DNA of 64,000 bases from Serpula lacrymans var. lacrymans S7.9 (taxonomy: Eukaryota; Basidiomycota; Agaricomycetes; Boletales; Serpulaceae), in the NCBI RefSeq assembly GCF_000218685.1, contig NW_006763295.1, positions 2,430,882 through 2,494,881 on the forward strand, written 5' to 3'. This document shows, piece after piece, positions 1 through 64,000 of this stretch. Below the pieces are notes generated by a model, which had not been told where the DNA came from, did not search any database, and saw nothing but the letters and a program-made list of their open reading frames with translations. How positions within the stretch are numbered: position 1 is the stretch's first letter; each line of letters begins with the position of its first letter. Made by a program: the position numbers and the translations under genes.

Positions 1-1149
1 CGGTCGGAAATGATCGAACATTTCCGTGAAGAAGTACCACCATAGTCCTGGGTTTGGTGTGAGGTCAGGAAGGCCCAAGCTGCAAGCATTATGAGATTCG
101 TCATTCACTTTGAATGCAAAATCATTAACAAACCTCACGCCCCATGTCTTTGGAATCCATGCCCAGCTACCGGAGACCGTCGTTGAAGCTATCATGAGCA
201 CTATCGAGTACGTGATGAATTCTATTAAAAGTGGTAGAACTCTTTTTGCGCTGAAGGAAAACGGGTGGGGTGAAGCTAAGTGTGACACGGGACCGCTAAG
301 GAGAAGCATAAAGATGGGCACCAGAAGTAAAATGGAGGAAAGGGAAAGCTGGATGACGAAAGCCAGGGTTAGCAAGGACAGCGATTTTTTCCCTGTATGG
401 TGATATGAAAATACAGAACATCAAGTAGACTGACTGGGCGGCGAACCTTGGCTTGCAAACATCAGAGTCAGTAGGGTCAAGGTATTGTCTATCGTGGAAG
501 TCGAGAGGGCGAAGGCCGGAAGAGATAAATATGGGTTAAGTAGATACCTATAAACAACGCCCGATCAGGGTGGATCCTGCTGTGAAGGTAGACGACTCTG
601 TACTACGACATGCAAGAACTGCTACTAGGTTGACCCTCTATTGCAGCAACATCGCGTCATCGTGCCTCAGAATGAAAGACTTACAGCGCAGCGATTAGAC
701 CGTCTCTTGTACTTGAAGCGACACGTTGTCGAAATCTCCATATACGCACAAGTGCTAAAGCTCCAATAGCGTCACATAACGTCCATAAAATAGAGCACGC
801 GACTCGAGACGTTGGAAGTATTGTCGAAAATAAGGACAGAAACAGAGGTGACTGCAAAGGTCGGCTTTTGAGTTTATCATGAAACACGGTATTCAAAATA
901 CAATTCGCACCTGGTAGAATACACCTCCAGAATAAGGATCGATGTTGTTCAGATACAAAAAAATCCCTTCTTGTACTGCATTGCCATGTAAGTGCATCAT
1001 ACCACAAGAAAGGGATTCAACGCACATCTTAGATGGGACGTTAAGGGCGATGACAGCTGCTGGTCGTATTTTAAGGTATCTGGAGGAATATTGAAAGCGA
1101 GAAGAAGCCTTCCGGCAACGAGCAAAGGAAAAACGAGTCCCGAGTCCAT
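1..1149 (-). CDS. PIGU: GPI transamidase subunit PIG-U homologue (5' part)
   Basis: This is a multi-membrane ER protein of the GPI transamidase complex, which attaches GPI anchors to proteins (yeast GAB1/CDC91). Six exons are visible on minus: 1149-1026, 975-911, 851-685, 547-447, 392-134 and 79 to the window edge, with all phases agreeing. Recognisable family stretches are SSPLTSHLRLQEG, IDPYSGGVFYQSPL, ALYLLNPYLSLPA, STIDNTLTLLTLMFASQG and LTPNPGLWWYFFTEMFDHF, in the order seen in PIG-U. The start MDSGLVFPLL fits the family N-terminus, a first membrane helix. Several hydrophobic segments follow. The gene continues beyond base 1, so the C-terminus is missing here. It lies head to head with the DUF6699 gene. 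The identification rests on remembered family motifs and is strong. Confidence 0.93.
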
Positions 1150-2029
1150 GAGTGGTTTCAAGTCATTGTAAACCGCCTTGACTTTACTGATCTGACTTTG
1201 AGCGCAAACGCTATTTCGTGTTTCAGTCATCAAGGAACGAACGCTCCTAGAAAGGCGAAAGTACAGAGGTGAGTGCTTCAGTGGTACACCGCAAGGGCAC
1301 GCGACAAATACTCAGGCTTAAATTATCAGCTTGAAAACAGTACAGTGTTCATGTAACTGTGGGAAGGATACGGTAGATGCCGCTCTCAAGCTTCTCCAGC
1401 TTCGTGACTTACAAGCAAGCTTTCGAACGCACTATATATAAATCATTGACCACAATATAGGCGTTTCTACGGTCATGGCACGCTGCACTGCGCAATAAGC
1501 CTCGCGACTTTAGGACGTGCTGTTATACGCAGCTCGACGCTTGCGCTTGTTATCCTTTGATTGATTATTACCACAGGACCACAGGAACACGACAATGTAA
1601 TATGGGCGAGCCGTGTGTAGAGAACAAAGAAATAAACACTGCGACGCAATTCACGGATGGGCAACGTGAATTCAGCCCAGTCGGCACGATGCATTTTGGC
1701 TAATGTTGGTCTAATGTCGCTTATGTTCGAAAGCCTCTCGGATGTTTACCGGAAGTCTCATTCGGGTATGTCTGCGTTGCCTCGAGGCAACCTCCAGGTG
1801 GTTTTCCCCTTGATGAAATCACATCGATGCATTCTCCTCCAAAATGTATCCACTGCCGATTCTTAGCTTGTTTCTGATTTTTTTGTGCTTTGACTGTGCT
1901 CGCGCATACCGGCGCAAGAGTCCATCATTTGGCTGACCTGCAGCTTTGACGCTCCATGCTATATAACCATGCAATTCGAGGTATAGCTAATCCTACATTT
2001 CACCCCATTGTAACGCCACTCACACACAT
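1150..2029. other. Divergent intergenic region
   Basis: This stretch separates two head-to-head genes and should hold both promoters. Short ORFs occur on both strands, but none has a recognisable motif or a convincing splice pattern. A TATATAAA-like run lies near 1433. Confidence 0.5.
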
Positions 2030-2810
2030 ATGTACGCGCTCAGTGTCATGGATAGCGACGTAGGACGGTCGTCCACATCGTCCCCTCGTTCCTGTTTGGC
2101 TCTGTCTAATGCTCAAAAGGCCAGCACATCACGTAGATCGCCAAAGACAGTACAGTTCCAAGATACGCCTAGACCCACCCTCCAGCCCTCTGGTAACAAA
2201 GAAAATATAACGACGTGTATGTACATCCTCCTGCATTACTGACATGAGGATTAATTGAGAACGGTTTATAGGCAACCGGTCGACATACTCCGAACTTAGT
2301 TCACTTGTCCACCCTTTTCTCGCCCTGTCAGCAGCTCCAATTGTATACGATATCCGGGAACCTCCATCTACCCTGCGATTCCCTCCACTCTCAGCACACC
2401 AGAGACATTCTTATCGACACCTTGCCGTGCCGTTGACCTCATCGTCTCCCCGTCATGTCAGGATCATCAGCAAAGAATTTCCGTGGTCTTTTGAACTAGA
2501 CTATACTCGACGCGTTGATCATAATTGTGTGACGTGTCTGGACGTTCTCTCGGCGTTGTACAGTGCCCTTCAAGCACCTTTAGCTGATCATGAGTGGGGC
2601 GTGGCTGACGAAAGCAGACGGAAAAGTATGCAACGAGTTCGAGCCCGAAGAATCGAAGCTGGTGGAAGTGCCCTCTTGCAGAGGGTCGATTGGCTAGGGA
2701 GTCGTGCTTTCTTCGGCGGGCTACGAAGAGATGATAAGTTTGCGAAGCAGAGGCTGTGTCCGGGCACGGTACAGGTTACAGAGACTTGGCTAGTAAAATT
2801 CAGGATTTGA
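2030..2810 (+). CDS. DUF6699 domain protein
   Basis: There are two exons, 2030-2216 and 2272-2810, joined across a 55-base intron with a GTATGT donor. The N-terminal 60 residues are Ser/Thr/Pro-rich and probably disordered. The rest reads HPFLALSAAPIVYDIREPPS, then a segment ending in WSFELDY, then a helix CLDVLSALYSALQAPL, and a C-terminal end with VTETWLVKF. This order is that of DUF6699, a domain common in Agaricomycetes and of unknown biochemical role. The start may be 2030 or the in-frame ATG at 2048. The protein is about 240 residues. No signal peptide or membrane helix is seen. Function unknown. Confidence 0.75.
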
Positions 2811-4224
2811 ATTTATTTATTTATGATTGGATACCAGCACTTTTTTGCTCAGTTGTGCTTCTGCATCACCTCGTTTCCATAAGTCTAGACACCCCTACAA
2901 AAAGGCTATGGGATGGTTCTAATGCGGTACGATCGCACGGGTCAATCAGACTCTTCCGACTCGGGAGGTAAGTATGGGACTAATTATTGAGCCTTGCGGC
3001 TGCTGTGCGATGAAGATTGTGCGGCGAGGCTGTGAATTTGTAGTTGTAGGTCCAACATCATGATTGATTATTTTCTGCGAAGCAATAATGCAACACCAAA
3101 CAATAATGTGCGAGAAACTGGAGAATCGTATCCCCCATATACCGGTTGTGTGTAATATTTTCAGATTTCCTTGACACCAGTGAAGCAACGGCCTGGTGTA
3201 ATACATTTTACATCGGATAGCTCGACAAAAGAAACTCGGACACTTCGTAAACCGATGTGACTTGTAACTATAGGCTGGCGATAAGCTGTCAAAAATCTGG
3301 ATACATTGGATATCCAGTGACAACAGCCTTGGATCATGTCCACAAAGCTATTTGACGTTTCTGCGACACAGACCAGAACCACAATAAAATCAGCATTCCA
3401 GACGCGGCACAAGGGAGATTTAAGAGTACCGGTTAGTATTTATTACTGGATAAGACGTGATGCACCGAGGCTCGGTTGGGTGAACCATGAGACTTACAAA
3501 AACGTGACGGCTGACAACCATTGACACTGCACTGAACCGCGGCTGGGCGACACAAGACAAAATATATTTGCAATGCGGACTACAATGTTACCGATCCTGA
3601 CCGTCATGATGATGATACATATGGGTCCCAGTGTACGCTGTTCGAGACTGGAAAGAGAACAAAGACCCAATTGACGCGGTGCGAATTCGGAGATAAAAAT
3701 GAATATTTTCGAAGTCCGTGCCCTGGCATTTTGGTCCTTTTGGCAGATTGAGAAATTCTGTGTGGTTGGGACGTGTGCTACATTGTTTTTCTGTTTAAAG
3801 TTATCATTTCTCAGTGCTTTGAGTTAGCATGAAGTGATAATCTAATCGCAGACAGGTTCACCGTGCGGTTGCCAGGTGGTGATCTGATCAATTCAATTCG
3901 AAGAAGGCCTCAATCGGGAATGAGCCACATTTAACCCTAGCCCTTTCCTGTTCTGGCTTTGGACCTCACCAGGCCTCACCTCAAACGCCCAGTATCATGT
4001 CGTTTTTTTGTGTGCGCATATATACACGGTTACAGGTTTAGTTGTATTCTCTAAACGCATTTGTTCTCTCTTTAGGAATGGTTGACTCTGACTCGGAAAG
4101 GCCATGGTGGCATTATTTGACTCCAGGTGAGTATAAAATCTAAGTCTACAGAGTCTTATCCAGCATCAAGTCTCACAACTCTCATCGTAAAATCTCATTT
4201 ATATTTCACCGCGCAATAACTATC
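2811..4224. other. Intergenic region, no supported gene
   Basis: About 1.4 kb without a gene I can support. At 4079-4130 there is a short open stretch starting with ATG (MVDSDSERPWWHYLTPG) followed by a good GTGAGT donor. It could be a 5' leader exon of the gene at 4225, but joining it in frame meets a stop, so at best it is untranslated or an upstream ORF. Confidence 0.45.
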
Positions 4225-5334
4225 ATGGTAGCGAAGATATTCAGCAAACGCTCTCGTTCAGGCAACGGAAGCCTGAGTCCAGCTGTTCAGCTCAAGAAGC
4301 AAGAAGACGCGGTAATGGAGCTCCTAAGGGAGTTATACAAATGTAACGGCGTTGTACCCAACGTTCAGGTGCAAGGATTCGTCACAAGATGCGACTCGTG
4401 GGTTGTTCTTTTCCTGACCGATAAGCGCCGTGTTTTGATCCTCCCCTTGATAGATGTGAAGAACTACGGAAAAGCCTTGCAGAGCAGTTATTGATGTCAG
4501 ATAAGACACAAATCGACCAAATCCAGGATGAGATCAATCAACTCAACGCAGACTGCGCTAAGCTTATGGAAGATATCAAGGTCGGTTGGTTAACTAATTG
4601 TGTTGCATATATAGCTCAATGTACAATAGAACGCGCGGAAAACAGCTCTCAGAAATGATATAGTCCTGAGCCTCGCGCAACCTCAAGGTAGTAGGACTTG
4701 GCTCAATCCTAACAAATGCTATCTGACTTGAATAGCCCCCAATCCAGCTCATTCCAGCCCTGTCGCAAATAACGCTCACCAGGCGAATGGGTCCAACAGT
4801 GGTCTCAGCGCAACCATGTATCACAGCGCTCCGAGTGTTCTCCAAGAAGGGAGCGTGTTTGGAACCGGTAACACCACGATGGCTACTATGGCCACTAGGG
4901 GCTCGTCTACGACCAACTCAACCTATGGTAAGGCTGCTCGCTCTGCAATCCAACACCAATAACTGATAATCACATATACTAGCTTCTTCACAGCCAGTCA
5001 GCTCCCACCAAGGAAACTCGTCCATGGGGCACCCCTCACAACCGCAACGGTCACCACCTCCATCGATGAACCGCCAAAACTCGGAGCACTCGTCCGACGA
5101 CACGTCTTCGTCTTCCCTTGGGTTCAACCCTGAAGGAATGAGCTTCTTTAACTTCAGCGGTAACGGTAAACCGAACGTCGATTCCCCGACGATTAATATT
5201 GGAGGATCAAGAAACTCGGGTGCAGGTGAGGACCTTGTTGTTCAGTCGACCTAGCGGTGATAACTAACCATCTTTGTGTAGTCAAGCAATACACTGTACC
5301 ACAGTCCTATTTCAACGGACAAGTTTCGTTATGA
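4225..5334 (+). CDS. Low-complexity protein with coiled coil and Gly/Asn C-terminal motif
   Basis: Five exons (4225-4397, 4454-4584, 4736-4927, 4983-5225, 5282-5334) give 263 residues. The basic N-terminus is followed by a charged helical or coiled-coil stretch (ELRKSLAEQLL, IDQIQDEINQLNADCAKL). A long Ser/Thr/Asn/His-rich segment comes next. The end reads FNFSGNGKPNVDSPTINIGG followed by SRNSGAVKQY. That ending resembles the C-termini of the small proteins at 12.8, 17.1 and 21.5 kb (GGSxNRGGG then Q-Y), and the last intron splits the same Gly-rich position. I therefore treat it as a divergent relative or functional analogue. The donor of intron 2 (GTTGGT) is the weakest call. No kinase gene lies upstream. 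Function unknown; possibly a self-assembling adaptor. Confidence 0.6.
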
Positions 5335-5954
5335 TGTAGCTGATAGAGTCATAACATATGTTGCCTTTGAATATACCCGCCCCCCTTAGTATCGATAAAG
5401 TATGGTTTCTTGGTTTTTTTGTATGTCCATCAGAATGGGTGGTTGGGTATTAGTTATCGATAGGATTATTTTTTTGTAATACAACGACCGTGTCAAGGAC
5501 TTTATTTAATGTCTTGCAATGATGAGGTATCTTCAAATGAAAGTGTAGTTCCGATGCAGCGGTCAGACTGGACCTGATAATTGGCATTGGTCGTTTGTAG
5601 AATTTACGAGTAAGTTTGCAGCGTCAAAAATCGTAGTTGGGGGGTGGAGAGGGCAAGTCACCGTTGGCAGTAGGGCTGTGAATTTGTGTTTGTGGGTCCC
5701 AGCCGCAATTGTCAGGCTACTCATTCCTACATGGCCCGTGTCCCAGATCTAGAAATGGAGCTGCTTTAATCGGTACCACGGCGTAAAAATCACCGTAATA
5801 AATCATAGCATACACGAACATACACACACATTTATCACCATCTTTTTGTTGCGCCAAAACTTGGCCAGAAAGTGCAAATAAATTACAGGATGTCGAAAAT
5901 AATGCATAGATACATGAGTGATAGAAAATGCGATTGTCCCTTCATTCCAAAGCA
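5335..5954. other. Convergent 3' intergenic region
   Basis: Region between two convergent gene ends. It is AT-rich and no coding signal is seen. Confidence 0.5.
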
Positions 5955-7180
5955 TTATTCTCCATTTGACGGAGTGTCTTTTTGTATAGCATCGGGCGGT
6001 GGTTTCCTAGCTACGACCGCAACCACACGTAAGAACGCTCTCCTTATCGCCCTCCCTAGCTCAAATATAGATCGCACCACACAATGCACGCCATACACGA
6101 TAAACTGTAAGCTGACAATAGTTCCCGCGAGGAAGGACATCACGAGCACTGCTGTAGGCCATGCTGACCAAGACACACAGAGCAAGAATACCATGAGAGC
6201 GCAAGCAGATGCAAACATGCACAGAGCAGGCATGCGCGCGGATATGCAGAAAAACATATATGTACCATACACGTCTCGAGCCATATTCTGTCAGTCGTAG
6301 TTTGAGATTTCGGTACCCTAGTGACGATAGATAATACGCACCCGAAACTTCGAAGCATTTGCGCCACTATAGGCTAACAAAAACCACGCATCTAGAGCGA
6401 TACCAATACCCGACGATATACTTCCAAGGGCTATGGCTCGCCGGGCGAGGCTGTCGACCGAGAAGAGCGAACCTGACGAGAAGCCAAATACCGCAGCATC
6501 CAACCTACCAACGTCGAAGCATATGAGGCACACGAACGGTTGAAGAGCCTGAAAACGTACCCAGCTAATGCTACAAGCTACAGCAGCATTAATGCAGATC
6601 GGGAATAACTTGAAGATAAACTCACTGAAGCTCCTACGAAGGACCACTCTGCTTGCAGTTTAGAAAGCACTTTCTCGAAATCAGAGTCGACTCGAGCGTT
6701 ACGCAGATCCCAGTACGGGGAGAACCTGTCGACAAAACACTCCATCACTGACACAGAAGGATCAGGAGCCATTTGCTCCGAGTATGTCGGAAGAATCGAG
6801 GCCGCTATCCAAGAGATGATGGCGACATCCTTGGTGGGAGTTTGACGAACTTTTTGCATGTCCGTAGAACTTTCGCCAGTCTCTTCGTCATCAAAGCATG
6901 CCCGTGGCGCTCCATGTTGAAGTAGGGGTTCTTTTTCTTCCTCTGATTGGGCATCATGGGAGTCGGACCAATAACCTTTAATGTCTAGAGTCTCTATCCT
7001 AAAATCGCCGATCGCTGATCCACCAAAGTCGTCGACCCATGGACGATCGGACTCTGATCGAGATTGACACGAAGATACTTCCGTTTCAGTGAGCTCGCCG
7101 TTGGCTACCACAAGACTATTGAGATTTTGCTGACCATGGATAACCAATGAAAGAAACGCACATAAATTCTCATCCATCAT
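5955..7180 (-). CDS. Four-pass-like membrane protein of Agaricomycete type
   Basis: Exons are 7180-6626, 6577-6561 (17 bases), 6504-6342 and 6287-5955, in phase, giving 355 residues. The first ~150 residues are acidic and polar. Next comes an amphipathic segment (FEKVLSKLQAEWSFVG), then hydrophobic helices around LVALAGLDAAVFGF, ISSGIGIALDAWFLLAY, MFFCISARMPALCMF and SACALMVFLLCV, and a last hydrophobic segment near VLVMSFLAGTIVSLQF. A basic tail follows. Similar proteins of unknown role are frequent in mushroom genomes. The start ATG at 7180 is the first in frame; an upstream exon cannot be excluded. It is convergent with the 4.2 kb gene. Function unknown. Confidence 0.78.
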
Positions 7181-8663
7181 AGAATCAGCCACATCCGAAT
7201 AAGTATTCGACCTTGAGAGGATGCCAGATTGCGTCGGTGGCTGCAGTTTGGCAATAACGCAAGCGGTGTTTGTTCTACCTCTGCTGGAACCGCGTTGTTG
7301 CCGTGTGGTCGCATTCAGATTGATTTCAAGCTCTGGGTGTCCCGTTAAGCATACGAGAAGAAAGCGATTACTTTGTTTGAAAACCTACTTGGGTCTGTTC
7401 CCTGGATTTTTAGGAGGTCTCCAAGTGAGAGACTCGCAGTTGCAACCAAATTGCGTTTTTTGCCCTTCTTCTTGCTTTGCGATCGATGAAACACTTGAAT
7501 ATTTACACGAGAGTCAACATTCACACTTCGTCTTTGTGTCATACATACAAGTCAGTTCGTGGGTATCCGACTAGAATGGGCGTCACTCACAGTGCGAAGG
7601 GAAGTTTTAAGTTGGGATTTTGTCCATCGCAGCCGAGAATCGTCTCATGGAATTGGTGGTCGTCGACGACAACGGTGACTATTGGTCTCCAGGATTTTTC
7701 TGGACGAAGTAAATGCAAGCCTCGTGTACGGATAACTGATGGAAGTGGCTGTTAGTTTTTGCAGAAATTTGGTTGAATGCAACCTGAGCCGACGACGTAC
7801 CAGTGAAAAACCAAAGTCTGGGAGGCCAAATTATTAGTAAGAGTTTCAGGACTAGTCAGGTGGCGGATTGAACTTTGCCGCAGAAAATATGTACATACTT
7901 TGGGGAATTTTTGTCTACCATCACACTATGAACTGAAAGCTTTTTATATCCAAGCCAGAGTCACTACAGAATATGCGGCCTGGTTTGAAATCCAATGCAC
8001 GTATTTTCGTCTGCTAATAAGCAGTACTGTTGCTACACTGCCAGTTTCTCCACGACTCGTGATCGGCGTATTAGGAAGCTATGCGCGTGAGGGGTACATA
8101 GGAGTCTGGGATGGACTATTGACGGAAGCACTTGGTACGTGATGGCGCGGACTCCGAAATTGTATCTCCGGTTTAGCATGGACAAAATAGGTCTAGATTG
8201 CATTACGCTTACTTCCCTGATGCGGTTACTGACAGATAGTTCACAGAGCTGTCGATGAGAATTCCTAGTTTCTTTTCACAAACCACGATGGTACATTAAT
8301 TTTGATATAGCAACGGTCATCACTACAGCTTTACACATCTCACGTAGCAGGCAGTGTAAGTCATGGTTGTCTTCTAACCTTTTTCCAGTATCACCCTTGT
8401 TCATTCATTATACCCATTCCTCCGATTTGGTGAGCATTTTCACAGTGGGCTTACAACAACAGCTATTTCAAGAATATTCATCGGTTGGATAAGACAAGTA
8501 TATGTATCGGTCAGCCTGTCATATTATTACTGACTTGTATTCTGCGCTCTCTGCATAGCATAGCATACTACTGCTCGAATCCCTCCTCAACTTATCATTC
8601 CTCTCAATACATCGTTTATTAGGCATCTAGTAACGGAAGCCTGAATCGTCCACCTTCTTTTTC
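7181..8663. other. Divergent intergenic region
   Basis: About 1.5 kb between divergently transcribed genes. It contains short ORFs only, none with a recognisable motif. A run of pyrimidines and TATA-like AT-rich patches precede the gene at 8664. Confidence 0.45.
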
Positions 8664-9965
8664 ATGGCACAATCCAACATACAACTTCGCGATGTTAATG
8701 ATTACATCGAAATGGGTCCTGGAGAATGGGCATCAAGCCTGTATCTAGAAAGTGACAAGCTCCCTACTCCTCTCATATCAGCCCAACGACGTGTGGAAGT
8801 CCTCAAGGTGATGCTCCTCCACTACAAGGGTCTATATCCTAAAACAGAGTTGAGGTTGAGTGTCGAAGACAACAATCGTATTCAAGAGCGTTTCAGCAGG
8901 GCTGAGCCAATAATGAATAGGTGTTTGCAAACTTTGTATACCCCACTACCGCGTGCTTTATCTCATATCCTGTTCCAGGCTTGAGAGCATCGAGGCCGAA
9001 ATCCCAAAATGGGGCTTCACACTCAATCCTCTAAGGTTAACGAACAGATACAACGAATCTGAATACTACATCAGCCAGAGCAAATTCCTGCCTATGGAGT
9101 TCACGGTAAGGCAGTGGAATCGGCAATAAATAATGCATCAACTAAGAGATCTTGTGGTGATACAGCTATTGGGGTATAAATTGGACCTGCGTCCGAATAC
9201 ATTGGTTACGAATGGTAAGTCTGATATTTGCTCAATTTTTGCTAAGCGGATGGGCAATGATAATTCCCAATTTGAGAATTGATTTCCTTAGAAAATGATG
9301 ATTGCATCGAGTTTACAACGTTGAGTACTTTGAGCAGCGGTATTCTCCAAACGGTCGTGGATAATGGTACATTTCAGCCTATTTGCTGCTCTCATGAGAG
9401 CTGAATCGTTCCTTCTTTACGAACAGAATGCGAAGCACATTGCGTGGTTCCATACATATGCAACAGTGACGAACTTAAATCGCCAAGGGCTACCACCAGT
9501 CCCCCGGAAGCACAGTCCGTGGTTCCATACATATGCAACAGTGACGAACTTGAATCGCCAAGGGCTACCACCAGTCCCCCGGAAGCACAGTCCGTGGTTC
9601 CATACATATGCAACAGTGACGAACTTGAATCGCCAAGGGCTACCACCAGTCTCTCGGAAGTACAGTCCGTGGTTCCATACATGTGCGGCAGTGACGAACT
9701 TGAATCGCCAAGGGCTACCACCAGTCTCCCGTTTTCTACTGACGAGAGCGCAGACGAAATCAAAGCTCCTATCTTGAACTTGAACGTAACCGATTCGGAT
9801 GCCTCGATTCAATGTTTGCGGGAGATATTAGCCTTTGCTGAGAAGGGGAAGCTTTTGGGTTTGCAGGTGAACTTCAACGCCAACTGCAATATTTACCAAA
9901 GCTCCGACTCCAGTGTAGTTCCCTCTGATGTGAGGGTGGGAGACCACAATACCGGAGGGAGCTAG
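8664..9965 (+). CDS. Helical protein with 25-residue tandem repeats and Asn/Gly C-terminus
   Basis: Five exons (8664-8920, 8979-9105, 9166-9214, 9292-9366, 9427-9965) give 348 residues with consistent phases. The N-terminal part is helical (RRVEVLKVMLLHYKGLYPKT, ELRLSVEDNNRIQERF) and includes a W...LNPLRLTNRYNESEYYISQ segment. That segment aligns loosely with the SWNPRKIYKQRRRHLKLAAE region of the small proteins in the downstream modules. Residues in exon 5 form almost four copies of a 25-residue repeat starting VVPYICNSDELESP. The C-terminus has an acidic stretch, a short amphipathic helix (LREILAFAEKGKLLGL) and a final VRVGDHNTGGS, close to the RHIM core pattern V/I-x-V/I-G-x-x-N. I infer a divergent member of the same family, without a head-to-head kinase. 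Function unknown. Confidence 0.68.
9444..9735 (+). repeat. 75-bp in-frame tandem repeat, about 3.9 copies
   Basis: Units begin at 9444, 9519, 9594 and 9669 and are nearly identical at the DNA level. Each encodes 25 residues (VVPYICNSDELESPRATTSP plus five). The high DNA identity indicates recent expansion. Both the reading frame and length are preserved. Confidence 0.95.
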
Positions 9966-10605
9966 TCTGAATCCTGTGATGTGCTGTAAGTTGACTTTAC
10001 AGTCTACTATACAAAACAGCCGTCAACTGCACCTAGCTCTACGCAAGAATGGTAGCGAGGTCGAATATTTCATAGCACGGGTAGGATGGCAATCACCACC
10101 CCATCCTCAACATATAATTTACGTGTAAATGTGGACGTGTAGCGATAGTTGCTGCGATGTTGTAATTGGATACAGGCTTACGAATTTGGGCATGTACATA
10201 TGCTCAGCCTAAAGTCGTAAGTAGTTGATAAGTATCACAATTATTATTCCACGCCAGTAGCATTGGTCTAAGGTTTGTCTCCTAATGCCAGACCTCATGA
10301 GGAATTAAGTTCAACCGTTGGTATTGTCCGCTAGTTTGGGTAATTTCTCAACACATAGGGGGAGATCCGCCTTGTCCTATACGCGTTGACAAGGATCATG
10401 CATAAGGAAAGACTTTTCTGATAGCCGTACGGCGGGAGGAAAGACGTAAATTTATAAATCGACGAAGTTACTTTGACACATGTGGACAGGCTCTCACCCG
10501 CTTGTCAGGATCGTGACAGGCCAAGTGTCAGGGGGGAAGGGGGACTTATGACTTTGATCGTCGAGTGACGATAAGGACTGCCGGAGTTCACATGCAGAAG
10601 TAAAG
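9966..10605. other. Convergent 3' intergenic region
   Basis: Region between the 8.7 kb gene end and the start of the first duplicated unit. No coding signal is seen. Confidence 0.5.
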
Positions 10606-10746
10606 CAACAACACATTCATATGCAGCTGCGACTCCTGGTCACATGAAGTACGCTTAACGTACACTACACAGAGGCCAGGAATCCAGTTCCTCGGATAGA
10701 TCCATAAGTAGATAGAGCAGGTATAATGGTAAAGAACGTAAGGGTT

Positions 10747-12131
10747 TCAAGGCGTTGGCATCGCCGGCACTCTCCTGATAATATAACCGATGCGACGGGT
10801 CCAATGAGTAACACCACGAACAAGGCCTGTGATATTGCCATCCTCCTTGTCAACGACGCGTGAGCGTAATTTCCAGCCGCTGAGCTGCTTGAGAATCTGG
10901 TCAAAACGCGCAACGACTTCATCCATAGTAGGCCGCTTTGCTGGGTCATCCTGTACCATGTCATTCACCAAAGGTTCCATGAATTCGAATCCATTCTTTG
11001 TCTGGATACGAAAATCATGTACATTCAGCCCCTTCCTTTGGTAGTACGAATGTTTACTCACCAGCAAAAATGTATTCCTAATCATATTACCAAGATAGTA
11101 GACATCTGTTGGGAACGGGTTACGAGGCTCATTCGACTTCTGAAATTCGGGCACAGTCTTGTCTCCTCCCTTTATAGGACTCTCCAGAGGCGCGACGTTA
11201 TTAGCATCGTAACGCCGAGATATACCAAAATCGATGAAAAAGTATTTTAGCGGGCGTTGAGTGCGAGTGAAACATCTAGCTTCCCCTTGGTAGTCGCGTC
11301 TCATCACAATGTCCTGGGGATGATACGGATCGATGAAAAGACGCGTAGCATCCATCATAATGTTCAGAGCCATACAGTCGCTAAATAATCATTCAATGGT
11401 AGGGGTTGTGAGGAGCGAGTAACACACACCGATGTGCGACACGTTGTCTATGGATGAATTGAAGACCCTGGTAAATTATACGTTTCAGAGGTATCATCGA
11501 GAGGTCGACAAGCTCTTTACCACAAAAAGTTGGTGAAAGCATTCGACTACCTCACCACAAGTTTCGAAGCGTGGTTTGGTGAACGGTCGCAGTAAGGGCA
11601 TGACTATGATAGCCCGGTCTTCATCGTCAGGTAAATGGAGCACGTCGTAGATTGGTACACAATGGTTGGCAGGATCAGAGGCAAGTGCTTCAGAAGAGAA
11701 TAGTTGGCCGATTTCAATCTCATAGGGATGCCGAGACTTTTTCATTAGCTTCAAAGTCACAAACAATCCGTCAGATATGCGAGTTGCATCCAATATGTGC
11801 TGAATCTGAGAGCGGTCACTGGAGAATGTAGAGGATGTAGATCGCGACGTCGTACCAGAGGCCCACGGCTATCTTCACAGTCCATCCAATCCTTTTTGGT
11901 GCCTTGCCATGAAGGAACCCACCCTGGAGAGTATCGAGGGCGAAGCAAATACCCAGCATCTTTCAACCATTGATAGTGTCTGCACCACAGTAATTCACCT
12001 GGCTCGATGGCACCGGGCATGGTTGAGATAGGACCACCCAACGTTTCAAGCGCACGTTCCTCAAACTTTGCTTGATCCTGGTCTCTTTTTGCATCTTCTT
12101 CAGCTTGACGCTTGCGACGACGGGAAAGCAT
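10747..12131 (-). CDS. Protein kinase 1 of the triplicated module
   Basis: Five exons (12131-11856, 11805-11521, 11467-11430, 11380-11062, 11001-10747) encode 390 residues. The N-terminus is a basic, charged helix (MLSRRRKRQAEEDAKR) followed by a Trp-rich region (WCRHYQWLKDAGYLL). The kinase fold follows. There is no clear glycine loop. A VTLK lysine and a downstream Glu (EIEIGQLF) match the beta-3 Lys and alpha-C Glu. The catalytic loop AHRDCMALNIMMD is split by intron 3 inside the Arg codon. FIDFG supplies DFG, VPEF stands in the APE position, and TDVYYLGNMI is helix F. The C-tail is basic. All catalytic residues are present after splicing, so an active enzyme is likely. Such kinases are expanded in Agaricomycetes; the substrate is unknown. 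It is head to head with the gene at 12762. Confidence 0.88.
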
Positions 12132-12761
12132 TAATCACCAATGAACGTGGTGAAAGTATGGCGGCCCAGTTCGCTGATGAAAATGGTTTGGATGAAGTTA
12201 GGTTTGCTCCCAAATATGTGTACATATGGACCCATCGAAGCAAGCACTTGCTAAGTGCTTACGTCACTGTAGACGCGGAGACGCGGACCTCTGTGTTCAA
12301 TCCCCGACATGCAGCGGCAAACTAGCTCCCAGACGTTCAACCTGAAACCACCATAGTAATTCGCTAATAAAATGATTCCGTATATCTACATACTGGTACA
12401 GTCATTCTCATCGGTAGTAAAATGAGCGTAAGTTTTCATGTTTTTTTCTTTCTAAAAAGAAAGCATTTTTCTAAGTACATTGCATATTCAGTCTAATGTG
12501 TTGCTGCCGCCACTGACCGAGTAAAAGCACATACTCCTTCCATTATATAGGCTCCCAGCGGATCGACTGGCGGCGGTATATCGATACAATATTAATATTA
12601 TTATTCGATTAGTTCGGCCTCTGAATTCACAAACCGGTATTCACTCCTTCTACTACATCCCACCGCCCTTGTCGTTCCCTCGGTACTGCCTTTCATATTC
12701 CCTGAAGCATTGAGTATCTCACATCCTACTACTACGCTGCCTCTTTGTCGAATTCACCTCC
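12132..12761. promoter_or_regulatory. Shared divergent promoter of module 1
   Basis: 630 bases between two divergent start codons. The kinase-proximal ~180 bases are clearly similar to the same position in module 2 (16480-16660). An inverted repeat CTTTC-N6-GAAAG lies near 12449. The close spacing suggests co-regulation of the pair, which is inference. Confidence 0.6.
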
Positions 12762-13882
12762 ATGGAGAATATAATGACCGCCACCTCAGACGCGGACGTT
12801 CTAACATCATTAGTCTCGTTGCCCAAACTCGTTGCGAAGTGCACTCCGTTGGAGAAAAGCAGAATATACCAAGATATCACCTTTGAGTTACTTACACGAT
12901 GTCATATGCACTCTACCAATGCGCAGCTTGGTATAGAAGATGAGATCGAAAGGATCAGGATTCACTTCAAGGGGTCTGTTATTTTTCTGGCTTCGTCCCT
13001 TTGGGCTATTCTTTGGACTGACTATTTGTTAAGACTACATCAAACCAGGCGTGGATATGAACAAGCAAAGAAGTCATGGAACCCCCGAAAGATATACAAA
13101 CAGCGCCGTCGTCATCTCAAACTCGCCGCAGAAAGTTTTGATCTCCTGGAAGCAACCAAAGTGAGAGGCTGACTGGGTTTAGAATTAGTCCGTATGATGG
13201 CTCATAGTTAAGGCAGAACACTTCGGATAGCATTTTACAAAGGACGTGTTTTAGTGCAGGAGGTGAGTGGTAGATATAATGTCCTTTGATAACCGACTAT
13301 GGAATTGTGTCAAGTCAACCTAACGGTAACCTTTTGTTCGTTAGACCAGCAATCATTGATCAGTACCACGGCCAGTTTTCTCACTGCGGTTGATTATATT
13401 ACTAAGGGTGGTGAGTCTATAAGCTCCCCGGTTCTCAGTGAGAAGAGCTGAACCGCCTTCCATACGTGTGCAGAGATGGACGACGAAGAAGACGAGATAA
13501 ATGCTGATGAGGATACTCTGGCATCACCCGGTGACGGAGATCAAAGCGAAGAGCAAGCTGTAGCACAAGTTCAAGATTTTACTCGGGCTATTCAAGAGAT
13601 GCCAATTGCACAAGTTCAAGGTTTTACTCAGGCTATTCAAGAGATGCCAAATTCGCCAACAACGAACTTTACCATAAACATAACCCAGAATATTTTCTGC
13701 CAAAGTGTTGTGCATCAAGGTTCCGGGTCTAGTACGAATTCTTCAGTCATCGCGGGTGGTTCAAACAATAGGGGAGGAGGTATGCTGAGGCTATTTCTTT
13801 GTAGTTGCAACAGAAAGCTGACAAACAGCACTGGAATGTAGGCAGTCAACATACGACCTCCTCTTCTCGACGGTCTACATGA
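12762..13882 (+). CDS. Small helical protein A with amyloid-like C-terminal motif
   Basis: Six exons (12762-12973, 13034-13160, 13217-13262, 13345-13410, 13474-13779, 13842-13882) give 265 residues. Residues 1-70 are helical (PLEKSRIYQDITFELLTRC). A basic helix (WNPRKIYKQRRRHLKLAAE) and another helical segment (STTASFLTAVDYI) follow. An acidic linker leads to a 15-residue sequence present twice (AQVQ-FT-AIQEMP). The end is NIFCQSVVHQGSGSS then NSSVIAGGSNNRGGG and a Ser/Arg tail. The VIAGGSNN core resembles the RHIM pattern. No signal peptide. Exon 2 can be read continuously with exon 1, but the intron position matches copy C, so the spliced form is preferred. Paired head to head with kinase 1. 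Function unknown; an adaptor or effector is inferred. Confidence 0.8.
13563..13652 (+). repeat. 45-bp direct repeat, two copies, in small protein A
   Basis: Units at 13563-13607 and 13608-13652 differ at only a few bases and encode AQVQ(D/G)FT(R/Q)AIQEMP plus one residue. Copies B and C have a single unit, so the duplication arose after the modules separated. Confidence 0.9.
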
Positions 13883-14950
13883 AATGCACATCTGGACCCG
13901 TGTTTGTTGTAGCCGTCAGGTGCTCTGACGTGCCACTGTGTGGCGGGCTTTCGACCTTTTTAGCATGCAGCGTGGCGCCCAAGCTCGTCGCTGTGGACAG
14001 TTCTTCCGTACGCGGTGCGCTAAGGCTTAGGCCATCTGCAAGTGGAGTACTGAGTCGGCGAATTTCGTCTGATGGACCTGCTGCTTAGCGTCAGATGTTC
14101 TTGGATTATTCTTTAGCCTGTCTCCACATCTACAAAAACTATGTAAACGGTGAGGGGAACTACAAGATCTGGAACGCATTTCAGGAAATCGGGAGCCGGA
14201 AAAAGAAATATGTGAAGAGGTCGTGAACCACCACTTCGTATGGCGTTGTCAGTGGGCTGGAACGAGGCGATAAGAACAACGGCGAAATTCACATGCGCAC
14301 AGACTTTCACCCACTTGCCAAAATTGCGACAAAACAGGGGAGTGACTGGATAAATCCGACCCTTGACAGTTTGAATGTCACATCCCTGATTTAGAGAGGC
14401 TTGGCTATTTACGGGAGTACTGTAAATGCGCAAACACCGTGGCGCCTAGCTTTGATACGAATGGTGATACTTGCAGGTGCAATTTCCGAGTTAGCCAGCG
14501 GTCACATGGAATACGTTTGAAGTTCGCTACCACGAATCCGGGACCTCGGAGGGATCTATAGGTGTAGCCCAGCACCATATCATTCATAAACGTTAACCTT
14601 CGGTCCATTTTTTGGGGCACGATATACAAAAAACTATGACCATTAGTTCTATTCATTAATGCAGGCAATTAATCAACTAGAACTCGTTCAACGACATGGA
14701 AAGAGTGTCTCTGACCTTTGAAAACGGCATTTTAGACAACGTGACTATGCCATAACGCTACCTCAGTTTGAATCCTTTCATGGTAATTGTGCTATCAGTT
14801 GGCCAGCCTGAGGGATAAAGACCAAAGATGAACAAGTCAGGCCAGTACACATGTATCCATTCGTTAAAACCATTGAAATCGGTCCTTATCAGTTTTGAGT
14901 CTTTTGACCAACCTTAATGGAGATATGTTCAGAGCAGACTCGAATGTAAT
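13883..14950. other. Duplicated non-coding tail of unit 1
   Basis: This region is closely similar to 18196-19344. ORFs exist on both strands (for example 13879-14088 plus and 14113-14433 minus), but frames are not kept between copies: an 8-base difference shifts the plus frame and a stop breaks the minus frame. A GTGGGT/GTGAGT to TTCCAG pair on minus is kept in both copies (around 14270-14320 and 18590-18640), so a decayed or non-coding spliced transcript is possible. I assign no gene. Confidence 0.5.
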
Positions 14951-15091
14951 CAACAACACATTCATATGCAGCTGCGACTCCTGGTCACATGAAGTACGCT
15001 TAACGTACACTACACAGAGGCCAGGAATCCAGTTCCTCGGATAGATCCATAGATAGATGTAGCAGGTATAATGGTAAAGAACGTAAGGGTT

Positions 15092-16479
15092 TCAAGGCGT
15101 TGGCATCGCCGGCACTCTCCTGATAATATAACCGATGCGACGGGTCCAATGAGTGGCACCGCGATAAAGGCCTGTGATATTGCCATCCTCCTTGTCAACG
15201 ACGCGTGAGCGTAATTTCCAGCTGCTGAGCTGCTTGAGAATCTGGTCAAAACGCGCAACGACTTCATCCATAGTAGGCCGCTTTGCCGGGTCATTCTGTA
15301 TCATGTCGTTCACCAGAGGTTCCATGAATTCAAATCCATTTTTTGTCTAGATGTGGAAACCATGACCATTCGATTGATTTTCCGGTAGTGCAGATGTTTA
15401 CTCACCAGTAAAAATGTATTCCTAATCATATTGCCAAGATAGTAAACGTCTGTTGGGAACGGGTTACGAGGCTCATTCGAATTTTGAAACTCGGGAACAG
15501 TCTTGTCTCCCCCCCATATGGGACCTTCCAGAGGCGCAACGTTATTAACATCGTAACGCCGAGATATACCAAAGTCAATGAAAAAATATTTTGGCGGACG
15601 TTGAGTGCGAGTGAAAAATCTAGCTTCCCCTTTGAAGTCGCGTCTCATAACTATGTCCTGAGGGTGATACGGATCAATGAACAGACTCGTAGCATCCATC
15701 ATAATGTTCAGAGCCATACAGTCACTAGATAATCATCATTCAGTGGTAGAAATTATAAGCGACAAACTTCATATACCGATGTGCTACGTGTTGCTTATGG
15801 ATGAATTGCAGGCCCTGATGGTAAATGAATTGCTTTAGATGTACAATCGAAAGGTCGACAAGCTCTTTACCACAAAAAGTTGGTGAAAGCATTCGACTAC
15901 TTCGCCGCAAGTATCGAAATGTGGTTTGGTGAATGGTCGCAATAAGGGCATGACTATAATAGCCTGGTCTTCATCGTCTGGTACATGGAGCACATCGTAT
16001 ATCGGTACGCAGTGATTCGCAGGGTCAGATGTAAGTGTTTCTGAAGAGAATAGTTGGCCGATTTCAATCTCGAAGGGATGTTGAGACTTTTTTATGAACT
16101 TTAAAGTCACGAACTGTCCGTCAGATATGCGCGTTGCGTCCAATATATGCTGAATCTGGAGTAGCCATATTAGAAAATATAAATGTCATGAAACGCAACG
16201 TACCAGAGGAACAATGCTATCTTCACACTCCAACCAATCCTTTCTGGTACCTTGCCACGAAGGGACCCACTCTGGAGAATATCGAGGACGCAGCAAATAA
16301 CCGGCATCTTTCAACCACTGATAGTACTTGCACCACAGCAATTCACCTCGCCCGATGGCACCAGGCATGGTTGAGATAGGTCCGCCTAGCGTTTTACGCA
16401 CACGTTCCTTAAATCTTGCTTGATCCTGGTTTCTTTTTGCATCTTCTTCAGCTTGACGCTTGCGACGACGAGAAAGCAT
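15092..16479 (-). CDS. Protein kinase 2 of the triplicated module
   Basis: Five exons (16479-16204, 16155-15871, 15814-15777, 15724-15406, 15346-15092) encode 390 residues, the same exon lengths as kinase 1. The catalytic motifs after splicing are HRDCMALN, FIDFG and TDVYYLGNMI, so it appears functional. Differences from kinase 1 are mostly conservative substitutions spread over the gene. The HRD Arg codon is again split by an intron. It is head to head with small protein B across 633 bases. An active protein kinase with unknown substrate is inferred. Confidence 0.88.
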
Positions 16480-17112
16480 TGATTGCCAGTGAACGTGGTG
16501 ACAATACGGTGGTCTAGCTTTCCGATGAAAATGATTTCGATGAAGTTAAGTTTAGCCCAAAATATGTGTACATATGGATCCATTGAGACAAGCACCAGGT
16601 AAATATCGCAGGCGCGGAGCTCTGTGTCTGATCGAAATTTGATCCCCGACACACAGCGGCAAACCAGCTCCCCGATGAAGTTCAACCGCAAGTATTATTT
16701 CTGAGGCCCATCCATGTCTACATTCATTTGATTTGGTAACAATAATTACCTTAAGCATGCAGTTTTCCACGAATATCTAATTGCACAAGGTATCACTTAC
16801 TGATGCGGGTGCTGAGAAATTCCGTAAAATACTGGACTGACTCCTTCCAATATAGGCTTCCGAACCGACTGGTCCCTGGAGACCCTAGAAATGCGATGGG
16901 GCCGGTGTCGACACATAGACTCTATTATTGGGTCGGCCTCTGAATGCATAATCCAGGATATATATCCAGACTTCAACCCACCCACTGGCTGCCCTTGTCA
17001 TTTCTCAGCCCTTTACATGTATCTTCAAATAAGTCAACCGCAAAGTCTCTGACGTTCATTGGGCCAAGTGTCTAACATATTACCTTGCTGTCTCATTGTC
17101 TAACTCACCTCC
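16480..17112. promoter_or_regulatory. Shared divergent promoter of module 2
   Basis: 633 bases between divergent starts, almost the same spacing as module 1. The kinase-proximal part is conserved with module 1, including the shared ATATGTGTACATATGGA block near 16561. This block is an obvious candidate regulatory element. Confidence 0.6.
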
Positions 17113-18195
17113 ATGGAGAACTTAATCACCGCTAGCGGTAGACCAGACATCATAACATCCCTAATCTCGTTGCCCAGACTTCTTGCGAAGTGCAGTCCTT
17201 TGGAGAAAAGCAAAATATACCTAGACATCACCTTGGAGCTGCTTACTCATTGCCAAAACACTTCTAGTAATGAGCATCTGGGTGTACAGGACGAGATCGA
17301 AAGGATCGAGGATCATTTCGAGCGGCTAGTTATTTTCCGCTTTCGTCCCTCCATTCTGGTCTAACTATTTTTCTTTTTAATCCTCAGGCTACTCAACACT
17401 ACGCATAGCTATGAACAAGCAAAGAAGTCGTGGAACCCCCAAAAAATACTTAAGCGGCGTCGTCAGCATATCAAACTCGCCACACAAAGTTTTGATCTGC
17501 TAGAAGTAACCAAAGTGAGTTATTGAAACTGTCCCTACAATTGATTACTCATTCCGTGGCAGACAACTTCCGATCGCATTTTACGAAAGGCATGCATTAG
17601 TGCAATAGGTGAGTGGTATGTGTAGTAATCTTCATTTCAATCCGATTGCGAGTTAGTGGGGATGTCTTGTTGAGCCGAACTAACGGCGACCTTCTGTTCA
17701 TTAGACCAACGATCATTGATCAGTACCACAGCAAGTTTCCTCACTGCTATTGACAATGCCACTCAGAACGGTATGTCAATGATATTCCTACTATCTTACT
17801 GAGAAGGGCTCGACTATCTGCATATTTACTTACATAGATATGGATGACAAAGAAGACGAGATAAATGCTGATGGGGATGCTTTGGCATCATCAGCTGACG
17901 AAGATCAAAGCGAAGAGCAAGTTGTAGCACAAGTTCAAGGTTTTACTCGGGCTATTCAAGAGATGCCAATTTCGCAAGCAACGAACTTTACCTTCAACCA
18001 GAATATTTTCTGCCAAAGTGTTGTGCATCAAGGTTCCGGGTCTAGTACGAATTCATCAGTCATCGCGGGTGGTTCAAATAATAGGGGAGGAGGTATGCTG
18101 AGGCTATTTCTTCGTAGTTGCAACAGAAAGCTGACAAACAGCACCGGAATGTAGGCAGTCAATATACGACCTCCTCTTCTCGACGATCTACGTGA
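17113..18195 (+). CDS. Small helical protein B with amyloid-like C-terminal motif
   Basis: Six exons (17113-17324, 17388-17514, 17563-17608, 17705-17770, 17838-18092, 18155-18195) give 248 residues. Exons 1-4 and 6 have the same lengths as in copy A. The helical N-terminus (PLEKSKIYLDITLELL), basic helix, acidic linker, single AQVQGFTRAIQEMP unit, and C-terminus QSVVHQGSGSS then NSSVIAGGSNNRGGG are all kept. The exon 1 donor is GC (GCTAGT) where copy A has GT. A GT site three bases downstream would shift the frame. Thus the gene is intact only if the GC-AG intron is used. Paired with kinase 2. Confidence 0.75.
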
Positions 18196-19344
18196 AATAC
18201 ACATATACACATCTGGGCCCGTGATTGTTGTAACCGTCAGGTGCTCTGACGTGGCACTGTATAGCAGGCTTGCGACCCTATTAGCTTGCAGCGTAGCGCC
18301 CAAGCTCGTCGCTGTGGACAGTTCTTCCGTTCGCGGTGCGCTAAGGGTTAGGCCATCTGCTAGTCGAGTACTGAGTCGGCGAATATCGTCTGATGGACCT
18401 GCTGCTTAGCGTCAGATTTTCTTGGATTATTCTGTAGCCTATTTTCACGTCTACAAAGACTATGTAACTGGTGAAGGAACTACAAGGTCTGGAACCCATT
18501 TCAGGAAATCGGGAGCTGGAAAAAGAACAAAGATGTGAAGAGGTCGTGAGCCACCACTTGGTATGGAGTTGTCAGTGTGCTGGAACGAGGCGATAAGAAC
18601 AACGGCGGAATTCACATGCGCACAGACTTTCACTCACTTGTCAAAATTGCGACAAAGCAGGGGAGTGACTGGATAAATCCGACCCTTGACAGTTTGAATG
18701 TCACATCCCTGATTCAGAGAGGCTTGGCTATTTACGGGAGTACTGTAAATGCGCAAGTGTGAAGAACACCGTGGCGCCTAGCTTTGATACTGTGGTGTGA
18801 CACTTGCAGGTACAATTTCCGAGTTAGCCAGCGGTCACATGGAATACGTTTGAAGTTCGCTACCACGAATCCGGCACCTCGGTGGGATCTATATGTATAG
18901 CCTAGCACCATATCATATCATTCATAAACCTCCGGTCCATTTTTTGGACACAATATACAAGAAAGTGCGATCATTAGTTCTATTTATTAATGCAGGCAAT
19001 TAATCAACGCGAACTCGTTCAACGACATTGAAAGAGTGTCTCTTGAAAACGGCAAAATTTTAGACAACGTAACCGTGTCATAACACTGCCTCAGTTTGAA
19101 TTGGCATACATTATTCAGATATTCATATGGCGGCTATCCCTCTGTGATCGATTTCTCAACCAAAATACAACCTTTCATGGTAATTAAGCTATCAGTCGGC
19201 CAGCCTGAGGGATAAAGACCAGAGAGGAACAAGTCAGGCCAACATACGTGTATCCATTCGTTAAAACCACTGAAATCGGTCCTTATCAGTTTTGAGTCTT
19301 TTGACCGACCTGAGTGGAGTTATGTTCAGAGCAGACACGAATGC
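18196..19344. other. Duplicated non-coding tail of unit 2
   Basis: Counterpart of 13883-14950, with substitutions and small indels that are not multiples of three. No gene is supported. Confidence 0.5.
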
Positions 19345-19475
19345 AACCAATAACACATTCATGTGTAGCCGCGACTCCTGGTCACATAAAGTACACTACA
19401 GAGGCCAGGAATCCAGTTCCTCGGATAGATCCATAAGTAGATGTAGCAGGTATAATGGTAAAGAACGTAAGGGTT

Positions 19476-20859
19476 TCAAGGCGTTGGTATCGCCGACACT
19501 CTCCTAACTATATAGCTGATGCGACGGGTCCAATGAGTGACACCACGATAAAGGCCTGTGATATTGCCATCCTCCTGGTCAATGACGCGTGACCGTAGTT
19601 TCCAGCTACTGATATTCTGAAGAATATGGTCAAAGCGCCCAACGACTTCATCCATGGTGGGCCGCTTTGCTGGGTCATCTTGTACCATGTCTTTCACCAG
19701 CGTTTCCATGAATTCAAACCCATTTTTTGTCTTGGTTTATACAAGCATATGCAATTAACCTCTTTCAGCATAGGGGTATCACTCACCAGCAAGAATTCAT
19801 TCCTTATCATGTTTCCTAGATAATATACGTCTGTTTGGAAGGGATTGCGAGGCTCATGCGACTTTTGAAATTCAGGTACAGTCTTATCGCCTCCCCATAT
19901 GGGTTCTTCCAGAGGGGCAACATTGTCCGCTTCATAACGTCGAGATATTCCAAAGTCGATGAAAATGTATCTCGGAGGACGCTGAGTGCGAGTCACGTAT
20001 CTAGCCCGGCCTTTGAAATCACGTCTCATATTACGCTTTTGCGGGTGAAAAGGATCGATGAATTGCGTTGCGTCCATCATGATATTGAGATCCATGCAGT
20101 CACTATTAGTCTTTAAGAGAACATCCAAGGACAAGAACCCGACAAAAAAACACACCGATGAGCGACATGTTGCTGATGAATAAATCGTAAACCCTGCGGA
20201 GCGAGATAATCAGTAGCCCATTTGAAAAACTTGAAGAGTTCTCACCACAAACAGTTGGCGAAAAAAATCCAGTACTTCACCGCAAGTGTCAAACCGGGGA
20301 TCGTTAAATGGTCGCAACAGCGGCATGACCAGAATAGCCTGATCATCGTTATCTGGTACATCGAGCACGTCATGAATTGGGACGCAATGATTGGCAGGAT
20401 CAGAGGCCAATGGTTCTGTCGAAAATAGTCGGCCAATTTCAATCTCATAAGGATGTCGTGACTTCCTCATCAACTTCAGTGTCACAGCAAGTCCATCGAC
20501 CATGCGAGTTGCATCCATCACATGCGTTAACTACGAGATGGTGATTGAAAAACGCAGCGAGTAGAGTAAATCACACAACGTACCGTAGGAACTTGGCTAT
20601 CTTCGCATTCTGCCCAATACTTGTTGTTACCTTGCCATGAAGGAACCCACCCAGGCGCGTATCGAGAGCGTAGTAAGTAGCCAATATCCTTTAGCCATTG
20701 ATAGTGCTGGCACCACCATAGTTCAGTTTTAACAACAGTCTCGGGCGTGGTCTGTAAAGGAGAACCAAACACTTGAAGTGCACGTTTCTCGATGATCGCC
20801 TGTGTCTGTGCTAAACTTGCTTCTCGCTCAGCTTGGCGCTTGCGTCGACGAGACAGCAT
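19476..20859 (-). CDS. Protein kinase 3 of the triplicated module
   Basis: Five exons (20859-20584, 20530-20246, 20193-20156, 20102-19787, 19730-19476) encode 389 residues. Exon lengths equal those of kinases 1 and 2 except one codon missing in exon 4. VTLKLM (Lys), HRDCMDLN, FIDFG and TDVYYLGNMI are intact after splicing. It is the most diverged of the three. It is head to head with small protein C across 600 bases. An active kinase is likely; substrate unknown. Confidence 0.87.
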
Positions 20860-21459
20860 TGGTGAATATTATAACGGCCAGTGCAAGGTCGCAATGTCGA
20901 TTACACTGCTTTTGCCCCAGCTGAAGTCCCGCTTCGTCGGACTCTAAAGATAAGTCCCCGACATACCCCGCGGCAGTGACGCTAGCGCTTGCAACGTTGG
21001 TCAATTTACGGAAAACATATACCTATGCCTCAATGCATGCACACTGCGATATGTGATCTGTTGGTTACGCATGCCATTTATACATTACGTCTATCTGGGA
21101 GTGGGCTTGGATTGAAGCCTGTCTTTTCATCTGTTTGATTCAGGATGTGATGTCACGTTACTCTAACAGGCTCTTACTAGCCAACCAAATGAACTTCAAA
21201 GTGGAACTTTAAGGGAATTATTCAGTTGCGCAAAACCCACGATAAACTTAAAGGTATAGTATTGGTATAAGTAGCATATATTTGCGCATTTACCATGTGA
21301 CGCTAGTACCGTTTTATCTCATCCTATTCCAGCAGCCAACTAGTCACAACTTAAAAAGAGGACAATGACAATTCGATCACTAGCACATCGGATTTTCCCC
21401 TCTATACCCTGACGATCTTATCACATACGTATATACTTCCACAGAAGCTCCTGCGAAAC
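20860..21459. promoter_or_regulatory. Shared divergent promoter of module 3
   Basis: 600 bases between divergent starts. Sequence similarity to modules 1 and 2 is weak, but spacing and orientation are preserved. Confidence 0.5.
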
Positions 21460-22517
21460 ATGGAAAGACTTGATGATGCCAGCAGCTCTTCCAACTTTGA
21501 CCTTCTAGCATCCCTCAGTTCACTATCCAAAGACACTGAGAAGTGTTCATATCTTGAGAAGGGTCAACGGTACCGAGAGATCTCCCTAGAACTACTCTAT
21601 CAATGTCAGAGATATTCCAGCCAGTCTCAACTGAATGTTGGAGAGGACCTCCACAGAATCGAGATTCTTATTTCAAGGTATTCAACTATTTCTCTATTGG
21701 TACTCTGATTTTATTCTTCTGGTTTTTACTCAGACTAAATATCATGGCGCTCCAACTTGAACAACAAAGAAAGTCGTTTGTATGGCATCCGAGGAAATTA
21801 ATGAGGATGTATCGCACACGTCGTGAATTTGCCGCACAAAGCCTTGAGGTGCTGAAGTTCACGAAAGTAAGTGATTGAATTCGATAAGGACTTATCACTT
21901 ATAATCGCATAGAATACTTCAGATGATATTCTGAGGAGGAGAATATACAGCGTAGAAAGTGAGCTCGATGTCCCCTGCTACATCCATCTCCGAGACCGTT
22001 CACATTGGCCAGTCTGGCTGATGTCAAATCTTCATTTCGTTAGATCGTGAGGCAATTATCAATTCTACAGCAAGCTACTTCACGGCTGTAGACAGTATTA
22101 TTCAAGGCGGTGCGTTTTCAGCTTACCTTGAGTCTCACTACAAAGGACAAATTTATTCTCTCTGTTTTATTTTGCAGACGTAACGAGTGAAGATGAGGCT
22201 AACGACGATGGGCCTGATGCGGAATTTAATCAAAACGATCAGCAGGTCCTAACACAAGTGCAAGGTTTCCATCAGGCTCTTCAGTCGATACCCGTCGATC
22301 AGCTTAAAGCATCGACCGTAATTATAAATCAAGATGTCTTCATCCAAAGTGTTGTAAACCAAGGATCCAGTACAAATTCCTCAGTTATTGTGGGTGGATC
22401 ACACAACAGGGGTGGAGGTTCGTTATTTTGTAAAATATTCGATGAAAAGATGATAAGCAGGACCTCATCGCAGGCAATCAATATAATAATACATCCTCTT
22501 CCCAACCATTCATATGA
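21460..22517 (+). CDS. Small helical protein C with amyloid-like C-terminal motif
   Basis: Six exons (21460-21677, 21734-21866, 21913-21958, 22044-22109, 22178-22417, 22474-22517) give 248 residues. Exons 3 and 4 are exactly 46 and 66 bases as in copies A and B, with the same phases. The helical N-terminus (YLEKGQRYREISLELLYQC), basic helix (WHPRKLMRMYRTRREF), acidic linker and VQGFHQALQSIP segment are followed by INQDVFIQSVVNQGS and NSSVIVGGSHNRGGG. All introns have good GT-AG sites here, which supports the model for A and B. Paired with kinase 3. Function unknown. Confidence 0.82.
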
Positions 22518-24432
22518 ATCCTATACCAAGACGTGCCGTAGTAGCCAATGGTTTAAAACATCAACCTGCAACGGGCTGACTTGCAGCGTGACGATGTGAA
22601 GTCATGTTGTGGATATAATTCCGTCTAGCACGGGAATATTCAGATGTTCAGACTGGCCTGATGACCTCCGTGTTACAGTAGTTGACATGCCAGCGGAGGA
22701 TCTAAATTAGATGCACTTTCTGCTTAGCGTCGATTTTTCTTCTTGGTAGCTTTCTTGTTATACTTGGGGCGCATTGTATATGTTGCTTATTTCTTGATCC
22801 ATAATTAGATTTGATAGTACTTCAACGGAATATACTATAAATTCAGCTAAATTGTGATCTACCGAATCCACACTTGGGTACTGTGCGAGGAACATCTCAC
22901 CGTGCGATGAATCGGAGTGAAGAAACACAGTGCTGCTGACATGGAAGTGACAGCACGATGACAAGGCAGTTGTTGAGAACAGCCCGCGATATCAACAAGA
23001 CTTTACAAAAACACAGCACAACAACACTACAAATGCACCCACTCACCTACTTACCACAACCGTGCCAAACTCTGATTTCCAAGCAAAGAACCCTGAATAA
23101 GATTTGGAATTAGACTTGTACTCACCCGTAGAAAATGCGACAGACGTACACGAATGCAAGGTATGAATGAGACCCAGCCCCCTACAAATGTATATATCAC
23201 ACTCCTATACTCCATGAAGTCGGCACAACAAGTGACTTGAAGCGGAAAGGACACCGAAGTGACAGGTCGACACTCATCTAGAAAAGTCACCACATGCGAC
23301 GGTTTAATGATATTGAACTGTGAGGCTTCTCCATCTTCTCCATGGGAATATTGTTTTGATACGGCAGCCTTGTTTTGTGGTTTGTGGCTATGTGTATTTG
23401 AGATTATATGGCATGGGCTTTGTGAACACGAGATGTGAGTCATTGATGGATGGCCCTGTGACGAGACTAGTAAACTATAGTATGATATGACTTGTTCAAT
23501 TTGAGCTCACGTAGTATTCTACCAAGCGGCTGAAAAAGCTCGTCGTATTTTTATTATTCGATGATATTTTTCACCTACCTTGCAATTGTTGCTCGGATCC
23601 TTCGGGATTCTGATATCCCTTGGTGATCCCGAGTCAGCACTCCTACTTTAGGCGTTTCCAGCAGAGTTTTCGCATGTCCACACGCTGTCAGACATTCCAA
23701 GGCAGTGTCAGTCAGACAACAAGACACTTCGGAGGAGATTGAAGTCCAATTTTCGGCCTCAAAGGATAACGTGGATGAGGCACATTATGGTGTAAAATCA
23801 TGAGTTAGCCCCTACTAACACTCGAAAATATTGGCTCGGGAAGCATTCCCGTGAATCCGCAATGGCGGCAGACCCTCGCCACAACGATGGGCTCGTCTTC
23901 TTTAGGAGAGAATAGCGCTCGGCTTCCAATTAGTCAGAGGACGTAGAATTTTAGACACAATTAATTTTACGACTCGGGATGAGCCACATCAACTTTCTTA
24001 TTCATATTTTTTCGTGCTTCAGCTACGACGGTTTATTCAAGGATGGAGTCACAATGGTAAGTACCAGTAAGTATCTTACAAAAGGCTTACATCCTATGAA
24101 CGGCTCGCGGCTGTACTGACTGATGCCGAAACTTCGGCATTATGCTTTGTAAGCAGTAGTACGGCCGCTGGCATTGCAAGCGAATAAGCCGCGACAAGCG
24201 CAGTGTTCTGTCCTTCGATTTCGAGATAGGGCATAACCCTACGCCTGAAGACATAGGCCATCGATATCACTACACGAAAAGGACTAGAAATTAATCATCG
24301 ATACAGATATCAAGCAGTCAGATAATAAACTAACCCGGTAAATCATAATAGAGCTCAAGCGGTACATCATCTCTTCTGACTTGACGGCGAAATCTACATC
24401 AGAATATAACGCAAGAAGAAGCAAAAACCGAC
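22518..24432. other. Intergenic region, no supported gene
   Basis: About 1.9 kb. The first 230 bases are the diverged tail of unit 3. A 130-codon minus ORF (23051-23443) has no recognisable motif. No transposon ends identified. Confidence 0.45.
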
Positions 24433-26790
<2,358 letters not shown>

Positions 26791-27130
26791 TGATTTTTGT
26801 GTTTGTAGTTTTATCTGTACAGTAGTCTAAATCCAAATCGAAGCTGTATGTACAAAATCCATGTCACTGGTAGAGCGTACGAAAGTGATCTGTAATAAAG
26901 ATGCCGTAACAGTGACATATTATTCTGTTCTCTTGTGCCTTCACGTCTTGCATTTCTGAACAATGAGAGCTCATGTACATTACAGGCAGTTTCATCGTCG
27001 AACTTCGAGGTAACTTGTCAGCGCCGATTTTTAAAGGCAAGTGGATAAAAGTACCGCCGGATGGATATCATTTGTTGCCAGTCACGCCATTTTATTTCGA
27101 TAAGAGCAAGGTCCTTCGTCGCGCTGGATA
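26791..27130. other. Short intergenic region
   Basis: 340 bases between two tandem plus-strand genes. No signal other than an expected terminator and promoter. Confidence 0.5.
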
Positions 27131-27914
27131 ATGTCCCAACCCAGTCCTATCTTTCACCCCAAACTTGCAGAAGCTCTGTCCCCATCCTCTGGATTGTACG
27201 GAGCATTATGGCCAGTCATTATTGCTCAGTCTTCTCCTGCGGTCCGTATGAGTTCTCTACGCAATGTCAATAACTACTTCCGGAGTCTCTGTAAACACTT
27301 TGTCCTGTCAGACACTGCTATTCAAGTATGTAACATATCTTCCCCTCGCCTTATGTCATGATACTTTTACTGTTTCCAGGTATACACATTGCGATATAAA
27401 AATGCGGAGAGTAGCTTGCCTGCTGCACTGGAATTTCCTCTGGAGGGAGTCGAATGGCGTGGCTGGATTGCTCGTCGGTAAGCTCTCATTATCACTATAC
27501 CTTATTATGCGTGGGCTCGCAGACATTGACTAATTCATGTCCAAAAGTTTCCAGTATGACATTCTCGCCGGCACTTCTTTCAGCGAGTTCTGCGCTCTGG
27601 GAGGTGTCAACCCAGATAAAGGGAAATTCTGGCGTCCATCCGGACCTCTTCACATTCATGACACGCTGGCAGACATCGACAATCACTCAACGGATTCATT
27701 CTCTTTATTGAAATGGGTCTGGGTGTCGGATTCCAAAGATATTCTTTTCGAAACCCTTACCAAACCATTCGGCGACGAGCCTTGCCTCACTCTCTTTCTT
27801 TTTGGCCGCGCGGATAAAGCAACGGCCATGTTCAACTATCTGCTCCAAAAGAAACAACTGAAAGGATCCTTAGATATGTTAGGATCGACAGGAGCATCTC
27901 CATTGAATATGTGA
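27131..27914 (+). CDS. Conserved protein of unknown family, paralogue of 41032-41791
   Basis: Three exons (27131-27325, 27380-27477, 27548-27914) give 219 residues. Key segments are LSPSSGLYGALWPVIIAQ, LRNVNNYFRSLCKHFVLSD, FPLEGVEWRGW, WVWVSDSKDILFETL and FLFGRADKATAMFNYLLQ. The same segments, in the same order and with the same intron positions, occur in the minus-strand gene at 41.0-41.8 kb. That agreement is strong evidence that both are real genes. No signal peptide, membrane helix or known catalytic motif. I do not recognise the family. Confidence 0.85.
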
Positions 27915-28341
27915 CAGCGATAACATGCCAAGAATCTGACATTTTTTGATGGACGATGGATGTTTCTCATTTATCTCTCACGACACTGCTCAGGATGATA
28001 TATAATTTACGAGCTTGTGATAACGAAATTACTATTATGCTGGAACGCTTGTTTTTTGATGGTAAATGAACAGACTTAGCTTCAAGTGACTTAAATCACA
28101 TCCCGCCCGACAGTGAAGTAATAACACGTAGTGCTGACGAGTATAGTCCAGTACAGATCCACGTTACAACAATACGAGAGTCTGAGTAGGCTTTGTCCAT
28201 GATGCGTAACAAACAGATAATGATGTACTAAGGTAAGAAACAGAAACATAAGTAGTAACAGATTTGAACAACATGAGTGTCCCGATTCAACAAAGTCCAA
28301 GATTCAGCAAATGAATGAGATGATGTCCCTAGATGACAGTT
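27915..28341. other. Convergent 3' intergenic region
   Basis: 427 bases between convergent genes. No coding signal. Confidence 0.5.
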
Positions 28342-31300
28342 CTATGAGTGTGAAAGGATGTTATCAATGGATTGGTTCAAGAAGTCCCTGCGGGAAACTA
28401 AATCAGCCTTGGGGAAGCGGGCTGTCATCGCCTCGCGAGCAGTTCTGGTGGGACAGTCAGCAACTATAAGGCATTACATGAGAATCGATAAACTCACTTC
28501 TTCGTGACGGTCATTAGATCTTGCGTGCTCAGATAGTTGCGAAGAGCAGTGTATAGCTCCTCATCCGAAGGGTTCGGATTCATGTTGGGTCCGGCAAAAA
28601 CGGTGGTCGCCATCGAGAATGTCGAAGTCGGACGTAAGGCTCCCAGCGTAGGCGGGGCCCCTAAAGCAGGCGATGCACCCCGATTAAACGCGCTCATGTT
28701 CGTTGCCATTGTCATCCGCGAGCCCGGTGGGGGCATTCCGTACACACTTCCGAGACCAGGATATGGCGCCGGTGGCGTGTGCATCGTCAATCTTTCTTGA
28801 GAACTCATGAAAGGTGATGTATTCGGATATCTTTGGGGGAATTCTGAGGTCGAGCGAGAACTGGGAGATGGGCGGTGAGAAGGAACGCGAAGGTTGGCTT
28901 TTGACGAGTTATTCATGGTCATATTTGTGTCGCGATAATAGTCCCCAGCTTCAGACGAGCTATACCCATACCCGTTGTTGTGATGCAGTGATGGCGCCAT
29001 GTGCGAGTGAACAGTTTCCATCTCGGGCGTGTGTCGTGATCCACCATCCCAGGTTTCAGCTTCGTACTCTGAATGATAAATGAGCTCAAAGGCGGGGGGG
29101 GAAGCAGAGTAGCCGAACATACCACTGAACTTCTTGTAGGGGATCATATTCTCGTTGAACCGAGTGTCGACGTTGGTGATAACTTTCTTGTTGCCACCGT
29201 CATCTAATACAACACGCGTGTTACCCCACCCAAACTCGTCCATGCACCAAAACGAATAAATGGGCAAGAAGAAGCTGTAAATCGGATAACTGTACGGAAA
29301 GTAATTTCAACGAATGCAAAAAACAAAAGCGAAGAGAAAAAGCTTACGAGATAAGATAAACAACCATCCACCCGATCAACATGAATTCGCGTTTGAGGAT
29401 GAAGATAAGGGCCTAAGACATATTAGATGTGAGTAAAATATATTAAACAAAGCTCGATGAAACTTACCTGTAGACCATATACAACTGCTATCATGATGAT
29501 TGAAATGAGTGGGAAGATTCCTTGGCCAGTAGCGACAGTGATAATCAAGTACAGTAACTGCAGAAAATGTGAGCGTATTGAAAAGATAAACTGATAACAA
29601 AACCTACGTAGACTACAGTTGCAGGTAAGATCTATAGCAGTTGTAAGTAAAAATCCATGTGGCACGACATTAGGACTCACGATAGTACCAATGAGATCTA
29701 TAAAGACGAAAAATCTCATGGAAAAGCAGCAGACACCACAAAGATCAGCTAGAATCGCCAATTCGCACAAGTTGTGGACCGTAGAATTGATCCATCGACG
29801 ACGCTGCGAGAACAGCACTCTCCACGAAACAGGAGCCATAGTGCGTGATAATGCGTCCGGAATGAACTTCGTCTTGTACGTCGGGAAGTGCTTCATCAAT
29901 AAGGTTGTCAAGAAACGATCTTCACCAAGCGAGAACAAATTCTTCTTGTGCAGTGTATCAACATTGTTTTCCGAGTACTCGTCGATAATGCGGTTGGAGA
30001 TGAAGATAGGTCTGCCCTTGTCCGCGGTACGTATGCGATAAAGAGAGAAACATCCAGGAAGACAAGAAACTGATCCGAACAAACTTTCGAAGGCCTTGGA
30101 AAGGTGGTGAGAGATGTAATACTCATAGACCTAGAAGAGAATACAATCATAAGCAAAATGAATATATTTCAAGCATTAAGAAAATAACCTGAATCATAGT
30201 CCACCACGACCCTTCTTCGTTCTGTAGTTTAGTCTCACCACAGACACCAATTATATTTGAGTCATCCGCAGCCGCCGCTACAAGTCGGTTTAAAGACTCC
30301 GGGGTGACACACTGAAGAGACAAACGTCAGATATGCGTAGTCGACTATCGAACTTCAAGACTCACCGTATCGGCATCCACTGTGAAAATATACTCGTAAA
30401 AGGCAGGATCGATACCAATGACATTCCGCATTTGGTGATAGATCTCAAGCTCCAGCGGTGACATAGCAGCATTAAAGTGAACCCTATTCAGGTATTGCAT
30501 CAACAAGATTTGACTGTCACGTTTGCCGCGATTTCCTGGCTTAGATCGCTCAGTCGGCTTCCCAACTTTGACAACAACCATATACCTAAGAGGTGACACT
30601 ATCAGTAATGAGTTGCCCCATGTGACGACTCCCACTCACGGAACAACGTGACCTTCAAACTCGTAAAGCCCAGAGTAAACTTTGCCATAGTTGAGTTTTT
30701 GTGCACCATCACCAATGGATCTGAACATGAGTGGCTCTGGGTCATGGCTTGGATCAACGCCAAGGATGTCCAATACGATGCGAGGTGTAGGACGCTCATT
30801 CCCACTACCAATAATGTTACCATCACAGATGATGAAGATCAGCTTGCGCTTGTCATCGTAATCAAGGGCTGCGAGGGAGTCGATCGTGCGCCGGAGAGAA
30901 TCTTCGCCTTCAGTATAACAAGGAACTTGGCACAGAACAAACTTGTCCAAGAGCTCGGGGACTCGCTTCGTGGTGAATTGTAGTGCAGCCAGGACTATAT
31001 AGACGTTAACCATGTAAATCGTTGTGACAGCAAAAATGGCACTTACATTTTATACCCATCGAAGCCATCAGAATACTCGAGAATACCAAGAGCAGTACGT
31101 TCTGGACTTGACACCTCGGTGTGTAACGAAAGTCAGTCTCTCCCCAGTAAAATGCATTCTGTAAGCAGTCCATATTTGCCGAGCGCGTATTGGCATCCAT
31201 CGCATCCAGAACCTGGTTCAAGGAGCTAGTAATATCTTGACCTGCTTGCTCGTTGAACACAGCGACGAGACTAGAATCCAAAAATGAGTATGCAGCATTG

Positions 31301-34300
31301 TTCTGTTCAAGAGTCGACTGAGTGTAAACATAGTCCGTCAAGTCATAGATGCTGCTGTCGTAAATCCCCCAAATACTACACAGGCAAAAGCAATTAATCG
31401 ATTAAAAATCAAAAGTATGCATGAGTATGTACTTACCGTTGAATAGTCTGATCACTAGCTTGAGCAGAAATTTCACTTGGTTCCCAGACTAGAGCACCCT
31501 TGTAGTATTGGTTGATCTTTGGCAAGTACGTGGCCGTATACCAGTCTTCGTTGGCTAAGGCACTGGTTGCAACGAGCGCGTTCTTGCCCGAATTATGTAC
31601 CGCCTGTGTAACATAAATGTCGCTAGTGTTCTTGATCGCGATCTCCATAGTGGCGTCCGTGACAAGACCAGAACAAGCCAGTACCAAAGGAGGAGGGAAA
31701 TAATAGGTCAAATCCTGCCCTGCCAAATATTCCAGCGTAGCTGCTCCATTACTAGCTTCTCCAGTTATGTCACTGTGGTCCCCTTGAACGAAATTCGAGA
31801 CATCGTACACCTTGCCCTGGATGGAGACGTAAAAGTCGTTGGTTCCGGTATGTTGCGCTACCTCGTTCGATGCCCAAGCCTTGTCAAAGTTGGGACACAG
31901 AAGACGACCAAAGACGATGATATAGAACAGAACAATGCCATTGGCAAGAGTGATAAGGGCAAAGATCGTCATCTTTTCGCGCCACGCAAGCTGCACGTCG
32001 GGTCGTTTCATCCGACCGAGACTGGACAGCAAGAACGAGGGAATGAACCAAGTGAATGCTCTAACAATATGAAGCCAGACCCTGCGAGTCCGAGTGGAAG
32101 GTATTTCCTCGACGACGTTGGGCGCCTCGTTGACGGTCATAACGCCCTCCTTAGGGATCAATGGAGGAGCCCCATCGAAGCTGTCGCCCTTCTTATCCCA
32201 TTCAGAGCCAGTGTCATCAGCATAGGGTCTGTAAGGGCTTGGAAGCATTGCTGGTGTAGCAGGCACTACATGAGACGACGAGTACCCATCAAATGGTGTC
32301 TCTGGCTCTTCGTAAACAGGTCCTGGAGGACCATCGAAGTAATTTCTCTGCTGTTGCTCTGCTGCGCCGTTATTGTACTCCGTCGTATCATCAGGGAATA
32401 TACTCTCATCCTCTTCCGAATCCTCTCGCGAGTTTTTCTTCTGATCCTTCTCCGCACTGCGCACAACGTCCTCTACCATCTTCCATGCACGATATGACAG
32501 CCACACATTTTGGTTTCCTAGAGCATAATCTGTCCCTTCCCGCCATCCATTAGACTGAATACACTGTCGAATTCGATCTGCTTCTAGCCCACGCATAGTG
32601 GGGACATAGCGATCGCAGAACTCGGCCTTCTCAAATTCAGCTACATACTCGATGCTCCGCCGCGCTACAATATCAGGCAGTAGAAGAGACCTGATTTGTG
32701 CCTTCACACGACGTTTATCGAGGGAATTAGAGAAGCCGGAATCATTTGGACGGATGCATGAAATGGTCCACAAACGAGCATGCGAAAGTGTGGAAAGAAC
32801 ATCAGTTAGTGTCTGATGTATCTGCGTGGTGACTGGGTAGATTTTGGTAGGATTGAGTCGCTGGTTCTCATCTGGAATGGAAGATATGGGGGTAGGAAGG
32901 CGAAGGGGACGTGATGAGACTTGAGCTTGGACAATAGTTCCATCATCACTTTGATGCTTCTCAGTCGCCAGGCTTGGGCCTGAAACCAATTTGGACACGA
33001 ATGGATCTGAAGAACTGCGCAAAAGGGAGACGAATGCTGGGTCGAGGAGATCTGCATCTTTCTCTACGAAACTCGACACGTCATAGGAGACCGGGCCAGC
33101 GTAATGGTTAACGCCGAACGATCGCCTCTCCTCTGCAGAGGAGGGGCCAGCAATGAAGGACGCATGCACACCGAACTTCGACACTAGATCTTGCAAAAGG
33201 TCGTCGTTCCGCTGTTCTCCGGTTTTTCCCGACTTGAACGCAGATGCCGCTTTGCCCGTCGCACCAAGAAGCCCTCCTGGCTTTCTGGCGTTGGGTTGAG
33301 GACCTCTGATCAACTCTGCACAGGCCGAGTTGTCCATGACAGCGACTCCAGGAAGAGAGACGCCATCAGCAACAGCCCTAGCATTGTATCCCGCTTCATT
33401 CTCGAAAATGCTGTTTAGTACATGCGCCTGAACAATCTCGTCAGAGAAGTTGATGCAGAACTCGTCAAACCCATTTTGGTGGGTAGATATTAAGGGCGGG
33501 GCCGCCATAGATGTCGTACCGGTAGAAGCACGGCTCTGGAACCCGGGTTGGTCGAGAAGAACAATCTGACTTGATGGTGCCTGTTCCTTCACGTTCGACG
33601 CTAGCTTGTGGTTTGCGGTCTCGACCACGAAAGCGAACAAAATGGCATATAAATCCCGCACAAGCTGATCCCTCTGCGCTTCACTCTGCTGCACATTAAG
33701 TAAAACGGTGTACAGCTCCTTCCTCACGTAAGTTGTCTTGCATGTCAACGATTCTCCGAGCTCATCGGTATCCACGCCCAATAGCCGCGCTATATGCTGT
33801 AAAACAGGTACATTTAGGACATAGGCCGACACATCTTGGGCATCTGCCTCTCCAAACTGGATGTTAGTGAGGAAAAGAATAGCAGTGAGGACGGTGAATA
33901 TTGAAGAGGTATGTTTTGGTTTGAAACCGAGCGAGCGCATGGCAGCTCGCAAATCCTCCATCGCCATACCATCATCGCTAAATGGACCCGCGGGGAGACG
34001 ATAACATCCTGAAGAGGCTAATAGAGCGTAATCCGAGGGGCTGTCGAGCCCTAGATCATCTCGCTCAAAGTGAGTGGCACCTGCCAGGAGCTGGTAGAAA
34101 ACATGGAACGAGCGCTCGTCATGAGTAAGACGAGTAAGACGAGATTTATCCAGGCTATATGCAAGAGCCTTTGCGGAGCTGATACGACCACGACTATTGA
34201 AGTGGAGTTCTGTGTAGCGTGTGTGTCGTGAGGCATTTGGGTTCGTGGGAGTCTTTGCGTTTCCAAAGGATTCCAGAAGGACGTTGAGCGATTTGATTTG

Positions 34301-34827
34301 TTCTACAATTTTGAGCTCTTTTTTAGAGTGTGCAGAAAGTCGGAGGATCTGCTCGATGAGGAGGCGGTTATTAGTAGATTTCCCTGAGCCAGTGATACCT
34401 CTGTAAAAATGTCGTCAGCGGACTGTGAAGGTCATACAAAAAGCCCCACTTACCTGGGTATTACAGCCTGAGATTCATTTCTCCTTCTCATTAGTAGATA
34501 TATGCGCGCGGCAAGTTCATAGACGTGAGGTTGCACTGATTTGCGAGAGTCAACCAAGGCTAGCTTGGTATCCTTGTAACACCGTTCCTCGTACTCTTTA
34601 GCACTTGCATCGTTGACACTTGAGAGAGTTTTGTAAGGGTTGACTACAACTAAATTTGATGAACCGATGCGTGTGTATGGTAAGTCTGCTCGAAAACGGG
34701 CTGAGAGTACGGAAAGAAGGGCATCATCTGAGGGATAGACAGTCGCAGATGCTGAAAACGAGACAAGGTCGACCAGATCACCCGAGGCAACAGCCTGTGC
34801 AAGAAGAGTGGCCGAGGAAGAGGCCAT
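28342..34827 (-). CDS. Chitin synthase with myosin motor-like domain (class V type)
   Basis: A large membrane glycosyltransferase that makes cell-wall chitin. Exon 1 starts at 34827 ([17 protein letters not shown]); a 2.9-kb exon covers most of the motor. The P-loop GITGSGKST spans intron 1, and [10 protein letters not shown] is a switch-I-like motif. A cytochrome-b5-like segment ([20 protein letters not shown]) and membrane helices follow. The GT2 catalytic region has [32 protein letters not shown] and QRRRW. The C-terminus carries a DEK_C domain ([20 protein letters not shown], then [16 protein letters not shown]), which requires the last intron 28497-28460 region and ends at 28342. Motor, b5, catalytic and DEK_C order is typical of the class. 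A 5' leader intron probably ends just before 34829. Confidence 0.95.
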
Positions 34828-37097
34828 ACCTGCAAGAAAGAAAGGACGGTGAGGTCAACTGAGAGATGCAGCAACTTCAGGCGTCAGTCGAATGGTGTTG
34901 GTGGCAAGAAACGGCTATGGGCAAAAAGAGCCGTGGGGCTGAGGCTGCGCATTACTTAGGTGTGAGAGGTGATATTCTTAGGCTGACCCATCTCGGCTCA
35001 GTTGATCCGTCTGGGAGGGATAACACGAAGCGACACATTGGGAAGGCGCTGACAGTAGAATGCTGCCCAATCAAATGATCAGCTTGCTCGTCGTAGCAGG
35101 GCAGGGCTAAGAAAAGCGTGAGACCGCATATTGAAACCGGACCCGGCACGAGGATGTGGCGTATCACCATACCATGACTACCTGCCGTTTTGGGCGACGT
35201 GCTGTGCACTGGATCAGCAAAAAAGTCATAAGATGGCCAGTGGTCTCATACTGAACAACGATCTAACTGCTTGGACTTACAGGAGCGGGTCCTGCATATA
35301 AAACCGACCTGGATACCATTAGCAGGGCACAGGAGCAAGAACGGCCCTCAGATCACTTGAAATTCACTCACAGGACTTCTCTTTCACATTACCCACGCAT
35401 ATAGCCAGCCAGCCCTATCACCACAGTCTATAGGATTATCCGTTCAAGCCTAGAGCACGTCGAAGTCGAGGTTCTGCAGATAGGGTCAAATACAGCACCG
35501 GCTTGCGTGAGGATGTTTTGTATGCATCAAGACAATTGTCCTCATGCCCAGATCGCGTCTTTCGGACACCTCGACAGCTTCCCGCTCAAAAGAGTCTTGC
35601 CTTGCTGTTCCTTTCCTTCAAGTTGTCGTATGCTGCTGTGCAAAACGGATCTGAAAGGCCATAGACTTCACTACGGGAAACTTTTGGAACAGATACGTCT
35701 TCACCCCCAATGATGTACGCCGAACGTGACCATCAGTCAATATTCTTGACGCGTGAAAGAGAGAAGAAAGAGAGTCGCCATGGTCGACGTGTGAGGTGCC
35801 GCTAGTCATTTTACGGTGGGCGACAAAGAAAACACTTGGCAAACAAGTTTTACGTAAACCTAGAAGTGCTGTTCGGTACTATGGAAAGAGTTCGTACGAC
35901 TCTGCCGCGCAACACCGCGGCCGTGGCGCTCTGTTCCTGCGTGTCGAAAGATAGATATCGAATATCCGGTAAAGGGTCAGGAATTCAGATCTAATCAACA
36001 AAAGTTGTGCAGTCCAACTAATAGTTACTAGTTGGCCCAGTCCTTTCAGCCATTAACGTCAGTTTCATACACCTTGCTGAAGCGCTGAAGACCTGTCCAG
36101 TCTAGTTCATACCTGCGATGACACAGTGAATTCGTTTTGACTGACCGAGCGGCCAGCTAGCTATCAAGGAAATAGCACGACCATCAAACATCGCGACCCC
36201 CACTGGCTCTCCCTCGAGTCCAATACCTCATTCTAGTGGGGTTAATCTTCACGCCATCACCCTGGGGGCTTTCAAGTCATCGACAAGAAGACCAAAGCTG
36301 GTATACTGCATGATACCTGATCTCACAGCGATACTTTCGTCCATGTTTTTCAGCGCGGTATTCATGACTGCTGGCAGAAAGGGGCACTAGTGACCGTATA
36401 TTCTACCCTACTATCGATATACTCGAACTGCAAGAAATCCCTTTAAACTACCATTTTACCTTTCTTCGTTCATTGCGCGGTACCAAGTTGATCTGCTGGG
36501 AAGTGTATGGGTACATCATTCTTCAGGAAGGGGTGCAAACAGTGCTGTGACTCTGTATGTATCAGGGGCTGTGATCCCAACGGGACAAGCGTTGACAATG
36601 GCCACTTCAAGATGGATTGGATTTGCCTGTGCTTTGAATGGAGACGTACGATCGCTGCAATGCAGGTCGAATATAATGAGATCATTGTCTTGCGCTGAAA
36701 ATGTAACGATGCAGGGCATGTGTCAGGACCAAATGCTACCCTTTCGTGGCTTGTATGAAGGTCGAAATGATCAGAGACGATTGTCAGTGATGTGTTTGGA
36801 CACGAAGTCTACTAGAGATCGAGTGATGTGTCTCATCATATGCATTCGTATTACGTGCTGTTTAAAAATACATCGCATGGTAAACACGTCCAGGAGGCAA
36901 ATATGGAGAAACTAGTGATACAAACTTTTTGGAAATGCTGTAGTATGATCCAACACGAAGGCGGCCGTCGTGCATATTGGTTTGCAGAGTGTTGATACAT
37001 AAAGGAGCTGGTTGCGTTTGAAGGTACAAGACGACGATGGCTTGCTACTAAAAACATTTGGAGAGAGGGATGTGGGTACTTGAAGTGTTAGAAACGG
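34828..37097. other. Long intergenic region, no supported gene
   Basis: About 2.3 kb upstream of chitin synthase. It probably contains its promoter. ORFs at 35507-35713 (plus) and 36516-36719 (minus) lack motifs and convincing splice context. Confidence 0.4.
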
Positions 37098-38226
37098 TCA
37101 AGTCAAGTCGATAACTTCTTTTTGCTGATGATCGTTGGACGGACGAGTCCTTGCCTTCTTACGAGAAACACTTGTGGTTCGGGACTGCATATTCAATTTC
37201 TGAAGCTCGTTGAGTTTTTCCTGGGCTGCCTTCAGCGTGTCCTACGATGACCAATCAATATATGACAACGATTTTCCAACACCGTTCACGTTCACTTGCC
37301 TGCAAAGACTGGATCAGTTTTACATAATATTCTTCATCGCCGCCACCTCCATTTACAAGCTGGATCGAGTTGCGTGGAATGACTCCTCTGGCTTGTAGTA
37401 CCTCTACAAAGCCAGAAATCAACGTACGCGCATACATGCAAGCTCCTACTTAGATCTGCGTACCTAGACTCCTATAACGAAATATGAACGTCGCCAGGGG
37501 CTTCCTATCCAAACGTTTAGCACGAAATTTGAACATCGGTTCAGTCTCTTCTTCTTTATCGAATCTTTGTCGCATAAGTACCGAAGCATAATGTGCAGCT
37601 CTGGATTATTCACCCAATGCAATGCGCTAATACATTCCTCGATCGTTCGCGTATGGTTTGTGTGGGCCCCACTCTGGGATATGCTCTTCTGGTGTTCCCT
37701 ACGAATACGTTGGCTTTCCATATAACGAGTTTTATTTGGCCTTGGTCCCTTAGCTCTGAGCTCGACATGTCGTCCATATCTAACAACCGTGAGATAGTAA
37801 CGATATTCGTAACATATTTTGCAGCCAGAGCTCACCAGAAAACTGAGGTTCAGAGAACACAAAATGTCTGATAGAAGCAGACGAGGTTTGAACGTAGCTC
37901 AAGGACGTTTCGCAGATACTCCCTCGACGATAATGGTTTGACGAGCAGATCATCTTACCTCCCACCCTCAGACCGTCCAACAAGACTTCGCCTGCGCTGG
38001 TATAGTCACGAAGTTCGGAAGAGTCCTTCCATTTAACAGCGAACCTCCGCGCAATACAAATTGGGATGAGCACAGCCTCAATGGGTCCTCGCACCTTGCC
38101 AACTTCTGACAACATCCAACAAGTCACCGTGTTCTCTTCCGCTAATGATTCAACTAGGTACATAGGCAGTTCTGTATCTAGTTCGTCCACGAAAACCCCC
38201 GCAAAGAATTGGCCAAATTGCAACAT
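37098..38226 (-). CDS. DUF7918 domain protein with terminal SUMO-interaction-like motif
   Basis: Five exons (38226-37836, 37779-37614, 37564-37464, 37403-37300, 37241-37098) give 301 residues. The order FGQFFAGVFVDELDTELPMY, TVTCWMLSE, ASIRHFVFSEPQFSDMDDM, LRDQGQIKLVIWK and LATFIFRYRSL is that of DUF7918, an Agaricomycete domain of unknown role. After it come a helix rich in Glu/Lys/Gln, a basic patch (SRKKARTRP) and the last residues EVIDLT. The last six residues resemble a hydrophobic SUMO-interacting motif. The last intron starts with GC (CAG|GCAAGT), the classic GC-AG consensus. A nuclear role is inferred from the basic patch only. Confidence 0.82.
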
Positions 38227-38592
38227 GTAGGTATGATGAGTTCAGTGGACTGAAAAGCTTTCGAAAGCGGAATGACAGATAAATGTGTAGGATTTTGCTT
38301 AACAAGGTAGTCCAAGTCTAAATCATGACGATTGTGCGTCAAGTCATGTGTATGTGACACAACTTACTCTAGGATCTGTGCGTGACATCTATTTTGCTGC
38401 CAACTACCACTGGGCGACTTACCTTCAAGTTGGAAAGCCCATGGAACTCAGTGCTACACTTAGAAAATCGCAAAATAAACCGTTTTAATAAACCTATAAT
38501 ATATCAACATGGTTAGTGAGGCTACTACATAAAGAAGGCGAAACTTCAATCGACCAGGTGACTGTTAACGTGAATAACCATGATGATTAGTA
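38227..38592. other. Short intergenic region
   Basis: 366 bases between two tandem minus-strand genes. No coding signal. Confidence 0.5.
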
Positions 38593-39832
38593 CTAATTAC
38601 TTTTAATCCCCTGCGTTTCATAGATCCTGTACACGAACTTCTTCCCTCTCGCTTCCCCAGCCTTCAGCTTGTTTAGCCCTACTCCAACTCCAGCTAACCC
38701 GCCTGGTACAATCTCGTATGGGTGACCACTGAACTCGCCTGTAGCTAATTTCCTCCCAACATACTCCATCAACGCCCTGGCAAATTCCACATCACCTCGC
38801 ACCTCTACCGCATCTCGTGGTTGCCGAGGCATATTCGGTCTGTACGCCCCTTCATGCGCTGTCCCCACGTATGTGTACGTGATGCCGACGATGGAAGGAA
38901 TCTCGTTCTCCTCGTAGGTCTGCCGGCCTGAAACGACAGACAGCAGCGGACGCACAGCTGGCTCAGGTCCTGCCAAATCGCCAAGGAGTTGTGCAAGAGG
39001 CACCCATGTCTGATCAGAACTTATCGCATCCAAAGCATGTATGCCGCCACTGCAAGAATTTTTACCCAGAGCTGTTACGATCTCTTGTCTCCATCCCGCC
39101 GCACCTTGCCTGTGGTCTACAATTTGATCGCCGAGTTTCTCGTCGAGCAGACTATGCAGATGACTGCTCGAAGGGCTACCGATGGCGATGATTGGATGAA
39201 TATTAGAAAGCAAGGCCAACTTGATTGCAAAGCTACCCAATGCCGACGATGCGCCATAGACAATGAGCGGAGCAACTGGGCTATCTGCGCGCTTTGATAA
39301 CCATGGGACAGTGAGATGCTGGCGGCGGAAAAGTGATATACCAGCTGTCAGCGTAACAAGCGGGATCGTCGCCGCTTCTATATGCAGTAAGTACAATCAG
39401 AACCATGGACAACGTTTATTGATGTTTGAATTCGGTCACCTTCAAAGCTAATATTGTCTGGAATGCTAAACGCAGTATGTGCAGGCACGATCGCATATTC
39501 AGCGTATGCGCCTCCAGGAGTCAACATTTTGTGGAAGCCAGCTACGCGATCGCCGATCTTGAATGTTGTTACATCTGCACCGATAGCCTCAACCGTGCCC
39601 GCTACGTCGTCTCCACTGTTCATGGAAAGTTTAAGCATAGTTATATGGGACCAATCTGCATACTCGAAATCAGTTGATAGAAAATATGGCATGCTCGGAA
39701 CGCCATACCTTTTGGATTGCTCCCTGCTACATTAACCTTGATCAACAACTCGTCTTGTGCAGGTGTAGGGATTGGGATATCATGGATCTCCGTGGTCAAT
39801 GTTGGGAGAGGATGTACAACGACTTCTTTCAT
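38593..39832 (-). CDS. MDR-family oxidoreductase (quinone/trans-enoyl reductase type)
   Basis: Three exons (39832-39709, 39655-39440, 39377-38593) give 374 residues. The N-terminal GroES-like fold has PTPAQDELLIKVNVAGSNPK, then NSGDDVAGTVEAIGADVTTF, KIGDRVAGF and GGAYAEYAIVPA. The Rossmann segment is APLIVYGASSALGSFAIKLA, an NADPH-binding motif. The Cys/His ligands of the catalytic zinc are absent, so it belongs to the zinc-less enoyl reductase/quinone oxidoreductase (ToxD-like) branch. In fungi such genes act in detoxification or as trans-acting enoyl reductases of polyketide clusters. No PKS is seen here, so a general reductase is likelier. Substrate unknown. Confidence 0.9.
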
Positions 39833-41031
39833 GATAAGTGAAATTGGAGCGAAATGATGGTTTGGCACAAGTTGAAAGTAGGGAGCACACACCTAGTAGA
39901 ACTTCACTTTATTCTGGAACCTGCAATTCTCGAATGGCTTTTAAACACTGTCTCGGATGATAGTTCTTGCGAAAGCACACCTGAGCGCCGGGCTCGGCAT
40001 CGCGTCAAACGGTTCGTGCTACATGCTAAACGGCCCCAGTTTGCAAGGACAAGAGACAACAGTTGGCTTTAAACCAATATTGCTTACTCACTAATAGACT
40101 TAGTAACTGAATCATATCATCATCATTATCCCTAGTGTAGTGGGTCTGATAGGCATGGCTTAGTAACCTCATCATCATCATCTTTATCAGCACAAGCATG
40201 ATCTGCTTCCCGTGCGTTCTCGAATTCGGAAGATCGACAAATACGGAAGTTATGTGGGTTCACACTGCACATAGCACGTCAATTCGAGCCTAAGCTGATG
40301 ATCTCAAAAATACACTAAGAGCGAAAAATTCAAAGCCAAGGCCGTAGTGCTGCGCCATATATTGCACCAGTGCCCTCGACTTAAGCCGCTTCGAACTGAA
40401 CACCGTCGGAGGCTACGATATCACCAAACATATCGTCCATTCGCTCCCGTATTCGATAGCCTATAGAATATCCGGTAAACCCTGATAGCATGGGGGAGGT
40501 TGTGACCCATAAGTTACAATGGGAGCAATCCATGTGTCTGGGCGAACTTCAAATCGCCGAACAGTTAAGCTTTTAGGATTCTGACATGGGAAAAATCCGA
40601 GGGCAAACCTATGCATAAGATTGGAAGACAATGGTTCATTATCATGGTTACGCTAGTTCACAATGTGCCCTCGATAGTATGAGAAAGTAATGGCTCTCTG
40701 TCAGAATCTGATGGAAAAAGAATAGAACACGAACGACAGATTGCCAATCACTTCGCCATGTTACGGAAAAATAGTGGATCACTGCCGTGGGGTTTGGTTC
40801 CGTATCATGCATATCTCCTTGGTCAAGTAAACAGTCATCGTAACTCGGTCGAATACAATAAGGCCATAAACAGAATATCTGTGTCAGACTATGAGATCAA
40901 AAGAAAGATAAAATACATCAGTGAAAACCTTTATTAGAAGAAAAAAAAATCTGAGTTTAGCAGAAGTAGACAATATTTAACAGTAAAGACCCACATATGC
41001 GATTTCAATATGATAAACTGCTAATACTACA
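39833..41031. other. Intergenic region, no supported gene
   Basis: 1.2 kb. It contains a short ATC-rich microsatellite stretch (about 40115-40190) but no supported ORF. Confidence 0.45.
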
Positions 41032-41791
41032 TCAGGCTTCTTTTTGCCCAAGGATCTTCAAGTTTATAGTCCCCCCCGTATCTGAGGCTGCAATCATACC
41101 CTGGATATAATTGTACATCAACATGGCTTTGTCGGCTCGACCGATAACTTTAATGAGGCAGGTTCGGTCCAGTGTTTTGATTATCATCTCAAATAAAACG
41201 TCCCTCGATTCTGACGCCCACATCGAGCTCGACCAGACGTCAGACATCTGAAGGGCTCCACTTTCAAGCGAATGTCTCAGTAGTTGGCTTGGCTGCCACT
41301 CCCTCATTGAATACGGGTTGATGTTACCAAGGGCAAGAAAATGGTCCAGATCTTTAATGGTAGCGAAACACCAACTTCACGAGGTTCATTGAGATTTGCG
41401 GGAAGGTGATTTAGCTTCGTGCTTCTCTACACGTACCTATCGAGTGTCCAACAACGCCATTCTGTGCCAACGAAAGCAACATCCAGTGTATATGGTATGT
41501 GCATTGCCCTATCGTGATAAGACTTGTACTCCTGCCACAGTGACAATAAATGGGTAACTTGCACCAAATCAGCCAAGATTAAAATACCTGTATTGCTACA
41601 TCCGACAGAACGTGCATATCACAAAGACTACGAAGATAGTGATTGACATTCCGCAACGTGTGCACGCGGAAGTCGACCACTCCTTGATTCACGATGACTG
41701 GCCAGAGCACACCGTACACGCCCGAGGTTGGTGAAAGAGCATCTATGATTTTGGCATGAAGGGCAAGCACAGATTTAGGCCCTGCCGACAT
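41032..41791 (-). CDS. Conserved protein of unknown family, paralogue of 27131-27914
   Basis: Three exons (41791-41588, 41531-41437, 41374-41032) give 213 residues. Shared segments with the 27.1 kb gene include LSPTSGVYGVLWPVIVNQ, LRNVNHYLRSLCDMHVLSD, FVGTEWRCWTLD, and GRADKAMLMYNYIQGM. Intron positions match. It is in inverse orientation 14 kb away, separated by chitin synthase and two other genes. No recognised domain. It starts 178 bases from the MIC19 start, head to head. Confidence 0.85.
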
Positions 41792-41969
41792 GGTGAGGGT
41801 GGAAAAGCAATGTTTCCACACATGGACCCCACTACTTGTAGACTTGTAGCACTAGACCTCGTAGGTTAGGCTCAGTACGAGCGTTTTGAGGTTTTGAAAG
41901 GCCGGCTGTAAGCTCGGTCACGGTATAACCCAAGTCCTTTGCATCCCGACGTAGGCCAATATTATATCA
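41792..41969. promoter_or_regulatory. Compact bidirectional promoter
   Basis: Only 178 bases separate the start codons of the unknown paralogue (minus) and MIC19 (plus), so the two must share promoter DNA. Confidence 0.6.
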
Positions 41970-42674
41970 ATGGGTGCAGGTCAGTCAAAGCCAGAATCCG
42001 ACGACAATGAGTATCGCCATGAAACGCCAATACAGGTGTGTTGACGAGTTACTCTAAAGCGTGACTCTACAATACTCACCGCTCTGCAGTTTTCGCAGGA
42101 CGTGGTGAACCACCTGGCCGACCGTGTAAATCTCCCAGAGACCACTCCCGAACGGCAGACAACTCTAGATGCGCATATTCGTTCGCGTATTCAAGCTGAT
42201 TTGAAGCAACTGAGAACAGAGGAGGAAAATGTGCAGAGAGAAATTGAAGTTGCACTGGAGAAGGAGAACCTGGATCGGGAAAGGAGCATGGCTGGGGACA
42301 CCGAAGAGGAGGCTCACGGAGACATCAAAAGCAGTACTTCCTTGATGAACGATATAGAAGAGATTCGGTCGAAAGTCGACAGGACGCAAACACGCCAACA
42401 ACTTGGTGATTTGTTCGAGGTGAACGAGAAGAGTCAAGCTGTAGCTTCATGTTACCAGTGCGTGTTTCTCGCTCTACTACTTTTCTATCTTTCATGTCTT
42501 GTGTCACTAATTCAGATCAAATCCAACTACACCTTTGAACTGCTGGCGGGAAGTTGCTTCATTCAAAATGTCGGTGGCTCGGGCGGAAACGGTGCGGAAT
42601 TTACGGTGTTATACGCATAATATATCTGACCTTCGATTGTGTCCTTTCAGCAATACTTTGAGTCCCTGCGTTAG
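41970..42674 (+). CDS. MIC19: MICOS complex subunit MIC19
   Basis: A mitochondrial inner-membrane organising (cristae junction) protein of the DUF1690/CHCHD3 type. Four exons (41970-42035, 42090-42457, 42516-42591, 42651-42674) give 177 residues. MGAGQSKPE is a likely N-myristoylation start. FSQDVVNHLADR and a long charged helix (RSRIQADLKQLRTEEENVQR) are family features. The C-terminal CHCH-like part has ASCYQ and PLNCWREVASFK. The final exon of only 24 bases encodes QYFESLR plus stop, which restores the usual family ending. Skipping it would add an unrelated tail. The CHCH cysteines appear reduced in number, as in some fungal members. Confidence 0.9.
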
Positions 42675-43160
42675 GTTGAGAGAAATGTGCATCCTTTAAC
42701 CGCTCATACAGTAATTGCTGGATTACGGAGTTCACTCCTGTTTAATAGACCATTCAGTACCACACCCGGCCCTCTCGCGAGTAATATCTCGCTTGCAACT
42801 GCTATAGAATCTCACAACAACAGCATTGTGTCTTGTATATAATCGCATACAGTCTTGAAAATAAGGTGAGTTCTCTCCACTGCCCAAGTCCACCCAAGTC
42901 GACGGCATGCCCCTCCATCGACTGTTCAATAGGCAACATAAGTTTGGAAGAATTATGTGTTTATTCAAATGCAGTCTTCAAAATTTTGGATATCTAATAA
43001 GATAACGAAAGGTATCTTGTGAAAGAAATGTATAATTATAAGGAATTGCTAGTGATATTTGCCAGTGAGTCTCCGGATGCGGGTCATGACGGGATTCGGA
43101 AGTCAGTAAGCTTGTAAACAACGTGGCAGCGCGTGTTGTCGAGAACCTCTCCAGACCGCC
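42675..43160. other. Intergenic region
   Basis: 486 bases between tandem plus genes. No supported ORF. Confidence 0.5.
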
Positions 43161-44205
43161 ATGAACTCACGACCCAGGGACCAGCTTGTCCATGACAAAG
43201 TTAACTTATTCCGTCTTGTTAAAAGGCTGGAGAAATCTGTCTCAGAAGACGATTGGTCTGACGATGTCCCGCGAGATACATGGATTAGAGCTCAAGAAAC
43301 TATCCAGGTTAGCCGTTAAGCTTTTCTCCTCAAACTGGGTGTCATTGACGCTGGAATACTGTTTATTTTACAACGTCTTTTAGAAGATCAAACATGCAAA
43401 GGTACTACTGAAGAATGTTCAGGCAGATGACGTGGAGACGACATCGTGAGTATGGAGAGTCGTGCACTGGCGAGCTTCGAGAATGTTGAAACCGTAATTG
43501 CTATAGAATAACTGAGCAACGGTATCAGGGAATCCGAAGCAGTTTAGATCATTTGGAGGATGTCGTAGCAGAGGTTAACAAGGTATGTCCTGACAATACC
43601 ACAAAAACGTTTGGGAGCTGACATCCTAATAGCGTGTGGCACCACAACCGAGGCGACCTCGTCCTATCCTACCGTCGTTACCAGTGCCTGTCGTCCGAAA
43701 AACAGATACTTCACCAGAAGCTACTTTACTACCTGCAGGAGATGAAACATTGCCGGTAGTTGACGAGAAGCTCCTATTTTCCTCTCCAGAAGTCACGAAT
43801 TTGCCCCCCACGTCAACCCCTGTGCCAGCCAACCCCACCAGGCTGATGCCTCCTATCTCACGGCCTACAACTACAATTTCCCCTTCGAATAACACCGCCC
43901 AACCGGCATTTCTACAGAACTCACGTGCACTACAGGATGAGTTATCCGAACAACTTGCACAAATGGCAACTCAACTACGGCGCAATGCGACTTACTTTTC
44001 CGAGTCGCTGGTAAAAGATAAGGTGGTGGTTGACGGCATGCAGGAAAAGTTGGAGGGCAATCTTGATGTCATGCAAAGGGCGCGAATACGGATACGGGAC
44101 CTACGTGGGAAGGGTATGTCCACAACGTGTTTCACAATGACGAGCGTTGTCGCGGTACTGGTCTCCTTTTTCTTCATGATTTTCATCATCAGAGCGACGC
44201 GATGA
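43161..44205 (+). CDS. USE1: ER SNARE USE1
   Basis: A tail-anchored SNARE for Golgi-to-ER retrograde vesicle fusion. Four exons (43161-43307, 43384-43445, 43507-43582, 43633-44205) give 285 residues. The N-terminal helices start NLFRLVKRLEKSVSEDDW. A Pro-rich linker follows. The SNARE helix runs ALQDELSEQLAQMATQLRRN through KDKVVVDGMQEKLEGNLDVM to RIRDLRGKG. A C-terminal membrane anchor (VVAVLVSFFFMIFIIR) ends the protein. The order and tail anchor match USE1; the SNARE central residue appears to be Asp, as in Use1. Confidence 0.9.
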
Positions 44206-45057
44206 CATTCGCCACATCTATCTTTGCATGTTTATTTTAGTGAACGAATGACGGACTCCTGTATTTATGGTATGCAAGATCTCCGTGCTGTAACAGAAGA
44301 CAGTTCATCAAAGTAAAGATGCAGCTTTGATAGTTTCGAGTCACCTAAGTGGTTCGGGTGAAGTTGTGTACTGCTTGCGAGTTATACGATGGCGAATCTC
44401 TGTAGCATTGGTGTAATTGTGACATGCAAAATGACTCAAAACCACGAAGCAGATCTGCGAGTAACCCGGACCCGACAAGCTTTTTGTGCGACTGTAGGCT
44501 GTTCCACCCAAAATACGGCATCTAAAAAAAACCTCAGCCTGACGAGCACGATATCAGTCAGGTACGACTCACTCGCATGCCGAAAACTAATAATAAAGTC
44601 AACGTGAGATCAGGAACGTATGCAAGTACAGCCCGAATACACAAGGATGCTCTATTTGGTTGTCCAGCCTTCGAGACTCAGAGTTGAGACAGCCATGGCC
44701 AGTGCAGTCGAGAACGTTATTGGGGACATCTCGAGTGATCAAAGGGGCCAAAAGTGCTAGACAATGTAAAGGATATTATGAGCACAGCAATGCTGACGGG
44801 GAAATGCGAGAAAGAGCCAGAGTTGGTGAATTACTCATCGGGCGGTGAGCGGCTCAGAGCAGGTGGCGTTTGCATGCCGTGTCGGAGTCTCAAAGAAGGG
44901 TGCTCTCTATGGGCTGAGCTGCGCTGATGCGAGCAACCCTTTCAACTACTTACTCCAAATATCAGCACAACCCACCTGCATTTCGTATACTTAACCTTTC
45001 ATCCTTTCAGTCAAAGCCTCCCGATCTTTCACCTTAACGAAACTTATACTAGCACAC
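44206..45057. other. Intergenic region
   Basis: 852 bases. Pyrimidine-rich stretch and TCTTTC patches near 44990-45030 precede the next gene, typical of a fungal promoter. No supported ORF. Confidence 0.5.
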
Positions 45058-46039
45058 ATGCGTCTTTCAGTCTTGCCTGTTCTTCTCGCAGGCGCTGGTC
45101 TCGGTAAGCATCGCTTGATCACTAAATGAAATACAAGTAGTACTGATATTCGTACAATTATTCACAGCTCACCAGGTTGCCGCTGAGCCTATCCGTGTCA
45201 TCGTCGGCCACCAAGACTTGTCAGACTCCAAGGCTAATGCCAACATCAGATTCGGCCATGCTTTAGCCAATGCCAACGTCAACGGCAACGACGACAATGT
45301 GGCCAGCATCATCCGCCCCGCCGTCATCATGTCCTCGTCGACCGAGGTCAGTAGCAAGGGACGCCACTTCTGTGGCTCTTCCTGGAAAGCGAAGGCTATC
45401 AAGATGTCAAACTCTTTCCGCCATGCCTTGGGTCTACCCCTCATTGAAATTAAGGAGTCGCACTCAAGTCACCAGCCCGCGCATCACAAGTCCGATTCTG
45501 ATAACAGGATTTCCCACTCCGATGGTGTCCACATCCTGCCCATGCCCTTCTTAGGGGCTCCTCCGTCTGTCACCGCTCCAGTACAAGAGACAGACGAGGC
45601 TAACTTGAAAGAGATGATGAACGAGGGAGGTGTCGTGAGGGTATACCGCCACGGTCACGTTCGCCCCAAACACCACCACAGAGGCTCGTTCATGAAACGT
45701 ATCCACCGTGCCCTCATGGCACTTGGACCCTGGGAGGGCCGCGCTGTTGCTTTTGTCCTCGGTAAGTGATTTCAAATATCAAACTTATAGAGCTATTCTC
45801 AACATGCGTCATATCTAGGATGTGGCATAGGTGTCCTCTTCCGTATGGTCTGGGTGTTGATGGTCCTCACTTACCGCACGATAAGAGGCGAAAGAGAGGA
45901 AGATGATACTCTCGAGCATGAGTACATCGTTTTCGAGGAAGATGCCGAGAACGTCTACGTACCTCCCCCGCAGTATACTGACGAGAAAGTTAGAGAGGCC
46001 GAATTTGAAGAAGAGGCGGAGACAGAAGTTCGCGTCTGA
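45058..46039 (+). CDS. Signal-peptide membrane protein with acidic PPxY tail
   Basis: Three exons (45058-45103, 45178-45761, 45819-46039). The N-terminus MRLSVLPVLLAGAGL with AHQVAAEP is a secretory signal peptide, and the first intron falls within it. The luminal or extracellular part is His/Ser-rich with a histidine-rich patch (GHVRPKHHHRGSF). One membrane helix near GRAVAFVLGCGIGVLFRMVW and VLMVLTY follows. The cytosolic tail is very acidic and contains PPPQY, a PPxY motif that in fungi recruits WW domains of Rsp5-type ubiquitin ligases. It may therefore be a cargo or adaptor for ubiquitin-dependent sorting, which is inference. About 283 residues. Confidence 0.82.
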
Positions 46040-46272
46040 TCATTCTCATCGTCAGCGTCTATGCAGTTGTATTAGTCTCAGAGTAGACTTGATACGTTAT
46101 CTCTCTGTTCGTAACATTACTATTCAGACTCGTCGTTTTCCATCAGATCTCTAGGTTGTGCTCCACCATTTTTTGGTCCGCTTATTGCAATCGCACCTTT
46201 GACTCGAAGGACTCTCACATTCCTTAAAATTTCTTCTCTGTTGTATTTCTGCTCGTCATACAGTATCTGGTA

Positions 46273-46780
46273 TTATTTATTGTCGAAAAATTGTACAGCT
46301 ATGAATGCTGTTGGCAGATTGGTGATGGTCAGAGTGAGACTGATACCCTCTGAATTCCATGCTATCTTGATAGCATCCGCTATTTTCAAAGTTGAGCACT
46401 GGCCTTCGCAAGGCCTAGGTGCAACTCTGTACATAGAACTCACATTCGGAGCCGCCGTCGAAGAACTACAGTCCTCGAGTCTCACTGGTACACGTTCCAC
46501 AGTTCTGGACAGATGGTCACCATGATGAAAAACCACGGTCTTGACGGGTAAACTATTTGTAAAGTTGCTAGAAAGTGTCCTGAGAGATTCGTTGCCCTGG
46601 GGGCTTTCGGCCGACAAAGCAACCATCAATTCATTTTGTTCAAAACATGCATGTGAAGCAAGGATATCAAAGGAATTTGCAGCGGCAACACCCAGAGCAG
46701 TCCGGTCAAGATTCCTGTGCTTGATGAAACGATCGCCTTGCGAGAACCATGCACAGGAAAAGACACATACGATGTCTAGA
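46273..46780 (-). CDS. Probable 3' exon of an unrecognised gene
   Basis: An open frame on minus reads from about 46780 to a TAA at 46273 with protein-like composition: FSQGDRFIKHRNLDRTALGV, AAANSFDILASHACFEQNEL, then LKIADAIKIAWNSEGISL and a hydrophobic end. An in-frame stop lies just upstream, and the first ATG is well inside, so one or more upstream exons are missing; the end of the acyltransferase gene is only about 130 bases away. Alternatively it is a decayed gene. Family not recognised. Confidence 0.45.
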
Positions 46781-46912
46781 CTGACTCAAGTCTTTGCTGA
46801 AGCGCCGGGAGTTCTCCTAGGTAAAACATATATTGAGAGTCGGTGCGAGTACAACAGACGAGAGATATCCAAACGAGGTTGTGAAAGCGATAGATAAAGC
46901 AAGCCATAAAGC

Positions 46913-48453
46913 TCAGAAAAGGGAAGCCTTTGTCAACTTCGCCCATAGATAACCTACAACAGCTGGACCAAAACAACAGAACGCATCGAGTATCTCCCAT
47001 ATATGACGTAATTCGAGCGGTATGTCTACTGGAGCCTTCGTACCAGAGGGAAAGGATGGTGTGCTATGAAACTTTGTGATAAATTCGTCTTTCTCAGTCC
47101 ATAGTTTCCTCAGCCACAGGTCGAACTCGACTTTCTCGTGTTCTGGGAAGTCGACCTCGACAGCGCCGCTATTCGGGATGGCATCGGGATTCGTCGTTGA
47201 TATGTCTCCGATGGGAACATCACGAGCAACGTCGAACATTCGCAGGTGCATATGTATGACCGGGGGCGGTGTACGGTCAAGAAAGATGGATCGCAAGGTG
47301 TAGTATGATTGCCCATAACCCATGGGTGGCACACCTTTCGGGAAAGGCTTTAGTTAGCTTCGAACTGTCGTGATAATGAAAGGTGAGAGTTACCGGGATA
47401 AATTATAGTGATGTCAAGCATCCTCAGCGATGGTATACGAGGGGTAAGAGAGCGAAGACTGTAGTGTAAACCCGTTGAACGAGGCAGCAATACATTTAGT
47501 AAGTCAGGCTGGGGGGGGGTCAATGATGAGTTTCGAGTATGGATGGGCTTTGGCAGAGAGTAAACTCACTGTTCCAAGCTTGTCAGCATATCTCTTGCTG
47601 ATGGGTCGTGTATCCCTGCTTACGAGAGTTCCCTCCGGATATAGTATGAATGTGAGTGGTTTGTCCTGTTGCTGCGCTTGTTTCCCCAGTTTCGATAGTT
47701 GTGAACTTAGATGTAGTCTATCGGATGCCCATGATCGTGCTAGAAATATAAAATTATAGAATTGCATGCCCTGAGTGTTATCATGAATCGATTGTATCAT
47801 AGTAGACTCAAACAAACGCCGTACCCATCCCAGGATAGGAACCCACTTTAGACTTCTCTTCAACACGATGAACACATCTTTGTGTGTTCCCGCAAAATAA
47901 GTAAGACACCAAACGTACCACCAGTCGCAATAGACCTGTGATTGCAATGAACGAGTCAGCAATGTGTTACATGCGAAGAACACGCGGCTGTAGTTGTACT
48001 TGGTGGTTCGCGATGATAACGGATTTGGCAGGCAAGCGCAAGGACACGACCTTGCCTGCAGCATCTCTCTTGACTATCCGCTCAACCTCCTCTTCTGTGA
48101 ACCGCCCTTGACCTTGGGTCTCGAAAGTGACTGATAATCGGGTAGGGGCAAACCACTGGTTCATGAGAACTAAGAGATTAGGTTAGAGCTGGACATGGTG
48201 CTCTTGCGAGTTGCTTACTCATAAGAGTCGCGAAGGCTTCTTTGGTATACCTGATGCCCTCATCATACAATGTCCTCGACCACGGAAAAGGAAATAATCG
48301 TAAAGGCAATAGAAATACAAACTGGAACCCGTTAACCATTACACATCCTGAGATGAAGACAATAAGAAACAGAGCTGCATTCAAAATCTGCGGCCATGTT
48401 CTTGGGGATCGTTTAGAAATGGGCAGTTCGTGAGTTTGGAGAACAGCAGTCAT
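46913..48453 (-). CDS. 1-acyl-glycerol-phosphate acyltransferase family enzyme
   Basis: A membrane lysophospholipid acyltransferase of the AGPAT/LPLAT group (yeast Cst26 type). Six exons (48453-48219, 48169-48000, 47935-47825, 47770-47570, 47508-47394, 47334-46913) give 417 residues. Membrane helix AALFLIVFISGCVMVNGFQF lies at the N-terminus. The catalytic block I NHQVYCDWW (NHxxxxD form) is formed by splicing across intron 2. Block III is FILYPEGTLVS (the EGT motif). Next are LPRSTGLHYSLRSL and a conserved MLDITIIYPG region. A last hydrophobic stretch near the C-terminus may be membrane-associated. Acyl-chain specificity cannot be told from sequence. Confidence 0.92.
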
Positions 48454-50568
48454 GAGGAAACCTGTATAGTATACTTAGCCTCATGCCTATTGAAAAGGTC
48501 GCGGTAGGGGCGTCTGACAAATTACGGCTTGCGCGGCTCCATGGCCTGGGTGTCCCGAAAAGGCCGCGGACATTGAAACGTTCGTTTGCGTCCGTGCCAG
48601 CAGGAGCGTTAGCGCGTTGCCACCTGATTCCAACCATGGAATTTCATCTGGAGCTCGAAGTTTTCCGATTTTATGCCTCTGACTGCCGTTTAACAGCCGT
48701 TATCTTGGACGCCCTTTGATATTGCTCTGATTCGAAAAGGAGCGTACGGGGCCCATTTAAGTAGTTCTGCTTACTCCAACGCCATTATGTCCTAGGCAAT
48801 TCAGATCGCGCACATGTGCACCGTGGGGGTTTTACATGCACAGCTAGGTTTCACCAAGTGATCCGACGACAGTCATGCTGATTGTCAGGGATAATAGAGG
48901 GAGGCTATAAGAATTTACGGCCAGTGCTGCGAGTTTCTTTGCCGCAGTCAGTTAGGACAGGGTAGGACTTGAATGCGTTCATGTCATGCCAGCACCATGA
49001 GACGCTCATCAGACATGTTTGTGGTGTGGCTGACGTGAGAAACACGTTGGGATCCTCTCCAGGCTGATATGGATGTGCTGGGTATTCCTGTCAGGCTTCC
49101 AGCACCACGCTTCCAGAATTATCAAGGTATGTTTTACCCACATGCGTGTATTTTCTCACTATCATAATTGTGCCATGGATTTAGATATAACATTGAGAGC
49201 AGCTGCTCATGATGACAGGCTGAAGAAATGTTCAGTAACTTGATGAGTTGACTGTCAATGGCTCTCGTCACCGGTGGCGCTGACGACTAGGGCTCGTCGA
49301 GATCCGCCGGCGTATATAACTCGGACGTAACTGTTTCTGATAAAGCTGATGCCGGGCCCGAATCCTTTTGAGTCCAGATGGCGTGGTCATGAGTGCCCAA
49401 TGTATATTTATCACAAGGGTGAGTGCGTTCTTCGAATCCGGTGTTGCATGCTAATTACGTCTATCGTATCATATCTGATTACACGCATGTGCAGTGAGCT
49501 AGCCACGACGTCGCTCTTGCTTTTTCTCCGACGCAAACATCCCAAGATTCTTCACCTTGTTAGGAAAGTATCTGAATGGTGCAACTATTACCAACGGCGT
49601 TCATGGATGTTAAACAATTTTCTTTCTTTGGAGAGGTGCGGTTTCGAATGGCTCGATGTCATTGCCGCTCTGTAGTTATACAGGAATTTTCAGTGCCATA
49701 AAAAATGCTGGGGTAATTCAAACCTGATAAGAGGTTTTTCATTACCCCGTTACTGCTCCACGGTGTTTTCCCAGTGTCCAACTTGCCGCACCGGAGACAG
49801 GCTTCTCGGCGCCTACGGGATACGCTCAATCGGCCGAAACTCTGAAAATACATCGAAATTATCATTTTTCAGTGAGTTGGCCTCAGACTGTATAGCCTGA
49901 GTACTATTCATGCTATCGAGCTGATCCATAAAGATCAATTACTGGGGAAATTTGATGCTGACTTTTTTCTCTGGTGGTCTGAGCAGGTAAGGACTTGCAG
50001 GTGCAGATTGATGGTCAGAACTTTAATTCATCTCGAACATCTAGCAAGTTCTGAAATTGTTTCGCACTGGTTAATCTCGGTAAAGGATCGACACCCGGTG
50101 AGTGGATGTGGTACACATTTATATATTGTCTACGATAATACAGTCCCTTGACTAAAAAAAAAAATTGGATATTGAATCGAAAATTATGATTAAATTTGTT
50201 GGTCTGCTTTGCTCTGGTATCGTTGCCATTTGTGTGATTTCTGAGATCGATGAGTAAGGGTTCGTACCTGATATCGCTCGTCAACGGAACTGTACGTTAT
50301 CGAAATGTGCTGATTCGTATATCAACAAGCCACCACAGTGAGAAACTTGTGGATACTTCTTAGTCTGATTTTGATCTTACCTTCTCACCACATCTTTCGC
50401 TTTTTTTTTTCCTGCTTTTTTCTCTTGATATCGCAGTGTCTTGTACTTTGTTCTTCAGCAAGCTTATTTTTGGTTGGTGAGCAGGCAGCAAACACGAGTA
50501 TTTCGGCTCAGTCTGATATGATCTGACTAGCACCCTAAACAACAACGCGCGTACAGGTGGACCGCCCG
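48454..50568. other. Long intergenic region, no supported gene
   Basis: About 2.1 kb. The 109-codon plus ORF at 49349 has no motif. A poly-T stretch near 50401 and an acceptor just before 50557 suggest a 5' leader intron of the next gene. Confidence 0.45.
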
Positions 50569-53500
50569 ATGTCAGCACGTCAAAACAAAAAACGCAAGGG
50601 CAGAAACAACGTGAACAACCGTGAACGTACGGTCACCACCCTCACTGAAGATCCCAATACCTCCTTCCTGGTTCCAACTCCTAGCGAAGAACCAGCAGGC
50701 GCCAATCTGATGTCTTCTCCTTTTTCTGTTGCATCCTCATCTGGCGGCAATACCAACATATCTTCAAGCGGGTTCCAAATGCCAGGGAATTTTGGATATG
50801 GCTATAACTATATGGCACCTCTGCATGGTTCAGGTGTCCATCCTCAGCAGTCTCAACAGCAGTTCTACCAACAGCCGGCTGTTTTACCGCCCGGGAAAAA
50901 TGACCTTGAAATTCTCGAAAACCTAAAAAACATGATCAAGGAAGGACAACACGAATTTTACCGTGCTACTCCTCAGCCAGTTGCTCTAGCCAGTCTCTAC
51001 TTAGGTCCTCTTGCCGGACGTTCTCATGTGCCTCCTCACCCAGAGCAAGTCACTTCTGATTATCAGAGTTCGGGTCACAATCAGGGTCACTATGATGCAC
51101 GTCAACCAGGCGCTATGTCATCTGGCGAAGCTCCACCACCATCCTCGTTTTCCGCAGAATCTGGACGAAGACCTTCAAGTATCCAAGACAAAGATTCCTC
51201 TTGGGATGCTAGAAAACCAATTGCTACTTCTCCAGTGAGCGGACCTCAGTCTACAAATAATGTACATTGTTCTCCGAGTCGCAGTGCATTTGTCGCTCCA
51301 ACTAACCTTATTTAATCATTTTCAGACATCACAGGCACCAGGCAATCGATATCAACACAAGAATGATATTACTGTATCGGGTCCAGAGGCTAAACTCACA
51401 AGCGGTCGCAGTATCACAGACTTGAAGGCTCCCGATGATGATAAGGCCGCAATACGAGGGCGCGCAGACAGTATTTCCTCTCGTGCCCCTGTCGATGGAA
51501 GTTTCGGTCCTCAAACAGGTGATCAGCAACATCCCACGGCTGATAGGCCAGGTGAGTATACCGGACGTACGACACTCGATTCGTCACCAGTCAAGTCTGG
51601 TTATAATGGTAAAGACGAGCATCGTCCTCGGGATTCTACTTGGCCCCAGCGAGACGACGACAGGCGCCCACGATATGATGTAGAGCGATCTGCAGCCCCA
51701 CCAACCCGCCTGAGTAACAGTCTCGATAGCAGACAGCCAGGTGATTATCGTGGTCCCGCTCCAAAAGATCAGAGGTATATCGATAGGGATAGAGAGAGAG
51801 ATCGAGAGAGGGAACGTGACAGAGAAAGAGACTGGGAACGAGATAGAGACCGCGACAGACGCCCAAATTTCGGGTTCCATGGTAGAACGCATGCGCCGAG
51901 GCCACCTCCAGAACAGAGGCATTATGAACCACGTTATAATGATTTACCTCCTCGTCGTGATACAAGAGAAGACTTAGATGTAGATCGACGCCCACCGCCT
52001 GTGCGTCCTGACGATCGTGGCCCGCGTCCTGCACCAGACGACAGGCCACCTCGTCCACCGCCGGATGATCGAGTCAACCGCGGGCCTCTCCCCGATAATC
52101 GAGTAGGTCGTCCTTCTGTTGACGACCGTTCTGTAAGGCCTCCACCTGGGAATGATCGAGTTGCTGCTCCAAGTTCAGAGGACCGTACTGCTCGAATGCC
52201 CCCTGGTGGTCAACCCGCCGAAGAATCTCAAAGTGCGGTTCGTCCTGCCCTAGAAGAGCGTGGCCGTCCCGCCCCGACTCCTGAAGAGCGTCCTGTTCGA
52301 CCTCCTGTGCCTCTAGAAGAGAGAATTAGTCAAGCGCCTTCTCTTCAAGATCGACTCGATCAACCTCCCAATACCAGAACGGATACTCGGGTTACTCGCC
52401 AACCAAGTCTTGAAGAGCGCTTATCTCACGCTCCTGCCCCTGCCCCTGTTTCTGTACCTGTTCCCGCTCCTGCTGCAAATGATAGGCTTCCGCATTCAGA
52501 TGATCGTGCTGCTCGTCCTGTTACTGATCGTCCCCCTCCTCGCAACGGTCTCGCCGAAAGCTCGCGTCCTCTTCAGGATGAGCGGCCTCTACCTCCAGAT
52601 GTTCGTGGGCGTCCGCCTGCGAACGATAGATTTGTGCGGCCAGTAACTCCTCCGCAGGATCGTGCGCCACCTCGCCCTGGTTATGCCCCGCCACCTCGTT
52701 CTGCGTCAGTGGCTCGTGACGATTTCCGTGCTCCTAAAGCTTCTCCTACTACTGCCGACAGACCCGAAGCGCGTGATTATAGAACTACCAGAGAACTGTC
52801 GCGTGAGAGACCAGAATTGAGACCAGGGTATCGCCCCGAGCTCGACCGGGGCTTCAATGATGATAGACGACCTGACATGATGGATGTTGACGCCGCTGCT
52901 CGGTTTGCTGATCATCGCCCACCTTATCGACGTTTGACTCCTCCCCCTGTAGCTGATGCCCGTACTAGGGGTTACTATCCTCCTCCCTCACCTTCTCGTG
53001 CTGAACCTGCCTCTGCATATGATGTCGACGCCGACAGACGTTTCCCACCAGGTGATAGGCGTGACTGGCAGTTTGACAGGCGACGCGAATGGAGTCTGGC
53101 AGAGGAAGACAAATCTAGAAGCGCATGGCGTTCCTGGGACAGAACTATGGACCGAGACCGGTATGAGCGCGACGTGCCCCCTGTTAGGGGCAGTGGATGG
53201 GAAGCTCGCGAAGAACGTGACCGAAGACCATACTACCCTGGTTCTCCCCCATCGACACGGTCTGTTGACGGCTCACGTCCACTTAGCTCGCGATTAACCG
53301 AAGGTGGCTATCCTGGTCCAGGTGAGGAACGTGGTTATCCACCACGAGATTTAGAGCGCTCGCGATATCCTCCGCTGCCTCTTGCCACTTCTCCTCCACC
53401 TTTCTCTCGTGTAAGAGGACGTAGTCCCAGTCCTGTCAGACGAGGAGGTCCAGGGAATGCCATTTTGGGAAGGATTTCCCTACTGTGATATTCATCTTTG

Positions 53501-53894
53501 CATTACCCCCGATGTCTTGCATCAGATATATCAAGGTGTTGTTAAACATATCGTCTCATGGTGCCAAGATCTTATGGGTACAGAGGAACTGGCGGCGACC
53601 CCCCCTCCCAGCAGCGGTGGCAGCTTCTATGATTCAAGAGTGGGCCCGCCCACACAATTCAGTGCTGTAGGTCAACCTGGTGGCGGTCCACCGCTTGACA
53701 GAGACTATGCAGGTGCGAGGGATAGAACCTCTGATTTAGTTGCATATGGGTCATCCTCATATGACCGAGATGTGAGGCCCGCCAGATCGCCGCCACCATC
53801 GAGGATGCCTCCCCCGCCTCCGCCCTATGCCAGAAATTCGTACAACCCAAGAGACGATAGGAGGTATATGCCTCCGCCTCCCCGAACTAGTTAA
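50569..53894 (+). CDS. Arg/Pro-rich disordered protein interrupted by a transposon fragment
   Basis: Best model: exons 50569-51261, 51326-53447 and 53584-53894, phases matched, 1041 residues. The N-terminus has a nuclear-localisation-like patch (NKKRKGR). One helical block (NDLEILENLKNMIKEGQHEF) is the only ordered-looking part. Exon 2 carries an RD/RE dipeptide tract (about 51780-51860) and many DDR/EER-Pro repeats, then Arg/Asp/Pro-rich sequence ending SPSPVRRG. The last exon is Pro/Gly/Tyr-rich. The composition recalls RNA-processing factors, but no RRM or zinc finger is seen. Without removal of the third intron, translation stops at 53488. I do not recognise the family; nuclear RNA-related function is only inferred. 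Confidence 0.72.
51780..51862 (+). repeat. RD/RE dipeptide-coding tract
   Basis: About 27 codons of alternating Arg with Asp or Glu (DRERDRERERDRERD and similar), as found in SR-like or RS-related splicing proteins. Low-complexity DNA. Confidence 0.85.
53457..53594 (+). mobile_element. Fragment of a DDE transposase (Plavaka-like)
   Basis: The open frame MPFWEGFPYCDIHLCITPDV followed by LHQIYQGVVKHIVSWCQ matches, from memory, a conserved block of Agaricomycete DDE transposases (Plavaka/CACTA-like or related). No other part of such an element and no terminal repeats are seen next to it. It lies inside the Arg-rich gene in a different frame from exon 2. It appears to supply the 3' splice site (TACAG at 53583) that lets most of it be removed as an intron. 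Confidence 0.7.
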
Positions 53895-54358
53895 AATATA
53901 GTGGTAAGTTTTCCTGCTCTCTGAGACTACGTGGATTTCAAAAACCTTCATTCTAGTGATCATCTTTCATAGCATTTATAGCTTTTTTGATTTGAAAACC
54001 ATGCCAACATACTTTCCTTGATATTTTCCAAACGTGTCCAAAGCTTGCTTGAGATCTACAGTCAAACTTGATAAGAATTTTATGTAGGGTGAATAGCGCT
54101 GGCGTAGTAGTGCTTTGTATATGTAGATCCCTTGGAAAAGATATGGACAATATATATACAGATTGACTTTTTATGGAGGAGACTACTTCGGATTCGGCCT
54201 CTCGGAAGCGCCTGAGGCACATGAGTCGATTTGGAATCATGCCAAAAAACCCACACTGTTATCAACACCCGCATAGATCTCTGACACTCATCCATTTCTA
54301 CCTACTGCATTACTAGCATCTATCACAACTGCGTATCAAGTTTGAACTTATCAATCTC
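53895..54358. other. Intergenic region
   Basis: 464 bases between tandem plus genes. No supported ORF. Confidence 0.5.
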
Positions 54359-57300
54359 ATGCCTCATAGAGGGAGCAAGACTAATGATCGTGGTAGAGGC
54401 TTTCGAGGATCGCCTCGAGGAGGGCGAGGGCGCGGTCGAGGAGGAAGGGGGTTCAGAGGGGGCCTTGGGCCTATGGGTGGAGGACGAGGGCGAGGCCAGG
54501 GTATAGGCTTCATAGATGACATGGACTTCGTCGTCCAGGTTTGGCCAGATGAAGGTAGATACCATTCACTCTATTTCCGAGCTTCCCATTTTTCTTGGGA
54601 TATATAGGCAATGGCCTATCAAGGAGGGGCAACAGTCGCGGGCGGGGCATGCAAAGCCCCCATCCTCGCAACAATGTAGGCAACAGCGATAGAGGAAATA
54701 CGACGCCTCGCGGACGGGGGACGCCCAGAGGTAGAGCACGAGGATATGGGCGAGGGAGCTATCAAACCGATTCTTCGTATACTCCACGACGGGGAAAGGG
54801 TCCACGCTCTAATGTACCTCTCTCAAGACTATTAGAAAGGCCTCTCTTGAGACCTATTACATTCGTGCCTTCGGTATACACAAAAGTACTCTTTGAAGAA
54901 AAAGAGGATCTTCTTCAGTCTGTGCCCGAGAACGCAGGTGAGCATATCAACATATTTACTATGGAGTTTAGACTAAAGGTTGTCCAAAGACCCTATAGGG
55001 CAAAACGATGTTCCTACTGCTGATCGTGTCGCTCGTGTTTTCAGCGGCAATTTCCCCTCACAGCAAGACCCATCATCTGACAACGAGTCTGATCATGATG
55101 AAAACGAGGGGCGACTGGAGGAAATTAACTTTGAAGACATGCAGAAAATACGCGACGAAGTAGAAGCTACAGCTTCTGCCATTGCGGACCCATCAGATAT
55201 GATATCTATTGAAGAGCGTTTTACGGGATTCTACGTGGACCCAAAAACTGGTATATCTCCTCCTCGGCGCACAGAAAACAATTATCATGTTGACGCCAGA
55301 GAGGCTCAAGGAGAAGTCGACGAGGACTCCATCAACGAAATTGGAGATTACCAAATTCTCTTTCCTAGCCATGCCGTAGAGACCTCAATAACTATCGAAG
55401 AGAGCCATGCCAGCATAAAAGAAGATCAAGAACACAAAATTACTACGGAAACGCAAAGTGAAGTCAACCAACTGGGTGGACGAAGAACGTCCGGCTTCAG
55501 TTCTCAGACAATCGTCGCTATTTCCGGCGACAACATGTCCTCTGTTGTTAATCTTCAGGCGAGGGACACGGTGGACAGAGACGAAAACGGCACCCCGTTA
55601 TTTTTTATTGATACTGAGCGATCCTATATGGATACAAGTAATAGAGAATCAATCACAGGGGATCGCGTATTCTCTGGCGCACCACTGGGCGAACCGGATG
55701 AAGAGATCGTATACGTGGCTCCTCACCCACGATCTGGGAAGATTGCGACCGTCCCTAGTGAACCTGTGCTACCTCTATCTTCCACATCAATCCTCACTGG
55801 CACCACTAACACAGCGACTCATGAGTCTTCTGCGATGGATGGGCAGTTTTCCACCACCAGCATCAGAGAACAATCAGGTGAACCTGCATTCTCCTCAGTG
55901 TCGTTTTCTTTTGCGTCTCCTTCCCCCAAGAAACAGCCACATCATCGCCCGATTTTTTCAGAAGATGGGCGCTCTAAGGCAAAGGCTAAAGCTCGAAAGA
56001 AGGAAGCACGTGTTGCACGAAGGCGGATGGAACGACAGGCGATGTTTGGCTCTTTTGGTGCCATACTTTCGGAAGAACGCTTAAGGGACGAGGACTGGAA
56101 AGGGAAGGGCAAGGATCCAAAGTGGGAGCAAAGGCGGAGAGGGGACTCAGATATTGATTGGGGCGATGGTGACGATGACGAGGATGCGAACGAGGAAATG
56201 GCAGATGCTGTGGACGAAATCTCAAGTGGGCTGGGCGGTATGGACATTGACCCCGACATAGGCATGGATATACCGGCCATGAAGGGCTTTATTCACAGTA
56301 TGAGCTCACATGGGGGCATGCATACTACTATGGACGACATTGCGGACGAGGAACGAATGAGGCAGGAGGATGAGGAGGAGCAGGAATCCGATAGTCACGG
56401 CAGTGAAAGTGACACTGAGGATGATGGCGACATTAGTGATAGCGAAGAACAGGAAATGGTCTTTGCAGTGGAAGAAGAAATCATGATTGCCGAAGCTGAT
56501 GGAGAGGATTTCCAGGAGGATGTAAAGAGCCAGGATGAAGTCTCAGAAGAGGACAATTCCTCGGATGATGATGACCAGAGCCCGAAGTCAGGGTTCCAAG
56601 CAAGGCTGAAAAGATTGCACGATAAAGCCAGAGTAAGAAAGACTGCTGATTATAACCCAGAATCTGAGGTAGAATCATCCGACGAGGATCCTCCTTGGAC
56701 TCGAGCGGACGGTGACAATAGATACATTGCTCACATTGAGGTATGTCGGTGGCATCCTTCTCAGCTTTTCCTGAACATGGCTTTTCGTTTTTCAGGCTAT
56801 GTTAGAAGAGAATAGCCATATTATCAATGGTCATGACCGTAAGGAACGCAAAGCTCTATTCCGTGCCATCGAGGAAGGGACATTAGATGATTTCTATGAA
56901 ACCGATGATGGTTTTCATACGACTCCATCCAGTGCGTTTATTTAACATGAACGGCTTTGGCATCTCATTGGCAATCTTCCCTCAACAGAACGAAACAAGC
57001 AAAAGAAGAAAAGTATTCCTATCGAACTACAATCTCAATGGGAAAAAGACCGTTTGAAGAAGGCCGAGTACAAACGCATGCGCAATGAAGCTCGTCTTCT
57101 GGCCGCCATGGACCCCTTGACTCCTAAAAAAGGTGGCAAGAAAGGACGCAAGGCGTCGTTGGCAGCTGCCCTACTCGACGATGCAATGCCAAACAAAGTC
57201 GTGGATCTCGTTTCTCTCGATCGGCAAATTAGACGATTCATAGCCGACCTTGGGGGGAGACAAGAAATGGTCCTTCCCCCCATGGACAAGTCTTCGAGAA

Positions 57301-57770
57301 AGGTTGTCCACGAGCTTGCAAATGCTTTCAATCTGAAAAGCATGAGTAAAGGGAGGGGGAAACACAGGTATACTACGTTGATTAAGACTACGAGGACGGG
57401 TATCAATGTCAGAGAAGGTAAAATTCGAGGTATACTTCGCAGGACAGGTGGGGGTCGCTTCGACCGCCCCGATGACCGTGGAAGCGGCAAGGGTAAAGGG
57501 ACAGATAGAGCACAGGCGCCCAGACATAGAGACGGCGATGAGGTTGGCAAGGTAAGCAACCAATGTACTCTGATGGATTTGTCCTTGTGATTTTAGGAGG
57601 TATTATTCCAGGCCGCTCCTAAAATAGGAGAAAATAACATCGGTTTTAAGATGTTAGCTTCTATGGGATGGTCTGAAGGAGAGAGAATTGGAGTATCTTC
57701 ATTTGGGCTTCATGCCCCCTTGACAGCTGTCATAAAAAACACCAAGTCTGGGCTAGGTGCAACACGATAA
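54359..57770 (+). CDS. SQS1: R3H and G-patch protein SQS1
   Basis: A nuclear/nucleolar activator of the DEAH helicase Prp43, acting in splicing and ribosome maturation. Six exons (54359-54554, 54608-54937, 54990-56740, 56796-56931, 56989-57551, 57612-57770) give 1044 residues. The N-terminus is an RGG-rich block. The middle is long and acidic (Asp/Glu runs near 56150-56580). The R3H domain is LDRQIRRFIADLGGRQEMVL followed by KVVHELANAFNLKSMSKG. The C-terminal G-patch is IGFKMLASMGWSEGERIG and ends GLGATR. Domain order and low-complexity N-terminus match SQS1. In the middle a KKEARVARRRMERQAMFG helix is a basic patch. Confidence 0.93.
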
Positions 57771-58307
57771 TCGGATGGTCCGTGTACATGTTGTGTTGAT
57801 GGAGCATCACGATTACGATTTGCTCACAATAACAAGGTATTATGTGAATGAATAGGCTACAATGTATCGTTGAGAGTACAGTTTTTTGATTATTATAAAG
57901 TCATTTTTTTGGTCCAATTGGGGAGAGATTGTCCATATGTCATAACGTATAATAGTTAACTCTATAAATGCAATGCAAGTGATTCTGTGCCAACTAATGT
58001 CCTGAGAACGATGGCCGTGTGTCAGACACCTCCACCTATTTACCAGCGGCGTGATACATCGAGTGTCTCGCGCTGTTCCTATCACCGTAGTGACCAGGCT
58101 TGCTTGGTTCCAGTGGTAGAGGGCGAGCAGCGGGGGAATTCCGAGGTGGGTGTTGGCGGAGGGAACATGTACGCAGTGCAAATATTATCTCCGTGGTGTG
58201 CGTATTTTAGTACATAAGTATAGTTAGAGGTAGTGTATATCTGGGGAGCATCGTGCCGCATTAGTAACTAAATGCCTCTGGACATGCCACGTTTAACGCA
58301 CGGGTGG
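57771..58307. other. Convergent 3' intergenic region
   Basis: 537 bases between convergent genes. No supported ORF. Confidence 0.5.
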
Positions 58308-58647
58308 TCAAACGAACATACAGTTGCCAGAAACTAGTAGGTAGCACCAGCGTGACAACATTGCCAGAAGGAACAGAGAGAAGAATATGACAAACGGTGT
58401 CCATAGGCTTTCCACCCATGATGTAGCATTCCCTGCCGCTTTGTATTAGATAGAGTGGATTGTGTGAAGTAGTAAACTCACTTGTGATATTTGAGGGTTG
58501 CTCACTCATCAGCCTGATATCAACATTGAGAGCATAGACGACAATGCTGCCGATATCAACATTGGAAGCATAAATGACGATGCCGCCAATATCAACGAAG
58601 TTGCCTTCGCTCGCGTCGACATCGTAGGCATTATTGAAATGAGGCAT
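58308..58647 (-). CDS. Small putative membrane peptide with repeated NVDIG motif
   Basis: Two exons (58647-58482, 58438-58308) give 98 residues. The first exon starts HFNNAYDVDASEGNFVDIGG and then repeats a beta-like unit (IVIYASNVDIGS, IVVYALNVDIR). After the intron (GTGAGT donor, AAAG acceptor) comes a strong membrane helix (TPFVIFFSLFLLAML). The unspliced frame gives a different hydrophilic end, so the model depends on this intron. The FNN/GNF-DIGG style is common in Agaricomycete low-complexity and NLR-linked proteins, but I cannot name a family. Confidence 0.42.
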
Positions 58648-59878
58648 TGTTGTATATTGCTTGTATTTTGATATGTAGAATCAGCAACCAGTATTTTTTC
58701 AACTGTTTCTATATTCATGAGAAAACACTGAGCGTTGATGTTCGATTGCAGGATTGTTGACTCTCACCGATATAAAACTTGAGGGAATCCACACTTGATT
58801 CGAGATAGCGCAGAGAACACTAGGGGGAGCTACGACAACAAGTGTCATAGAACGTCCGAGTCGACATTTAAAAGCTGCTAGTACGCAGCCAGCCTGCAAC
58901 CGTACACTTAATCTATTGTGATACCTCATGAAGAGAGATGTGACACTGCCACTCCTTGCATGAGGCGGAGCACGCCTCTTGCAACCCCATATCCATACCC
59001 CAATGAAAGAAAAAATAATTTGAGGCCTGTTTCTCTTGAACCTGTCACTAAGTATGAGATGAGCCTTTGACTGCGAGCACGAGGTCCGTCAAAGGGAGAT
59101 GGGATGCGTGACTGAACAGCAAGTGTTTAGTATCATAATTCAATATCCGAATCTCTGATGCTCGACGCCATGATCCACTGCTGGTGTTAACGCGTGGTCG
59201 ATCTGCGGAAAAGTGCCACGCCAAAACTGCTATTATATGGAAAGCGGGGCACTCAAGGCCCTCGGTTAATGGACTACGATAACACACCAGTGGATCATGT
59301 CAAGCATCGGATATTCGGATATTAAATTATGACGTTAATAAACACTTTGCTCTTCAGCCATCTCGACCTCGTGCTGGCTCATCCCACACTTGGGATGGGC
59401 AGGGTGTGAGAGGAAAGGTATCGAAAGACTGACGATCATGTCAAACATTCACAAGAATAGTATTTCTCAACTTGCCGATACTCGTTGCACTTTCAAAGTA
59501 CCACCGGGGGGATCTGATATTCTTGGCAGAGAATGAGGTTTGTGCAGATTGTTTTTACTCAGGCTGACGTCGAACGTTTACTGGTGTTCGAGGTCCTGCA
59601 TACCAAAAATAGGAAATTAGTTCCTAACCGAAGGCTTGAGTGTCCTGCTTTCCAAACTCATCTGTTGTGGGTATTATGCAACCACGAAAACTAGTACTTC
59701 AGCGTGAATAAAGGCACCAGGCATGTCCCTGCAATCCATACGGAAAACTCGAGACTGGGATTAAACCAAGCACGCAGCTGTCGGTATCATGATGGCGGAG
59801 TCGATTTGAGCGTGTAAACACTATGGTACATTGTGCAGATGTAAGGTAATGTAGACATGGCTGTTCTTCACAGGTCTG
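58648..59878. other. Intergenic region, no supported gene
   Basis: 1.2 kb. Minus ORFs of about 75-80 codons lack motifs. Confidence 0.45.
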
Positions 59879-60692
59879 TTAGTCCAGAATGGCGTACTTG
59901 TTAATCTCTTCAACTATGCCACTCCAGCGTCCGCCATGCCAAGACTTCAGCTCCTCCCACTGATCCTTATCAAAGACAACACTGAAGCTTCTCATCCATG
60001 CACCTACAATGATATCGGCATATGAGAACGTATCTCCCATAATCCATTTACCACCGCTCTTTGAATACCACCCATCAATGACCCCAAGAGCAGCCTTAGT
60101 ATTTTTCCAGCCCTCCTCTCGTTTTCGGCCTACGGGTGAAATATCCTCCCACTTGGTGCCAAACCTCTCTTCAGCCTGCTTCCTAAAATACTCCTCGTTT
60201 TTGGGATAAAACTTGGAGCCGACTAAGATGACCAGTGTCGGGAATATAGGGCCTGTGGCGTTTATGAAAGCAGATTCAAAGACGCTGATGAGGGCTTTGG
60301 CATTGGAGGGGAAGACGGTGGGTTTGGATGGATATGTCTCCTCGAGATATTCTGCGATGGCGAAAGAGTCGGAGACAACGGCACCCGTGGAAGGGTCCTG
60401 GATAGTAGGGACAGTGTAGAAACCGCTTCCGTCAGGTTTGTGCCCGGTGGGTTTGGCTCCGATGGCCTTCATCCGCTCTTCGATATCCTGTGCTTCAACC
60501 CAGATGGATTTGAAGGCCAAGCCTTTGTAGGCAAGCGTGTACCTACGATAGCGAACGTGTGAGTCAGACGTGTTCACTGGATAGAAACGACAAGATTAAC
60601 TGGGAAGCTCACCTTGCTTTCAATACGTTTCCAGATAGTGCTTTTCCTGGCGCTTGGGTCGGAATATCGTATAAAACGATTGGTTGGGACAT
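59879..60692 (-). CDS. Glutathione transferase, GSTFuA-like
   Basis: Cytosolic detoxification enzyme that binds or conjugates glutathione. Two exons (60692-60613, 60542-59879) give 247 residues. The thioredoxin-like N-domain has LYDIPTQAPGKALSGNVLKA, YTLAYKGLAFKSIWVE, TVPTIQDPSTGAVVSDSFAI and AEYLEETYPS, the cis-Pro and Ser-Asp glutathione-binding motifs. The helical C-domain follows, with FSYADIIVGAWMR containing the conserved Asp cap. The pattern is that of the basidiomycete GSTFuA class, many of whose members bind wood-derived compounds. The ATG start gives the usual N-terminus. Confidence 0.92.
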
Positions 60693-61644
60693 GATGTAAA
60701 AAATATGGTGTTGATTGTTTGATGAAGTGGGTGTCGATTGTCCAATGCAGAGTACGCCTTAAATATGTTTAGCTTGACCGAACCTTTCACGCGAAGAAGG
60801 TAAGAGCCTGTACAGCAAAACCATGTGAAGTTTCCTTCATAGGTAACTGCGTGATATTACAGGTTATATGATTGAACGCCGTGTGGCAAGATAAGACATG
60901 TTACTGTAGTGTAGAAGAATGAGATTGGTATGGTGGCAACATAGGCTGGCCTTTTGGCTATCCGCAGGTCTGGATACTTCGTGCGGTTCTACATCTTCAA
61001 GCACACCAACTTGGAGTATCCGCAACCAGGAATTTTTCCAGTGTAAGTCCCTAATTTGACCAAAGGAAGCAAATAGTTCGTGCTAACACGACATCACGCC
61101 TTTGCCTCATCGGCTTGTCCGTATGTCCCGCGAGGATTATCGCAAGCAAGTTCTAGGCATGCCAGATCCGGTGACTCCTTGGTTCCTTAACGACTACATG
61201 CTGACATCAGTGACTGATAGTGTCCATTGGATGACGACTTACTTAGCTACTAGACTATCCCGATATGTCAAGTTTAGAGGAGCTGAAATATCAATTAGTA
61301 TTAGCTGGCTGACTGTGTCAGTCTACTCGGGTTGGAATGGTCATCCGCGCAAAGCAGTGAGATACATGGATTTCTGATCTACACAACGGCAGACTATACG
61401 CGCAATATAGTACTATGTTCTTCTAGAGACGTCTACCATCAAGACGACGGGTGTGTCTTGTCTTGTTTGTGGCTGCCAGTGTGATGGAAACATAGGTAAG
61501 GTAATCTGGCGCAACCTGTTATCTTTTCGACCTGGGCCGCTCTGGAGAAGACGAATGAATGCGACATCCTCTGGGGAAACTATGAGAAATGCATTTACGA
61601 TATAATCTGTGCGAAAGAGCGATGCTTACTAGTGGAAGAGACTA
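60693..61644. other. Intergenic region, no supported gene
   Basis: 952 bases. A 91-codon plus ORF (61102-61377) lacks motifs. Confidence 0.45.
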
Positions 61645-61975
61645 TCAAGAAGAGTCCTGTCTAGTTGCCTCGAGATTATACTGGACATTCTTGCGATACT
61701 TGCTCGCCAAATCGGCAGCAATCTTGACAGAAGAGTTGGCTCTGAGAATCTCCTAAGAATTTGATATGCATTATATTTTAGTTGCGCCCATATATGCGAT
61801 ATCTGACAATACGCGAGTACCTCCACACAATGGTTAAGCTCGACGATCATTTCTGTGCAAACGGACTAGGTTGGTCATCATTATGGTCATATATCGAGCT
61901 GGAGTCTATACACACTGCATTCTTAAGAATCCGCTCGAGCAACACGGCCTGACGCTCTGCATGAGGGTTCTCCAT
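61645..61975 (-). CDS. DAD4: DASH complex subunit DAD4
   Basis: A kinetochore/spindle protein of the fungal DASH (Dam1) ring, which couples chromosomes to microtubules. Three exons (61975-61916, 61865-61821, 61752-61645) give 70 residues, the usual family size. MENPHAERQAVLLERILKN, EMIVELNHCVEEI and KYRKNVQYNLEATRQ are characteristic of DAD4. The acceptor of intron 1 was chosen by phase (ACCTAG at 61866); the alternative CACAG acceptor would create a stop. No single exon exceeds 36 codons, so ORF-based searches miss it. It is head to head with SEA4. Confidence 0.92.
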
Positions 61976-62306
61976 CGCGAGGATAGTGCGAGTGGTCGAT
62001 AAAGAAAGGGCGGAATGGCCACAGACGCGTCGCGGCCCAGTTTAGGGCAGGATTTCATTTTGGCAAACTGGTTCAAGCTAATTGGGCAGCGATGCTTTGC
62101 TGTCCGGAAGAGGATCCGGACCAGTTTGATTTTGCTGGACTCCGTACCCTTTGCGCATATCTCTGCAGCTCATTTCTCTTATCCATATCCATTGCCTATG
62201 GATATAGCTGAGCCATGAATATCTGCTTCCTCTGATAAGATACTATATCACCATCCTCTGGTTTCCTTATACTCGCCATTCTCTAGGTAATTTTAATTGA
62301 ACTACC
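61976..62306. promoter_or_regulatory. Divergent promoter of DAD4 and SEA4
   Basis: 331 bases between two divergent start codons. No further motif identified. Confidence 0.5.
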
Positions 62307-64000
62307 ATGGTCGGGCCCGCAACACCAGAAAAACGCTTGCTATGGCACCCTCGCCAGAATAATAAATTCGTCGTTGGTGGCGGGTCTCAAATGACTCTCT
62401 ACGAATGGGCTCCAGGAAATCCAGAAATTAAACATGTCACATCCCAGCACGATTTGCAGTTTATGAAGGTACGCATCCTAGACATTGTCATTGGTAATCA
62501 CACAATCAAATGGCTCACGACAGTGCTTTGCATGGTCTCCTGACCCTGCCTTTGATGATCTTTTTGCCATTGGACTCACCACAGGCCGTGTGGATCTCCT
62601 GCGTCTCGAGGCGACTAAATATGCCCGCAATAACGTTCTCTCGAAAGGACCTGCGGTGTCACTTCCTGTACGCAACTCCAGGCCTTGCAATGCCTTAGCT
62701 TTCTGTGAAGCAGATCCAAATTACCTCGCTGTTGGACTAGATAAAGTTCGTGGAGACTCCAGTCTCGTTATTTGGGACATCAGCAATTCCACTCCTGCTT
62801 TATCTCTGCCTACACCCCAAACCACCTCATCATCGGTCGTCCTGCCTTCTCTCGCAGTGCCTGACAGCAACGGCGTTTCGCCTTTATTTCCTCGTATCCC
62901 TAAGACCGATGTCGCTCCTCGGACAGATTCTCGCGTACTACAGCAACTTGCTGGCGCAGAAGTCGTATCTGCCGTTGCCTTTCTCCCACATTCAACAAAC
63001 TTGCTTCTCGCGGGCACGTCTGCAAGATGGTTACGTTTCTACGATCTTCGTGACTCAACACCCGTCAAAGCCCACATAGCTAGCCGAGTGCACGGCATAG
63101 CCACAGACCCGCTCAATCCGCACCAGATTGCTAGCTATGGTGACGGTATCGTTAGTGTATGGGATGTGCGGAAGTTTCCACACCCGTTGCTTACATTTAC
63201 TGAGAAAGATGCTGGCGCGGATGGTGGGGCACGTCGGTCGACGGGGACTGTTCATCAGATTGAATTTTCGAGGCATAGAAGTGGGACTTTGGCCGTGCTA
63301 GAGCGCGATGCCTCTTATGTGCGGTTTTGGGACTTGAAGCATGCACGACCTGTCGAAGGTTCTGGGTCGTCGGACGGAGAGCGTTCGAGAGACTCGTCAA
63401 CATCGAGGATGGTCAGAAGGTCATGGGCAAATTTGCCTTGGTCTGCGGCGGGATATGGTGGCGGCGGCAGGCAATCTGTTTCTGAATCACACGAGTCGTC
63501 CACTGTCGTACTTTCCGATACGCGCAAAAGTAAGTTTCATTTCTCTATTTTTATTTGCCAAAGTACGATGCTCAATTTATTGCTTCAAGCCAAATATTTC
63601 AGTCGACCACTCGCCTCGTTTTCGCTTGTACCGAGCCCACAAACGCATGCTTTGACATCCAATGTCATGGTAATAAACAGAGATGGCGACCTCGAGCTTT
63701 ACGCTGTACACGATACACCCAAGCAGATAGCATGGAGTTCTCGGGGAGAACTACTGATCGGTGCCGGCTTATCATGTAAAGTTATCGCTGGATCCCACGA
63801 GACCGAGGCTCCTCCAGAACCATGGGATATACCTGTAGCAACTCAGCGACAATTTGGATTTAGTGGCGAGACTGGTACGTTGTCTGAGGCACCTCTGAAT
63901 GAGGAATCTAGTTTCCGAGGACGCACTTTGAGGGCCACGTTTGGTCGTGGAGATGAAGATGGATTCCCTGCGCTTATCACAGGCTCTAATAAGATCTCAT
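62307..64000 (+). CDS. SEA4: SEA/GATOR2 subunit SEA4 (MIOS), 5' part
   Basis: A WD40 protein of the vacuolar/lysosomal SEA (GATOR2) complex that regulates TORC1 in amino-acid sensing. Three exons are seen (62307-62468, 62524-63529, 63590 to the window edge), in phase. LLWHPRQNNKFVVGGGSQMT opens the first blade. LFAIGLTTGRVDLLRLEATK, NALAFCEADPNYLAVGLDKV, SSLVIWDIS, SARWLRFYDLRDS, ASYGDGIVSVWDVRKF and YVRFWDLK are successive WD40 repeats, matching MIOS order. After a Ser/Arg-rich insert comes SRPLASFSLVPSPQTHALT. The acceptor at 63589 (CTTCAAG) was chosen because it restores this conserved segment. The C-terminal zinc-binding part lies beyond the window. Confidence 0.93.

What the first reader, a model, noticed from the sequence alone, without database searches (positions are those of the whole stretch)
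10606..22750. Tandemly triplicated head-to-head kinase / small helical protein modules
Three units each hold an intact kinase gene (minus) and a small protein gene (plus) with starts 600-633 bases apart. All six genes keep their exon plan (kinase exons 276/285/38/319 or 316/255; partner exons 3 and 4 always 46 and 66 bases). Preservation of both reading frames, orientation and spacing through duplication implies the two products work together. I know of no described two-gene system of this form. A kinase signalling to a self-assembling partner is the simplest hypothesis.
Basis: partly seen in the sequence, partly recalled or inferred. Interest (0 to 1): 0.88.

Follow-up and report, generated by a model that had tools for sequence, protein, structure and literature searches.

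The report
Paired kinase and small-protein gene module
In the dry-rot fungus Serpula lacrymans a kinase gene and a small, fast-changing partner gene have been copied together around the genome as a two-gene unit and both kept under selection, which points to an undescribed two-part signalling system whose function is not yet known.

Summary
Observation confirmed: three head-to-head pairs with the stated exon lengths, in Serpula lacrymans. The genome holds 13 partner (S) loci; 12 of 13 lie head-to-head with a kinase (K) of one family, starts 397-716 bp apart in the ten measurable pairs. In the thirteenth, K is 24 kb away, a gag-like ORF lies between, and S has an in-frame stop. K and S distances correlate over 10 pairs (Mantel r 0.975, 0 of 20,000 permutations). 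Both genes are under purifying selection.

Corrections: unit 3 is nearest to a copy on another contig, so this is no simple triplication; 46/66-nt exons are not universal; two more window genes (A, B) share S's intron phases and a similar tail.

K keeps its catalytic residues. S has a probably helical N-terminus, an acidic linker and a short Gly/Asn motif, its most conserved part. Most likely K acts on S, which assembles through the motif; that is inference. No HeLo or RHIM match was found by profile, and the S structure model is unusable. Pairing in other species could not be tested.

The parts
10747..12131 (-). K1, kinase, 5 exons 276/285/38/319/255, 390 aa
   Evidence: HRD, DFG and N present; PF00069 3.4e-7, 30.4 bits, just under the cut-off of 31.7
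12762..13882 (+). S1, small partner, 6 exons 212/127/46/66/306/41, 265 aa
   Evidence: no Pfam match at E<=1
13714..13779 (+). S1 C-terminal motif QGSGSSTNSSVIAGGSNNRGGG (end of exon 5)
   Evidence: the motif is the most conserved part of the S family
15092..16479 (-). K2, kinase, 390 aa
17113..18195 (+). S2, small partner, 248 aa; first intron needs a GC donor
18027..18092 (+). S2 C-terminal motif
19476..20859 (-). K3, kinase, 389 aa; closest relative on contig C15
21460..22517 (+). S3, small partner, 248 aa; identical to SERLA73DRAFT_180922 (partial, 246 aa)
22358..22417 (+). S3 C-terminal motif QGSSTNSSVIVGGSHNRGGG
10603..14947 (.). duplication unit 1 (about 4345 bp)
   Evidence: repeat families D1-D18
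14948..19331 (.). duplication unit 2
19332..22517 (.). unit 3; the block it shares with C15 is window 19150-22510, ending just before the S3 stop
4225..5334 (+). gene A: S-like gene structure (phases 2,0,1,1,1; exon 2 = 127 nt), tail SPTINIGGSRNSGA; no kinase match beside it
   Evidence: N-terminal similarity to S not above shuffles
8664..9965 (+). gene B: S-like gene structure (phases 2,0,1,1; exon 2 = 127 nt), ends VRVGDHNTGGS; tail-to-tail with K1
   Evidence: N-terminal similarity to S not above shuffles

Best explanation
The window carries three of 13 S copies, each with its K, of a two-gene module that Serpula lacrymans has multiplied and largely kept together. SHOWN: a kinase gene (K) and a small partner gene (S) are copied as a unit, stay head-to-head through long divergence, and are both under purifying selection. 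SHOWN: in the two tandem arrays the tail exons of S, which carry the conserved motif, are homogenised while the N-terminal exons diverge. INFERRED: the two products work in one pathway. INFERRED: K binds and phosphorylates S (its acidic, Ser/Thr-containing linker is a plausible target) or is held by S, and S passes the signal on by self-assembly through its C-terminal Gly/Asn motif, the N-terminal helical part giving each pair its specificity or output. Lineage-specific expansion and a fast-evolving partner fit a conflict role (nonself recognition, antiviral or antibacterial response) better than housekeeping; that too is inference. My estimates: functional two-gene module about 0.9; K acts on or is controlled by S about 0.6; assembly through the motif about 0.35.
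For: Gene models and exon plan. Genome-wide S and K searches: 13 S loci and 28 K loci plus 3 K fragments; 12 of 13 S head-to-head with K. Start-to-start distances 397-716 in seven further pairs. Mantel r 0.975 over 10 adjacent pairs, 0 of 20,000 permutations as high. dN/dS in the 58 of 66 comparisons printed: K 0.09-0.34, S 0.16-0.51 where defined; bootstrap 95% intervals below 1 for all five close S pairs and all five close K pairs tested. K tree: 17 Serpula K form one branch (100/100), with S partners in all its major parts. The C15 copy shares the K-S block (3415 bp at 90%) and no match was found beyond S in the sequence held. Motif mean pairwise identity 0.62 against 0.32-0.46 elsewhere in S (12 sequences). 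Tail homogenisation. Active-site K, E, HRD, N, DFG and PE invariant in 35 aligned kinases chosen from the 120 listed; confident kinase fold. A distant partner family (T2), homologous to the S N-terminus, stands beside two further K.
Against: No direct evidence of interaction, phosphorylation, expression or assembly. Of 18 K loci that I count to this group (17 in the tree's clade plus the C16:251k fragment, which was not in the tree), four have no S seen beside them (C17:91k and C5:1109k with stops; C17:128k and C6:1747k without), one (C2) has lost adjacency and one (C16:405k) has only a weak S-like ORF, so a K can persist alone. In the tree's label test the S partner needs 6 changes, and 37 of 500 shuffles do as well: the label alone is not strongly clustered. 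S is present where K is broken (C14) or a fragment (C16:251k). S matched no Pfam family above cut-off. The S structure model is too poor to judge a fold. An N/Q/S/T/G-rich motif can be conserved for reasons other than assembly. K does not carry the motif (by eye; one search found only S genes).
Confidence: 0.45

Rival explanations
1. S is a regulatory subunit or inhibitor of its K (soluble complex, no self-assembly); the motif is a docking peptide.
For: One S per K, similar spacing, matched divergence; S small, acidic linker.
Against: The tail motif is the most conserved and, in arrays, the most homogenised part, odd if docking specificity to a diverging K were its role; K persists without S at some loci.
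Confidence: 0.22
2. The genes only share a bidirectional promoter: they are co-expressed for one process but the proteins do not touch.
For: Divergent starts 397-716 bp apart in ten modelled pairs.
Against: Between units 1 and 2 no repeat family was found over the intergenic stretch (about 12150-12795, a method that misses copies with gaps), while both coding frames are kept. Unit 3 and C15, a recent pair, do share it.
Confidence: 0.15
3. A selfish poison-antidote unit: one product harms, the other protects, and the pair spreads by drive.
For: Lineage-specific spread of a two-gene block, fast-evolving partner, stop in S after separation at C2.
Against: K is found apparently intact without a neighbouring S (C6:1747k, C2) and S without intact K (C14), so neither looks like an obligate antidote; no segregation data.
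Confidence: 0.1
4. Passive hitchhiking: two neighbours copied together by segmental duplication with no functional link.
For: Tandem arrays and recent copies exist; at C10 some non-coding similarity reaches about 1.2 kb behind K.
Against: Pairs with saturated synonymous sites are still head-to-head and both genes are under purifying selection; no third shared gene was recognised in the flanks held.
Confidence: 0.08

Closest known systems
nwd2/het-S and pnt1/hellp amyloid signalosome gene pairs of Podospora
   Same: Linked two-gene modules with a small protein that has an N-terminal domain and a short C-terminal motif (PMC7885112, six passages seen; PMC12881547, passages seen).
   Different: The neighbouring gene here is a kinase, not an NLR, and does not carry the partner's motif; S shows no HeLo match; no cell-death or prion data.
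RIPK1/RIPK3-MLKL necroptosis module
   Same: Idea of a kinase acting on an executioner with a short assembly motif involved (PMC12881547, passages).
   Different: There the motif (RHIM) is in the kinases and MLKL carries a pseudokinase; here the motif is in the partner. No sequence relation found.
Agaricomycete amyloid-like NLR motifs (NLR05/08/22/29/44) and BaMLKL proteins
   Same: Same fungal class, short motifs thought to assemble, helical effectors (PMC9815663, section 28 read whole, plus 12 passages).
   Different: Those motifs sit at NLR N-termini or BaMLKL C-termini; no kinase pairing is described in what I read. Their alignments are in figures and supplements I could not see, so identity of motifs is untested.
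FunK1 fungal kinases (PF17667)
   Same: Expanded kinase family in the same genome (93 matches).
   Different: K1 gave no PF17667 match at E<=1.
Agaricomycete 'kinase-like domain-containing protein' family
   Same: K belongs here: 1218 proteins at E<=1e-5; the best 120 were listed, and those with names are Agaricomycetes, many of them Boletales.
   Different: No partner gene for it appeared in the searches made.

Membership tests
Protein kinase superfamily (K) | VAIK Lys, helix-C Glu, HRD Asp, Asn, DFG Asp | tested here: met
   Invariant K111, E121, H199-R200-D201, N206, D250-F251-G252 in 35 aligned sequences; assignment to kinase positions is by eye
Protein kinase superfamily (K) | Kinase fold and Pfam PF00069 | tested here: met
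   AF2 mean pLDDT 89, Foldseek E 2e-9 to kinases (the model is of P0008, a Serpula relative of K1, not of K1 itself); Pfam score of K1 itself 30.4 against cut-off 31.7, i.e. just under; nearly all listed homologues carry PF00069
FunK1 (PF17667) | Match to the family profile | tested here: not met
   No match at E<=1 for K1
NLR-effector amyloid signalosome (HET-S, HELLP type) | NLR receptor as the partner gene | tested here: not met
   The adjacent gene is a kinase
NLR-effector amyloid signalosome (HET-S, HELLP type) | HeLo or HeLo-like N-terminal domain in the effector | tested here: inconclusive
   Nine S-family members scanned, only weak unrelated Pfam hits (best E 0.022); nothing related among PDB sequences; fold model unusable
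NLR-effector amyloid signalosome (HET-S, HELLP type) | Same short motif in receptor and effector | tested here: inconclusive
NLR-effector amyloid signalosome (HET-S, HELLP type) | Motif forms amyloid | not testable with these tools
   Needs bench work
RHIM (Pfam) / PP motif | Match to a Pfam motif profile | tested here: not met
   Seven C-terminal peptides, no Pfam family at E<=10 (HMMER's filters drop most weak matches); no PDB match for the motif profile. The look-alike [VI]-x-[VIL]-G-x-x-N is recalled, not a test
RIPK-MLKL module | Partner carries a (pseudo)kinase and four-helix bundle | tested here: not met
   S is 248-265 aa with no kinase match; the bundle part could not be judged
Divergently paired genes | Opposite strands, transcription starts under 1 kb apart (definition in the abstract listing of PMC2670823) | tested here: inconclusive
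   397-716 bp between start codons in ten modelled pairs; transcription starts are not known
S superfamily: T2 genes | Profile similarity and intron plan | tested here: met
   hhalign score 51.0, E 3e-8, maximum of 100 column shuffles 18.6; exon 2 = 127 nt in two T2 models, and an exon of 127 nt at the same place in the third, poor one
S superfamily: genes A and B | Intron phases 2,0,1,1(,1), exon 2 = 127 nt, C-terminal motif | tested here: met
   splice sites were chosen by hand to keep the frame
S superfamily: genes A and B | N-terminal sequence similarity | tested here: not met
   B 18.4 against a maximum of 19.3 in 100 shuffles; A 14.1 against 17.8 in 60

The most novel reading that the evidence does not exclude
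A basidiomycete immune or nonself-recognition switch in which a kinase, in place of an NLR, triggers a small helical executioner that assembles through a short RHIM-like Gly/Asn motif. S, T2, A and B would be one large, fast-evolving executioner superfamily recognisable by its intron phases and tail motif, different kinase clades using different partner types (S, T2, or the membrane-type T3).
Probability: 0.15. Interest if true: 0.9.

Novelty: new variant of a known kind. Interest (0 to 1): 0.62.

Why it matters
Fungi are known to pair NLR receptors with small assembly-driven effectors. A kinase in the receptor's place, in a module found at nine separate places of one genome (three of them on contig C6), would widen that picture in Basidiomycota, where evidence for such signalling is still thin (PMC9815663, section 28). 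It also suggests a way to recognise fast-evolving partners when sequence similarity is gone: intron phases plus a tail motif.

Tried and rejected
Simple triplication: rejected, unit 3 is closest to C15. Passive hitchhiking: disfavoured. K-S fusion proteins in other species as proof of partnership: of 13 long kinase homologues fetched, the 11 of 471-681 aa look by eye like double kinases and the other two like single ones, none like a fusion with S. S as a known family: Pfam, PDB sequences and Foldseek gave nothing usable; the Foldseek matches of the S model (best E 0.59) are ignored because the model has pLDDT 46. RHIM membership: not met. N-terminal homology of A and B to S: not shown. A known RNA family in window 10000-23000: no Rfam match. 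A guessed Pfam family (PF23948) found nothing. S relatives in other species: a profile search of the large protein database gave 3 proteins, all Serpula; it is limited by shared words, length and annotation (it found 3 of the 13 S genes of this species), so it does not show absence. Adjacency in other Agaricomycetes could not be tested: no other fungal genome was within reach of the tools.
Full report
WHAT IS THERE. The window is C6:2430882-2494881 of a 42.6 Mb genome. S3 is identical over 246 aa to a hypothetical protein of Serpula lacrymans S7.3, so this is the dry-rot fungus or a very close strain. The start codons of each pair lie 631, 634 and 601 bp apart.

HOW WIDE IT IS. Searching the whole own genome with S3 (31 matches at E<=1) and K1 (95 matches at E<=0.001) and re-reading the fetched loci gave 13 S loci and 28 K loci plus three short K fragments. 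Twelve of 13 S loci are head-to-head with a K. In the seven further pairs that could be measured the starts are 397-716 bp apart; in the other two, S exon 1 is not recognisable (C17:740k) or K is a fragment (C16:251k). The thirteenth S (C2) has an in-frame stop in exon 1; the K on the same contig, in the matching orientation, is 24 kb away, and an ORF with a weak retrotransposon gag match (E 9.5e-5, 23 bits, just under the Pfam cut-off of 24.1) lies between. Of that gap only the part next to S (about 7 kb) and 1.5 kb next to K were held.

K LOCI WITHOUT S. The K tree puts 17 Serpula K in one clade (100/100). Counting the C16:251k fragment as well (not in the tree), S is head-to-head at 12 of 18; a weak S-like ORF stands head-to-head at C16:405k (E 3e-4 within the set searched; 0.022 with the N-terminal profile); C2 is separated; four have none in the stretch read: C17:91k (a stop in K, an integrase ORF next to it), C17:128k (no stop in the model, but odd exons), C5:1109k (broken) and C6:1747k (close copy of C6:1802k). 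In a second Serpula clade of five K (100/99), two have a T2 gene beside them (C16:843k head-to-head with starts 664 bp apart; C16:761k on the same strand) and three have none seen. Near three distant K on C4 lies another small gene type, T3, in divergent orientation: adjacent at two (one of these matches has three stops inside, an intron or a lesion), about 4 kb away at the third, where the match is weak. Two K-like loci on C16 (735k, 738k) were not modelled. The upstream stretches held for the K without partner were about 1.5-2.6 kb, so 'none' means none seen there. The tree's label test is lukewarm: S needs 6 changes (37 of 500 shuffles as low), T2 two (500 of 500), T3 one (1 of 500), all groups together 10 (7 of 200); the labels were assigned by me.

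CO-INHERITANCE. Over ten adjacent pairs (one of them, C14, with a broken K) the K and S protein distances correlate with r 0.975 (0 of 20,000 permutations). Pairs with saturated synonymous sites are still adjacent. Nei-Gojobori dN/dS, computed by my own script, is 0.09-0.34 for K and 0.16-0.51 for S in the 58 of 66 comparisons printed (S undefined in six of them); values for distant pairs rest on saturated dS, and the set includes the damaged C2 and C17:740k S. For the five close S pairs bootstrap intervals are 0.26-0.56, 0.21-0.62, 0.31-0.93, 0.31-0.83 and 0.28-0.81, and for S1 against C10 0.10-0.29; all five K intervals are below 1. So S is not neutral, though its dN is about 1.7-3.3 times that of K in close pairs.

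MOSAIC EVOLUTION. Within arrays the tails are homogenised. S1-S2 differ at 83 of 339 sites in exons 1-2 but 22 of 294 in exons 5-6 (Fisher 4e-9); S_C6_1800 and S_C6_1804 differ at 74 of 339 and 0 of 285 (5e-22); K1-K2 differ at 38 of 285 in exon 2 and 13 of 252 in exon 5 (0.002), K_C6_1802-K_C6_1806 at 64 of 561 in exons 1-2 and 3 of 252 in exon 5 (5e-8). S3 against C15, on different contigs, does not show it (dS 0.18 and 0.16), and K_C6_1747 against K_C6_1802 has, if anything, more amino-acid change in its tail. Gene conversion or unequal exchange within arrays is the likely cause. The block shared by unit 3 and C15 runs from 326 bp behind K3 to the last codons of S3; no further match was found in the sequence held. 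At C10 non-coding similarity reaches about 1.2 kb behind K.

WHAT K IS. K belongs to a very large Agaricomycete kinase family (1218 proteins at E<=1e-5, best 120 listed). The catalytic residues are invariant in 35 aligned members, the model of one member (P0008) is confident (pLDDT 89) and matches solved kinases. No glycine-rich loop of the usual form is seen by eye. It is not FunK1 by profile.

WHAT S IS. S has a helical N-terminal half in a low-confidence model, the exon 3-4 segment, an acidic linker (39% D/E in S3), and a tail rich in N/Q/S/T/G (60%) with the motif QGSxSSTNSSVIVGGSxNRGGG, the most conserved segment (0.62 against 0.32-0.46). No known domain was found.

A WIDER SUPERFAMILY. 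T2 genes are homologous to the S N-terminus (hhalign score 51.0 against a maximum of 18.6 in 100 column shuffles) and end, for example, in LHNPTFNVGGSSNSGSG. Window genes A and B have intron phases 2,0,1,1,1 and 2,0,1,1, the same as S, exon 2 of 127 nt as in S1, S2 and the T2 models, and similar tails; in S, A and T2 an intron donor follows the motif directly. Their N-terminal sequences show no similarity to S above shuffles, so the link rests on gene structure and tail. A was remodelled after its first model failed, with splice sites chosen to keep the frame, which makes the phase agreement less independent.

MECHANISM. The pairing, selection and intact catalytic residues make a kinase-partner relation likely. 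The motif's conservation, and its likeness to the [VI]-x-[VIL]-G-x-x-N core of RHIMs (recalled, not a test; no RHIM match), suggest assembly. PP motifs and RHIMs partly cross-seed (PMC7885112, passage seen), and amyloid-like motifs are proposed in Agaricomycete NLRs (PMC9815663, section 28 read). The chain kinase to S to assembly to output is unshown at every step. Whether the output is cell death, nonself recognition or something else is unknown.

NOVELTY. None of the listings of ten literature searches shows a paper describing this pair; listings were capped, and the library lacks most subscription papers and holds no preprints. I file it as a new variant of linked fungal signalling pairs, not as a member of the NLR or RIPK-MLKL systems, whose defining features were tested and not met, or could not be tested.

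Noticed in passing
window 4225-5334 and 8664-9965 (+): Genes A and B share S's intron phases, a 127-nt exon 2 and a similar G/N tail, so five S-like genes lie within about 18 kb.
   Followed up: yes
window 9432-9731: Gene B's last exon holds 75-bp tandem repeats, over 90% alike.
   Followed up: no
C16:845853-846955 (L040, L071), C16:763870-764971 (L079), L082 850-1900 (-): T2, a distant relative of S ending in N(P/C)TFN(V/I/L)GG..NSGSG, beside two kinases of a second clade and once away from any kinase match.
   Followed up: yes
L081 9650-10000 with L084; C4:2756897-2757100: T3, another small gene type with a hydrophobic N-terminal helix (MSIDIFGYIAGGLGIIGLIYSVLHSQLP) and no S-type tail seen, head-to-head with two distant kinases of the same superfamily; relation to S was not tested by profile.
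   Followed up: partly
window 10606-10746 and the other kinase loci: The first 100 nt behind the kinase stop codon are better conserved than last-exon third positions in 8 of 10 comparisons; K3 and the C2 copy are identical over 98 aligned nt while third positions agree at 77%. Regulatory element or gene conversion.
   Followed up: partly
C14:319881-321197 (L067, L068): The broken kinase there has lost 24 of 86 CpG sites to TpG/CpA, against 6-10 of 106-112 in five intact copies, a sign of methylation- or RIP-like decay.
   Followed up: partly
window 12974-13033: The first intron of S1 is open in frame and, if kept, would add a hydrophobic stretch (SVIFLASSLWAILWTDYLL); the S2 counterpart has a stop and the S3 one shifts the frame.
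   Followed up: no
window 24218-24480: A stretch beyond unit 3 is 81% like DNA behind the C2 kinase (C2:1168720-1168990), perhaps a relic of a lost unit or a small repeat.
   Followed up: no
C6:1767497-1767844, 1800010-1800102, 1804384-1804476: Short kinase fragments lie behind three S genes on C6, perhaps remnants of further units.
   Followed up: no
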